DNA from: Candidatus Rokuibacteriota bacterium
GTDB lineage: Bacteria; Methylomirabilota; Methylomirabilia; Rokubacteriales; CSP1-6
Assembly: GCA_003221635.1 (NCBI GenBank)
Contig: QHSR01000253.1
Span: 1-48,276, forward strand
Reading direction: 5' to 3'
Length of the DNA: 48,276 nucleotides
Positions 1-48,276 of this stretch are shown one piece after another. The position numbers were made by a program, and so were the translations under genes. The notes beneath the pieces were generated by a model. That model was not told the origin of the DNA, searched no databases, and saw nothing but the letters and a program-made list of their open reading frames with translations. Each line of letters begins with the position of its first letter. Position 1 is the first letter of the stretch.

Positions 1-806
1 AGCTCGATCTCGGCGAACCAGGTGATGCCGGCCTCGCGGACGAAGCCCACGATGAGCGCCCCGACGAGGGCGCCCTCGAGGCTCCCGAGCCCGCCGATGA
101 CGACGACGATGAACGCCAGGACCAGCGCGTCCACGCCCATGCCGAGCACGGCCGACTGGCTCGGCACGATGATGGCGCCGCCCAGCCCCGCCATGAAGCA
201 GCCGAGCGTGAACGCCTGGATGTACACCCGGTTCACGTTGACCCCGAGGGCGGACGCCATCCGCATGTTCTGCGACGTCGCGCGGAGGACGATACCGAAC
301 CGCGTCTTGTAGATGAACGCCCAGAGGAAAAACGCGGCCAGGATCCCGACTCCGATCACGAGGAAGTTGTAGGTCGGGTACAGCGAGTCGCCGATCGTCA
401 CGCTGCCGAAGTTCTCGAAGACCTCGCTGGCCGAGAGCGGGTACGGCCCCCAGATGAAGCGCATGAGATCCTCGAGGATCATGAGGAGGCCGAAGGTGCA
501 GAGCAGCTGGTATTCCTCGGCGCGCTTGTAGAAGGGCCGGAGCAGCGTCGGCTCGAGGACCGCGCCGAGGACCGCCGCCGCGAGCGCGCCGGCCGGCAGG
601 AGCACGAGCAGCACGGTCACCGGCGCCCCGGCCGCGGCGGTGCCGATCGCCCAGGCCGTCACGTACGCGCCGAAGGCGTAGAGGTTGCCGTGCGCGAGGT
701 TCACGATCCGCATGACACCGTAGATGAGGCTGAGGCCGCCGGCGATCAGGAAGAGGACCGACGCGTAGAGAAGCGAGTTGAGGAGGTGGATCAGGAGGAC
801 GTCCAT
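1..806 (-). CDS. livH: LivH-type branched-chain amino-acid ABC permease, 3' partial
   Basis: Reading the minus strand from an ATG at 806 gives MDVLLIHLLNSLLYASVLFL followed by GGLSLIYGVMRIVNLAHGN, the hallmark N-terminus of inner-membrane permeases of the hydrophobic amino-acid uptake family. Further on are the typical RFGIVLRATSQNMRMA cytoplasmic segment and a glycine-rich GGLGSLEGALVGALIVG stretch near the C-terminus. The frame stays open to base 1, so the last few residues are missing. The start overlaps the stop of the preceding gene as TGATG, which implies translational coupling. It should form the membrane channel together with a LivM-like permease and two ATPases that would lie beyond the left edge. 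The imported solute cannot be told from sequence, because this transporter class serves amino acids, amides, urea and aromatic acids. Confidence 0.93.
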   Translation of the reverse strand, partial: MDVLLIHLLNSLLYASVLFLIAGGLSLIYGVMRIVNLAHGNLYAFGAYVTAWAIGTAAAGAPVTVLLVLLPAGALAAAVLGAVLEPTLLRPFYKRAEEYQLLCTFGLLMILEDLMRFIWGPYPLSASEVFENFGSVTIGDSLYPTYNFLVIGVGILAAFFLWAFIYKTRFGIVLRATSQNMRMASALGVNVNRVYIQAFTLGCFMAGLGGAIIVPSQSAVLGMGVDALVLAFIVVVIGGLGSLEGALVGALIVGFVREAGITWFAEIE

Positions 807-2986
807 CAGTCGGCCACGCGGTACGGGATCACCTTCACCTCGGCGTTCATCGAGTTTCCGTTCAGCGCCAGCGCCAGCAGAACGCGGTACGCGCCCGGCG
901 GCAGCTTGCCCTTGAGATCCACGATCAGCCGGCCGCCCTGCACCTCCTGCGTCCGGCCCGTCAGGACCACCTCGTCCGCGGCGCTGACCACCGTCCAGTG
1001 CGCCGCGAGCGTATCCCGGGCCTTTTCGCCGGTGGGCTCGAGGCGCAGCGGCTCCCGGACGATCTTATACGACCGCTCGAATTTCGTGAGCGTTTGCGCC
1101 TCGACCTGGAGCTCGAGGCGGTCCCCTCGCCGCTCGAGCCCGGCCACCCACGCGCGAAGGGGTAGGGCGTAGCGGTCGAACGAGCCGACGACGTTCGGGT
1201 ACGAGAGGTCGCGGAACACCGCCAGAACCGCGGAGTCGCCCGACCACTTCTGAAGCCGGTAGGGCCCGCTCGTCACGAGCCAGTGGCCGTGCTGGCGCCG
1301 GAAGCGCCGGAGCGCGGCCCACCGCTGACGGGCCTGCTCGACCGTCACGAGCCCCCGGAGCGGCTCGGGCACGTACGCCCGGCGCTCGAAGCCCTCGGCG
1401 ATCCCGGCGAGGGCGTCGCCGAGCTTCCGGTCCCGCGCCAGGTCGAGCCACGCGACGCCGCGGCGGCGGGCTTCGTCCTCCGAGAACGCCCCGAGGCCGC
1501 GGCTCACCGCTTCTTCCATCAGGACCAGAAGCTGCCAGGGGACCGGGCTCCACGGCGGGGCAATGGCCGGCGCCTCGGCGGCCTCGGCGGCATGACGGAG
1601 GTACACCTCGACGACCGGCGTCTCGAGGAACACGTGCAGATCACCGAAGTCCCTGACCTCGGTGTCGACCTTCACCACGCGCACGGCGGCGAGCCACTCG
1701 CGCAGGAGCGCGGTCGCCCGGTCCACCTGCTGGTCCTTCGCGCTCCAGCGCCGGGCGAAGACGTACGGGTAGACGAGGTCGGCGACGGTCATCTTCGTCT
1801 CGTCGTGGAACTTCGAGAGCGCGACGCGGTAGGTGACGCGTTGCTGAGCGACCATGCCCGGCGCCGCGGCGCGTAGCGCGCCCGTCGACGGCTCGGGCAC
1901 GAGGGCGTCGCGCGGCACCTCGACAGGCCCGGAAACCTCCACGGCGCGCGCGCGGTTCGACAACCAGCCGCCTCCGTACGGCTCGGGAAGCATCGCCGCA
2001 TCGCCAAGCGCCGACCAGACGAGCCCACCCGTCTCGTCGCTGAAGCCCGCGATCGGGTTCCACGCCGCCGCGGGACGCGCCGCCGCCGCGACGCGCAGCC
2101 AGCCGTTCCACGGGAAATCCTTCAGCTTCACGGTCCGGAAGAAGATCGCGGAGCCGAGACCCGTCTGCGAGTCGTAGCCGACGTTCTCCACGCCCTCCGA
2201 GTAGTCGTCGCCGACCGCCTCGCGCCGGACCGCGTATCCGAGGGGCACGCGCTCGCAGCCTCGCGTCAGAAGCGAGACCAAACGACGCTCGAGATTGAGG
2301 CGCTCGGTGGCGCTCGCGTAGCCGCCCCGCACGCGGCGGGCGAACGTCTCTTCGATCGCGCTCCGCCCGCCCGCATCGGTGACGCCGCGCGCATACACGA
2401 GGTGGGCGTGGAACCAGCCCTCTTTCAGCCAGGGCGGACCCGTCCAGCCGTTGAGCCGCGTGACCTCGTCGCGAAGGAGCCCCGACAGCGGGATCTCTTC
2501 GAGCGTCGCGTCCCATTCGCCGCCCGCCGCTCGCCACAGTGGGCTCGCCGGAAGCGCAGCGAGGCCGCCCCCCGGACGGATCCTGAGCGCTGGCCCCGCA
2601 GCAACCCCGGCGGTCACGCGCGCCTTCGCCGCCTCGACGAGGTCGCCGTGATGCACGTAGTCGTCGTGCCAGGGGGTGATGGGATACGGGTGGACGGTGT
2701 ACTCGGCCTTCGTCGTGGCGAGCGCGGACGCCAGTCGTGCGGCGGCGACGCAGCGATCGCGTGCATCGACGAACGCCCGGCTCGCGGGGTTGAACGTGAG
2801 AACGACGAACGAGCGGAGCGACTCCACCCAGGCGAGCTGCGCCGCGCCCTTCGGCGCAGCCAGTGGGCCCACGTAGGCGTGGATCCCCTTTCTCGCGAAC
2901 AGCCGCGGCGCCGCCGACGACTCGGCGAACCCCAGCGTGATCTCTTGAGGATAGAACGACGGATAATACGGGATCTCGTGCCCCAC
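806..2986 (-). CDS. Large solute-binding-like protein (family 5-like) inside the LIV operon
   Basis: This 726-residue protein starts at a GTG 13 bases after the preceding stop, behind a G-rich ribosome-binding stretch. I do not recognise it as a named protein. Two segments resemble extracellular solute-binding protein family 5 (dipeptide/nickel binding): SKFHDETKMTVADLVYPYVF near residue 390, which matches the usual 'kFhDGtpvtAeDvvysf' pattern, and VTSGPYRLQKW near residue 590. The last ~100 residues look like a beta-sandwich domain (GAYRVLLALALNGNSM). There is no signal peptide or lipobox at the chosen start, which is odd for a periplasmic binding protein; the N-terminal part may have been lost or an upstream start may exist. 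It sits between a type-1 binding protein and a LivH permease and overlaps the latter's start, so it probably belongs to the same uptake system. The function is inferred only. Confidence 0.6.
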   Translation of the reverse strand: MGHEIPYYPSFYPQEITLGFAESSAAPRLFARKGIHAYVGPLAAPKGAAQLAWVESLRSFVVLTFNPASRAFVDARDRCVAAARLASALATTKAEYTVHPYPITPWHDDYVHHGDLVEAAKARVTAGVAAGPALRIRPGGGLAALPASPLWRAAGGEWDATLEEIPLSGLLRDEVTRLNGWTGPPWLKEGWFHAHLVYARGVTDAGGRSAIEETFARRVRGGYASATERLNLERRLVSLLTRGCERVPLGYAVRREAVGDDYSEGVENVGYDSQTGLGSAIFFRTVKLKDFPWNGWLRVAAAARPAAAWNPIAGFSDETGGLVWSALGDAAMLPEPYGGGWLSNRARAVEVSGPVEVPRDALVPEPSTGALRAAAPGMVAQQRVTYRVALSKFHDETKMTVADLVYPYVFARRWSAKDQQVDRATALLREWLAAVRVVKVDTEVRDFGDLHVFLETPVVEVYLRHAAEAAEAPAIAPPWSPVPWQLLVLMEEAVSRGLGAFSEDEARRRGVAWLDLARDRKLGDALAGIAEGFERRAYVPEPLRGLVTVEQARQRWAALRRFRRQHGHWLVTSGPYRLQKWSGDSAVLAVFRDLSYPNVVGSFDRYALPLRAWVAGLERRGDRLELQVEAQTLTKFERSYKIVREPLRLEPTGEKARDTLAAHWTVVSAADEVVLTGRTQEVQGGRLIVDLKGKLPPGAYRVLLALALNGNSMNAEVKVIPYRVAD

Positions 2987-2999
2987 CCCCGGCCGAACG

Positions 3000-4329
3000 C
3001 TAAGCCTTGACGACCGGCCAGGTCTTGTCGATCCAGGTGTACGTCGAGGTCGGCTCTCCCTTGGGCCATCCGGGAGGCGCCGTGATGTTGCGGATCGGGA
3101 TCGTGATGATGCGGGTCGGGTCCAGGATCGGGAACGGGTACTCCGGCACGTTCTTGCTGAAGCCGGTCACCGCGTCCTTGTAACCCTGGTGGTTGTCCGG
3201 GCGGATGTAGACGTAGCCACCGGGACCCGCCATCATCATGCCTTCGAGCAGCGTGATGATCGCGTCGTCGTCGGGCCAGCCACCGCCGATCCTGTTGGCC
3301 TTCTCGATGGCCGACTTCAGCATGTGCGTGGCCATGTATCCGCCCTCGGCCTGCAAGTTCGGGTACTCGTTGAAGCGCGCGTGGTACTTCTCCCCGAAGG
3401 TCTTGTTGAGCGGCCACTTGTCGCCGCCCGGGTACGTGAAATGATAGTTCGAGTGCACGCCCGCCAGAACGCCCTCGGGGTGGTCCTTGCCGAGCGCGTG
3501 CGGCGCGACGCCGAAGGCGATCGTGCTGGCGAACTTCGCCTTCTGGAACATGCCGTAGCGCAGCGCCTGCTTGTACATGGCGACGTAGTCCCCACCCCAC
3601 ACCGACGACACGATCAGGTCGGGCTTCGCCGCGATCGCCTCCGTGATGTGCGAGGCGAAGTCGGTGGTGCCGAGCTTCGGCCAGCCTTCCGAGACCACTT
3701 CGGATTGCGGCATCAGCTTCTTCATGACGACCTTCACGTGGTCGAAGGCGTTCCGCCCATAGGAGTAGTCCGGATGGATGTGGGCGACCCGCTTGGTCTT
3801 GGGCCAGGTCTGGGCGATGCCGAGCGCGCAGGTCACGCCGTCAGCCGACTGCATGTTGGTGATGCGGAAGATGTAGTGTGGGTTCGGCACGGCCTTGTCG
3901 AAGAGGAAGTCGGTGCAGCCGTCGACGAAGATCGTGAGGAGCTTCAGCTCCTCGGCGACGGGACCGAGCGCCGGCGTGTTGCCGCTCGAGGTGATGCCGC
4001 AGAAGAAGTCGATGTTCTCGGAGAGCTTCAGGCGCCGGAGCTCCTTGACGTTCGCGTCGGTGCCGGCGTTCTCGTCGGCCTTGAGGAGCTCGATCTTCCG
4101 CTTGCCCAGGAGCCCGCCCGCCGCGTTGATCTCCTCGCACCGCGGCCGGCCCGGTGAAGAACGTCATGTGACCGATCCGGTAGGGCTTGTCGGGGATGTT
4201 GCCCTTCGGCTTGTCCTGCGCGTGAGCGACCCCCACGAGGGGAATGGCCGCTCCAGTCGATGCGAGCGCGGCGCCGACGCTGACGCCGAGAGTGCCTAGA
4301 AAGTCCCGCCGATTCACTTCGCCTGCCAT
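3000..4329 (-). pseudogene. LIV-type periplasmic binding protein, broken by internal deletion/frameshift
   Basis: The 5' end encodes a Tat signal (NRRDFLGTLGVSVGAALAS, ending in AHAQ) and the start of a type-1 periplasmic binding domain (PYRIGHMTFFTGPAA). At about 4142 the frame changes: continuing the family sequence (CEEINAAGGLLGKRKIELLK) requires another frame, and the roughly 12-17 residues usually found between these two segments are absent. The second frame then runs uninterrupted to the stop at 3000 and contains the rest of the binding domain. The start ATG at 4329 has a strong ribosome-binding site (GGAGGGA at 4335-4341). As written the gene makes only a short product. It is either a genuine recent pseudogene or a sequencing/assembly error; the rest of the sequence shows no decay, which favours a recent event or an error. 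In intact form it would deliver substrate to the LivH-type permease downstream. Confidence 0.85.
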
Positions 4330-4385
4330 GGTGATCCCTCCATTGGGTCGACGCCTCTCGGGTGGGCGTGGTGCTTCACGCGTTG

Positions 4386-4414
4386 AGCTAAAACCCTGGG
4401 CGCGCGAATGTCAA
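4386..4414 (-). promoter_or_regulatory. Probable sigma-70 promoter of the LIV-type operon
   Basis: On the minus strand a perfect -35 box TTGACA (4414 to 4409) is followed after 17 bases by TTAGCT (4391 to 4386) as a weak -10. It lies about 60 bases upstream of the ATG at 4329. The assignment rests on sequence only. Confidence 0.5.
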
Positions 4415-4448
4415 GAAACGCAGCTCAGGCTCCGCCGCCTCTGTAACC

Positions 4449-4454
4449 TATAAT
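4449..4454 (+). promoter_or_regulatory. Possible -10 box (TATAAT) for the membrane-protein gene
   Basis: A perfect TATAAT lies 36 bases before the ATG at 4490. No clear -35 box is visible at 16-18 bases upstream. If real, transcription would start near 4461, which argues against the in-frame GTG at 4457 as the translation start. Confidence 0.3.
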
Positions 4455-4489
4455 CAGTGGTCAACGGACTCCGTTCCCGGCCTGACGAA

Positions 4490-5158
4490 ATGGTGGCGCG
4501 ACTGGTCCGAGCCGTGATGGCCACGCTGCGGGGCATCGGCGCCGCTGTGCGGGCGCGCCCCGGGACGGCGCTCGCGGTCGTCGGTGGCGTCCTCGCCCTC
4601 CACGTGTTTCTGCCGCCGCTGGTGCTGACGGTCACCCGCACGCCGTGGACCTACTTCGCCTTCAATCCGTGGCTCGCGCGGCTGCCGGACTATCTGGTCT
4701 CCAGCGTGCCGCTCGAGCAGAAGCTCGACTTTCTCTCCCGGGTCGCGCTCTTCTGGTTCACGGCGGACGGTCCGTACGGGTTCCCGGAGTGGGGCTTTGC
4801 CGTCGACACGATGGACCTCGCGCGCTTCCTCGCGATGTCGCTCCTGGTCGGCGCGTACTTCGCGCTCGTGCTCTATCGGCGCGAGCAGGGGCGCCTGGCC
4901 GGCTGGCGGGCAGGCACGAGCCGCGCCAGCGGAATCGTCGGCGCGTGTGCGGGAGTGCTCGGGCTCTCGACGGGCCCGTGCAGCGTGGTGGGCTGCGGCG
5001 CGCCGGTGCTCCCGGTCGTCGGTCTCGTCTTCGCCGGCCTCTCGAGCGGCACGCTCGCCCTGCTCTCCGGCGCGTCGCGCCTCCTGAGCGCGGTCGTCCT
5101 CGTCGCGCTGCCCCTGGTCGTCGCCTGGCTCGGCTGGCAGGCCGGCTCCGACGACTAG
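4490..5158 (+). CDS. Polytopic membrane protein of unknown function
   Basis: The 222-residue product has about four to five hydrophobic helices: one near the N-terminus (ALAVVGGVLALHVFLPPLVL), one around residues 110-125, and two or three in the last 80 residues. A cysteine/glycine segment in the C-terminal third, STGPCSVVGCGAPVLPVVGL, is striking and could bind a metal or form a disulfide, but I recognise no family. The frame is open back to a GTG at 4457; I chose the ATG at 4490 because a TATAAT box sits immediately before 4457. It is transcribed divergently from the LIV-type operon and is the only plus-strand gene in the first 15 kb, so it is probably monocistronic. Confidence 0.6.
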   Translation: MVARLVRAVMATLRGIGAAVRARPGTALAVVGGVLALHVFLPPLVLTVTRTPWTYFAFNPWLARLPDYLVSSVPLEQKLDFLSRVALFWFTADGPYGFPEWGFAVDTMDLARFLAMSLLVGAYFALVLYRREQGRLAGWRAGTSRASGIVGACAGVLGLSTGPCSVVGCGAPVLPVVGLVFAGLSSGTLALLSGASRLLSAVVLVALPLVVAWLGWQAGSDD

Positions 5159-5164
5159 ACCTTT

Positions 5165-5329
5165 TCAGGACTTCCGGGACGTCTTGGAAAAAAACGTGCC
5201 CATCAGCGGGCGCAGGTCACGGCGGCCGCACTGGGGACACTTCGCCTCGCTCTTCTCGCGCTCGCTGATGGACAGGGTCAGCGACACTTCCTTCTGGCAC
5301 GTGTCACAGAAGAACTCGTAGAGAGGCAT
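5165..5329 (-). CDS. FmdB-type zinc-ribbon protein, 54 aa
   Basis: A 54-residue ORF begins MPLYEFFCDTCQKEVSL and contains a second pair CPQCG, so the two CxxC knuckles (C8/C11 and C31/C34) form a zinc ribbon of the FmdB/CxxC-ssRNA regulatory family. Members are small putative regulators often found downstream of metabolic enzymes. The ATG at 5329 has a strong GGAGGA ribosome-binding site 7 bases upstream. It follows the aldehyde dehydrogenase with a gap of about 40 bases and the same orientation, so the two are probably co-transcribed. Its C-terminus (SKTSRKS) is basic. The exact role is unknown. Confidence 0.82.
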   Translation of the reverse strand: MPLYEFFCDTCQKEVSLTLSISEREKSEAKCPQCGRRDLRPLMGTFFSKTSRKS

Positions 5330-5369
5330 GATCCGTCCTCCTCTCGACGTCGAAGGCCGACGTGATGGG

Positions 5370-6821
5370 TCAGCTCAGGTTGACGACGACGGACTTCACC
5401 TCCGTGTATTCTGCGATCCCCTCGTGGCCCCCTTCGCGCCCGAGACCGGATTCCTTGAAGCCGCCGAACGGGATCTCGTGGGTGTAGCCGGTGGCGTCGT
5501 TGGCCCCGACGAGGCCGTACTCGAGCTGCTCGGCCACGCGGACGAGCCGGGTCAGATCGCGCGTATAGAAATAGGCGGCCAGCCCGTACGTGGTCGCGTT
5601 GGCGCGCCGGATCACCTCTTCCTCCGTGTCGAAGACGAGGATCGGCGCCGCCGGTCCGAAGATCTCCTCCTGCGCGATCGCCATGTCGTCGGTCACGTCG
5701 ACCAGCACGGCGGGCGCATAGAAGAATCCCTTGGCGTACGAGTCGCCGTTGAGGTACTGGCCACCGGTCACGAGCTTCGCGCCGTGCTTGACCGCGTCCT
5801 CGACCAGCGAGTGCACCTTCGCCCGCGTCTCCTCGTTGATCAGGGGGCCGATCTGCGCGCCCGGCTCGAAGCCCGGGGCCACCTTCAGCCGCTTGACCGC
5901 CTCGATGAACGCCGGGACGAAGCGGCCGGCGATCCCGCGCTGGACGTAGATGCGGTTCGCGCAGATGCACGACTGTCCGCCCACGCGCAGGAACTTCATC
6001 GCCACCGCCCCCTCGAGGGCCGGCTGGAAGTCGGCGTCGTCGAACACGATGAAGGGCGCGTTGCCGCCGAGCTCGAACGAGAGCCGCGTGACCTGCTTGG
6101 CCGCGGCTTGCATGATCCCCTTGCCCACCTCGGTGGAGCCGGTGAAGCCGATCTTGCGGATCAATGGATGCGTGAGCAGCTGCGCGCCGACGAGCCGCGA
6201 GCGATTGGTGGTGAGGACGTTGAACACGCCGGGCGGCAGCCCCGCGACCTCGGTGATCCGCGCGATGGCGAGCGCGGTCAGCGGCGTGGCCGAGGCCGGC
6301 TTGAGCACGACGCTGCAACCGGCGGCCAGAGCCGGCGCGATCTTGCGGGTCACCATCGTCGCGGGAAAGTTCCACGGCGTCACCGCGGCGACGGGTCCGA
6401 TCGGCTGGCGGAACACCCAGTACCGCTTCCCGGGCTGGGGCGACGGGATCCACTCGCCGCTCACCCGGCGCGCCTCCTCGGCGAACCAGCCGAAGTAGCC
6501 GAGCGAGAACTGGACTTCCTTCCTCGCCTCTTCGAAGGGCTTGCCATTCTCGAGTGTCACGAGCCGCGCCAGCTCGTCCCGCCGCTCCTCCATGAGCGCC
6601 TGGATCTTGAGGAGGATGCGGCCGCGGTCCTTGGGCACCATCTGCGACCACGCGCTGAACGACGCATGCGCGGCCGTGACCGCGCGCTGGATCTCCGGCC
6701 CGGCGCCGTTCGCGACCTTCGCGACGACGGTGCCGTCGGCGGGGTTCGTGACATCGAAGGTGGCTCCGCCATCGGCGAGCACCCACTCGCCGTTGATGTA
6801 CATGCGTTCGCCGTCTGCCAT
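5370..6821 (-). CDS. NAD(P)-dependent aldehyde dehydrogenase, succinate-semialdehyde type
   Basis: This 483-residue cytoplasmic enzyme has all landmarks of the aldehyde dehydrogenase superfamily: the oxyanion-hole asparagine in PWNFP (N151), a cofactor-binding lysine (VLKP, K174), the Rossmann motif GFTGSTEVGK (225-234), the general base in FELGGNAP (E250) and the nucleophile in GGQSCICANR (C285). The GQSCICANR form and the C-terminal GFKESGLGREGG stretch are typical of the GabD/succinate-semialdehyde subgroup, so oxidation of a small semialdehyde to its acid is likely. The length matches the family. The ATG at 6821 is preceded by GAGGAA. Substrate assignment beyond the subgroup is inference. 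Confidence 0.9.
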   Translation of the reverse strand: MADGERMYINGEWVLADGGATFDVTNPADGTVVAKVANGAGPEIQRAVTAAHASFSAWSQMVPKDRGRILLKIQALMEERRDELARLVTLENGKPFEEARKEVQFSLGYFGWFAEEARRVSGEWIPSPQPGKRYWVFRQPIGPVAAVTPWNFPATMVTRKIAPALAAGCSVVLKPASATPLTALAIARITEVAGLPPGVFNVLTTNRSRLVGAQLLTHPLIRKIGFTGSTEVGKGIMQAAAKQVTRLSFELGGNAPFIVFDDADFQPALEGAVAMKFLRVGGQSCICANRIYVQRGIAGRFVPAFIEAVKRLKVAPGFEPGAQIGPLINEETRAKVHSLVEDAVKHGAKLVTGGQYLNGDSYAKGFFYAPAVLVDVTDDMAIAQEEIFGPAAPILVFDTEEEVIRRANATTYGLAAYFYTRDLTRLVRVAEQLEYGLVGANDATGYTHEIPFGGFKESGLGREGGHEGIAEYTEVKSVVVNLS

Positions 6822-6966
6822 GCGTGGTTCCTCCGTTTCGCTGGTGGGGCCTCGTTCGCCCCGGCGAGGCGAGAGCCTACGCCGGCACGCTACCCCGCGC
6901 TAGACGCGCTGCGCCAAGCCGTGGAGGTGACGCGCCGTGTCGCCGGCTCGGGCGCGCGCGAGCGTG

Positions 6967-8322
6967 TCAGGTCATGGAGACCGGGTTCGCCTGGAGGTGG
7001 CTCACGAGCCAGCGCACGGCACGCAGGAGCTGGCCGTCGCGGTGCCGTGCGCCGACGAGCTGGACGCCGAGCGGCAGACCGTTTGCGCCCTGCATGAGCG
7101 GCACGCTGAGCGCCGGCATGCCGCAGAGCGTCCACAGCGCACAGAAGGCCGGATCCCCGGTCGACTCGAGTCCCGCCGGCGCCGTGCCGAAGGCGGCAGG
7201 CGTCAGGATCGCGTCATAGCGCTGCTCGAACAGCTCGGTCAGGCTCGCGGCGAGCTCGGGAATGCTCGCGCGGGCGCCGAGGTAGTCGACGGCGCGGACG
7301 GCGCGGCCGTGCTCGATCCGCGAACGCAGCGCGGGCGACAGCTTGTCGCGTCCGTTGTCCCACTCTCGGCGGAGACTGATCGCCATCTCCGCGCCACCGA
7401 TGGCGCGCTGCCATTCGAGCACCTCGTCGATCGAGACGACGAGCTCGATTTCCTCGACGCGACCGCCGAGGTGGTCCACCAGCTCCTCGAACGCCTCCCG
7501 GGCGTCGGGGTCGACGCGATCCCAGAGCGGCGTCTTCAGGAAGGCAAACATGGGCGTCAGCGGGGGCTCCTGGGCGGCCACGTCTCGGTACGGAACGCGG
7601 GCGCGTGGTCGCGAGTCCGGGTCCCGCTCGTCGTGAGCCGCGAGCTCTCCGAGCAGCAGCGCGATGTCCTCGAGCGAGCGCGCGAACAGGCCGACGTGGT
7701 CGAGCGTGCGCGAGAGCTGGAACATGCCGTGCCGCGGCACCAGTCCGTGGGTCGGCTTGAAGCCGAAGACTCCGCAGTACGAGGCCGGCCGGATCGTCGA
7801 GCCGGTGGTCTGGCTGCCGAGCGCCAGCGGCACCATCCCCGCGGCGACCGCCGCGGCCGACCCGCTCGACGACCCGCCCGGCGTGTGCGCGGGGTTGTGC
7901 GGGTTCCGCGTTTTCCCGGGGGTGCGAGTGGCGAACTCGGTCGTGACGGTCTTGCCCATGACGATCGCGCCCGCCGCCCGGAGCAGCGACACCACCGAGG
8001 CATCACGGGACGGCGTACGGCCGGCGTGCAGCACCGAGCCGTTCTCGGTCGGCATGTCGGCGGTGTCGATGATGTCCTTGATCCCCACCGGCACCCCATG
8101 CAGCGCTCCGGTGGGCTGCCCGGACATCCGGTACTCGTCGGCGGCGCGCGCCTGGGCCAGCGCGTGCTCCGGATCGAGGAACGCCCACGCCTGGATCTGC
8201 CCGTCGACCTCACGCACGCACGCCAAACACGCCTGCACGAGCTCGACCGACGTGATGACCCCGTCGCGGATCATCCGCGCCCCCTCCACCGCCCCCACCC
8301 AATGAAGATTCGTCAGATCCAT
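6967..8322 (-). CDS. Amidase signature family amidohydrolase
   Basis: The 451-residue protein carries the amidase signature core with its Ser-cisSer-Lys triad: K82 in VGIKDIID, S151 in TPGGSSSGSAAA and the nucleophile S175 in TTGSTIRPAS. This family hydrolyses carbon-nitrogen bonds of amides in the cytoplasm. It is related to GatA, but there are no gatB/gatC neighbours and the C-terminal region is not GatA-like, so a catabolic amidase is more likely. It lies downstream of the TRAP transporter operon across a 144-base gap filled with three GC-rich hairpins, and may process a compound imported by that transporter; this link is inferred from position only. Confidence 0.88.
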   Translation of the reverse strand: MDLTNLHWVGAVEGARMIRDGVITSVELVQACLACVREVDGQIQAWAFLDPEHALAQARAADEYRMSGQPTGALHGVPVGIKDIIDTADMPTENGSVLHAGRTPSRDASVVSLLRAAGAIVMGKTVTTEFATRTPGKTRNPHNPAHTPGGSSSGSAAAVAAGMVPLALGSQTTGSTIRPASYCGVFGFKPTHGLVPRHGMFQLSRTLDHVGLFARSLEDIALLLGELAAHDERDPDSRPRARVPYRDVAAQEPPLTPMFAFLKTPLWDRVDPDAREAFEELVDHLGGRVEEIELVVSIDEVLEWQRAIGGAEMAISLRREWDNGRDKLSPALRSRIEHGRAVRAVDYLGARASIPELAASLTELFEQRYDAILTPAAFGTAPAGLESTGDPAFCALWTLCGMPALSVPLMQGANGLPLGVQLVGARHRDGQLLRAVRWLVSHLQANPVSMT

Positions 8323-8368
8323 CGCCTCCAGAGATTATCACTACAGGCACTTGCCCAGCCGCGCTCGA

Positions 8369-8460
8369 GCGCGGGCTTCGCCCGCGCAATCCTGATCTGG
8401 GGGAGGCTCGGAGGGGGCCGTCGAGGCCCCCTTCGATCAGGACGGGGGACGAAGTCCCCC
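8369..8460. repeat. Cluster of three perfect short hairpins between dctM and the amidase gene
   Basis: Three inverted repeats follow one another: GCGCGGGC/GCCCGCGC (8369-8387, loop TTC), GGGGGCC/GGCCCCC (8413-8431, loop GTCGA) and GGGGGAC/GTCCCCC (8444-8460, loop GAA). They lie just after the dctM stop on the transcribed strand. None is followed by a T-run in either direction, so they are not classical intrinsic terminators. They could stabilise mRNA 3' ends or be a mobile palindromic repeat. Confidence 0.75.
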
Positions 8461-8466
8461 TCCGGG

Positions 8467-10497
8467 TCATTTCCCGTACAGGAACTCGGGGAGCCAGAGG
8501 GTCATGCCGGGCCAGATGTACATGAACACGAGGCAGATACAGACGATGATCATGTACGGCATCATTCCCGCGAAGATCTGGTTCAGCGTCACGTGCTTGG
8601 GCGACACGCCTTTCAGGTAGAACGCCGACATCGCCACCGGCGGCGACAGGAAGGCCGCCTGGAGATTCACCGCGACCATGGTGCCGAAGAGGATCGGGTC
8701 GACGTTGAAGTGGCTCAGCAAGGGGATGAAGATCGGGCAGAAGATCACGATGATCTCGGTCCACTCGAGCGGCCAGCCGAGCAGGAAGATGATCAGCTGC
8801 GCCACGAACTGGAAGCCCAGCGGCGACAGGTTGAGACTCAGCACCCAGCGCTCGATCAGCCCCTGGCCACCGTGCAGCGCGAACACGGCGGAGAACAGCG
8901 CCGAGCCGACGAAGAGCCAGCACACCATCGCGGTCGTCTTCGCCGTCAGGAACGTCGACTCTTTGACGTTGCGCCGGAGCTCGGGTGAGGTCCTGAGATA
9001 CCAGAGGCCGGGCACGACCGTGCCCAGGAGCGTCCCGCTGATCGACCCCGCCACCAGCAGCGACGCGAAGTCCTCGCCCTCGTACACGCCGAGCACGATG
9101 CCGACGACGAACCCGACCAGGCTCCACCACAGCACCGGGCGCATGAACCGGGACATCACGGCGAGGTACAGCGCGCCGAGCGCGCCGATCGCCGCCGATT
9201 CCGTCGCGGTGCAGATGCCGAACAGGATCACCGCGAGCACGACGACGGTGAGGACGCCGAGCGGCACCACCGACACGCACAACTCCTTCAGGATCTCAAG
9301 CTGCTCGCCATCCATCCGCCAGAAGTACACGAGGAGCAGGAGCGTCGAGACCGCGGCCAGCCCCCAGAACCACGGATAGAAGTGCTCGGGTATCTTGCCC
9401 GCGGTCGTCGTCGTCCGTTCCATGAACGAGGTCACTTCCTGCGGCGGCCCGTCCGGCTTGGCGGCGCTGTCGGAGTCTGTGGCCTCGCCGGCAAGGCCCA
9501 CCTCCTGCGGCTTGTCCTCGGCGGGTGCCGGTGCCGCGGCCAGAGGAGCCGTCGGTGCCGCCGCGACGGCCGGGGGCTTCGCGGTCGCGGCCGCCTCCGG
9601 CGCGTTGTAGACGGTGACGTACCACCACGTCGCGCCGAAGGTGCCGACGGTCAGCAGCACCGGCACCGACAGCACGAGCAGGTTCTTGGCGATCGCGCCA
9701 TAGCCCGCTGGCACGCCGCTCTCCGTGCGGGCGCCGCGCACGATGCTCGGGCGGAAGCCGGCGGCGATGAGCCCCGGGACCACGCTCCGGGAGCCACCCT
9801 GCAGCCGCTGGAGATATTCCGGCACCGCGACGCGATACTGGTCGGGCGCGAGCTTGGGCGCGATCTTCGGGTTGATGATGGCCCAGCCGAGGATGTAGAC
9901 GAGGTAGAGGAACGTGAGGAAGAAGCCCGGCAGCATCGCCGCCGCGTAGAGCTTGACAATCGACTGCCCGGCCACCGCGGCGTAGACGATCAGCATGACC
10001 GAGGGCGGGATCAGGATGCCGAGCGTCCCGCCGGCCGTGATCGCGCCGGACGCCAGCTTCACGTCGTAGCCCGCGTTCAGCATCGGCCGCATCGCAATCA
10101 CGCCCATGAGGACGACGACCGCGCCGACGATCCCGGAGGCGATGCCCCAGAACGCGCACACCAAGAGGGTGGTCACCGCCAGCGACGCCGGGACGCGGCG
10201 GAATGCGAGCTGCACGCTGTGAAACATCCGATCGACCAGCGCGGCCCGCTCCATGATGTAGCCCATGAAGACGAACAGCGGGATCGACAGGAGGGTGTCG
10301 TTCGTCATCACCCCGTACGTCCGCTGCACGATCAGGTCGAAGATCCGGTTGTCGTACCAGTGCTGCCCAGGGTTCCAGAACGCGATGAAGCCGAACACCA
10401 TCCCGAGGCCCATCAGCGTGAACGCGGTCGGGAAGCCCATCATGATCGCGACCACGATGAGGCAGAGCATCGTGAGGCCGAGGTAGGGGTCGCTCAC
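8467..10497 (-). CDS. dctM: TRAP transporter large permease (DctM), enlarged by two insertions
   Basis: The 676-residue product starts at a GTG that overlaps the dctQ stop as GTGA. It shows DctM signatures: GFPTAFTLMGLGMVFGF (21-37), IPLFVFMGYIMERA (72-85), GTLGILIPPSVMLIVYA (157-173) and ICTATESAAIGALGALYL (428-445), and it ends with a membrane helix. Typical DctM proteins have about 430 residues. Here residues ~232-410 contain extra helices and an Ala/Pro-rich, probably disordered linker (about 298-370, e.g. APTAPLAAAPAPAEDKP), and residues ~448-515 form a second insertion with further helices. With DctQ it forms the sodium-driven membrane part of the transporter. The same frame is open far upstream, inside dctQ; the overlap and sequence similarity fix the start. 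Confidence 0.92.
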   Translation of the reverse strand: MSDPYLGLTMLCLIVVAIMMGFPTAFTLMGLGMVFGFIAFWNPGQHWYDNRIFDLIVQRTYGVMTNDTLLSIPLFVFMGYIMERAALVDRMFHSVQLAFRRVPASLAVTTLLVCAFWGIASGIVGAVVVLMGVIAMRPMLNAGYDVKLASGAITAGGTLGILIPPSVMLIVYAAVAGQSIVKLYAAAMLPGFFLTFLYLVYILGWAIINPKIAPKLAPDQYRVAVPEYLQRLQGGSRSVVPGLIAAGFRPSIVRGARTESGVPAGYGAIAKNLLVLSVPVLLTVGTFGATWWYVTVYNAPEAAATAKPPAVAAAPTAPLAAAPAPAEDKPQEVGLAGEATDSDSAAKPDGPPQEVTSFMERTTTTAGKIPEHFYPWFWGLAAVSTLLLLVYFWRMDGEQLEILKELCVSVVPLGVLTVVVLAVILFGICTATESAAIGALGALYLAVMSRFMRPVLWWSLVGFVVGIVLGVYEGEDFASLLVAGSISGTLLGTVVPGLWYLRTSPELRRNVKESTFLTAKTTAMVCWLFVGSALFSAVFALHGGQGLIERWVLSLNLSPLGFQFVAQLIIFLLGWPLEWTEIIVIFCPIFIPLLSHFNVDPILFGTMVAVNLQAAFLSPPVAMSAFYLKGVSPKHVTLNQIFAGMMPYMIIVCICLVFMYIWPGMTLWLPEFLYGK

Positions 10498-11201
10498 GGG
10501 CTCCGGCTCTGACGTCCGGTCTCGTCCACCACGGTGCGGTGGCGTGCGGCCTCGTCGATCGCGTGCGCGCCTTCCATGGCCGCGCGGCGCGACTCCTCGT
10601 CCACGAACTCGCTGCGCCCGAGCTGGGTCTCGATGACGTCGATCTCCTCGACGTCCTCGAGGCGTGACGGCCAGGCACCGGTGCGCAGACACTCGATGCA
10701 CCGGACGATCTCGGCCAGCCCCTGGAGCATGACCAGCACGCCCGCGAGGGGGATCACGGTCTTGAAGTGGTAGACGGGCGGGCCCTCGGCGGTCACCGTC
10801 GAGTGCTCGCCGATGCGCCAGGAGAGCGCCGCGTAATCGTACCCCGCGTAGATGAGCCCCAGGATACCCGGGATGAAAAACAGGAAGTAGAGGGTGAGGT
10901 CGAGCGCCGCCTGTCCGCGCGGCTTCATGTAGATGTAGACGAAGTCGGCCCGGACGTGACCGGCGGCCGCCAGCGTGTACGCGCCGCACATCATGAACAG
11001 CGTGCCGTACAGCATGCTGTTGAAGTCGAAGATCCAGGCGGTCGGGGCGTTGAGGATGTAACGCTTGAAGACCTCGATAGAGACCACGAACGTCAGAACC
11101 ATGATCAGCCACGCGAAGGCCTTGCCCGTCCCGTAGCTGACCAGGTCGACCGTGCGGAGCAGACGCTGCGCGTTCATCAGGACGCGAACGCGGCCAGCCA
11201 T
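10494..11201 (-). CDS. dctQ: TRAP transporter small permease (DctQ)
   Basis: This 235-residue integral membrane protein has four helices, including AFAWLIMVLTFVVSIEVF and LTLYFLFFIPGILGLIYAGY, and the characteristic YILNAPTAWIFDFNSMLYG segment of the DctQ family. The C-terminal 60 residues are hydrophilic and acidic, longer than usual. It lies 48 bases downstream of dctP and overlaps dctM by 4 bases, forming the standard dctPQM order. A second ATG at 11177 is possible; neither start has a clear ribosome-binding site. It couples DctM to the periplasmic binding protein. Confidence 0.9.
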   Translation of the reverse strand: MAGRVRVLMNAQRLLRTVDLVSYGTGKAFAWLIMVLTFVVSIEVFKRYILNAPTAWIFDFNSMLYGTLFMMCGAYTLAAAGHVRADFVYIYMKPRGQAALDLTLYFLFFIPGILGLIYAGYDYAALSWRIGEHSTVTAEGPPVYHFKTVIPLAGVLVMLQGLAEIVRCIECLRTGAWPSRLEDVEEIDVIETQLGRSEFVDEESRRAAMEGAHAIDEAARHRTVVDETGRQSRSP

Positions 11202-11249
11202 CCGGCGAACACCGGATAGCTGGCCTGCCGAGGCTCGGACACGGAGAGC

Positions 11250-12392
11250 CTAGCTCTTCTTGGCCGCCGGCTTGCCGAAGTAGTGGTTATACGCCATGCG
11301 GCGACTGACGTTGGTGTCGAGATCCCATTTGACGGCCCGCGCGGCGAAGGCCTTCTGCGACTCGGCGATCTCCTTGAACATCGGGTTGTCCGACGCCTTC
11401 TTGTCCGCGACGGCGTCATAGATCTCGAGCTGCTTCTGCAGGACGGACGGCGGCGTGATGAAGAACCGCACCTTGTCCTTGGCCTGCAGCTCGATGTAGT
11501 CCTTCGAGTAGCGATCGATCGACTTCCACGACATGTCGGCCGAGGCGGCCTCGACCGCGTTCTCGATGATCGCCTTCATCTTGTCGGGGAGCGCGTCGAA
11601 CCTGGTCTTGTTGAACGTGATCTCGAGCTGCTCAGCGTTCTGGTGGTAACTCTGCAGCATGCAGATCTTCGAGACATCGGCGAAGCCGAGGATGCGGTCG
11701 GACGTCGCGTTGTTGAACTCGGCGGCGTCGATGAGCCCGCGGTCCAGGGCCGGAACGATCTCGCCGCCGGGCAGCGCGTTGACCGCCGCGCCCATGCCCT
11801 GGAACACGTCGATCGAGATGCCGACCGTGCGGAACTTGAGCCCCTTGAAATCGTCGGGCTTCGTGATCTGCTTCTTGTACCAGCCGAGCGGCTGCGTCGC
11901 CATCGGGCCATAGGGGAAGGACACGACGTTCGCCCCGATGGAGGCGTAGAGCTTGTTGAGGAGTTGCTTGCCCCCGCCGTACTTGTGCCAGGACAGCAGC
12001 ATGTTGGCGTCCATGCCGTAGCCGGGGCCCGACCCCCAGAGCGCCAGCGCCGTCTGCTTGCCGTAGTGGTACACCAGCACGCCGTGGCCGCCGTCGAGCG
12101 TGCCCTTCGACACGGCATCGAGCAGGCCGAACGCCGGCACCACCGCGCCCGCCGGCAGCACCTCGATCTTGAGGTCACCGCCGGTCATGTCGTTGACCTT
12201 CTTGGCGAAGTCCAGCGCGTACTCGTGGAAGATGTCCTTCTGCGGCCACGTGCTCTGCCAGCGCATCGAGATCGGGCCCTGGGCTTTGGCGACCATCGGC
12301 AAGCCGAGCGTCGCGGCGCCCGTCGCGGCCAGCGCCGCGCCCCTCAGGAACGTGCGGCGCGGGCTCTCGGTGACCGTTCGGGAATCGTTCAT
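11250..12392 (-). CDS. dctP: TRAP transporter solute-binding protein, TakP-like (DctP)
   Basis: The 380-residue protein begins with a Tat signal peptide (ESPRRTFLRGAALAATGAAT, cleavage near AKAQ). The mature part has the TRAP binding-protein pattern, including WQSTWPQKDIFHEYALDFAK, the LPAGAVVPAFGLLDAVSKGT stretch and GGEIVPALDRGLIDAAEFNN. These match the TakP group that binds 2-oxo acids or related monocarboxylates rather than C4-dicarboxylates, so an organic acid such as a keto acid is the likeliest ligand (inference). The ATG at 12392 has a GGAGGTG ribosome-binding site. It is the first gene of the dctPQM operon and follows a promoter with a perfect TTGACA box. Confidence 0.92.
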   Translation of the reverse strand: MNDSRTVTESPRRTFLRGAALAATGAATLGLPMVAKAQGPISMRWQSTWPQKDIFHEYALDFAKKVNDMTGGDLKIEVLPAGAVVPAFGLLDAVSKGTLDGGHGVLVYHYGKQTALALWGSGPGYGMDANMLLSWHKYGGGKQLLNKLYASIGANVVSFPYGPMATQPLGWYKKQITKPDDFKGLKFRTVGISIDVFQGMGAAVNALPGGEIVPALDRGLIDAAEFNNATSDRILGFADVSKICMLQSYHQNAEQLEITFNKTRFDALPDKMKAIIENAVEAASADMSWKSIDRYSKDYIELQAKDKVRFFITPPSVLQKQLEIYDAVADKKASDNPMFKEIAESQKAFAARAVKWDLDTNVSRRMAYNHYFGKPAAKKS

Positions 12393-12498
12393 GGAGCACC
12401 TCCTCCGAATCAGTGGCTTGAAGTGTTCGGCCGTGGCCGGTGGATCATCCGAGGACAGGGTTGAGTCGATCGCTTCGTGGTCGGACCACCGCTCTCAC

Positions 12499-12526
12499 GC
12501 TATGCGAGCCGTGCGGGGCCTGTCAA
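12499..12526 (-). promoter_or_regulatory. Probable sigma-70 promoter of dctPQM
   Basis: A perfect TTGACA (12526 to 12521) and a 16-base spacer precede CATAGC (12504 to 12499), a partial -10 box. Transcription would begin near 12491, leaving about 100 bases of leader before dctP. Confidence 0.5.
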
Positions 12527-12571
12527 CAAAAGAAGCACCCCGTTGCGCTCACGGGGCCCGGCGGCGCCGCA

Positions 12572-13255
12572 TCATGGCGCCCGCAGCGTCACCGACAGTC
12601 GGCTGCCGCCCCGCCGGATCGTCAGCCGGAGCGGCGCCTCGAGGCTCACGTCGGCCATGGCCTCGCGCAGCGCCTCGCGTGTCGCGACCGCCTGCTCGTT
12701 GACCTCGAGGACGACGTCGCTCACCTCGAGCCCTGCCCGTTCTGCCGCGCTCCGTCGGACGACCACGGAGATGGTGGGCGCGGCGGACCCGGCGGGCTCG
12801 GGCTCCCGCACGAGAAACCCGAACTCGGCCGCGATTCGTTCCCCGAGCACCGGCCGCGGCATCGCCGCGAGGCGCACGTCCACGCGCTTGCGCCCCTCGG
12901 CTCGCAGAATCGTCAAGTGCACGTCCTGCCCGGCGCCCGCCCCGCCGATCAGGCGCTGGAGAAGCCGGGTATCGGTCACCGGACGCTCGTCGAAAGCCAC
13001 CACCAGGTCGCCGTTCTTGAGCCCGGCCCTCTCGGCGGGCGTCCCCTCCATCACCTCGACGACGACCACGCCGAACCCCTCGCGAATGCCGTGCCGCTTC
13101 GCGATGTCGTCCATCTCCTGCTCGGCCAGATCCCGGATGCGCACCCCCATCCAGGCCCACGGTGCCGCGTCCACCGCCGACGCCACCAGGATCACGCCCA
13201 GCGACGCCACAAGAAACGCGCGAGCGAGCGACAGCGCCCACTGGCGCCGCCACAT
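12572..13255 (-). CDS. Exported/membrane-anchored protein with two PDZ domains
   Basis: The 227-residue product has an N-terminal hydrophobic signal or anchor (LARAFLVASLGVILVASAVD) and two PDZ-like domains. The first (about residues 35-125) contains VVVVEVMEGTPAERAGLKNG and GDLVVAFDERPVTD; the second (about 140-227) contains SAAERAGLEVSDVVLEVNEQ. No protease domain is present, so it is not a complete DegP/HtrA and may act as an adaptor for envelope proteolysis or quality control. Its ATG at 13255 overlaps the stop of the Lon-N gene as TGATG, so the two are translationally coupled. The same frame is open upstream into other genes, but those parts are out-of-frame translation. Confidence 0.8.
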   Translation of the reverse strand: MWRRQWALSLARAFLVASLGVILVASAVDAAPWAWMGVRIRDLAEQEMDDIAKRHGIREGFGVVVVEVMEGTPAERAGLKNGDLVVAFDERPVTDTRLLQRLIGGAGAGQDVHLTILRAEGRKRVDVRLAAMPRPVLGERIAAEFGFLVREPEPAGSAAPTISVVVRRSAAERAGLEVSDVVLEVNEQAVATREALREAMADVSLEAPLRLTIRRGGSRLSVTLRAP

Positions 13256-13881
13256 CACTCGCGGCCTTCGCGGAGCTGGTTCACGAGCTGCTCGAGTACC
13301 TGGCCGAGGCGGTCGAGGCGACGCGCCACGTCCAACGTCTCCAGCAATTCCTGGCGGAGATCCGCGTCGGGCACCACCGCCGCGGCGATCCGGTCGGCGA
13401 TCACCCCGGGGAGCTGGCCCGCCGCCAGGGCCGTGTCCAGCAGATCGGACGGACGATCCAGGGCGCGCAGCAGGCGGCCGCACGCGTCCCGGATACGGGC
13501 GAGCGCGGCCGACACGTCGGTCGTCGGCGCGACGTCCTCGAGCGGCTGCGCCGTGACGATGCGGTAGAGCGTGTCGCTCGGCCGCTCGCTCTCGATACGG
13601 ACGCGCCATTCGCCCTTCACGAGAATGTTGTAGCGGCCCGTGGCCAGACGCTCCCAGCTCACGATCTCGCCGGCCCCCGTCACCGCGTGCACGGCCGGCT
13701 TGCCGGTGTAGCCTGCCTCGAAGCCCGGCTTGAGCTTCACGATCGCGAGCCGCCGATCGCGCGCCAGCGCATCCATCACCATCGCGCGGTAGCGCGCCTC
13801 GAAGACGTGCAACGGCAGGAGCGTGTGGGGGAAGAACGTGACATCGGGGAGCGGGAAGATCGGCAGGATCAGGGGCGGCAC
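13255..13881 (-). CDS. Lon N-terminal (substrate-binding) domain protein
   Basis: The 208-residue protein opens with LILPIFPLPDVTFFPHTLLP and LHVFEARYRAMVMDALARD, the diagnostic start of the Lon protease N-terminal domain, and lacks the ATPase and protease parts. Such stand-alone proteins are common and their function is poorly defined; peptide or substrate binding is assumed from the Lon parallel. The GTG start at 13881 lies behind a GAGGG-type ribosome-binding site and 18 bases after the mrp stop. It is followed directly by the PDZ protein, which makes a protein-quality theme for this operon plausible. Confidence 0.87.
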   Translation of the reverse strand: MPPLILPIFPLPDVTFFPHTLLPLHVFEARYRAMVMDALARDRRLAIVKLKPGFEAGYTGKPAVHAVTGAGEIVSWERLATGRYNILVKGEWRVRIESERPSDTLYRIVTAQPLEDVAPTTDVSAALARIRDACGRLLRALDRPSDLLDTALAAGQLPGVIADRIAAAVVPDADLRQELLETLDVARRLDRLGQVLEQLVNQLREGRE

Positions 13882-13899
13882 GCTGTCCCTCGCCCTCGA

Positions 13900-14997
13900 T
13901 CAGCCGATCTTCGGCAGCGGCCTGAGCACAGCGAGCTCGTCCACCCGCCGGCGCACGGCCGCCGCCAGCTCGCGGAAGATACCCGCCTGGGGCGAGTCGG
14001 GCCGGCGAAGCGTGATCGGCGTCCCCTCGTCGCCGGCGAGCCGGGTCTCCGGATCGAGCGGGACCTGCGCCAGCAGCGGTACGCCGTACTCGGTCACGAG
14101 ACGCTGGCCGCCCCCTTCGCCGAAGATCGCGTAGCGGTGTCCGGTGTCGGGTGCGAGAAAGTAGCTCATGTTCTCGACGATGCCGAGGATCGGCACGTTG
14201 AGCTTCTGAAACATCCCGATCGCCTTGCGCACGTCGAGCAGCGCCACCTCTTGCGGGGTCGTCACCATCACGACGCCAGACAGCGGGATGACCTGCGAGA
14301 GCGAGAGCTGCGCGTCGCCGGTCCCGGGCGGCATGTCGAAGACGAGGTAATCCAGAGCGCCCCACATGACGTCCTTCAGCATCTGCTGGATGAACGAGTG
14401 GATCATGGGGCCGCGCCAGACGAGCGGCTCCCGCTCGTTCACGAGCAGCCCGATCGACATCATCTTCAGACCGTGCACCTCGACCGGGATGATCCGGTTC
14501 TCGAACATGCCCGGGCGTCCGCGCGAGCCCAGCATGAGGGGGATGTCGGGGCCGTAGACATCGGAGTCGATGATGCCGACCGCGGCGCCCGACTGGCGCA
14601 GCGCCACCGCGAGGTTCACGCTGACCGTGGATTTGCCGACCCCTCCTTTCCCCGACGACACCGCGACCGTGTGCTTCACCTCGGGGATGAAGTCGGCGGA
14701 CCGCTCCGGGCCCGGCGCGTGGGCGTGAGCCGCCGGCTGCGCCGGCCGCGCGCTCGGCGAGCCCCCCATCTTGACCTGCACCTTCGACACGCCCGGGACC
14801 CGGCCCACGGCTCGCGAGGCCATGCTGTGCATGGTGGCCTTCGAGGCCGGTGACTGGGTCGTGAAGGCCAGCGTGAAGTTGACCTGCGAGTCGGCGATGG
14901 TCAGGTCGCGGATGAGCCCGAGCGAGACGATGTCCTGCTGCTGCTCCGGATCCTTGACCCCCCGGAGGGCGTCGAGCACCGCCTGTTCGGTCACCAT
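13900..14997 (-). CDS. mrp: Mrp/NBP35-family Fe-S cluster carrier ATPase (ApbC-like)
   Basis: The 365-residue protein combines an N-terminal MIP18/DUF59 domain (about 1-75, LRGVKDPEQQQDIVSLGLIR) with a deviant-Walker P-loop domain: SSGKGGVGKST (114-124), DSDVYGPDIP (145-153) and FDMPPGTGD (220-228). Family members deliver Fe-S clusters to apoproteins in the cytoplasm. The CxxC pair that bridges a cluster between two subunits in many members is replaced here by APDT (282-285, in ENMSYFLAPDTGHRY). This variant also occurs in other bacterial lineages, so the protein may still be a P-loop carrier but cannot bind a cluster in the classical way. It heads the operon with the Lon-N and PDZ genes, and its ATG lies only about two bases after the predicted transcription start. 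Confidence 0.92.
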   Translation of the reverse strand: MVTEQAVLDALRGVKDPEQQQDIVSLGLIRDLTIADSQVNFTLAFTTQSPASKATMHSMASRAVGRVPGVSKVQVKMGGSPSARPAQPAAHAHAPGPERSADFIPEVKHTVAVSSGKGGVGKSTVSVNLAVALRQSGAAVGIIDSDVYGPDIPLMLGSRGRPGMFENRIIPVEVHGLKMMSIGLLVNEREPLVWRGPMIHSFIQQMLKDVMWGALDYLVFDMPPGTGDAQLSLSQVIPLSGVVMVTTPQEVALLDVRKAIGMFQKLNVPILGIVENMSYFLAPDTGHRYAIFGEGGGQRLVTEYGVPLLAQVPLDPETRLAGDEGTPITLRRPDSPQAGIFRELAAAVRRRVDELAVLRPLPKIG

Positions 14998-15005
14998 ATA
15001 CCCGG

Positions 15006-15011
15006 ACTATA
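15006..15011 (-). promoter_or_regulatory. Candidate -10 box (TATAGT) of mrp, giving a nearly leaderless mRNA
   Basis: TATAGT on the minus strand (15011 to 15006) ends 8 bases before the mrp ATG at 14997. The expected transcription start is near 14999. No ribosome-binding site fits in between. Confidence 0.4.
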
Positions 15012-15056
15012 CAGGAAATGCCGACGCCCGCACCGCGTCTATCTCCCCGCGAAATC

Positions 15057-15085
15057 TTGCACTCTCGCCTTCGACCTGCTACAAA
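15057..15085 (+). promoter_or_regulatory. Sigma-70-type promoter of the flavin reductase operon, leaderless
   Basis: TTGCAC (15057-15062), a 17-base spacer and TACAAA (15080-15085) form a good promoter. The GTG start codon at 15092 coincides with the predicted first transcribed base, so the mRNA would be leaderless. Confidence 0.55.
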
Positions 15086-15091
15086 AAGCGG

Positions 15092-15577
15092 GTGATTCCT
15101 CCAGAGGAATTCCGTCGCGTCCTCGGCCATTTCGCCTCGGGCGTCACCGTCATCACCGCCTGCGACAAGGACGGCCGCCCGACAGGGCTCACCGCCAGCG
15201 CGTTCACCTCGGTGTCGCTCGAGCCGCCGCTCATCCTGGTGTGCGTGGACCACAAGGCGCAGAGCTATCCGGCGCTGAGCGCGAGCAAGGTGTTCGCGGT
15301 CAACATCCTCGGCCTCGAGCAGGAGGCGGTGTCGCGCCGGTTCGCCACCACGAAGATCGACAACAAGTTCGACGGCGTGCCGTTCACGCTGAGCCCGCTC
15401 GGGCTGCCGCTGATCGACAACGCGCTCGCCCAGCTCGAGTGCGCGATCGTCAACGTGCATCTCGAAGGCGACCACACGATCTTCGTCGGCCGCGTCGAGC
15501 GCTCGTACGCGGGCGACGGCTTGCCGCTGGTCTACTATCGCGGCCGGTACGACCGCCTGTCCGGACCGATGCCATGA
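15092..15577 (+). CDS. Flavin reductase-like domain oxidoreductase
   Basis: The 161-residue product matches the flavin reductase-like FMN-binding family over its full length: FRRVLGHFASGVTVITACD at the start, a GLTASAFTSVSLEPPLILVC core and LAQLECAIVNVHLEGDHTIF before a C-terminal LVYYRGRYDRL segment. Such proteins reduce FMN or FAD with NAD(P)H and often supply reduced flavin to a partner monooxygenase. No monooxygenase is adjacent. I placed the start at the GTG at 15092, where the conserved sequence begins; it falls at the predicted transcription start. Its stop overlaps the next gene as ATGA, so the aminotransferase is co-translated. Confidence 0.88.
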   Translation: MIPPEEFRRVLGHFASGVTVITACDKDGRPTGLTASAFTSVSLEPPLILVCVDHKAQSYPALSASKVFAVNILGLEQEAVSRRFATTKIDNKFDGVPFTLSPLGLPLIDNALAQLECAIVNVHLEGDHTIFVGRVERSYAGDGLPLVYYRGRYDRLSGPMP

Positions 15578-16659
15578 CGCCCGTTCCGCTGTCGCGTCCG
15601 CCGGTCGACGACGAGATCAAGCAGGCCGTGCTGGCGGCGATCGACTCGCGCCAGTACGTCCTGGGTCCGCAGTGCCGGCAGCTCGAAGCCGAGCTGGCGG
15701 GCGCCACCGGCGTGACGCACGCCGTGCTGACCAGCTCGGCGACCGCCGCGCTCTGGTTGACGTTGCGGGCGCTCGGCGTCAAGGCGGGCGACGAGATCCT
15801 GGTGCCGTCGCACACGGCGTTCCCCACGGTCGAGGCGATCTGCTTCGCGGAGGCGACGCCGGTGTTCGTGGACGCGGACGAGTTCTACACGCTCGACCCC
15901 GTCGACGCCGAGGCGAAGGCGACGCCGCGGACGGTCGGAATCGTCCCCGTGCACCTGTACGGCCAGCCGGTGGACCTGGCGGCCGTCCAGGATCTCGCCT
16001 CGCGCCTCGGCCTCTGGCTCCTCGAGGACTGCGCCCAGGCGCAGGGCGCCGAGTGGAACGGGCGCCGGGTCGGCAGCTTCGGCCGCGCCGCGGTCTTTTC
16101 CTTTTATCCGTCGAAGAACCTGCCCGGCATGGGCGACGGCGGCGCCGTCCTCACCAGCGACGACGAGGTCGCGGCCCGTTGCCGACGGCTGCGGGACCAC
16201 GGCCGGCTCGACAAGAACGTGCACCGGGAGATCGGCTTCAACCTGCGATTCAACGAGCTGCAGGCCGCGGCGCTGCGAGTGCTGCTGCGGCGGCTCGACG
16301 CCATGAACGGCCGCCGACGCGTCCTCGCGGAACGCTACGCGTGCGGGCTCGCCGGGCTGCCGCTGGTCCTGCCCGCCGAGCGCGCCCACGCCCGCCACGT
16401 GTACCATCTCTTCGTGGTGCGCACGTCGCGGCGCGCGGCGCTGGCCGCCTTCCTGAAGGAGCGCGGGATCCAGACCGGCGTGCACTATCCGGTCCCGACC
16501 CACCGGCAACCCGCCCTCGAGCGGTTCGCACGGTCGCCGCTGGCGCGGACCGAGCGGCTCGTCGACGAGATCCTCACGCTGCCGATGTCGCCCGACCACG
16601 CGGACGCGGAGATCGATCGGGTCATCGCGGCGGTGCGCGAATTCTTCGAGCCGCGGTAG
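15574..16659 (+). CDS. DegT/DnrJ/EryC1/StrS family PLP-dependent aminotransferase
   Basis: The 361-residue protein has the full family pattern: VPLSRPPVDDEI at the N-terminus, the nucleotide-sugar binding loop LTSSATAALWLTLRALG (52-68), the cofactor-contacting EDCAQAQGA (151-159) and the Schiff-base lysine K181 in SFYPSKNLPGMGDGG. These enzymes transaminate keto-sugars for surface polysaccharide or glycolipid assembly. The next gene encodes an MsbA-like lipid flippase, which fits a role in cell-envelope glycoconjugates (inference). The ATG at 15574 overlaps the flavin reductase stop by 4 bases. Confidence 0.92.
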   Translation: MTPVPLSRPPVDDEIKQAVLAAIDSRQYVLGPQCRQLEAELAGATGVTHAVLTSSATAALWLTLRALGVKAGDEILVPSHTAFPTVEAICFAEATPVFVDADEFYTLDPVDAEAKATPRTVGIVPVHLYGQPVDLAAVQDLASRLGLWLLEDCAQAQGAEWNGRRVGSFGRAAVFSFYPSKNLPGMGDGGAVLTSDDEVAARCRRLRDHGRLDKNVHREIGFNLRFNELQAAALRVLLRRLDAMNGRRRVLAERYACGLAGLPLVLPAERAHARHVYHLFVVRTSRRAALAAFLKERGIQTGVHYPVPTHRQPALERFARSPLARTERLVDEILTLPMSPDHADAEIDRVIAAVREFFEPR

Positions 16660-16663
16660 CCCT

Positions 16664-18409
16664 GTGAGCATCCCGACCACGCTCTACCGGCGCCTGTTCG
16701 TCTACCTCAGGCCCCACGTGCCGACGCTCCTCTTCGGCACCGCGCTCGCGATCGTGGTCGCCACGATGGAGGGCGCGATCGCGTGGCTCGTGAAGCCCGC
16801 CATGGACGACGTCTTCATCCGCCGCGACGTGACGATGCTGAAGATCATTCCGCTGCTGTTCCTGGGCGCGTATATCTGCAAGGGCGTCGGGCGCTACGGC
16901 CACTCCTACCTGATGGCGGCGGTCGGCGAGCGCGTGATCGCGGCGCTTCGCCGGGACCTCTACACCCACATCCAGCAGATGCCGCTGTCGTTCTTCACGA
17001 GCCGCCACTCGGCGGAGCTGACATCGCGGATCGTGACCGACGTGAACCGGCTGGCGCGCCTCTCGTCGACGGTCATGGTGATGACGATCCGGAACGTCGT
17101 GATGGTGGTCGTGCTCACCGCGGTCATGTTCGTCCGGGACTGGCGGCTGGCCCTGATCGCGCTCGTGGTCTTTCCGTTCGTCGGCGTGGCGGTGCGAACG
17201 ATCGGACGCAAGCTCTACCGGATCAACAAGCGGTCGCAGCGGAAGATCGCCGAGCTGAACGTGCTCTTGCAGGAGGTGCTCTCGGGGACGAAGATCGTCA
17301 AGGCGTTCGGGCGCGAGGCGCATGAGGTCGAGCGATTCGACCGCGTCAACCGCGGGTTACTCACCCTCTCCCTGAAGGACCACCGCACCGATCAGCTCAC
17401 GGAGCCGCTCATGGAGGTGCTGACCGCCTTCGGCATCATGGGCGCCCTCTGGTACGGCGGCCACCAGGTCATCGCCGGCGCGATCACGCCCGGCGATTTC
17501 TTCTCGTTCACCGCCGCGGTGGCCCTGCTCTACGGGCCGGTCCGGCAGCTCTCCCGGATCGTCAACACCGTGCAGCAGTCGACCGCCTCCGTCGAGCGCG
17601 TCTTCGAGATCCTCGACCTGCCGCCGGCGATCAGCGACCGTCCCGACGCCGTCGCGCTCGACGCGTTCCGCCACGCGATCGCGTTCGAGCAGGTCGGCTT
17701 CCGGCACGCGGACTCCGAGGATCTCACACTGCGCAACGTCTCGCTGACGATCCACCGGGGCGAAGTCGTCGCGTTCGTCGGCATGAGCGGCGCCGGCAAG
17801 TCGACCCTCATGGATCTCCTGCCGCGCTTCCACGACGTCAGCACCGGGCGGATCACGATCGACGGCCACGACCTCCGCGATGTCACCCAGACCTCGCTGC
17901 GCGCCCTGATCGCGCTGGTCACGCAGGAGACGTTCCTCTTCAGCGACTCGATTCTGTACAACATCGCGTACGGACTCCCGGGGGCGCCGTTCGAAGACAT
18001 CGTCCGGGCCGCCCGTCAGGCGCACGCGGAGGAGTTCATCGCCGGGTGTCCCAACGGCTATCAGACGCTGGTGGGCGAGCGGGGCGTGCGGCTCTCCGGC
18101 GGCCAGCGCCAGCGGATCGCCATCGCCCGGGCCTTCTTGAAGAACCCGCCGATTCTCATCCTCGACGAGGCGACCTCGGACCTGGACGCCGAGAGCGAGT
18201 TCATGATCCAGCAGGCGCTCGCCGAGCTGATGCGGGGACGCACGGTGCTGGTCATTGCGCATCGGCTCGCCACCGTGCGAAACGCCGACCGCATCGTCGT
18301 CGTGCATGAGGGGCGCATCGCGGAAGTCGGAAGCCACAACGAGCTGCTCGCGCGCGACGGCCTCTACCGCCGTCTCTACGCGCTGCAGATGGAAGGAGTC
18401 ACCAGTTGA
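16664..18409 (+). CDS. msbA: MsbA-like ABC transporter (fused permease-ATPase)
   Basis: The 581-residue half-transporter has six N-terminal helices (about residues 1-320) and an ATPase domain with Walker A GMSGAGKST (373-381), the signature LSGGQRQRIAIARAFLKNPP and Walker B ILILDEATSDLD. The order and spacing fit the lipid A-type flippase MsbA or related lipid/multidrug exporters that homodimerise in the inner membrane. The GTG start lies 4 bases after the aminotransferase stop. Context with a sugar aminotransferase favours lipid or glycolipid export; no lipid A genes are nearby, so the name MsbA is family-level only. Confidence 0.88.
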   Translation: MSIPTTLYRRLFVYLRPHVPTLLFGTALAIVVATMEGAIAWLVKPAMDDVFIRRDVTMLKIIPLLFLGAYICKGVGRYGHSYLMAAVGERVIAALRRDLYTHIQQMPLSFFTSRHSAELTSRIVTDVNRLARLSSTVMVMTIRNVVMVVVLTAVMFVRDWRLALIALVVFPFVGVAVRTIGRKLYRINKRSQRKIAELNVLLQEVLSGTKIVKAFGREAHEVERFDRVNRGLLTLSLKDHRTDQLTEPLMEVLTAFGIMGALWYGGHQVIAGAITPGDFFSFTAAVALLYGPVRQLSRIVNTVQQSTASVERVFEILDLPPAISDRPDAVALDAFRHAIAFEQVGFRHADSEDLTLRNVSLTIHRGEVVAFVGMSGAGKSTLMDLLPRFHDVSTGRITIDGHDLRDVTQTSLRALIALVTQETFLFSDSILYNIAYGLPGAPFEDIVRAARQAHAEEFIAGCPNGYQTLVGERGVRLSGGQRQRIAIARAFLKNPPILILDEATSDLDAESEFMIQQALAELMRGRTVLVIAHRLATVRNADRIVVVHEGRIAEVGSHNELLARDGLYRRLYALQMEGVTS

Positions 18410-19317
18410 GCACGATTGTCGGCAGCGGCACGTACACCTATGAAGTCCACGACGACTGGGCGAAGCTCCCCGACGGCTGGGCGATGCCGGCGGCGGCGGT
18501 GACGGTCGACTCGCGCGATCGCGTCTACTGTTTCAACCGCACGCCCGACCACCCGATCGTCGTCTTCGACCGCGAGGGGAACTATCTCTCCTCCTGGGGC
18601 GCGGGGCTGTTCGCCTTCCCCCACACGATCCGCGTCGACGCGGACGACAATCTCTGGCTGGTGGATCGTGATCACGGGCAGATGCTGCTCTTCACCAGCG
18701 AGGGGACCTTGCTGCGGACCGTGGGTACGCGAGGTCACCGCTCGGACACCGGCGTGAGCCCGCAGGATTTCAGCTCGGCCGCCTATCGGAACGTCACGCA
18801 CGGCGGCGGCCCCTTCAACCTGCCGACCGATATCGCGCTGACGCCGTCCGGCGAGATGTTCATGACCGACGGCTACGGCAACGCTCGCGTGCACAAGTTC
18901 GCCGCCGACGGCACCTACCTCATGTCCTGGGGCGAGCCGGGCACGGGTCCCGGGCAGTTCAATCTGCCTCACGGTGTGTGGATCGACACGCGCGGCCGCG
19001 TCCTGGTGTGCGACCGGGAGAACGATCGCGTGCAGGTGTTCAACCAGGAGGGCAAGTTCCTCCACGTCTGGCCCAGCCCGCTCATCGGTCCGGCGGCCTT
19101 CTACGTGGACGCCGACGACATCGTCTACATTCCCGAGCACAACGGCGGGCTGGTCAGCGTCTTGACCCTCGAGGGCGAGCGGCTGGCGCAGTGGGGTGAG
19201 CCGGGCTTTCGCTCGTGCCACGGCATCTGGGGTGACTCGCGCGGCGACCTCTACGTCGTGCGGCCCGGTGCGTGGGGGCGTCCCCGGCGAGTCGTGAAGT
19301 ACACGCGCCGGGGCTGA
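18406..19317 (+). CDS. NHL-repeat beta-propeller protein
   Basis: The 303-residue protein consists of about six NHL-type repeats, for example GQFNLPHGVWIDTRGRVLVC and PTDIALTPSGEMFMTDGYG, forming a beta-propeller related to peptidyl-alpha-hydroxyglycine amidating lyase. There is no signal peptide, so it is probably cytoplasmic. The TTG start at 18406 overlaps the msbA stop as TTGA and has a GGAG ribosome-binding site about 7 bases upstream; no other start fits. Enzymatic activity is not evident, and such propellers often bind ligands or partners. It is the last gene of the four-gene plus-strand operon. Confidence 0.82.
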   Translation: MSTIVGSGTYTYEVHDDWAKLPDGWAMPAAAVTVDSRDRVYCFNRTPDHPIVVFDREGNYLSSWGAGLFAFPHTIRVDADDNLWLVDRDHGQMLLFTSEGTLLRTVGTRGHRSDTGVSPQDFSSAAYRNVTHGGGPFNLPTDIALTPSGEMFMTDGYGNARVHKFAADGTYLMSWGEPGTGPGQFNLPHGVWIDTRGRVLVCDRENDRVQVFNQEGKFLHVWPSPLIGPAAFYVDADDIVYIPEHNGGLVSVLTLEGERLAQWGEPGFRSCHGIWGDSRGDLYVVRPGAWGRPRRVVKYTRRG

Positions 19318-19385
19318 CCGCGCGCTCGCGCTCCGCCGACACGGGGCTCAACGACCGAGCGATGCTCAAGGCGAAGAGCAATTGG

Positions 19386-20114
19386 TCAACCGTCGCCGCC
19401 AGGGCGTGCCGCTAGCTTGCGGGCAACGACATAGAGCTTGCGGCCCCGCAGGCCCCCGACATCAGGCGCGCCCGTGATTCGTCCGGTGAGGTCCGTGCAC
19501 TGAAACTCTCGGTTATCGTACATGCCGAGGACCTGGAATCCGCCAGTCTCGAGCATCTGTTGAACCTCTTCCGGGAAGAGGAGCCGATACTCCGCATAGT
19601 CTTCCACATCGGCTCGACCTTCGATGCGCCAGGTCCTGGTGCGCTTGAGAACGCGGGCCGTTCGGTCGAGCTCGTGGAGAGACACCGACGTGGCTTTGAA
19701 CTCGGGCGCGTCCACGCGCCCCTCGATGCGCTTCTCGAAACCGTCGGCCTCCAGATAGGTGCGTGCATTGAGCGGGTCCACCACGAGGAGCGTCCCGCCG
19801 TGAGCGTGCGCGGCAAACGTCCTGACCGTTTCGGTCAGATCGTGGTCGGTGAGCGCGTACGACAAGGCGTTGCCGAGGCAGGTCACGAGATCGAACGTCC
19901 GACCCAGCCGTATCGTCCGCATATCTCCCACGTGAAACGTGATGCCGGCCCGCACCGACCTCGCGTAGGCGATGTTCGACTCCAGGAGATCGACGCCACA
20001 ACACTCCGGGATGGTCCCGGCCAGCGCCTCGAGATGTCGGCCCGTACCACACCCCACGTCGAGCATCGATCGCGGCGCTCCGGGCCGGTACCGTCCGATC
20101 GCGGTGCGCAGCAT
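19386..20114 (-). CDS. Class I SAM-dependent methyltransferase, probably N-terminally truncated
   Basis: The 242-residue product has the SAM-binding motif MLDVGCGTGRHLEAL (17-31), an acidic residue after strand 2 (GVDLLESNI) and DLVTCLGNALSYA as motif IV, so it is a Rossmann-fold methyltransferase of unknown substrate. In the same frame, upstream of the ATG, lies SPYDLVFPDTEETTGR, which looks like the usual N-terminal helix of this family, but a stop (TAA at 20193-20195) and the toxin gene precede it and no start codon lies between. The gene therefore appears to have lost its 5' end at a junction near 20155. No proper ribosome-binding site precedes the ATG at 20114, so expression is doubtful. 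Confidence 0.72.
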   Translation of the reverse strand: MLRTAIGRYRPGAPRSMLDVGCGTGRHLEALAGTIPECCGVDLLESNIAYARSVRAGITFHVGDMRTIRLGRTFDLVTCLGNALSYALTDHDLTETVRTFAAHAHGGTLLVVDPLNARTYLEADGFEKRIEGRVDAPEFKATSVSLHELDRTARVLKRTRTWRIEGRADVEDYAEYRLLFPEEVQQMLETGGFQVLGMYDNREFQCTDLTGRITGAPDVGGLRGRKLYVVARKLAARPGGDG

Positions 20115-20154
20115 CCTTCCGGTCGTCTCTTCGGTGTCCGGAAAGACGAGGTCG

Positions 20155-20365
20155 TAAGGAGACCGTAGGGAAACTTCGGAACCAGAACACGCTTAAGCAG
20201 GCGGCCGAAGGGTGCGCCGGAGGCCCGGTGCCCGAGCAGTCGTTCATACGCCCGCTGAACCGTGAGGGTGAAGTCGAGTCCGAGCCCTTCCGTTCGGTTC
20301 TCGTAGAACTGCGCTGCCGCAACGAACTCGTTCTGTGCCTCTGGATGAAACTCAACGCTTCTCAC
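20155..20365 (-). pseudogene. ParE/RelE-type toxin, 3'-truncated at a junction with the methyltransferase gene
   Basis: Reading from the ATG at 20365 gives about 70 residues typical of plasmid-stabilisation (ParE/RelE) toxins: VEFHPEAQNEFVAAAQFYEN, GLGLDFTLTVQRAYERL and KRVLVPKFPYGLL. Family members continue with another ~25-30 residues containing the last strand (usually 'yevvDg.ivilav.h..R.p..W'). Here the frame runs into out-of-frame methyltransferase sequence immediately after KFPYGLL. The start overlaps the antitoxin stop as ATGA. The toxin is probably inactive as it lacks the C-terminal strand with catalytic or binding residues. Confidence 0.78.
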
Positions 20366-20592
20366 CGAAGCGCGGAGCGAGCCTTCTTGATCACCTTGTC
20401 GGCGGGAATCGCGGCGGCCTTACCGGATTTGAGCTCGCTCAGCCGCCGCTCCGCCTCCGCGAGCCAGAGCCTTTCCGCGCCGGCGTCGCTGCCCGGATCA
20501 AGGCTGGAGACCAGGCGTTGCGCGAGACAGGCGCGTTCCCGGCGAGGAAGCTTGAGAGCCTTCGACTCCAGTTCGCGCGCTGGCTTGGTCAT
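20362..20592 (-). CDS. Addiction-module antitoxin (TIGR02574-like)
   Basis: The 76-residue protein contains LKLPRRERACLAQRLVSSLD and WLAEAERRLSELKSGKAAAI, the conserved pattern of the 'addiction module component' family that pairs with ParE/RelE toxins. It would bind and neutralise the toxin and repress its own operon. It overlaps the toxin start by 4 bases, the normal antitoxin-first arrangement. With the toxin truncated it would be an orphan antitoxin. Confidence 0.83.
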   Translation of the reverse strand: MTKPARELESKALKLPRRERACLAQRLVSSLDPGSDAGAERLWLAEAERRLSELKSGKAAAIPADKVIKKARSALR

Positions 20593-20627
20593 ACCGGAAG
20601 GCTATCACGATGGGGCCCAGGTAGAGC

Positions 20628-22352
20628 CTAGCGCTCGCGGAAGCGGTTGACGATCGGCGGGCGCCAGTCGCGCCCGAAGGCGCGCGGCGTGATCTTGACG
20701 CCGATCGGGGCCTGGCGCCGCTTGTACTCGTTCGTATCCACCATCGAGACGACGCGGCGCACCGTGTCGGCCGGGAACCCACGGGCGATGAGGTCGTTCA
20801 CACCCCGGTCCTCCTCCACGTACCCTTCGAGGATCCGGTCGAGCTCGGCGTAGGGCGGCAGCGTGTCCTGGTCGGTCTGATTGGGACGCAGCTCGGCCGA
20901 CGGCGCCCGCGTGAACACGGTTTCGGGAATGATCGCCCGGCCGGCGCGCGCGTTGACGTGCCGCGCGACGTCGTAGACGAGCATCTTCGGGACGTCCTTG
21001 ATCACGGCGAAGCCACCCGCCATGTCGCCGTAGAGCGTCGTGTAGCCGACGCTGTACTCGCTCTTGTTGCCCGTCGTGAGCACGAGCCAGCCGAACTTGT
21101 TCGACAGCGCCATGAGGAGGTTGCCCCGGATGCGGGCCTGGATGTTCTCCTCGGTGACGTCCTCTTTCATCCCCTTGAACGCCTTCGCCAGCGACCGCTT
21201 GTACGCGTTGAGCAGCGGCGTGATGGGAATCGTCAGGAACTCGATCCCGAGGTGCTTGGCCAGGCGCTGCGCGTCGCGCCGCGTCCCCGTCGACGAGTAC
21301 CCGGACGGCATGCCGACACCCGCCACGTTGTCGCGACCCAGCGCCTCGACGGCGACCGCGGCGACCAGCGACGAGTCGATCCCGCCCGAGAGGCCGATGA
21401 CGACGCGCTTGAATCCGTTCTTCCGCACGTAGTCGCGCGTGCCGAGGACCAGCGCGCCGAACACCTCCTCGACGGGCGAAAGCGTCGCCACCTCGCGGGG
21501 CGGCAGCGCCGGCGCGTCGGGCGCCGCGAGCGCCGGGAGCGAGATCCGGGTCGCCGTCTCCCGCACCCGGAGCTTCTCCTTACGCCGCCGCGAATCGTGG
21601 AGCCGGGCCCGGAAGACGGCTTCGAGGTCGAGGTCGGCGACGACCAGGTCCTCTTCGAACATCCGCCCGCGCGCGATGCACTCGCCGTGCTCGTTGACGA
21701 TCATGCTCGCGCCGTCGAACACCAGCTCGTCCTGACCGCCCACCATGTTGACGTACGCCACGCAAACGAGGTCGTCGACCGCGCGCGTCGACACCAGCTG
21801 CTCGCGGAAGCGCGCCTTGCCGGCGTGGTACGGCGAGCCGTTGATGTTGACGATCAGCTCGGCGCCGGCGAGCGCCTGCACGGTGGTCGGCCCCGCCGGA
21901 TACCAGATGTCCTCGCACACGTTGACCGCGAAGGTCGTGTCGCCGGCCACGAAGACGGGCGCCTCGGTCCCGGCCTGGAAGTAGCGGTTCTCGTCGAAGA
22001 CGCCGTAGTTCGGGAGGTACTGCTTGTGGTAGATGCCGGCGCGGGTCCCGTCGTGCAGCACCGCGGCGGCGTTGAAGATGTCGTCGTTCTTGTCGACGAA
22101 GCCGACGACGACCGACAGCCCTCGCGAAGCGCGCGTCACCGCATCGAGCGCTCTCAGGTTGGCCTCGATGAAGGCCGGCTTGAAGAGAAGATCCTCGGGC
22201 GGGTAGCCGGTGATCGCGAGCTCGGGGAAGGCCACCAGCGAGCAGCCGAGCGCGCGGGCCCGTTCGATCCCGTCCACGATCATGCGGACGTTGCGATCGA
22301 AGTCGCCGACCGTGGGATTGATCTGGCCCAGGGCGACGCGGAACCGTCTCAT
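20628..22352 (-). CDS. nadE: Glutamine-dependent NAD+ synthetase
   Basis: The 574-residue enzyme has an N-terminal nitrilase-type glutaminase domain with triad E44 (FPELAITGYPPED), K110 (YHKQYLPNYGVFDE) and C146 (NVCEDIW), and a C-terminal ATP-pyrophosphatase synthetase domain with LSGGIDSSL (321-329) and TGNKSEYSVGYTTLYGDMAG. It amidates nicotinate adenine dinucleotide with ammonia from glutamine, the last step of NAD synthesis. Length and motifs are complete. A TACAAT box ends 8 bases before the ATG, so its message is predicted to be leaderless. It is probably monocistronic, divergent from a small zinc-ribbon gene. Confidence 0.96.
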   Translation of the reverse strand: MRRFRVALGQINPTVGDFDRNVRMIVDGIERARALGCSLVAFPELAITGYPPEDLLFKPAFIEANLRALDAVTRASRGLSVVVGFVDKNDDIFNAAAVLHDGTRAGIYHKQYLPNYGVFDENRYFQAGTEAPVFVAGDTTFAVNVCEDIWYPAGPTTVQALAGAELIVNINGSPYHAGKARFREQLVSTRAVDDLVCVAYVNMVGGQDELVFDGASMIVNEHGECIARGRMFEEDLVVADLDLEAVFRARLHDSRRRKEKLRVRETATRISLPALAAPDAPALPPREVATLSPVEEVFGALVLGTRDYVRKNGFKRVVIGLSGGIDSSLVAAVAVEALGRDNVAGVGMPSGYSSTGTRRDAQRLAKHLGIEFLTIPITPLLNAYKRSLAKAFKGMKEDVTEENIQARIRGNLLMALSNKFGWLVLTTGNKSEYSVGYTTLYGDMAGGFAVIKDVPKMLVYDVARHVNARAGRAIIPETVFTRAPSAELRPNQTDQDTLPPYAELDRILEGYVEEDRGVNDLIARGFPADTVRRVVSMVDTNEYKRRQAPIGVKITPRAFGRDWRPPIVNRFRER

Positions 22353-22360
22353 GGGCCCCT

Positions 22361-22390
22361 ATTGTACCCGGCCGCGGGCCCACCTGTTAT
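22361..22390. promoter_or_regulatory. Overlapping divergent promoters of nadE and the zinc-ribbon gene
   Basis: The minus-strand -10 of nadE, TACAAT (22366 to 22361), overlaps a plus-strand -35, TTGTAC (22362-22367), that is followed after 17 bases by TGTTAT (22385-22390). Both predicted transcription starts lie within a few bases of the start codons at 22352 and 22402. The two promoters share DNA and may exclude each other. Confidence 0.45.
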
Positions 22391-22401
22391 CATCCGATCC
22401 G

Positions 22402-22590
22402 ATGCCCGCGAAGATTCCGTGGCTCCCGGCGACACTCCCACCCGGCGCCCGCCCCGAGCGGTGTCCGAAGTGCGGCCGGCTCGCCCTGATCCCCTGGACC
22501 CTACGCCGCGACGACCTCACCAAGGTCGTGCTGCGGACGTGGGTCTGCACCGAGTGTCAGGTCACCGAGGAGCGACCGGAGCCCGAGTAG
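22402..22590 (+). CDS. Small zinc-ribbon protein, 62 aa
   Basis: The 62-residue product has two cysteine pairs, CPKCGRL and CTECQV, separated by about 27 residues, which suggests a zinc ribbon. The N-terminal part is Pro-rich (PWLPATLPPGARPERCPKCG). I do not recognise the family. The ATG at 22402 follows the predicted transcription start by about 5 bases and has no ribosome-binding site. The last 90 bases overlap, tail to tail, the 3' end of the DUF2652 gene on the other strand. Confidence 0.6.
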   Translation: MPAKIPWLPATLPPGARPERCPKCGRLALIPWTLRRDDLTKVVLRTWVCTECQVTEERPEPE

Positions 22591-23214
22591 CGTTTCGCCA
22601 TCGCCGGTCTCCCCGCGACGCCCGAGGCGGTCGAGCGAAACGACGAAGCAGTCCACTTCACCGAAGTGAGCGTATGTGCCGGTGTAGCGTGCCATGCCGG
22701 CCGCAACCGGATCGATGCCAAAGCGCTCCACCGCCGCGGCGGTGAACAGCACGTACGTGGCGGGCTCGACGTCGTTCTTGAGGAACCGGTGCGCGAGGAT
22801 GATGTCGGGGCCGGCGACGCGGGATCGGCCACGCACGACCTGCCGCAAGAAGCTCCCGTGATGGACGATCAGCTTGAGGCTGAGCCCGAGCACGCCCCGG
22901 CAGGCCCGGCAGGCACAGCTCGTGTCCAGCGAAATCTCGCGCCGCCGCTCGCTGAAGGCGGCGAAGGCGCGGCCGAACGATTCGAGGAGTCGCCGGTCCG
23001 CTCCCTGGGCATGGTCCGGGCCCAGCGCGAACACCGCGTCGCCCTCCAGCTCCTGGATCTCCATCGGCGGAGAGAGCGCCTCCATGACGCCCGCCAGCAG
23101 CGCCCCCGTAACCTCCGCCCCATGCTCAAGCTCCGTGGCGGTCACGAACGCCGTGAACCCCGAAATATCCGCCAGGACGAGGAATCCGGACTCGGGCCGA
23201 CCTGCGGTTGGCAT
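22501..23214 (-). CDS. DUF2652 protein (adenylate cyclase-like fold)
   Basis: The 237-residue protein begins with FLVLADISGFTAFVTATELE and continues with IQELEGDAVFALGPD, both typical of DUF2652 and reminiscent of class III nucleotide cyclase domains. It also has the family cysteine cluster SCACRACR (C100, C102, C105) and KLIVHHGSFLRQVVRG. The cyclase metal-binding and base-recognition set is not complete in this family, so signalling activity is uncertain. The ATG is preceded by a GGAGGGAGG ribosome-binding site. Its last ~30 residues overlap the opposite-strand zinc-ribbon gene. Confidence 0.82.
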   Translation of the reverse strand: MPTAGRPESGFLVLADISGFTAFVTATELEHGAEVTGALLAGVMEALSPPMEIQELEGDAVFALGPDHAQGADRRLLESFGRAFAAFSERRREISLDTSCACRACRGVLGLSLKLIVHHGSFLRQVVRGRSRVAGPDIILAHRFLKNDVEPATYVLFTAAAVERFGIDPVAAGMARYTGTYAHFGEVDCFVVSLDRLGRRGETGDGETLLGLRSLLGDLTLGADPRPQHDLGEVVAA

Positions 23215-23305
23215 GTGCCCTCCCTCCGCTCCCTAAGACACCGCAGCCCGCCCGCCGTGAAAAGCTCAGCGCAGGCTGGAGGGACGCGTCGAGCCCTCCA
23301 AACCC

Positions 23306-24337
23306 TCAGAACTGATTGACGAAATCGATCAGCTGGCGGAGGCGCCCGAAGGAGCGGTGGTCGAACGGCAGGATGAGCCGCGGCAGCTCGGGGAACTCGT
23401 TCAGCTCCTGCGGCACCGGGCCCGGCGACTGCGTTGCGGGCGCTTTGAGGATGTCGCCGAACTTATCCTGAAGGTCGGCGAGCTGCGTCGGCTCCAGCGG
23501 GTGCATGAGCCGGAAGATCAGATCGTCGCCGACGATACGCGACGAGTGGTAGACGCGGTAGAAGCTCGTGATCTCGCCCATCGCTTCGTCGGGCGTGTCG
23601 ACGATCCGGAAGAGCGACGTGTCCTCCGGATCGATGAGCCCGCGCTCCACCAGTGTGCCCGCGATCCACCGATGCCAGATCCGCCAGTACGGCTTCGGTC
23701 CGGCCTCGATCAGCACCACGGGAATGACCGCCGACTTGCCCGTCTGCATCAGCGTGAGCAGCTCGAAGGTCTCGTCCATCGTCCCGTAGCCGCCCGGGAA
23801 GAGCGCGACCGCGCTCGCCTCCTTCACCAGGAAGAGCTTGCGCGTGAAGAAGTACTTGAAGGTGATCAGCTTCGGATCAGAAGCGATCCAGGGATTGGCC
23901 TCCTGCTCGAACGGCAGGCGGATGTTCAGCCCGAAGCTCTTCTCGCCGCCCGCTCCCTCCTGCGCAGCGCCCATGATGCCGGCGCCGGCGCCGGTGACGA
24001 CCATCCAGCCCGCCTCGGTCATCCGCTTGCCGAAGAGGCGCGCGCTGGTCACGGCTTCCTCGCTCGTCGCCGACCGCGCGGAGCCGAAGACCGTCACCTT
24101 GCGGACTCCGCTGTACGGCGCGAACACCTTGTAGGCGTAGCGGAGCTCCTTGAGCGCCGTGTTGGTGATCTTGAGGTCACCCGTCCCGGCCCCGTCCTCG
24201 TGGAGCTTGAGCACGGTCGTGAGGAGCTGCTGGATGTAGAAGCGGCGCTCGGCGGGCACGTCCTCCGCGTCGAGCAGGTCGGCGATCAGGCGGTTCGCGC
24301 GGTCGTTCTGGAGCTGATATCGGCGAGGCTCGGCCAC
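23306..24337 (-). CDS. LOG-family (lysine decarboxylase-like) nucleotide phosphoribohydrolase
   Basis: The 343-residue protein contains the LOG Rossmann fold: VTVFGSARS (82-90), VVTGAGAGIMGAAQEGAG (113-130) and the signature PGGYGTMDE (181-189). LOG enzymes release free base from cytokinin-like or other nucleoside monophosphates. The N-terminal ~80 residues and C-terminal ~100 residues extend beyond the ~200-residue core and are typical of the longer bacterial subgroup. The GTG start at 24337 lies 7 bases after a TATACT box, so a leaderless message is likely. It follows the ArsM-EamA chimera by 16 bases on the same strand. Confidence 0.88.
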   Translation of the reverse strand: MAEPRRYQLQNDRANRLIADLLDAEDVPAERRFYIQQLLTTVLKLHEDGAGTGDLKITNTALKELRYAYKVFAPYSGVRKVTVFGSARSATSEEAVTSARLFGKRMTEAGWMVVTGAGAGIMGAAQEGAGGEKSFGLNIRLPFEQEANPWIASDPKLITFKYFFTRKLFLVKEASAVALFPGGYGTMDETFELLTLMQTGKSAVIPVVLIEAGPKPYWRIWHRWIAGTLVERGLIDPEDTSLFRIVDTPDEAMGEITSFYRVYHSSRIVGDDLIFRLMHPLEPTQLADLQDKFGDILKAPATQSPGPVPQELNEFPELPRLILPFDHRSFGRLRQLIDFVNQF

Positions 24338-24344
24338 GTCTTCG

Positions 24345-24350
24345 AGTATA
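24345..24350 (-). promoter_or_regulatory. Candidate -10 box (TATACT) for the LOG gene, leaderless
   Basis: TATACT (24350 to 24345) ends 7 bases before the GTG at 24337. The upstream -35 region shows only a partial match (TTCAGG). Confidence 0.4.
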
Positions 24351-24353
24351 CCG

Positions 24354-25226
24354 TCACCGGCTCCCCGGCCTGAAGGCCACCGCGAGGCCCGCCACGATCA
24401 GGGCGCCGCCGGCGATCGTGAAGGGTGTGAGGGGCTCTCCCAGCAGCGCCGAGCCCAGGAGCGCTCCGACGATCGGCTGCACGTTGAGAAAGATCGCCGC
24501 CCGGGGCGCCGGGACCCTCCGGAGCGCCCAGTTCCACACGACGTACCCGAGCGCCGTGATGACGACGGCGGCCCGGTACTCCTGGTCCTCCAGCGCCCCC
24601 GCGACACAGCCGATCCACAGCTCGACGCTCTTGCGGATCTCGGACGGCACCGATCCGCGGACCACGACGTCCGAGACCGCGAACCGCCCGCCGGGCTTGA
24701 GCACGCGAAAGGCCTCGGCGAAGACGCGGTCCTTGTCGGCCGAGAGGTTGATGACGCAGTTGGAGATGATGACGTCCACCGAGTCGGCCGGCAGCGGGAT
24801 CGCCTCGATCTCGCCCCTGAGAAACTCGACGTTCTCGACGCCGGCCTTCGCCTGGTTGGCGCGGGCGAGTGCCAGCATCTCGTCCGTCATGTCGAGACCG
24901 TAGGCCTTGCCGGTCGGGCCGACACGCCGGGCCGACAGGAGGACGTCGATGCCGCCGCCCGATCCGAGATCCAGCACGATCTCACCCGGCCGAAGCTCGG
25001 CGAGCGCGGTCGGGTTCCCGCACCCGAGCGAGGCGGCCACGGCCTCGGACGGCAGGGCAGAGATCTGGCCCGCGTCGTAGAGGTTCGACGTGATCGGGTC
25101 CGCGCTCGCGGCGCTGCCACAACACTCGCTGCTGGGCCCGCAGCACGCGGCGTCACCGCCCGTCACCCTCAGGGCCGCCAGCGCATACTTCTGCTTCACG
25201 ATCTCCTTGATCGACTCGTCGCTCAT
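24354..25226 (-). CDS. arsM: Chimera: arsenite methyltransferase (ArsM) fused in frame to the end of an EamA transporter
   Basis: Residues 1 to about 218 are an As(III) S-adenosylmethionine methyltransferase: CCG pairs at 28-29 and 35-36, [18 protein letters not shown], the SAM motif [20 protein letters not shown] (84-103), SNCVINLS (C157) and [16 protein letters not shown] (C207). All three cysteine positions used for arsenite binding and catalysis are present. The protein then switches, in the same frame, to a drug/metabolite-transporter (EamA) C-terminus: [20 protein letters not shown] and [20 protein letters not shown]. The usual C-terminal domain of ArsM and the first ~220 residues of the transporter are missing. 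The ATG at 25226 has a GGAGG site. This is either a deletion fusion or an assembly chimera. Confidence 0.85.
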
Positions 25227-25277
25227 CGCGCCCTCCTCGCCGGCGGGGCGCTCGCGGCGTCGCCCGGCCTTCCAGAG

Positions 25278-25306
25278 AAGGTATTCGATATTTCTACAAT
25301 CGTCAA
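25278..25306 (-). promoter_or_regulatory. Probable promoter/operator of the arsM-like gene
   Basis: TTGACG (25306 to 25301), 17 bases and TACCTT (25283 to 25278) form a plausible promoter in an AT-rich island. The spacer holds an imperfect inverted repeat (CGAT ... ATCG) between the two boxes, a position where ArsR-type repressors usually bind. No arsR gene is visible in the window. Confidence 0.4.
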
Positions 25307-25341
25307 ACTGTTATTCTCGGCGCGCCCCCACCGGCGAGCGT

Positions 25342-27732
25342 TCAGCGCCGCGCCCTCGCGGCCTCGATCAGCTGACGCAAGCGGTCGGGGTGGAGCGGCA
25401 TCTCGCGGATCCGCACTCCGAAGGGCGCCAGCGCGTCGTCGATGGCCTCGGCGACGAGCGCGGGAACCGGGATGGCGCCGGCCTCCCCCACGCCCTTGAT
25501 CCCGAGCGCGTTCAGCGGCGACGGCGTCTGCATGTGGCCGATCTCGATCTCGGGGACTTCCAGCGCGGTCGGCATCAGGAAGTCCATGAAGGTCGTGGTG
25601 AGCGGCTGGCCGCCGGCATCGTAGACGATGCGCTCGTAGAACGAGCCGCCGACGCCCTGCGCGACGCCCCCGCGGATTTGTCCCTCGACGATCATCGGGT
25701 TCACCAGCGTGCCACAGTCGTGCTGGACGACGTAACGGAGAAACGTGAGGTTCCCGGTCTCGAGGTCCACCTCGATGATCGCGGCGTGGCAACCGCTGGC
25801 GAACGTCGCCTGCGGCGGCGCGTAGTAGCCACGCGCCTCGAGCCCCGGTTCCTCGCCCTCGCGGAGGACCGGGCCCTCCCGCGGCTTCACGAGCCTCAGC
25901 GCGGCCTCGGCCGCCTCCTGGCCGTGCGCGTAGCGGATCGGGTTCGCCACCGCGGCCAGCGCGCCGAGCATCAATTCCTTGCCGGGCACGCCTCTGACGC
26001 GAGCACGGCCGTCGGCCAGCTCGAGGTCGTGCGGAGAGACTTCGAGCAGGCTCGCCGCCAGCCGGAGGACCTTCTCGCGGACCTCCGTGGCGGCGCGATG
26101 GATCGCGTTGCCGCTCGTCACCAGGCCGCGGCTCGCGTACGTGCCGGCACCCCAGTTGAACTTGGTGGTGTCCCCGGTGACGACGGAGACGTCGGCGGGA
26201 TCGCAGCCGAGCGCCTCGGCGGCGATCTGAGCGAACGTGGTGCCGTGGCCCTGGCCCTGCGTCGTCAGACCCGTCGCGACGAGAACCTTGCCGCTCGGCT
26301 CGACGCGCACGTGCGCGCCCTCATAGGGTCCGATCCCGGTGCCCTCGACGTAGCAGCCGAGGCCGAGCCCGAGGTACCGCCCCGCGCGGCGCGCCTCGGT
26401 CTGGCGCCGGCGGAAGTCGGCGGCTCCGATCATGTCGATCGCCATCGCGAGGCCGGCCGGGTAATTCCCGCTGTCGTAGCGCGTCGGCGCCCCGTCCTGG
26501 AACGTGAGCCCCACGTCCCACGGGAACTCGTCGGCCTGGACGAAGTTCCGGCGCCGCACCTCCGCCGGCTCGAGCCCGAGCTCGCCCGCGATCAGCCCGA
26601 TCACGCGCTCCATGACGAAGACGCCGTGCGGGCGGCCGGCGCCCCGGTACGGGGACACCGCCACCTTGTTCGTGTACGCGACCTCGAACTCGACGGTGTA
26701 GTTCTTCAGGCGATAGGGCCCGGGCAGCTGGGTCGACGTGATGATGGGGACGACGATGCCGTATGGGGTATAGGCGCCGGTGTCGTGCACGAAGTGATCG
26801 CGCAGCGCCAGGATCCGGCCCGTCTCGTCGATGCCGACCTCGACCTCGTGGATCTGCCCGCGCTCCTGGTTGGCCGCGATGAGGTGCTCGCGCCGGTCCT
26901 CCGTCCACTTCACCGGGCGCCCGAGCGTCATCGCCGCGTGCGGGACGAGGATCTCCTCCGGAAAAAACAGCATGATCTTCGTCCCGAAGCCGCCGCCCAC
27001 GTCGGGCGCCACGACCTCCACGCTGAACTCGGGAAGGCCGAAGAGCCCGGCGAGACCGTTCTTGATGGGGAGCGGCGCCTGGGTCGAATCCCAGACCTTG
27101 AGGACGCGCCGCCGCGCGTCCCACTCGGCGACCACACCGCGCGCCTCGATCGGGCACCCGCAGCTCCGCTCGATCGTCAGTCGCTCGCGCAGCACCCGCG
27201 GCGCGCGCGCCAGCCCGCCGTCGGCGTCGCCGACCGTCTGCCGGAAGCGCGCGGCGCGGTTGTCCGGCACGTCGGCGTGCACTCGCGGGGCGCCGGGCGA
27301 AAGCGCGGTCGCCAGATCGGTCACGACGGCAAGCGGCTCGTACTCCACCTCGATCAGCGCCATCGCGTCCTCGGCGACGTAGCGACTGTCGGCGACGACG
27401 AACGCCACGACCTCGCCGACGTATCGCACCTCGTCGACGGCCAGCGGCCGCTGCGTGCGCGGATGGCTGAGCGTCGGGTGCGGGATCAGCAGCGGCGACG
27501 GGCGATTGAGCTCGCCCAGCTCGGCGGCGGTGAGCACGAGATGGACGCCCGGCGCACAGCGGGCCGTGGTCGCGTCGATCCTCACGATCCGCGCGTGAGC
27601 GTGCGGGCTCCGAAGCGACGCCGCGTGAAGGATCCCCGGCGGGTTCACGTCATCGACGAAACAGCCGAGCCCCCGCAGCAATCGAGGATCCTCGTTGCGC
27701 GGGATGCGCGCGCCGATGCGTCGGGTGGTCAT
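25342..27732 (-). CDS. Molybdopterin-binding subunit of a xanthine dehydrogenase-family hydroxylase
   Basis: The 796-residue protein has the complete large-subunit architecture: RIGARIPRNEDPRLLRGLG at the N-terminus, an 'a/b hammerhead' domain, the molybdopterin loops DVGGGFGTK and TQGQGHGTTFAQIAAEALG, and the C-terminal GIKGVGEAGAI with the catalytic glutamate. The active-site loop reads SPYRGAGRP, not the AYRCSFR loop of form I CO dehydrogenase, so CO oxidation is unlikely; hydroxylation of an N-heterocycle or aldehyde is possible. The FAD and 2Fe-2S subunits that normally sit beside it are absent here. The ATG at 27732 overlaps the DUF1116 stop as ATGA. Open frame upstream of it is not coding. 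Confidence 0.92.
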   Translation of the reverse strand: MTTRRIGARIPRNEDPRLLRGLGCFVDDVNPPGILHAASLRSPHAHARIVRIDATTARCAPGVHLVLTAAELGELNRPSPLLIPHPTLSHPRTQRPLAVDEVRYVGEVVAFVVADSRYVAEDAMALIEVEYEPLAVVTDLATALSPGAPRVHADVPDNRAARFRQTVGDADGGLARAPRVLRERLTIERSCGCPIEARGVVAEWDARRRVLKVWDSTQAPLPIKNGLAGLFGLPEFSVEVVAPDVGGGFGTKIMLFFPEEILVPHAAMTLGRPVKWTEDRREHLIAANQERGQIHEVEVGIDETGRILALRDHFVHDTGAYTPYGIVVPIITSTQLPGPYRLKNYTVEFEVAYTNKVAVSPYRGAGRPHGVFVMERVIGLIAGELGLEPAEVRRRNFVQADEFPWDVGLTFQDGAPTRYDSGNYPAGLAMAIDMIGAADFRRRQTEARRAGRYLGLGLGCYVEGTGIGPYEGAHVRVEPSGKVLVATGLTTQGQGHGTTFAQIAAEALGCDPADVSVVTGDTTKFNWGAGTYASRGLVTSGNAIHRAATEVREKVLRLAASLLEVSPHDLELADGRARVRGVPGKELMLGALAAVANPIRYAHGQEAAEAALRLVKPREGPVLREGEEPGLEARGYYAPPQATFASGCHAAIIEVDLETGNLTFLRYVVQHDCGTLVNPMIVEGQIRGGVAQGVGGSFYERIVYDAGGQPLTTTFMDFLMPTALEVPEIEIGHMQTPSPLNALGIKGVGEAGAIPVPALVAEAIDDALAPFGVRIREMPLHPDRLRQLIEAARARR

Positions 27733-29144
27733 CGGGCGACGTCGGCGGCGCCCGCGCGCGCGCGCACCAGCGCCTCGAACGCGCGGTCGAAGCAGACGCG
27801 GGGCGGCTTGACGAGGCCCGCGCCGACCTGCCCGATCCCCGGCTCGCGGTGAGCCATGCCCGTGTCGATCTGCGGAAGGATCCCGGTCTGGACGACAAGT
27901 CGCACGTCGATCCCGGTCGGCGTCCCTCGAAAATCGAGCGTCGGCAACCGGTAGGCCGTGCTTTCGCCGAGCGTGATCTCGTACATGAGTCGCGTGTACG
28001 CGAGCGCATCGGCCGGTGTGCCGCCCACGAACTGGACGACCGCGGGGGCGCCGCCCATCGCGAAGCCGCCGAGGCCGGCTGTCTCGGTGATGGCGCTGTC
28101 GCCGATGTCGGGGTTGGCATCTCCGGGCCCGAATCCAGGAAAGTAGAGGCCCTGCGGCGTCTCCGACGGCCCGGTGAACCAGCGGTCGCCCAGTCCGCTG
28201 ACACGGATCCCGAACTCCGTGCCGTTCCGCGCCATCGCCGTGACGAGGGTCGAATCGGGCACGCCGTGGGCGGGGTCGAGCGCGGCCTTGCACGCGGCCA
28301 TTCCCACGTTCAAGAACAGGTGCTCGTTCGACGCCGCGAAGGCGAGGATGCGGCTGCGCTCGGTGGCCGGCAGGTCGAGCCCGGCGAGCTCGGGCGCGAG
28401 CGCCTTGATGAGCAGCGCGGACGCGGCGCGATTCCGGTTGTGGCACTCGTCGCCCATCTGCACCGCCTGCGCGATCAACGCGCGGAGATCGACGCCCCCC
28501 GTGCGCCGGACGGCCTCGCCGAGCGCCGGACCGACGACATCCCTGAACCAGCGCAGGCGATCGATCACGTCCGGAGCGTAGGCGCCGTAGCGGAGCACCT
28601 TGCCGAGCCCTTCGTTCAGCGTCGAGTAGGCCCGATTGCCGGCGGCGCGATTCTCCACCACGAGGACCGGCATCGTGGCGGTCGTGGCGCCCGCCATCGG
28701 GCCGACGGTCGCGTGATGATGGCAGGGAGCGAAGCGAACGGCCCCGCGCGTCACGAGGCGCTCGGCGTCCTGCCACGTCGTCGCGAGCCCTTCGTAGATC
28801 AACGCGCCGACGATCCCTCCGCGCATCGGGCCGCTCATGCTCTCCCAGGCAATGGGGGGCCCGGCGTGGAGAATGGTCTCGCGCGTCATGCCCGGCACGA
28901 CCTCGATCGCGGGACGAACGTCGACGAGGACCTGATGGGCGGCGAGGAGGCGATCGAGGGCGACGCGGTTCGCGGCGTCGACGGCGTCGCACCAGAGCGA
29001 TGCGAGCGCGTCGGTGGACGCCGGGGGCCGCCAGTCCACCCGTCTCACCGGGACGCCTTGAGCGACCAGCGCCGACGCGAACAGCTCGGGGCCGACGACG
29101 ACCGCCCCCAGCGGATCGCGGAGGAGATTGGGCTCAGGTGACAT
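27729..29144 (-). CDS. DUF1116 protein (YlbE/AllG-like, FdrA partner)
   Basis: This 471-residue protein matches the DUF1116 family found beside FdrA: ANRVALDRLLAAHQVLVDVR, VPGMTRETILHAGPPIAWE, FAPCHHHATVGPMAGATTAT and NGTEFGIRVSGLGDRWFTG are conserved-looking segments. In E. coli the homologue (AllG/YlbE) has been reported as one subunit of oxamate carbamoyltransferase together with FdrA (AllF) and AllH, acting in allantoin use. The histidine cluster CHHHATVGP could be catalytic. It starts 11 bases inside the end of fdrA and overlaps the hydroxylase start by 4 bases, so the three are translated as a unit. Its substrate here is unknown. Confidence 0.85.
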   Translation of the reverse strand: MSPEPNLLRDPLGAVVVGPELFASALVAQGVPVRRVDWRPPASTDALASLWCDAVDAANRVALDRLLAAHQVLVDVRPAIEVVPGMTRETILHAGPPIAWESMSGPMRGGIVGALIYEGLATTWQDAERLVTRGAVRFAPCHHHATVGPMAGATTATMPVLVVENRAAGNRAYSTLNEGLGKVLRYGAYAPDVIDRLRWFRDVVGPALGEAVRRTGGVDLRALIAQAVQMGDECHNRNRAASALLIKALAPELAGLDLPATERSRILAFAASNEHLFLNVGMAACKAALDPAHGVPDSTLVTAMARNGTEFGIRVSGLGDRWFTGPSETPQGLYFPGFGPGDANPDIGDSAITETAGLGGFAMGGAPAVVQFVGGTPADALAYTRLMYEITLGESTAYRLPTLDFRGTPTGIDVRLVVQTGILPQIDTGMAHREPGIGQVGAGLVKPPRVCFDRAFEALVRARAGAADVAR

Positions 29145-30588
29145 CGCGCCCCTCGGCCAGCGCCCGGGCGATCTCGGCGGCCATCCGGTTACTTGCGCAC
29201 ACGATCGCGCCGAGCTCGCGGAGGCTCTCCTCCTGCTTCTCCAGTCGCTGGAAGTCCTGTTCGGTCCCGACCACGTGAGCGACGACCGTCAGATCGCGGC
29301 CCCGGCGCCGTGCCCGCGCCTCGGCGAGCGCCGGGCGCAGCGCGCCGGCCGGGTCGGGATGCGCGCAGTCGCCGAGGACCAGATCGAGCAGGACCACGGA
29401 GACGCTCGGATCGTCTCCCGCGTCGACCAGCGCGGCATTCCGTCGGCCGGGATCGATGATCGGATGCGGCCGTCCCCGCGTGAACTCTTCGGCGCCGAAG
29501 TCGATGAAGCGATGCGCAGCGCCGCCGCCCACGATGCGTCGCGCTTCGTCGCACAGTGTCCCGCCCGCATAGAGGCCGCGGACCGCCCCCCGTGCGCCGC
29601 GCGCGGACCCGTGCCGGGGTCGTTCGAGCTCGCGGACCGCGCCGCCGGAGAGACCGACCGCGGCGACGGCCGCCTGTTCCAGCGTCGGCGTCGCCCGGAC
29701 GCCGGTCGGCGTCGGCCCCTCGTAACCGAGCAGGCAGGCCACGACCGGTTTTCGCGTCTGCACCGCGGCCCGAAGCACGGCGTCGGCAACCGCGGGCGAG
29801 GGCGGCTTCGAGACGACGAGCGCGACTCGCGTGTCGACGTCCGCCGCGAGCGCTTCGAGCGCCTGGAGCGTGGTGAGACCGCCGACGGCGGCGTCGAGGT
29901 CACGCCCGCCGGTGCCGATCGCCTGAGAGACACCACCGCCGAGGCGATGCACGAGGCTCGTCACCTCCTGGATGCCGGTTCCGGAGGCTCCGACGACGCC
30001 GATGGGCCCGCGACGGACCCGGTTCGCGAAGCCGAGACCGACCCCATTGATCATGGCCGTCCCGCACTCCGGCCCCATGACCAGGAGGCCGCGGGCGTAG
30101 CCCCGACGCTTGAGCGCGACCTCGTCGTCCAGCGACACGCCGTCGCTGAAGAGGAACACATGAAGTCCGGCCGAGAGCGCCTGATGCGCGTCGAGCGCGG
30201 CATAGGCTCCCGGAACGGCGATGACCGCGATGTTGGCCGGCGCGCCTCGACGGGCGGCGCTCGCGGTCGTGCGCGGCATCATGTCCTCGTGCGCCGGCTC
30301 GCTATCCCGGCTCGCGCTCAGGAGCTCCTCGACGCACGCCAGCGCGCGGTGCGCGACCGTCTCGGTGCTCGCACGAACGGCGATCAGGAGATCGCAGGGG
30401 CCGGCCTCCGGCGCCTCCGGCGGCCACAGCCCCGCGTCGACCAGCATCGAGCGGCCCGGCGGCGTTCCCATCACGACCGCGACCTCCGTCACGCCGGCTA
30501 GCTGCCGGGCTTGCTCGGCAACGCGCATGAGGTCGATCGAATCGAAGTACGAGTTTCGCCGCACCGTCCAGGCCAGTCGCACGCTCAA
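29134..30588 (-). CDS. fdrA: FdrA family protein (acyl-CoA synthetase-like; AllF-like)
   Basis: The 484-residue protein contains the FdrA pattern: RRNSYFDSIDLMRVAEQARQ at the N-terminus, LLVMGPECGTAMINGVGLGF and GPIGVVGASGTGIQEVTSLV as succinyl-CoA-synthetase-like CoA and phosphate loops, and KPVVACLLGY. The family resembles acyl-CoA synthetases but lacks the phosphohistidine-dependent beta subunit; FdrA is now linked to carbamoyl transfer in E. coli. It is the first gene of the FdrA-DUF1116-Mo hydroxylase operon, whose genes overlap by 11 and 4 bases. No carbamate kinase or DUF2877 (AllH) gene is present in the window. Confidence 0.9.
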   Translation of the reverse strand: MSVRLAWTVRRNSYFDSIDLMRVAEQARQLAGVTEVAVVMGTPPGRSMLVDAGLWPPEAPEAGPCDLLIAVRASTETVAHRALACVEELLSASRDSEPAHEDMMPRTTASAARRGAPANIAVIAVPGAYAALDAHQALSAGLHVFLFSDGVSLDDEVALKRRGYARGLLVMGPECGTAMINGVGLGFANRVRRGPIGVVGASGTGIQEVTSLVHRLGGGVSQAIGTGGRDLDAAVGGLTTLQALEALAADVDTRVALVVSKPPSPAVADAVLRAAVQTRKPVVACLLGYEGPTPTGVRATPTLEQAAVAAVGLSGGAVRELERPRHGSARGARGAVRGLYAGGTLCDEARRIVGGGAAHRFIDFGAEEFTRGRPHPIIDPGRRNAALVDAGDDPSVSVVLLDLVLGDCAHPDPAGALRPALAEARARRRGRDLTVVAHVVGTEQDFQRLEKQEESLRELGAIVCASNRMAAEIARALAEGRDVT

Positions 30589-30607
30589 TCCCGCGGGGTC
30601 CTGGCCA

Positions 30608-30829
30608 TCACCACAGGCGAATCATGACGAAGCCCCGCTGCTGCAGCTCGTCGTAGATATCGCGACGCTCGCGCCGAGCGGGGTCGGCCGTGCCGCCCGG
30701 TGCCTCGTTCGGCGGCGCGAGGCGACGGTCCAGCAGGACCTTGATGTCCGGCATGCCGGCGAAGGTCTTTTCAAAGTAGCCGAACAGCTCGGGGCGGTCT
30801 CGAGCGACCACGACGATCACCCGAAGCAT
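30608..30829 (-). CDS. Small protein, 73 aa, paralogue of the gene at 31062
   Basis: The product starts MLRVIVVVARDRPELFGYFE and contains IKVLLDRR followed by a charged ARRERRDIYDELQQRG segment. I do not recognise the family. It shares with the divergent neighbour a common layout: a short beta strand, [S/A]R..P.L..Y....F, [I/V]LDRR, Arg-rich stretch, [E]L..R..V. The fold could be a small alpha/beta domain with an Arg-rich tail. The ATG at 30829 follows a strong GGAGGG ribosome-binding site; an upstream in-frame ATG at 30877 is less likely. It lies 19 bases upstream-to-downstream from the end of the window's fdrA start region, so it may be the leader gene of that operon. Confidence 0.6.
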   Translation of the reverse strand: MLRVIVVVARDRPELFGYFEKTFAGMPDIKVLLDRRLAPPNEAPGGTADPARRERRDIYDELQQRGFVMIRLW

Positions 30830-30918
30830 GAGCCCTCCCCGTCGGAAAACCTTCCAGTTCGGAAGACAGGCCCGCACAGCCTCTGGGAAAGTGTCGAGAG
30901 TTTCAACATCTGCTGGAA

Positions 30919-30933
30919 TGGCACCGCAAATGC
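30919..30933 (+). promoter_or_regulatory. Candidate sigma-54 promoter (-24/-12) upstream of the Arg-rich gene
   Basis: TGGCAC (30919-30924) and TGC (30931-30933) are placed so that GG and GC are separated by exactly 10 bases, the strict sigma-54 spacing. The -12 element is ATGC rather than TTGC. Transcription would start near 30945, about 117 bases before the ATG at 31062. A sigma-54 activator gene lies just downstream. Confidence 0.5.
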
Positions 30934-31061
30934 TCGTAGTGTCCGTTCAGCGGGGAAAGCGCGAGCCGCCACGCACGTCGGATGGATAATGTGGTCCGCG
31001 CCGCAGGCCGTCGCGGGGCTGGGGCCCCGCCGGCCGAGGCGCGGCTCTAGAACGGAGGCAC

Positions 31062-31319
31062 ATGGCCCGACATCTGTTTCTGGTCTCCCGACACGAACCC
31101 CGCCTCTACGAATATCTGCTGGATCGGTTCGGCGACGACGTAAAGGTCGAGGTGATCCTCGATCGGCGGCGCGGGGAGCGTCGCCGCCGATCCGAGCGCC
31201 AGGGGCCGGAACGCCGACAAGCTGACCGACGGACTCGTCGAGCGATCGATCTCGAGCTTCAGGTCCGGTCTCACGTGATCCTGACTCTCCCCAACGGCGA
31301 CCCGCCGCCGCGATTGTAG
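31062..31319 (+). CDS. Small Arg-rich protein, 85 aa
   Basis: The product begins MARHLFLVSRHEPRLYEYLL and then VEVILDRRRGERRRRSER, followed by repeated RR motifs (ERRQADRRTRR) and DLELQVRSHVILTLP. The Arg-rich part is probably exposed and may bind RNA, DNA or lipid. It is a paralogue of the divergently transcribed 73-residue gene. The ATG has a GGAGG ribosome-binding site 6 bases upstream. A sigma-54-type promoter candidate precedes it. No known family could be named. Confidence 0.7.
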   Translation: MARHLFLVSRHEPRLYEYLLDRFGDDVKVEVILDRRRGERRRRSERQGPERRQADRRTRRAIDLELQVRSHVILTLPNGDPPPRL

Positions 31320-31696
31320 GAAGCGCCAGGCTCACGCGGCACCCGGCGCCCCATCGTCCCGCCGCCGGGACATTGCTCATCTCGCTTCGCCGGCCCTTAC
31401 TTTGCCTCCCCGGGCCAAGATTGGAAAGCGAAGACTGGTAAATCGTTCGCGTCGGCCCCGAAGCGGGAGCATCGTGTCGCATTTCTGATCAGCCGATCCC
31501 GCGCGCGTCGAGCCCGTCTATGTGCCTGATTTAGAAGCCTCCCGTGGATTTCGACGCCCTGCCCCCGTTCACCCTGATCAGGTCCCGGCCATCCGCCGTC
31601 GGCGCGCAAAGGTTGCGGGCGCGCAAAATGTGCAAGCGAACCGTGAGGTTAAGGGTCGGCATTCGCTTGGTACTGGCCTTGCTCATTCACGGATTC
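31320..31696. other. Non-coding stretch between the Arg-rich gene and the sigma-54 activator
   Basis: These 377 bases hold no convincing gene. A weak hairpin (GTCCC/GGGAC, 31356-31371) lies 37 bases after the preceding stop. The frame of the next gene is open back to a GTG at 31544, but that part (MDFDALPPFTLIRSRPSAVG) looks non-coding. A sigma-54-like promoter sits at the right end. Confidence 0.6.
31667..31683 (+). promoter_or_regulatory. Candidate sigma-54 promoter directly before the sigma-54 activator
   Basis: TTGGTAC (31667-31673) and TTGCT (31679-31683) keep GG and GC 10 bases apart and differ from the consensus TTGGCAC-N5-TTGCW at one base. The predicted start (about 31694) is 3 bases before the GTG at 31697, so a leaderless, self-activated message is possible. 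It could also be chance, as the bases lie in an open frame. Confidence 0.42.
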
Positions 31697-32722
31697 GTGG
31701 ACCAGACCCCGCCGGTCTCCTCCGTCTATCACGGCATCGTCGGCGAATCGCCGCAGATGGCCGAGATTTTTACGCGCATCGACAAGGTGGCGGTCGGCGA
31801 TGTGAACGTCTGCATCTACGGCGAGAGCGGCACCGGCAAGGAGTTGATCGCGCGCGCGATCCACTACGCGAGTCCCCGCCGCGATCGTCCCCTGATCACG
31901 CTCGACTGCACGACAATTCCGGAAGGCCTGATGGAGAGTCATCTCTTCGGTCACGTGAAGGGAGCCTTCACCGGCGCGACGGAGCATCGCGAGGGCGTCT
32001 TCGCGCTGGCCCACACCGGGTCGCTGTTCATCGACGAGCTTGGCGAGCTGAGCCCGCGGCTGCAGGCCAAGCTCCTTCGCGTCATTCAGACGCGCGAGTT
32101 CTCCAAGGTGGGCGGGACGAAGCCCATCCGGACGGACATCAGGCTCATCACCGCGACCAACAAGGACCTCAAGGCCGCTGTCGCGCAGGGCCTGTTCCGG
32201 GAGGACCTCTACTACCGGGTCGCGGTCTTCATGATCAAGGTGCCCGCGCTCCGGGAGCGGCCGGACGATATACCACGCCTGGTCGATCACTTCTTGCGGC
32301 GGTTCGCTGGGCTGTACGGAAAACGCATCACGAAGGTCGCGCCCGCCACTCTCGAACGCATGCTCGAGCTGCCGTGGCCCGGGAACGTCCGGCAGCTCGA
32401 GAATTTTCTCGAGCAGGCGGTTGTCCTCGCCGAGGGCGACACGCTCACCGACCGAGACCTCTTCGCCGGGGATTTTTCGAGCGTGGCCGGGCCTACCCTG
32501 TCGGGATTGTTCGAGGCGGGGCTGCCGCTCGGCGAGGTCGAACGCCGCCACATCCTCCGGACTCTCCACAAGGTCCGCGGCAACCGCACGGAGGCGGCCC
32601 GGCTGCTCCAGATCAGCGTCCGCTGCCTGCAGTACAAGCTGAAGGCCTACGGCCGGGACATCGACGGCGCGGCCGGTTCCGGCCTCGGTCTCGTTCCAAG
32701 CCAGCAATATTTGCGGAGCTAG
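31697..32722 (+). CDS. Sigma-54-dependent transcriptional activator (AAA+ and Fis-type HTH, no receiver)
   Basis: From the GTG at 31697 the 341-residue protein is an AAA+ enhancer-binding domain plus a C-terminal helix-turn-helix. Seen are Walker A GESGTGKE (42-49), the sigma-54 contact loop GAFTGA (89-94), Walker B SLFIDE (109-114), and the arginine-finger region FREDLYYRV. The C-terminal ERRHILRTLHKVRGNRTEAA and ISVRCLQYKLKAYG form a Fis-type HTH. There is almost no N-terminal sensory domain (about 13 residues), so its activity is probably controlled by level or partner proteins. It should drive sigma-54 promoters such as those nearby. Starts at 31544 or 31629 are possible but the N-terminal extension is not family-like. 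Confidence 0.88.
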   Translation: MDQTPPVSSVYHGIVGESPQMAEIFTRIDKVAVGDVNVCIYGESGTGKELIARAIHYASPRRDRPLITLDCTTIPEGLMESHLFGHVKGAFTGATEHREGVFALAHTGSLFIDELGELSPRLQAKLLRVIQTREFSKVGGTKPIRTDIRLITATNKDLKAAVAQGLFREDLYYRVAVFMIKVPALRERPDDIPRLVDHFLRRFAGLYGKRITKVAPATLERMLELPWPGNVRQLENFLEQAVVLAEGDTLTDRDLFAGDFSSVAGPTLSGLFEAGLPLGEVERRHILRTLHKVRGNRTEAARLLQISVRCLQYKLKAYGRDIDGAAGSGLGLVPSQQYLRS

Positions 32723-32785
32723 CGCGCAAGTTTGTGGGGGACCTCGTGGGGTCGTGGCCCACTCCAGGTCTCTAACATATCGACA

Positions 32786-33169
32786 GTGCAAGCGGTCAGG
32801 ACGTTGGCCCCGTTCGTGCTCCCTCAGCACGCCGCCTTGACGCCAGCTCCCGAGTCCGGCCACAGCAGGGCGACGCCGCTTCGAGACCTTCTGGCGAGCG
32901 ATCCGGTATGCCGCCAGATCGTGCAATACCTGATGCGCAACAACGAGGCCGCCGACACCGCACGCGGCATTGCCGAGTGGTGGATCAGGCGGGACGTCAG
33001 GTCCACACAGGCAGCGCTATCGAAGCTCCAGGAATGCGGCGTCGTGCAGTCGTACGTCGTTCAGGACAGCACGTTCGTGTACGCGTACACGAAGAGGGCA
33101 GTCCTGCGTCAGTCGCTCGCGCGCCATTTGCAAGATAAGGTCGTGGCCGTTTCCGCGAGGGAGCCCTAG
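32786..33169 (+). CDS. Winged-helix-like small protein
   Basis: The 127-residue product has a helical core, PLRDLLASDPVCRQIVQYLM, then DTARGIAEWWIRRDVRSTQA and a wing-like strand pair LQECGVVQSYVVQDSTFVYAYT, which together resemble a winged-helix DNA-binding domain. I do not recognise a named family. Start choice is uncertain: GTG at 32786 is used; a TTG at 32732 and a GTG at 32813 are in frame, none with a clear ribosome-binding site. It ends 3 bases before yvcK, so it is probably co-transcribed with it, and may regulate this gene set or the sigma-54 activator (inference). Confidence 0.62.
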   Translation: MQAVRTLAPFVLPQHAALTPAPESGHSRATPLRDLLASDPVCRQIVQYLMRNNEAADTARGIAEWWIRRDVRSTQAALSKLQECGVVQSYVVQDSTFVYAYTKRAVLRQSLARHLQDKVVAVSAREP

Positions 33170-33172
33170 CCC

Positions 33173-34222
33173 ATGGCCCTGTCTTCGCGCATCGCGCCCG
33201 TCGATGCCGTAACGCACTCGAGCCGGCTCGGCGAGCTGCCGCGGCCCGACCTGCGCGTCGTCGCGCTTGGGGGCGGCACGGGGCTGCCCACCGTGCTCCG
33301 GGGGCTCCGGCCGTTGCTGTTCGCGTCGCGCCCGCTGGATCCCGAGCGGGACCAGACGCGCCTGACCGCGATCGCCACGGTCGCCGACGATGGCGGCAGC
33401 TCCGGCGTGCTCCGCGCGAGCCATCAGGTTCCGGCCCCGGGCGACATCCGCAACTGCCTCCTCGCCCTCGCCGGAGGCGATCCCGCAATGTCGGAAGTAT
33501 TCGCCTTCCGCTTCGCGAGCGAGAGCGCGGTCGCCGGGCACAGTCTCGGCAATCTCATCCTGACCGCCGTCGCGGAGCTCGAGCAGGATTTCTCGAAGGC
33601 CGTCGCGCGAGTGGGTCACATGCTCTCGATCCGCGGCCGGGTCCTACCCTCGACCATCCAGACCGCAACGCTCTGCGCTGAGCTGTCCGACGGCACCGTG
33701 ATCGAGGGCGAGTCCCGCATCGCGGGCGCTCGGAGCCCGATTCGCCGCCTGCGCCTCCATCCCAGCGACGCCTCCGCCCCGCCCGAGGCGCTGCACGCGC
33801 TCGAGTGGGCGGACCTGATCGTGATCGGCCCGGGCAGCCTCTACTCGAGCCTGGTGGCGGTGCTCCTCGCGGGGGAGCTGCCCGAGGCGATCGCCAGATC
33901 CCGAGCGCGAGTCGTGCTCGTCATGAATCTCATGACGGAGCCGGGCGAGACCGACGGGTACACCGGCGTGGACCACCTCATGGCCATTCGCCGCCACGCG
34001 CCGACGATCCCGATCCACGACATCCTGATCAACACCGCGCCGTTCGCGCCCGAGCAGGTCGCCCGATACGCCGCGCTGGGCGCGGCGCCCGTCCCCCCGG
34101 ACGTCGAGCTCCTGAGGGCGCTCGGCCACTCCGTCGTCGAGTGCGACCTGCTCGCGCCCGGCGGCGACGTGCGGCACGACCCGGAGAAGCTCGGGCGCGC
34201 GCTTCTCACCCGGGTGAGCTGA
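33173..34222 (+). CDS. yvcK: YvcK/CofD-family protein (gluconeogenesis factor)
   Basis: The 349-residue protein shows the YvcK pattern: VVALGGGTGLPTVLRGLRPL (28-47), TAIATVADDGGSSG, PAPGDIRNCLLALAGGDP and a C-terminal NLMTEPGETDGYTGVDHL. YvcK binds UDP-sugars and is needed for cell-wall synthesis during gluconeogenic growth in Gram-positives; in other bacteria its role is less clear. It shares its fold with CofD (2-phospho-L-lactate transferase), but no F420 genes are present, so YvcK is preferred. It is followed, after an 80-base gap with a possible gene remnant, by a uridine-kinase-like gene. Confidence 0.9.
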   Translation: MALSSRIAPVDAVTHSSRLGELPRPDLRVVALGGGTGLPTVLRGLRPLLFASRPLDPERDQTRLTAIATVADDGGSSGVLRASHQVPAPGDIRNCLLALAGGDPAMSEVFAFRFASESAVAGHSLGNLILTAVAELEQDFSKAVARVGHMLSIRGRVLPSTIQTATLCAELSDGTVIEGESRIAGARSPIRRLRLHPSDASAPPEALHALEWADLIVIGPGSLYSSLVAVLLAGELPEAIARSRARVVLVMNLMTEPGETDGYTGVDHLMAIRRHAPTIPIHDILINTAPFAPEQVARYAALGAAPVPPDVELLRALGHSVVECDLLAPGGDVRHDPEKLGRALLTRVS

Positions 34223-34302
34223 AGGCGCCCGCATGAGCCCAAAGTGGAGTTCCCCGACCTGGTGCGCATGATGATCCGGGCCGACCTGGAGGCGCTCTCG
34301 CG

Positions 34303-34908
34303 GTGATCATCGGTCTCGCTGGCGGAACCGGTTCGGGCAAGAGCATGATCGCGCGGAGTCTCGTCGAGCGCTACGGCGGGTGCGTGATCGACGCCGACTC
34401 GTACTACCGCGACCGCGGCGCCCTCTCCCTGCCGGCGCGGACCCGCATCAGCTACGACGACCCGACCGCCATCGACGTCGCATTGCTCGTCGGGCAGCTC
34501 GCGGCGCTCCGACGCGGCGAGACGGTGCGGAAGCCGGTGTACTCGTTCGAGACCCACGCGCGGACCGGAGTCGAGGTGGTCGCGCCGGCGCGGCTCGTCC
34601 TGGTGGAGGGCCTGTTCGTCCTGTGGTGGGAGTCGATCCGGTCACTGCTGGACGTGAAAGTGTTCGTGGACGCGCCGCCGGATCTTCGGCTCATCCGGCG
34701 GATCCGACGGGACCTCGCCGAGCGCGGCCGCACGCTGGAGCAGGTGCTGCAGCAGTACTCCGGCACAGTGCGCTCCATGCACGAGCGGTACGTGGAGCCG
34801 ACGCGCGCCCATGCGGACCTCGTCGTGACCAATGACGGCCCCGTCGATGCCGCCGTCGAGCTCGTGATCACGCGCGTGCGACAGCGAAGCGCCGGGGTTC
34901 CCGGATGA
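34303..34908 (+). CDS. Uridine kinase-like P-loop kinase
   Basis: The 201-residue protein has a P-loop IIGLAGGTGSGKSMIARSL (2-20), a nucleoside-binding region CVIDADSYYRDRGALS and lid-like arginines (LIRRIRRDLAERGRT), matching uridine/cytidine kinases and phosphoribulokinase relatives. VLVEGLFVLWWESIRSLLD (about residues 101-119) is the strand carrying the usual 'eGi' motif. It probably phosphorylates a nucleoside or related sugar in the cytoplasm. The GTG start at 34303 overlaps the stop of a 20-codon reading frame as GTGA, and its own stop overlaps the histidine kinase start as ATGA. Confidence 0.84.
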   Translation: MIIGLAGGTGSGKSMIARSLVERYGGCVIDADSYYRDRGALSLPARTRISYDDPTAIDVALLVGQLAALRRGETVRKPVYSFETHARTGVEVVAPARLVLVEGLFVLWWESIRSLLDVKVFVDAPPDLRLIRRIRRDLAERGRTLEQVLQQYSGTVRSMHERYVEPTRAHADLVVTNDGPVDAAVELVITRVRQRSAGVPG

Positions 34909-35999
34909 CGCTCGGGGACCTGGCGCCGCATCTGCTCGGCTCCGTCGTCGAGACGGTCGGGGCGACCGCTGCCGTCCTGTACCTCAAGAATGCCGCTGAC
35001 GGCGGCCATCAAGCGGCGGCGGCCGTCGGCGCGCGGCGCCCGGCGCAGACGCTCGCCGAGGATCATCCCCTGATCACGTCGCTCCGGACGCGGCGGGCTC
35101 CGCTTGTCCTCGAGAACGGCTCGGCGGCCCCATGGCTCAAGCCGTGGGCGGCGCGAGCGTTCCCCGCGGCGTCCGTGATCGTCCCGCTCCGCTGGCAGGA
35201 CGACCTGATCGGCTTCCTGCTGCTCGGGCCCGGCCAGGGCGGCACGCGCTACACGGTCGCGGACCTCGAGCTCATGGCAACCGTCGGGGAGCAGGCCGCC
35301 GGCGTGATCGTCACCGCCCGCCTTGCGGAGCATCGGGCGCGGTCGCACGAATTCGAGGCCTTTCACCGACTCACGTCGTTCGTGATCCACGACCTCAAGA
35401 ACTCGATCTCGGCGCTGTCGATGCTGAGCGAGAGCGCGCTGCAGCACTTCGACGACCCGGAGTTTCAGCGCGACGCCCTCCAGACGGTCGCGCGGACCGT
35501 GGACCGCATGAAAGCGTTGATCGGCCGCCTCAGCGGGGTCCCCGAGCCGGCTCGGCTGCGGCTCGAACCCCTCGACCTCGCGATCCTCGCGCGAGAGGCG
35601 GCCTCGCCGGTCGTCAAGAGCGGTCGGATCACGCTCGTCGCCGAGCTGACACCCCTGCCGATCTCGGCGGACGGCGAGGCGCTCTCGCGAGTCATCCAGA
35701 ATCTCGTCACCAACGCCGTGCAGTCGATCGACGGCCGCGGCATCGTCACGGTGAAGACCTTCGCGGAGGGTCGCTGGGCGGTCGTCTCGGTCTCCGATAC
35801 CGGCCGCGGCATCTCGGAAGAATTCGCGCGGACGTCGCTCTTCGCGCCATTCTGCTCGACGAAGAAGGACGGCTGGGGAATCGGTCTCTACCATGCCAGG
35901 GGGCTGGTCGAGGCCCACGGCGGCGCCATCGACGTGTCGAGCAAGGAAGGGGTGGGCACCACCGTCACCGTCAGGCTCCCGCTCGGAGGACGGGCCTGA
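34905..35999 (+). CDS. Sensor histidine kinase with GAF domain (PrsK-like)
   Basis: The 364-residue soluble kinase has an N-terminal GAF domain (about 1-145, e.g. VPLRWQDDLIGFLLLGP), a dimerisation helix with the phospho-acceptor histidine in FVIHDLKNSISALS, and an HATPase domain with N box QNLVTNAVQS, G1 DTGRGIS and G2 GWGIGLYHARGLVEAHGG. The FVxHDLKN motif and the companion regulator are typical of the PrsK/PrsR pair linked to PEP-CTERM/exosortase systems. Here the N-terminal membrane region of PrsK is missing and no exosortase gene is visible, so it may serve another purpose. It is co-translated with the kinase-like gene and the regulator. Confidence 0.87.
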   Translation: MTLGDLAPHLLGSVVETVGATAAVLYLKNAADGGHQAAAAVGARRPAQTLAEDHPLITSLRTRRAPLVLENGSAAPWLKPWAARAFPAASVIVPLRWQDDLIGFLLLGPGQGGTRYTVADLELMATVGEQAAGVIVTARLAEHRARSHEFEAFHRLTSFVIHDLKNSISALSMLSESALQHFDDPEFQRDALQTVARTVDRMKALIGRLSGVPEPARLRLEPLDLAILAREAASPVVKSGRITLVAELTPLPISADGEALSRVIQNLVTNAVQSIDGRGIVTVKTFAEGRWAVVSVSDTGRGISEEFARTSLFAPFCSTKKDGWGIGLYHARGLVEAHGGAIDVSSKEGVGTTVTVRLPLGGRA

Positions 36000-37354
36000 G
36001 CAAGCCCAAGCTTCTCATCGTCGAGGACGAGGAGCCGATCCGTATCCAGCTCAAATACGGGTTGCGGGACGACTTCACGCTTTTCTTTGCCGGGGACGGC
36101 GTGGAGGCCCTCTCGGCGCTCGAGCGCGAGCAGCCGGGACTCGTGAGCCTCGACCTCGGCCTGCCGCCCGACCCGGAAGGCGCCGAGCCGGGCCTCGAGG
36201 CGCTGGACCGGATCATGAAGGCCGCGCCCGAGACGAAAGTGGTCGTCCTCACCGGTCACGGTGGCCGCCAGAGCGCCATCCGCGCGATCCAGCGCGGCGC
36301 GTGCGATTATCACGAGAAGCCGATCCGGCTCCACGATCTGCGGATCGTGCTCCAGCGGGCAGCCTATCTCCAGGCGCTCGAGGCCGATGCGGCGACGCAG
36401 CGCGAGGGGGAAGCGCCGACCCGCTTCGAGGACATGCTCGGCCACACGTCCGCCATGCGAGAGATCTTCGCCGTGGTGAGCCGCATCGCGCGGACCGACG
36501 TGACGGTGCTGATCCAGGGCGAGAGTGGAACGGGCAAGGAGCTGCTGGCCCGGGCCATCCACGCCCGGAGCGCGCGGTGCAACCGCCCGTTCGTGGCGAT
36601 CAACTGTGGGGCGATCCCGGACACCCTGCTGGAGTCCGAGCTGTTCGGCCACGAGAAAGGCGCCTACACCGGGGCGCATGTTCAGCGGAAGGGCAAGCTC
36701 GAGTTCGCGGAGGGCGGCACGCTGTTCCTCGATGAGGTCGGCGAGATGAGCGCCCTCCTCCAGGTGAAGCTCCTCCGTTTTCTCCAGGAGCGGGCGATCG
36801 AGCGGGTCGGCGGCCGCGAGGTGCTTCGCGTGGACGCCCGGGTGGTCGCCGCGACTAACAAGGATCTGAACGCGGAGCTGCACGCCGGGCGGTTCCGTGA
36901 AGACCTCTACTACCGCCTCTCGGTCGTGAACCTGACGCTCCCGCCCCTGCGTGACCGGGGCGAGGACGCCGTGCTCGTCGCCAGCGCGTTCCTCCAACGG
37001 AGCAACGCGGAGCACCGGAGGAAGCTGCGCTTCGGGGGCTCGGCCCTCGCAGCCATCACTCGCCATGCCTGGCCCGGCAACATTCGCGAGCTCGAGAACG
37101 CGGTGGCGCGCGCGGTCCTCATGGCCCGGACCAACTTCATCGAGGCCGGGGACCTCGGCATCGAAGCCGAGCACCGCCTGGACCTCGCATCGCTCCGAGA
37201 GGCCCGGGACCGGGCGGAACGGAACGCCCTGGTGGCGGCGCTCGCCAGGACGCGCGGGAACATCACCCAGGGGGCGCGGCTTCTGGCGGTGAGCCGCCCA
37301 ACGTTGCACGGATTGATCGCCCGGCACCAGGTCAACCCGCGGGATTTCCGTTGA
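35996..37354 (+). CDS. PrsR-like response regulator, sigma-54 activator; probable CTG start
   Basis: The 452-residue regulator has a receiver domain with acidic pocket VEDEEP, phospho-acceptor D53 in SLDLGLPPDPEG and K108 in EKPI, then an AAA+ domain with GESGTGKE (175-182), sigma-54 loop GAYTGA (222-227) and FLDEVGEM, and a Fis-type HTH (GARLLAVSRPTLHGLIARH). The LDLGLPPDPEG form is typical of PrsR. No ATG, GTG or TTG exists in frame near the receiver start; a CTG at 35996 overlaps the kinase stop as CTGA and lies 5 bases after a GGAGGA ribosome-binding site, so CTG is the probable start. The partner kinase is the gene immediately upstream. Confidence 0.88.
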   Translation: MSKPKLLIVEDEEPIRIQLKYGLRDDFTLFFAGDGVEALSALEREQPGLVSLDLGLPPDPEGAEPGLEALDRIMKAAPETKVVVLTGHGGRQSAIRAIQRGACDYHEKPIRLHDLRIVLQRAAYLQALEADAATQREGEAPTRFEDMLGHTSAMREIFAVVSRIARTDVTVLIQGESGTGKELLARAIHARSARCNRPFVAINCGAIPDTLLESELFGHEKGAYTGAHVQRKGKLEFAEGGTLFLDEVGEMSALLQVKLLRFLQERAIERVGGREVLRVDARVVAATNKDLNAELHAGRFREDLYYRLSVVNLTLPPLRDRGEDAVLVASAFLQRSNAEHRRKLRFGGSALAAITRHAWPGNIRELENAVARAVLMARTNFIEAGDLGIEAEHRLDLASLREARDRAERNALVAALARTRGNITQGARLLAVSRPTLHGLIARHQVNPRDFR

Positions 37355-37398
37355 TCGCGGGTTAATTGCGACCATTTGGCTCGGTGCCCGCTGCGCCC

Positions 37399-38391
37399 TC
37401 AGGCGCCCACGAGGCGAAGCAGCGTCCAGGTGAGGGCGGCGACCAGCGCCGAGGCGGGGATGGTGAGAATCCACGCCCAGAGGATGCGGCCGGCCACGCC
37501 CCAGCGGACGGCCGAGAAGCGCTGGATGGCGCCGACGCCCATGATCGAGCCGCTGATCGTCTGGGTGGTGCTGACGGGGATGCCACCGATGGCGGTGCCG
37601 ATCAGCGTGATGGCGCCGGCCGTCTCCGCGCAGAAGCCGCCCACCGGCCGGAGCTTGGTAATCCGCATCCCCATGGTCTTCACGATCCGCCACCCGCCGG
37701 TCATCGTGCCCAGACCCAGCGCCGCGTGCGCCATCAGCACGACCCAAAAAGGCACGTAGAACTCGGGCCCGAGGTGACCCGTGCTGAAGAGCAGCACGGC
37801 GATGATCCCCATCGTCTTCTGGGCGTCGTTGGTGCCGTGACCCAGGCTGTAGGCGGCCGCCGACAGGAGCTGGCCGCGTCGGAAGATCTTGTCGACGCGC
37901 CCGGGCGTCGCATGCTTGAAGACGTTGAGCACCAGCACCATCGTCGTGAATCCGACGACCAGGCCGATCAGCGGCGCCAGGATCATGAACGCCCCGATCT
38001 TGATCAGGCCGGACGCGATCAGCGAGCCGAACCCCGCCTTGACCACGGCGGCACCGGCGAAGCCGCCGATCAGCGCGTGGGAGGAGCTCGTCGGCACCCC
38101 CCCCACCCACGTGATCAGGTCCCAGACGATCGCGCCGACCAGACCCGCCAGGATCACCCACTGGTCCACCACCGTGGTCTCGACGACACCCTTCCCGACC
38201 GTGCGCGCCACGCTGACGCCGAATCCGAACGCGGCGACGAAGTTGAAGAAGGCCGCCCAGACGACCGCCTGGAGCGGCGTCAGCACGCGAGTCGACACGA
38301 CCGTGGCGATCGAGTTGGCGGCGTCGTGGAACCCGTTGATGAAGTCGAAGACGAGCGCGACGAAGACGATGAAGACGACGAGGGAGAGCAC
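37399..38391 (-). CDS. pit: Low-affinity inorganic phosphate transporter (Pit family)
   Basis: The 330-residue inner-membrane protein has two inverted PiT repeats: DFINGFHDAANSIATVVSTR near the start and SLGHGTNDAQKTMGIIAV near residue 190. It has about ten helices and catalyses phosphate symport with cations. GGVPTSSSHALIGG and GGIPVSTTQTISGSIMG are the conserved serine/threonine loops of the two halves. It starts 17 bases after the stop of the PhoU-like gene, with which it forms a common two-gene operon. It converges with the PrsR-like gene, 44 bases away. Confidence 0.94.
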   Translation of the reverse strand: MLSLVVFIVFVALVFDFINGFHDAANSIATVVSTRVLTPLQAVVWAAFFNFVAAFGFGVSVARTVGKGVVETTVVDQWVILAGLVGAIVWDLITWVGGVPTSSSHALIGGFAGAAVVKAGFGSLIASGLIKIGAFMILAPLIGLVVGFTTMVLVLNVFKHATPGRVDKIFRRGQLLSAAAYSLGHGTNDAQKTMGIIAVLLFSTGHLGPEFYVPFWVVLMAHAALGLGTMTGGWRIVKTMGMRITKLRPVGGFCAETAGAITLIGTAIGGIPVSTTQTISGSIMGVGAIQRFSAVRWGVAGRILWAWILTIPASALVAALTWTLLRLVGA

Positions 38392-38408
38392 CGCTCAGGC
38401 CGGGGCGG

Positions 38409-39026
38409 TCACGCCATCTTGAGGATGATCCCCTCGATCACGTTGGCCACGTCCTCGCACCGATCCGTGACGATCTCCATCGTCTCGTAGATCTCTTTCC
38501 ACTTGATGACCTCGATGGGATCGCTCGCCTCGTCGAACATCGCGGCGAGGCTCTCGCGCAGCAGCACGTCGGCGGTGTTCTCCAGGCGGTTCACCTCGAC
38601 GGTGTGTTCGTGGAAGCCGGGGTCCATCGTCCGCAGGCACTTGATGGTGCGGTCCATCGCGTGCGTGGTGTGCACGATGACCTCGGCCATCGCCCGGCAC
38701 GCCGAGGTCGGCTCCTTGATGCGGTACACGACCAGACGCTCGGCGGCCGCCTCGATATAGTCCAGCACGTCGTCCAGACGCGAGGCCAGGTCGTGAATGT
38801 CCTCGCGGTCGATCGGCGTGATGAAGGTCGTGTTCAGCTTCTTGATGATCTCGTGGGTCGTCTGATCGCCCTGGTGCTCCACTTCCTTGATCGCGTGCGC
38901 CTTGGCCCGCGCGTCGGCGAAGTTGTGGACCATCTCGTGGAGCAGGGCGCCGGCCCGGATGATGTGCTGGGACTGCTGCTCGAAGTAGTCGAAGAACCGG
39001 ACTTCCTTCGGGATCAGATTGAACAT
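38409..39026 (-). CDS. DUF47/PhoU-like protein, Pit partner
   Basis: The 205-residue helical protein contains the DUF47 (TIGR00153) signature: FFDYFEQQSQHIIRAGALLH, EVEHQGDQTTHEIIKKLN and PIDREDIHDLASRLDDVLDY, with repeated E/D metal-binding patterns seen in PhoU. These proteins are usually encoded just before Pit transporters and are thought to regulate them. The ATG at 39026 lies just downstream of a TACACT box (39045 to 39040). The adjacent pit gene supports the role. Confidence 0.9.
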   Translation of the reverse strand: MFNLIPKEVRFFDYFEQQSQHIIRAGALLHEMVHNFADARAKAHAIKEVEHQGDQTTHEIIKKLNTTFITPIDREDIHDLASRLDDVLDYIEAAAERLVVYRIKEPTSACRAMAEVIVHTTHAMDRTIKCLRTMDPGFHEHTVEVNRLENTADVLLRESLAAMFDEASDPIEVIKWKEIYETMEIVTDRCEDVANVIEGIILKMA

Positions 39027-39065
39027 TAACCCGAACCGAAGTGTAACGGAAACCTCACAATCGCG

Positions 39066-39923
39066 CTAGGCCTTCCTCAGGCGCAGTGGGGGAAGTCCCC
39101 GGAGGGCCCGGCGGCCCAGGCCCCAACAGGTCTCGACGGTCTCGATGAGCGCCGGCGCGGTCGCCGCCAGGCAGCGAACGAGCACTCCGCCGCGAGCCAG
39201 CATGGCCACGCCGACCCTCGCGGCACCACCGCTCGCCCAGCGCCGGTGGACCTCGGCCGCGAAGTGCGCGGCGTCGAAGGCGCCGATGATCGCGATCGAG
39301 GCGAAGTACGGATGGGACTCCGCGCAGCCGAGTCCGTCCCACGCCGGGTCGTCCTTGGCGAGGGGACCTCGCAGGACGAACCGGTCGTGGAGCAGCCAGC
39401 CGGACTGGTCCCTGATCGAAACGGCGCTGTCGAGCACGGCGAACCGCCACGCTTCTCCCCGGGCGACCCGGCCGGCCGAAAAGGCATCGACGAGGATGAG
39501 CCCGGCGCTCTCGTCCAGTTCGACGTCGATCGCCTGGCGGAAGGCCGAGCCCGCGAACGGGATGGTGTGGTCGGGCACCCACTCGACGACCGCGCGCGGG
39601 CCCAGCCTAAGCTTCACGGTCTGGACGGCCTCGTCCGCATCGGTGCGGTACACGCGAGTGGCCGACGGGGTGGTGAGCACCGCGTGGGTCCCCGCCGCCA
39701 GGCTCACGTCGATCGAGAGCCGGTCGCCGCCGACCAGGCCGCCCGTCGGATTCAGGATCGAGACAATCGCGGCCGGGTCGTCGAGAGCGAGGGGCGCCAG
39801 GACCTGGAGCGGCAGCGTGTATCGACAGCCCGCGACGACGGTGGCGGTCCCGCGCCGCTCGAAGCGGAGCCACAGCGCCCCATCGCGGCCGACCCGGGCG
39901 TCGAGCGAGGCCGTCGCGTTCAC
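39066..39923 (-). CDS. ureD: Urease accessory protein UreD
   Basis: The 285-residue protein has the UreD pattern: [56 protein letters not shown] and [20 protein letters not shown]. UreD (UreH) forms a scaffold with UreF and UreG on the apo-urease for nickel delivery. I chose the GTG at 39923, which overlaps the ureG stop as GTGA; an upstream ATG at 39962 would add 13 residues. UreD is the last gene of the operon, whereas in many bacteria it is the first. Confidence 0.94.
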
Positions 39924-40546
39924 GCGGTCGCCGCGGCGAGCGTCAGCTCGCGTCGAATCCACGCGAGGATCGTGTCCACCCCCTCGCCGGTCCGGAGGTT
40001 CGTGAAGACGAAGGGCCGGGCGCCGCGCATCCGGCGCGAATCGCGCTCCATCACGGAGAGGTCCGCGCCCACGTGCGGCGCCAGATCGATCTTGTTGATC
40101 ACCAGCAGATCGGAGCGCGTGATCCCCGGACCGCCCTTGCGGGGGATCTTCTCGCCCTCGGCGACGTCGATCACGTAGATCATCGCGTCGACCAGCTCGG
40201 GGCTGAACGTCGCCGCCAGATTATCGCCGCCGCTCTCGATGAGAAGAAGCTCGAGATTCGGAAACTTCTTCAGGAGCGCACCCACGGCTTCGAGATTCAC
40301 CGACACGTCTTCTCGAATCGCCGTGTGCGGGCACCCCCCCGTCTCGACGCCGATGACCCGCTCGGCCGGCAGGGCGCGCCTCCGGACCAGGAACTCGGCG
40401 TCCTCCTTGGTGTAGATGTCGTTGGTGATGACCGCCATGTCGAGCTCGGCGGAGAGGCGCCGGCAGAGTGCCTCGGCCAGCGCGGTCTTGCCCGAGCCGA
40501 CTGGACCGCCGATGCCGATTTTCAACGGTTGCGGGAGCGTGGTCAT
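39920..40546 (-). CDS. ureG: Urease accessory GTPase UreG
   Basis: The 208-residue protein has the GTPase P-loop [18 protein letters not shown], the nickel-relay motif [16 protein letters not shown] with the CPH signature, and the G-motifs [18 protein letters not shown] and [15 protein letters not shown]. UreG hydrolyses GTP to drive nickel insertion into urease. Its ATG at 40546 overlaps the ureF stop as ATGA. Length matches the family. Confidence 0.97.
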
Positions 40547-41235
40547 GATCTGAACAACCTCATGTCGAGCGTGGCGTGACGGATGCCCGCGAGCTCGAGC
40601 GCGGGACCGAAGCTCCACAAGTCGTCGGCGGTCGCCATCGCGGCCGCGGCGGCCAGCCGCTCGATGCGAGGCCGCATCGCTGCCAGCGCGCGCTGGCCGT
40701 CGAGCTGTCCGAGCGTGATCAGTCGCAGACCTGCTCCGACCAGCAGTGCCGCGGTGGCGTAGAGGTACGCCGCGGCCGCGGACTCGGGCCCGGCGCCTCC
40801 CCGACCGACGATCGCACCGAACACCGTCGCGTGGTGGCCGGCCGAGCGCTCGTCGTCGACGGCGCGGGCCAACCGGGCGAGGAACGCGTCGTCGCCGAGG
40901 CCCGTGGCGATCCGCAGCGATTGCCGACCCATCTGCCGGCTCGCCGCCTTGAACTCCGGGATGCTCTTCATCGCGTCGAGCCGCGCGTCCAGCGCCACCC
41001 ACTCCTCGGCATCGGCACGGGCTGACAGCCGCACCGCGATCGCCGTCGCCGCGGCGTCGGCGGGACCGGCGGAGCCCTCGAGGTGAGCTGCGATGAACGC
41101 CTCCAGGCCCTGGCGGTCCCGAACCCGCCCGTCCTGCGCGTAGGTCTCGAGCCCAAACGAGTGGGCGAAGCCGCCGGCGGGGAAGAGCCCGTCTGCGAAC
41201 TGCAGGAGCGTCAGCAGCGCTGGATCAGGCGTCAT
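40543..41235 (-). CDS. ureF: Urease accessory protein UreF
   Basis: The 230-residue helical protein contains [33 protein letters not shown] and [19 protein letters not shown], typical of UreF, which acts as the activating component of the UreD-UreF-UreG complex. Starting at the ATG at 41235, it overlaps the ureE end by 11 bases. The C-terminal helices ([20 protein letters not shown]) contain the conserved interface region. Confidence 0.95.
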
Positions 41236-41716
41236 GGCGGTGTCCCGCTCCGAGCGGCACGAACACGGCGTGCAGCCGCTCGAAGGGGACGCCCAGCCGT
41301 GTGAGAAGCTGGTCCATCGCCGGGTCGTCCGGGACGAGCACGCGGTCGCCGTCGATCGCGAGGGTGAAGTGGCGGTTCCCCACCTCGAAGGCGACGCGCA
41401 GCGCCGCGTCGCGCGACACCCCCGCGACCGCCAGGACCGGTTCCGGCGCGCCCTCCACGACGAGGTACCAGTCCGTGCCGACATGGAGGACCTCTCCGGG
41501 AGCGAGCGTGCTGCCGGTAGGGAGCGCCAGCACGAGCGTCCGCCCCCCGGTCGTCGTCACACGACGGCGCCCCCAGCGGCGCTCCTCCGCCGTGAGGACA
41601 AGCGTGTCGCGCTCGTGCCCGGCCAGCTCCTCGTCGTGCACGCTACCGCGCTGTCGAGTGACCACGACATGGGGGGCCATGTCGGGGCCCCCCATCTGCG
41701 GATCAAGTCCCCCCAT
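41225..41716 (-). CDS. ureE: Urease accessory protein UreE (nickel chaperone)
   Basis: The 163-residue protein shows UreE features: VLTAEERRWGRRRVTTTGG, GEVLHVGTDWYLVVEGAPE and a short C-terminal histidine tail (GAGHRHDA), which binds nickel. The long His-rich tail of Klebsiella UreE is absent. The start is uncertain: the ATG at 41716 overlaps the ureC stop as TGATG, but in-frame ATGs at 41695 and 41680 also exist, and a strong GC hairpin (41671-41693) covers this region. A start at 41680 (MAPHVVVTRQRG) is also plausible. Confidence 0.85.
   Translation of the reverse strand: MGGLDPQMGGPDMAPHVVVTRQRGSVHDEELAGHERDTLVLTAEERRWGRRRVTTTGGRTLVLALPTGSTLAPGEVLHVGTDWYLVVEGAPEPVLAVAGVSRDAALRVAFEVGNRHFTLAIDGDRVLVPDDPAMDQLLTRLGVPFERLHAVFVPLGAGHRHDA
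41671..41693 (-). promoter_or_regulatory. GC-rich hairpin covering the ureE start region
   Basis: GGGGGGCC (41671-41678) and GGCCCCCC (41686-41693) form a perfect 8-base stem with a 7-base loop. One in-frame ATG (41680) spans the stem-loop boundary and another (41695) abuts its base. The stem could limit UreE translation relative to UreC. Confidence 0.45.
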
Positions 41717-43434
41717 CAGAACAAAAAATACCGTTGCGCCATCGGCAAGACGCGCGCCGGCTCGCAGGTGAGCACCTGGCCGTCCGCACGCACCTGGTAG
41801 GTCTCGGGATCGACCTCGATCCGCGGAAGCGCGCCGTTGTGGATCATGTCGCGCTTCCCGAGGCCGCGACAGCGCTCGACCGCGACCGCGCGCCGGGTCA
41901 GCCCGAGGCGCTGCGGCACGTCGCCGGCGAGCGCCGCCTTCGAGACGAACGTCAGCGCGGTGGCCCCGACCGTGCGACCGAACGCTCCGAACATGGGGCG
42001 GTAGAGCACCGGCTGCGGCGTCGGGATCGACGCGTTCGGGTCGCCCATTGCGGCCCAGGCGATGAGGCCGCCCTTGACCACCAGCTCCGGCTTGACGCCG
42101 AAGAACGCCGGCTTCCAGAGCACGAGATCGGCCAGCTTGCCGGGCTCGACCGATCCCACGTGCTGGGCCAGGCCGTGCGCGATGGCCGGGTTGATCGTGT
42201 ACTTCGCGACGTAGCGCTTCACGCGCGTGTTGTCGTCGCCGGAGGTCTCGCCCGGGAGCGAACCGCGCTGGCGCTTCATCTTGTCGGCGGTCTGCCAGGT
42301 CCGGATGATCACCTCGCCGATCCGGCCCATCGCCTGCGAGTCGGAGGACATCATGCTGATCGCGCCGAGGTCGTGCAGCACGTCCTCGGCGGCAATCGTC
42401 TCGGCGCGGATGCGCGACTCGGCGAAGGCGAGGTCCTCGGGAATGCGCGCGTTGAGGTGGTGGCAGACCATCAGCATGTCGAGGTGCTCGTCCATCGTGT
42501 TCACCGTGAACGGCATCGTCGGGTTCGTCGACGAGGGCAGGCAGTTCGGCTCGCCACACACCCGGATGATGTCGGGCGCGTGACCACCGCCCGCGCCTTC
42601 GGTGTGATAGGTGTGGATCGTCCGCCCCTTGAAGGCACGGATCGAGTCCTCGACGAACCCGCTCTCGTTGAGCGTGTCGGTGTGGATCGCCACCTGGACG
42701 TCGAGCTCGTCGGCGACGCCGAGGGCGCAGTCGATCGCGGCCGGCGTCGTCCCCCAGTCCTCGTGCAGCTTGAGCCCGATGGCGCCGGCGGCGATCTGCT
42801 CGCGCAACGGCTCGGGGGCGGAGGCGTTGCCCTTGCCGAGGAAGCCCAGGTTGAGCGGGAACGCCTCAGCCGCCTCGAGCATTCGGTGGATGTTCCAGGC
42901 GCCCGGCGTGCACGTGGTCGCGTTGGTCCCGGTCGCGGGACCCGTGCCGCCGCCGACCAGCGTCGTGAGCCCGGCGCTGATCGCCTCGCCGACGAGCTGC
43001 GGGCAGATGAAGTGAATGTGCGTGTCGAGCCCGCCGGCCGTGACGATCTTCCCCTCGCCGGCGATCACCTCGGTGGAGGCGCCGACGACCATCCCCTCCG
43101 TCACACCCGCCATCAGATCCGGATTGCCGGCCTTGCCCACGCCCACGATCCGCCCGTCACGGAGCCCGATGTCGGCCTTCACGATGCCCCAGTGATCGAC
43201 GATGACGGCGTTGGTGACGACGACGTCGAGCGCGCCGGCGGCGCGCGTGGCGCGGACGGACTGGCCCATGCCGTCGCGGATGACCTTGCCCCCGCCGAAT
43301 TTCGCCTCTTCTCCGGGCGTGGTGAGGTCGCGCTCGATCCGGATGAAGAGCTCCGTGTCGGCGAGACGGACACGATCGCCCGTGGTGGGACCGTAGAGAT
43401 CGGCGTACTGCCGGCGGGTCAGCCGGAGCGTCAT
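41716..43434 (-). CDS. ureC: Urease alpha (catalytic) subunit UreC
   Basis: The 572-residue enzyme has all active-site residues: nickel ligands H139 and H141 ([12 protein letters not shown]), carbamylated K222 (GLKLHEDWG), H224, H251 ([13 protein letters not shown]), H277, D365 ([13 protein letters not shown]), and flap cysteine C324 with catalytic H325 ([11 protein letters not shown]). It hydrolyses urea to ammonia and carbamate in the cytoplasm. The ATG at 43434 overlaps the ureB stop as ATGA; an upstream GTG-frame start at 43449 is less likely. The C-terminus AQRYFLF is standard. Confidence 0.98.
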
Positions 43435-43781
43435 GACGGGCGCTCCCACGCCGCGAGCTTTGCCAGCGCCTGGTCGAGGCCGCCGCCCTCGGTCAAGGCG
43501 TTCAGGCCGAAGACCCGGCGCGTGCCAGCCAGCTCGACGAGCGTCACGCGCTTCTCGTCGCCCGGCTCGAAGCGGACCGCGGTGCCGGCCGGCACGTTGA
43601 GTCGCATGCCGAACGCCTGGGCGCGGTCGAAGCGCAGCGCGCGATTGACCTCGAAGAAGTGAAAGTGCGAGCCGATCTGGATCGGCCGGTCGCCCGTGTT
43701 GGTCACCGTCAGCTCCACCGTCCGCCGGCCCTGGTTCGCGATGATCTCGCCCTCACCCAGCAGGTACTCACCCGGAATCAC
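43431..43781 (-). CDS. ureB: Urease beta subunit UreB
   Basis: The 116-residue protein begins at a GTG ([20 protein letters not shown]) and contains [18 protein letters not shown] and [20 protein letters not shown], the typical UreB sequence. The GTG has a GGAGG ribosome-binding site 6 bases upstream and overlaps the GNAT stop as GTGA. It is the structural beta subunit of the urease trimer. The length is normal for a separate UreB. Confidence 0.96.
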
Positions 43782-44365
43782 CGTTGGCCTCCTTCGGTCA
43801 GCAGCCGGTAGTAGAAGGCGCTCGGATCGAGGGTGCCGTCGGCGCTCTCGGCGTATGCGGGGATCGCGCCGGCCAGGCGGTATCCGACCGAGGTATAGAG
43901 TGGCTCGGACGGGTCGCCGCGGCGCGTGTCGAGCACCAGCGTCGTCCGCCCCAAACGTCGCGCGCGATCCTCCACCGCCAGCATGAGCGCGCGCCCCAAC
44001 CCGCGGCGTCGGGCCTTCGTGTGAACGATCACCTTGGCCACCTCCGCGCGATGGCGCGCGTTCGGACGCGTCGCCAGGAGCAGCTGGGCGGTGCCGACGA
44101 CGTCCCCTTCGCCGGCGTCCGCACCCTCGGCGACGCGCGCGACCAGCAGCACACACGTGCCTTCGCGGACCGCCGCCGCGACCGTTTGCCAGTACGCGTC
44201 GGCCTCGGCCTCCGCCAGCGGCGGCAGGAAGCCGACCGACGCGCCGCTGTCGACCGCATCCGTGAGCAGCGCGATCAGCGCCCCCCGATGCCGTTCCACA
44301 CCCTCGCCGCCAAGCGCTTCGATCGCCACCGCCCCGGGGTCCAAGCGCCCCGTCCGCGAAATCAT
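43778..44365 (-). CDS. GNAT-family N-acetyltransferase inside the urease operon
   Basis: The 195-residue protein has a GNAT domain: [20 protein letters not shown] carries the RRGLG(R)A acetyl-CoA loop, followed by [20 protein letters not shown] and [14 protein letters not shown] similar acetyltransferase sits between ureA and ureB in Pseudomonas and Burkholderia relatives, so the placement is known. Its substrate is unknown; the phosphinothricin acetyltransferase-like subgroup acts on small amines. The ATG at 44365 follows the large inverted repeat by about 20 bases. An upstream frame to 44536 is open but passes through the inverted repeat and looks non-coding. Confidence 0.85.
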
Positions 44366-44383
44366 GTCAGGGCCCCGCTGACC

Positions 44384-44567
44384 CGCCGGACGCGGAGCGG
44401 AGGCGGCGGGTGGGTACGGGAGGGGTCGATCGGACCCGTTCCCGCGACGCGGCGGCGGTCGCCGCGCACCCGGATGGAGCCCAGCCGCCGCCGAGCAGCG
44501 CTCGCGTGCCGCGTGGTCCGATGACCCCTCCCGCACCCACCCGCCGCCGTCGGCGTCCCGTCCGGCG
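44384..44567. repeat. Large nested inverted repeat (~184 bases) between ureA and the GNAT gene
   Basis: The arms at 44402-44436 and 44515-44548 are almost perfect complements (35 and 34 bases, one mismatch and one single-base bulge). Outside them CGCCGGACG (44384-44392) pairs with CGTCCGGCG (44559-44567), and inside them GGCGGCGG (44451-44458) pairs with CCGCCGCC (44485-44492). The whole region can fold into one long, nested hairpin in RNA or DNA. It occupies the only sizeable gap (44366-44597) in the otherwise tightly packed urease operon. Confidence 0.85.
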
Positions 44568-44597
44568 AAGTCGTGACCGGACCTCGAGAACGCGACA

Positions 44598-44900
44598 TCA
44601 GCGGATCGGGTGGTGAATGGTGACGAGCTTGGTGCCGTCGGGAAAGGTACCCTCGACCTGCACCTCCTCGAGCATCTCGGGCACTCCTTCCATCACGTCG
44701 TCACGACCGAGGACGGCGAGCCCGGCCTCCATCAGCTCCGAGACGCTCCGTCCGTCGCGGATGCCCTCGAGGACCTCGGCCGTGATGAGCGCCAGCGCCT
44801 CGGGATGGTTGAGCTTGAGGCCGCGCCCGCGGCGCCGGCGCGCAACTTCGGCCGCGGTGAAGATGAGCAGCTTCTCCTGCTCGCGCGGAGTGAGGTGCAT
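44598..44900 (-). CDS. ureA: Urease gamma subunit UreA
   Basis: The 100-residue protein begins [20 protein letters not shown] and contains [20 protein letters not shown] and [20 protein letters not shown], ending in LVTIHHPIR: the full UreA. The ATG has a strong GGAGGTGG ribosome-binding site. It lies 27 bases after the urtE stop, so the transporter and urease genes are probably one transcript. It is separated from the GNAT gene by the inverted repeat. Confidence 0.98.
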
Positions 44901-44927
44901 CGTTGAACCACCTCCAGACGAATGGTG

Positions 44928-45617
44928 TCAGACCGCCAGGTGCTGCCGGACCATCTCCACCCTCAGATCTCCGGTGGAGCCCGAGGCGACCACGGCGCCC
45001 TTGGCCATGATCACGTACTTGTCGGCGAGACGCTCGGCGAAGTCAAGGTACTGCTCGACCAGCAGGACGGCCAGACCGAGCTCGCGCTTGATCCGTCTCA
45101 ACGCGCTCTCGATCTCGAGGATGATCGACGGCTGGATGCCTTCGGTCGGCTCGTCGAGCATGAGGAGCTTCGGCTTCGTCAGGAGCGCGCGCCCGATCGC
45201 GAGCATCTGCTGCTCGCCACCCGACAGGACACCGCCCGTGCGCGCGAGGAGCGGCTTGAGCGCCGGGAACAGCTCGAGGGGCTCGTCCAGCTCCGCGGCC
45301 CGCCCGCAGCCCAGAAGCGCCATCCGGAGGTTCTCCTCCACGGTCAGATGGGGGAAGATCTCGCGACCCTGCGGGACGTAGCCGACGCCGGCGCGCGCCC
45401 GACGGTCCGGCGACCAGGCGGTGATCTCCGCCCCGTCGAAGCTCACGGTCCCACGCCGCGCCGGCAGGAGGCCGATGGCGGTCTTGAGAAGGGTCGTCTT
45501 GCCGACGCCGTTGCGTCCCATCAGGCACACGAGCTCACCCGCGCCGACCTCGAGGTCGACCCCCCAGAGCACCTGCGACTCGCCGTAGGCGACGTCGAGG
45601 CCTTTAATGGACAGCAT
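44928..45617 (-). CDS. urtE: Urea ABC transporter ATP-binding protein UrtE
   Basis: The 229-residue ATPase has Walker A LMGRNGVGKTTLLK, signature VLSGGEQQMLAIGRALLTKP, and Walker B LLMLDEPTEGIQPSIILEIE. The EGIQPSII sequence after Walker B and the MGRNGVGKT form are typical of UrtE in contrast to LivF. It overlaps urtD by 14 bases and lies directly before ureA, which supports urea as substrate. With UrtD it powers the UrtBC channel. Confidence 0.95.
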   Translation of the reverse strand: MLSIKGLDVAYGESQVLWGVDLEVGAGELVCLMGRNGVGKTTLLKTAIGLLPARRGTVSFDGAEITAWSPDRRARAGVGYVPQGREIFPHLTVEENLRMALLGCGRAAELDEPLELFPALKPLLARTGGVLSGGEQQMLAIGRALLTKPKLLMLDEPTEGIQPSIILEIESALRRIKRELGLAVLLVEQYLDFAERLADKYVIMAKGAVVASGSTGDLRVEMVRQHLAV

Positions 45618-46380
45618 CGGCCGCCTCGCGCCGCCGCCCGAGGTAGACCTCGAGGACGCGCGGGTCGCTCTGCACCTGCTCGACCGGCCCCTCGCAGAGG
45701 ACCGTCCCCTGGTGGAGGACCGTCACCTTGCGGGCGATCTGCCGGACGAACTCCATGTCGTGCTCGATGACGAGCACCGACCGGTCGGCGGCGATCGCCT
45801 CCAGCAACGCGCCCGTCCGCGCCGTTTCCTCGTCGGTCATACCCGCGACCGGCTCGTCCACGAGGAGCAGCTCGGGATCCTGCGCGATCACCATCCCGAT
45901 CTCGAGCCACTGCTTCTCGCCGTGCGCGAGGGCGCCGGCCAGGGAGCTCGCCTTGGCGGCGAGCTGAACCGTCTCCAGCGTCTGAGCGATCCGCTCGCGC
46001 TCCTCCTGCGGGTCACGACGGCGGAGCGCGGCGAAGACGCCCTTCGAGGCCCGGCGAAGCGAGAGCTCCACGTTGTCCCAGACGGTGAGGTTCACGAAGA
46101 CGGACGGCGTCTGGAACTTTCGCCCGACGCCGAGGCGCGCGATGTCGTTCTCGCGCAGCGGCAGGAGATCGGTCTCGCGGCCGAAGATGACGCGCCCACT
46201 CTCGGGCTTGACCCGCCCGGACACGACGTCGAGGAGCGTGGTCTTGCCGGCACCGTTCGGGCCGATCACCACGCGCAGCTCGCGGCGGTCCATGAAGAAG
46301 TTCAAGCGGCTCAGCGCCTTGAAGCCGTCGTAGTTCACCGTGACGTCTTCGAGATAGATGATGCTGCCCCTGGCGGCCAT
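45604..46380 (-). CDS. urtD: Urea ABC transporter ATP-binding protein UrtD
   Basis: The 258-residue ATPase has Walker A VIGPNGAGKTTLLDVVSGRV, the variant signature LAHGEKQWLEIGMVIAQDPE, and Walker B LLLVDEPVAGMTDEETAR. HGEKQWLEI in place of LSGGQ is diagnostic of UrtD. It starts two bases after the urtC stop and overlaps urtE. It energises urea uptake with UrtE. Confidence 0.95.
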   Translation of the reverse strand: MAARGSIIYLEDVTVNYDGFKALSRLNFFMDRRELRVVIGPNGAGKTTLLDVVSGRVKPESGRVIFGRETDLLPLRENDIARLGVGRKFQTPSVFVNLTVWDNVELSLRRASKGVFAALRRRDPQEERERIAQTLETVQLAAKASSLAGALAHGEKQWLEIGMVIAQDPELLLVDEPVAGMTDEETARTGALLEAIAADRSVLVIEHDMEFVRQIARKVTVLHQGTVLCEGPVEQVQSDPRVLEVYLGRRREAADAVH

Positions 46381-46382
46381 GG

Positions 46383-47543
46383 TTACTTATCCGAGCGCGG
46401 AGGCCGGCTCATTGCGTGGGTGGCCTGAGAAGGGTGCGGGGCGTCCAGGATCGCCCGATCAGGCTGCCCTGCGACCACGCGATGGGCGCGGGTCAGCAGG
46501 CGGCCCAGGGCGCCGACGACCCCGTCGGGAAAGAACAGGACGGCACCCATGAAGAGCCCGCCGAGGAAAAGGAGCCAGAGGTCCGGGTAGCTCGTAGTGA
46601 GCCAGCTCTGGATCCAGTTGACGCCGAAGGCGCCGATGACGGAGCCGTAGAGCGTGCCCCGGCCGCCGGCCGCGACCCACACGACCATCTCGATCGACGG
46701 AAGCACGCCGATCTTGGCCGGCGTGATGATGCCGACCTGCGGCGCATAGAGGGCGCCGGCCAGTCCCGCCAGCACCGCCGACACGACGAACACGAAGAGC
46801 TTGTACGCCGCCGGTGAGTAGCCGGAGAAGAGCACCCGCGTCTCGCTGTCACGGATGGCGACGAGCACCTTGCCGGCGCGCGTGAGCGTGATCCAGCGAC
46901 AGAGCAGATACGCGGCGACGAGCGTCAACGCCGTGACCACGTACAGCCCGCGCTGGGTGGAGGGCCGGTGCAGCGGGAAGCTGAAGACCGTCTTGAAATC
47001 GGCGAGGCCGTTGGTGCCGCCGAGGTTCATCTCGTTCCGGTTGAACACGAGCCAGGCGCTGAGGGCCAGCGCCTGCGTGATGATCGAGAAGTACACGCCG
47101 CGGATCCGGCTCCGGAACGCGAGGTAGCCGAACGCCAGCCCGAAGAGCGCCGGGACGAGGACGATCGCCGCCAGCGTGAAGGCGACGCTCTGGAACGGCC
47201 TCCAGAAAAGTGGGAGCGCGGTGACCTGGTTCCACACCATGAAGTCGGGCAAGGCGCTCTGGTAGACGCTCTTCGCGCCGATCTCGAGCATGAGGTGCAT
47301 GCCCATCGCATACGCCCCGAGGCCGAAGAACACGCCGTGCCCGAGCGAGAGCACGCCCGCGTACCCCCAGAGGAGGTCGAGTCCGAGCGCCAGGATCGCG
47401 TAGGTCAGGAACTTGCCGAACAGGTTGAGCGTGAAATTCGAGACCGCGAACGGCGCGTCGGCCGGCAGCGCGTTGCACACCGGCAGGACGACGACCAGCA
47501 CCACCGCCGCGAGCCCGACCGCGAGCGTCTCACACCTCGGCAT
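46383..47543 (-). CDS. urtC: Urea ABC transporter permease UrtC
   Basis: The 386-residue permease has about ten helices and family features such as LDLLWGYAGVLSLGHGVFFG, AYAMGMHLMLEIGAKSVYQS, RIRGVYFSIITQALALSAWL and GRGTLYGSVIGAFGVNWIQS. The long insert between helices (SALPDFMVWNQVTALPLFW) and GGTNGLADFKTVFSFPL are typical of UrtC. It overlaps the end of urtB by 14 bases. It forms the urea channel with UrtB. Confidence 0.95.
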   Translation of the reverse strand: MPRCETLAVGLAAVVLVVVLPVCNALPADAPFAVSNFTLNLFGKFLTYAILALGLDLLWGYAGVLSLGHGVFFGLGAYAMGMHLMLEIGAKSVYQSALPDFMVWNQVTALPLFWRPFQSVAFTLAAIVLVPALFGLAFGYLAFRSRIRGVYFSIITQALALSAWLVFNRNEMNLGGTNGLADFKTVFSFPLHRPSTQRGLYVVTALTLVAAYLLCRWITLTRAGKVLVAIRDSETRVLFSGYSPAAYKLFVFVVSAVLAGLAGALYAPQVGIITPAKIGVLPSIEMVVWVAAGGRGTLYGSVIGAFGVNWIQSWLTTSYPDLWLLFLGGLFMGAVLFFPDGVVGALGRLLTRAHRVVAGQPDRAILDAPHPSQATHAMSRPPRSDK

Positions 47544-48276
47544 TCCGGCCCCGCGTCGCGAACAGCCCGGCCGGCCGCCGCTGGAGGAACAGAATGACGC
47601 CGACGAGGATCGCGACCTTGCCGAACACCGCCCCGAGCGCCGGCTCGATGCCCTTCGTGAGCCCGCCCAGGCCCGCCGCGGCGAGGATCGTCCCGGCGAG
47701 CTTCCCCACTCCGCCGGTCACGACCACCATGAACGAGTCGACGATGTAATTCTGCCCGAGCGACGGCCCGACGTTGCCGATCTGGGTGAGCGCGCACCCG
47801 GCGAGGCCCGCGAGGCCGGCGCCGAAGGCAAACGTCGTCGCGTCGACCACGCCGGCGCGCACGCCGAGGCACGAGCTCATCGCCCGGTTCTGGGTGACGG
47901 CGCGGATCCGGAGCCCCGCGCTGGTGCGGAACAGGAGCCAGTATGTCGCCGCGACCGACACCGTCGCCAGGCCGATGATGAACACGCGATTGTACGGAAG
48001 CGTCACCCCGACCATCGCCGGCACGCCCCCCGAGAGCCAGGAGGGCGAGCTCACGTCCACGTTCGCGGCGCCGAACCAGAGCCGCAGCGCCTGCTGGACG
48101 ATGAGCGACGCGCCCCACGTGAGCAGCAGGGTCTCGAGTGGCCGGCCGTACAAGAACCGGATGACCCCGCGCTCGAGGATCAGCCCCACCGCCGCCGCCA
48201 CCAGGAAGGAGACGGGCAGCGCGACGGCGAAGTAGAGATCGAAGCGCTCGGGCCAGGCCGCGCGGAACCAGTTCTG
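47530..48276 (-). CDS. urtB: Urea ABC transporter permease UrtB, 5' partial
   Basis: The C-terminal 248 residues of a LivH/UrtB-type permease are present. Recognisable are FLYGRPLETLLLTWGASLIV, LRIRAVTQNRAMSSCLGVRA and VVTGGVGKLAGTILAAAGLG. The RPLETLLLTWG and TQNRAMSSCLG forms are typical of UrtB. The frame continues to the right edge (QNWFRAAWPERFDLYFAVAL at the very end), so the N-terminus lies outside. The binding protein UrtA is expected further upstream. Confidence 0.94.
   Translation of the reverse strand, partial: QNWFRAAWPERFDLYFAVALPVSFLVAAAVGLILERGVIRFLYGRPLETLLLTWGASLIVQQALRLWFGAANVDVSSPSWLSGGVPAMVGVTLPYNRVFIIGLATVSVAATYWLLFRTSAGLRIRAVTQNRAMSSCLGVRAGVVDATTFAFGAGLAGLAGCALTQIGNVGPSLGQNYIVDSFMVVVTGGVGKLAGTILAAAGLGGLTKGIEPALGAVFGKVAILVGVILFLQRRPAGLFATRGRNAEV

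Follow-up and report, generated by a model that had tools for sequence, protein, structure and literature searches.

The urease genes of the Candidatus Rokuibacteriota bacterium studied here lie on the minus strand in the order ureA, GNAT, ureB and ureC, and the gap between ureA and the GNAT gene holds a long hairpin whose nature is the question raised by this locus. An earlier note, made from the sequence alone, had proposed an attenuation or mRNA-processing element, an RNA sensor, or a small MITE-like palindromic element. From the analysis of the window (the whole 48,276-nt stretch of contig QHSR01000253.1) and of related genomes, we suggest, with a probability of roughly 0.86, that the feature is a decayed copy of a Candidatus Rokubacteria MITE family that owes its spread to an IS630-type transposase.

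The analysis confirmed the inverted repeat. Without gaps, its arms pair over at most 26 nt (44402-44427 with 44523-44548), at 96% complementarity and a distance of 95 nt, and pairing with small interruptions extends from about 44384 to 44567. The RNA fold was calculated as −152.6 kcal/mol (z = −6.39) on the plus strand and −163.3 kcal/mol (z = −8.38) on the minus strand, and none of 200 shuffled sequences folded equally well on either strand, which is far beyond chance. It was the sole hairpin above the scan threshold within the 48-kb window, and the scan of one shuffled window gave none. With small gaps allowed, this pairing accommodates the arms of 34-35 bases described in the earlier note, and the 9-base outer and 8-base inner pairs described with them both fall inside the continuous fold region. 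The gene calls bear out the placement between ureA and the GNAT gene.

The whole element, of 262 bp, reaches past these arms to about 44341 and 44602. Its left terminal inverted repeat (44341-44366, minus strand, outward CATGATTTCGCGGACGGGGCGCTTGG) was recognized by motif and position weight matrix (PWM) scans, with a PWM score of 18.2, and by the ends of an IS630 element; counted by eye, it has 3 mismatches in 25 to CATGAYTTCGNNGACGGRACACTAG. It is followed by the G-rich, copy-specific left arm of the long stem (44384-44427, plus strand), a conserved core of 88 nt (GGACCCGTTCCCG ... TGGAGCCCAGCC ... CGCGTGCCGCGTGGTCC; 44432-44519, plus strand) defined by copy alignments, and the right arm (44523-44567, plus strand); both arms were delimited by the inverted repeat, the fold and the arm pairing across copies. 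The covariance model matched at 44408-44542. The right terminal inverted repeat (GGACCTCGAGAACGCGACATCAGC; 44579-44602, plus strand) is decayed, with a PWM score of 11.4 versus a control threshold of 5.9, and overlaps the stop codon of ureA (44598-44900, minus strand), which thus lies inside the right end of the element. On the other side, an ATG within the left terminal repeat is the start codon of the GNAT acetyltransferase gene (43778-44365, minus strand; gene call, Pfam PF00583 and genus comparison), and the repeat encodes the first GNAT residues, MISRTGR. On the plus strand of the window at 43000-43281, antisense to ureC, Rfam 5_ureB_sRNA (RF02514) matched with 64.5 bits (gathering score, 40), which is probably conservation of the coding sequence.

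A search for further copies in the genome and its relatives, suggested in the earlier note, revealed a multicopy family present in many genomes. BLAST of the 201-base region against its own genome gave at least 43 matches with 40 of 254 candidates scored, a count that includes the query itself twice (either strand). When 38 copies were used to build a covariance model, it gave at least 52 matches there with 150 of 11528 candidates scored; 43 spanned model positions 1-136, two of which are internally shortened. At E values of 1e-6 or better, the model matched in at least 25 of the 95 genomes of the class, all belonging to one family and to 10 genera, and in all nine genomes of the window's genus; these class-wide counts are lower bounds because 35 candidates were scored per genome under stricter filters. 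A looser BLAST search (E of 1e-3) gave matches in 47 of 99 genomes, five of them outside the family, where single weak matches at E values of 1e-4 to 9e-4 are put down to chance. Scanning named genomes with a pattern found at least 86 stretches, and 79 of the 80 matches listed were labelled Candidatus Rokubacteria or Rokuibacteriota; the one labelled Chloroflexi (L168) is perhaps a misbinned Rokubacteria contig. The element matched nothing in the viral contigs, plasmids or phages searched, which gives no support to such a carrier, and among the papers listed under the name Rokubacteria on structured RNA, repeats and palindromes, no title or opening of an abstract describes it.

Most copies are intergenic, with 8 of 135 lying within called genes. 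Among 50 own-genome matches examined, 12 lie between convergent genes, 10 in the same direction as their neighbours, 20 antisense to them and 4 between divergent genes, while 3 fall within a called gene and 1 has a gene on a single side. Divergent gaps hold 7 of 122 copies (the 135 less 8 in called genes and 5 at edges) versus 71 of 297 background gaps of at least 60 nt. Some copies are arranged or built unusually. Inverted pairs occur about 120-190 bp apart (L106:2479-2861 and L091:2531-2974) and closer in L045 (about 1500-1830). Five of 87 pattern matches (L135, L174, L175, L177 and L180) have the right half and right arm and no left half; three further matches lack the left half owing to a contig end or Ns. 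L102:2472-2572 is a palindrome in which two 3′ halves form a dimer, L098:2493-2568 is a hairpin rebuilt around one end of the core, and L197:3458-3571, directly after a gene end, lacks a core and forms a long, nearly perfect hairpin closed by a 10-nt loop. In L026 (about 545-633) and L103 (about 1899-1993), a copy splits a phosphonopyruvate/sulfopyruvate-decarboxylase-like gene in frame, in opposite orientations.

The assignment to the IS630 type is based on the ends. A recognizable outward terminal inverted repeat ending in CTAG is present in a minority of copies, on both sides in some of them, as it is in the window copy. Of 270 flanks, 24 carried the outward motif, first seen beside two copies, at 13 of 16 positions or better; the reverse orientation reached this level once and control stretches never did. 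A PWM, learned from the same copies that it scored, placed 55 of 267 flanks above a threshold passed by 1.5% of controls. A pattern search allowing up to two mismatches found ends in 16 of 57 genomes of the family, while the reversed pattern gave 0 in 57. Counted by hand, 17 outward-facing pairs of ends are spaced 242-263 bp apart, and others 96, 157, 165 and 1180 bp. The pair at 1180 bp (G038:C160) was rejected as a full element, the enclosed gene being unlike a transposase by eye. The terminal repeat became clear only after copies from other genera had been added; an early guess from own-genome copies had scored near chance (means of 9.6 and 9.6 of 17 versus 8.8 for shuffled flanks). It is recognizable in 15 of 86 own-genome flanks versus 40 of 181 elsewhere, and the two-mismatch end pattern has no match in the window's own genome, suggesting that most copies there have lost their ends.

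The matching autonomous element was found in another genus. In L304 (G044), ends at 2451-2475 and 3571-3595, spanning 1145 bp, flank an intact gene for a 352-aa transposase that matches NF033545 (IS630; E = 1.4e-73) and DDE_3. Ends of identical type lie beside transposase pieces at contig ends in G018, which are partial copies, and the window's own genome retains a 64-aa fragment of the L304-type transposase (73% identical) with a TIR-like end adjoining. The family also has other IS630-type transposases (43-52% identical), whose ends differ but mostly stop in CTAG as well. The window element itself is short (about 262 bp), carries no transposase gene and belongs to a family with at least 52 matches in its own genome. 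An IS630 transposase would have acted in trans on the MITE ends, inserting them at CTAG.

IS630 elements prefer CTAG. The tetranucleotide was read at 77 of 97 strong ends, although it is part of the motif that found them. In a motif-free test with a limit of 130 nt, 90 of 268 core flanks had a CTAG nearby, versus 5 of 258 controls (own genome: 21 of 86 versus 0 of 83). Its frequency in the fetched DNA, a set enriched for elements, is 0.34 per kb, and 212 of 511 occurrences are called stop codons; a neighbouring gene that points into the element has its stop codon exactly at 43 of the 97 strong ends. ureA ends in CGC-TAG in five of the nine genus genomes, and the terminal repeat of G001 starts exactly there. 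Since CTAG is rare and often a stop codon, insertion at the ureA stop would have left ureA intact, and it would have placed a terminal repeat before the GNAT gene, whose start codon now belongs to the repeat.

The comparison of orthologous sites is in agreement with mobility. Three of the nine genus genomes carry the element at ureA (G000, G001 and G008), the GNAT gene being a remnant in G001. A different hairpin, of a second family (family II; the element of the window is family I), occupies the site in G006. G007 has the GNAT gene without the element, and its GNAT begins without the MISRTGR residues; G002-G005 have neither, ureA directly preceding ureB. A location named site A is nearly empty (24-31 bp) in three relatives, and site B is filled solely in G000 among seven genomes compared. 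Among the genomes compared, no clean pair of filled and empty sites with a TA duplication was found. At site A, the hairpins belong to family I in G000, family III in G008 and family II in G006, the end of the neighbouring gene recurs in inverted form as the outer left arm, and G000 and G008 have a common outermost arm around different cores, for which simple insertion is no explanation. Core swapping within a fixed hairpin was considered and is weakened by a CTAG lying close to the edges in each of the three families, a pattern compatible with several insertions at a single stop codon. The MITE-like alternative of the earlier note has thus been sustained by multiple copies, IS630-type terminal repeats, CTAG ends and orthologous sites without the element. 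Movement by the transposase is a putative reading of presence and absence between species, and L304 is a single element in another genus.

The body between the ends has an unusual design. The 88-nt core is conserved among copies and non-palindromic, while the stem sequence varies among copies and yet the arms pair within each copy. For 37 of 44 copies, no right arm among the 44 paired better than the copy's own, and one of the seven exceptions has Ns in the left arm. With a threshold of at least 24 Watson-Crick pairs of 34, the arms were paired in 130 of 135 distinct copies, which form 96 arm clusters. Pair changes on both sides filled 130 cells among 38 aligned copies, versus 39.9 in shuffled and at most 51 in slid controls. 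Between orthologous copies, arm identity was 0.70 and 0.69, compared with 0.70 for third codon positions and 0.61 for random arms, and the arms were still paired. At three orthologous sites, the two cores point in opposite directions (L132/L173, L123/L165 and L026/L103); L145/L171 was not counted, because alignment by eye shows a pair member instead of a flipped orthologue. In yeast, template switching is reported to homogenize the arms of inverted repeats and to invert the spacer (PMC8604942), and both outcomes are seen in the Rokubacteria family. Here, template switching is deduced from the comparison of related genomes over long times and for a transposon-derived family. We suggest that the arms of the window element are probably kept alike in this way: polymerase template switching between arms during replication would keep drifting arms complementary, and it could flip the core and duplicate the end of a flanking gene in the opposite arm.

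Selection on the fold is also possible. Among arm mismatches, G-U exceeds A-C (129 versus 57; by clusters, 44 versus 14, p = 1e-4), with 144 other mismatches, so the fold of one strand, whether in RNA or in single-stranded DNA, seems to be important, and this excess may favour some selection. The reading that competes best with a transposon relic is that the cores are functional units under selection, such as an RNA gene, a protein-binding site or a single-stranded DNA substrate, and that the IS630 ends merely spread them; we regard it as possible but unlikely. Besides the G-U excess, it draws on the finding that orthologous cores have a mean identity of 0.84, versus 0.70 for third codon positions, while the own-genome terminal repeats are mostly gone. 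The core was higher in 21 of 24 orthologous pairs (51 pairs were found, 25 had a flank match of at least 250 nt and 1 was dropped for too few third positions), third codon positions being an imperfect neutral yardstick and the pairs partly non-independent. However, random core pairs are already 0.79 alike (about 79%), so that the excess of orthologues is small, and the opposite orientations at three orthologous sites, the absence from many related genomes and the occurrence of some half copies also speak against selected cores. Nevertheless, transposition alone is insufficient to explain a core likeness that persists after the ends have decayed.

The design of a core within a private stem recurs in two other families, which also favours functional cores. 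Family II has a nearly invariant 70-nt core (GCG.AGTGGGACCCC...GGGTGACG.AGCC) in copy-specific stems, for example at L204:2290-2410 and L056 (about 1830-2030), with 23 matches in G006, 21 in G008, 10 in G003, 4 in G007, 1-2 each in G001, G002 and G004, and none in G000 or G005. Thirty-two copies were read, and in 31 of them the arm energy was −88.7 within the same copy versus −47.3 for crossed arms. Family III has a GGATCCGTGTAGTCAGCG... core in copy-specific stems, for example at L207:1950-2060, with 15 matches in G008 and 6 in G000, some of them merely short pieces; seven copies were read. The terminal repeat of family I is near-absent from the flanks of family II (1 of 63) and family III (0 of 13), but CTAG occurs near 14 of 63 and 4 of 13 flanks, respectively, versus 0 of 63 and 0 of 13 in controls. 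It is conceivable, though rather doubtful, that Rokubacteria harbour at least three transposon-spread hairpin families with cores of 70-90 nt and self-repairing, copy-specific stems whose cores are in host service and kept by selection. If so, the cores would serve as a plentiful small RNA or as scattered protein-binding sites, and selection would outlast the transposon ends.

A cis-acting RNA of the urease operon, an attenuator, processing site or sensor that separates UreA from GNAT-UreBC, could account for the great stability of the fold in the ureA-GNAT gap and for the predominance of G-U over A-C in the arms. However, the same repeat stands beside many unrelated genes in variable orientation, failing to show a fixed association with and orientation to the urease genes, and it is absent at ureA in six of the nine genus genomes. 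The strand with the G-U advantage runs antisense to the urease mRNA; where both neighbours share a direction, it was antisense in 54 cases and sense in 31. Rfam gave no match on the element at E values up to 1 in the window region and 19 other loci with copies. Because of the dispersal and variable orientation, we reject a urease-specific regulatory RNA as very improbable, and the attenuation, processing and sensor roles proposed in the earlier note are unsupported. Under our preferred reading of a decayed IS630-type MITE, any putative effect on the expression of ureA versus GNAT-ureBC would be a by-product.

REPIN or REP elements moved by a RAYT (Y1) transposase would likewise be palindromic, extragenic and biased in fold toward one strand. 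However, Y1_Tnp (PF01797) was unmatched in 18 of 20 genomes searched, including all nine of the genus, the two genomes with PF01797 (G014 and G028) give no covariance-model match to the element, and the terminal repeats are of the IS630 type; we therefore reject this origin as extremely improbable. Metagenome assembly can create palindromes as chimeras. The palindromic assembly artefact that the earlier note had allowed for is contradicted by G001 and G008, whose orthologous copies at this site have diverged arms, and by the presence of the family in many separately assembled genomes, and its probability is practically negligible.

Several known repeats resemble the Rokubacteria family, as far as the available parts of the sources describe them. 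The pneumococcal RUP is a non-coding repeat for which the IS630-Spn1 transposase has been proposed as the mover because of their alike terminal repeats, and the target sites of both contain TA (PMC2229807). RUP and the Rokubacteria family are alike in being short non-coding repeats with IS630-type terminal repeats. However, RUP is 107 bp, whereas in the Rokubacteria family the ends are about 242-263 bp apart and often fall on stop codons, and the body consists of an 88-nt core with copy-specific arms, a trait that those parts do not mention for RUP. The Correia/NEMIS elements of Neisseria are MITEs with TA at their ends and long-stem transcripts for which RNase III cleavage has been proposed (PMC2229807); they have 24-bp terminal repeats and lengths of about 107 and 155 bp, and a conserved core within a private stem is not mentioned in the same parts. 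Rickettsia palindromic elements are palindromic repeats lying in frame within genes (PMC10969869), as does the Rokubacteria family at one orthologous site in a decarboxylase-like gene, although most Rokubacteria copies are intergenic. REPINs are dispersed extragenic hairpins (PMC3116915); they are REP doublets associated with RAYT, whereas the element-rich Rokubacteria genomes tested have no RAYT and the ends are of the IS630 type. We consider family I to be new, with the long private stem and the constrained core as unusual traits.

What had been supposed to be a urease switch is, by this analysis, more probably one copy of a transposon-derived repeat that is abundant in a lineage known here from metagenome assemblies. 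The locus also illustrates that an element inserting at CTAG can hit stop codons without damage to the gene and can supply the start codon of the next one. Furthermore, the family offers a natural case in which compensatory-looking pair changes, usually taken as proof of a functional RNA, may stem from template switching of DNA.
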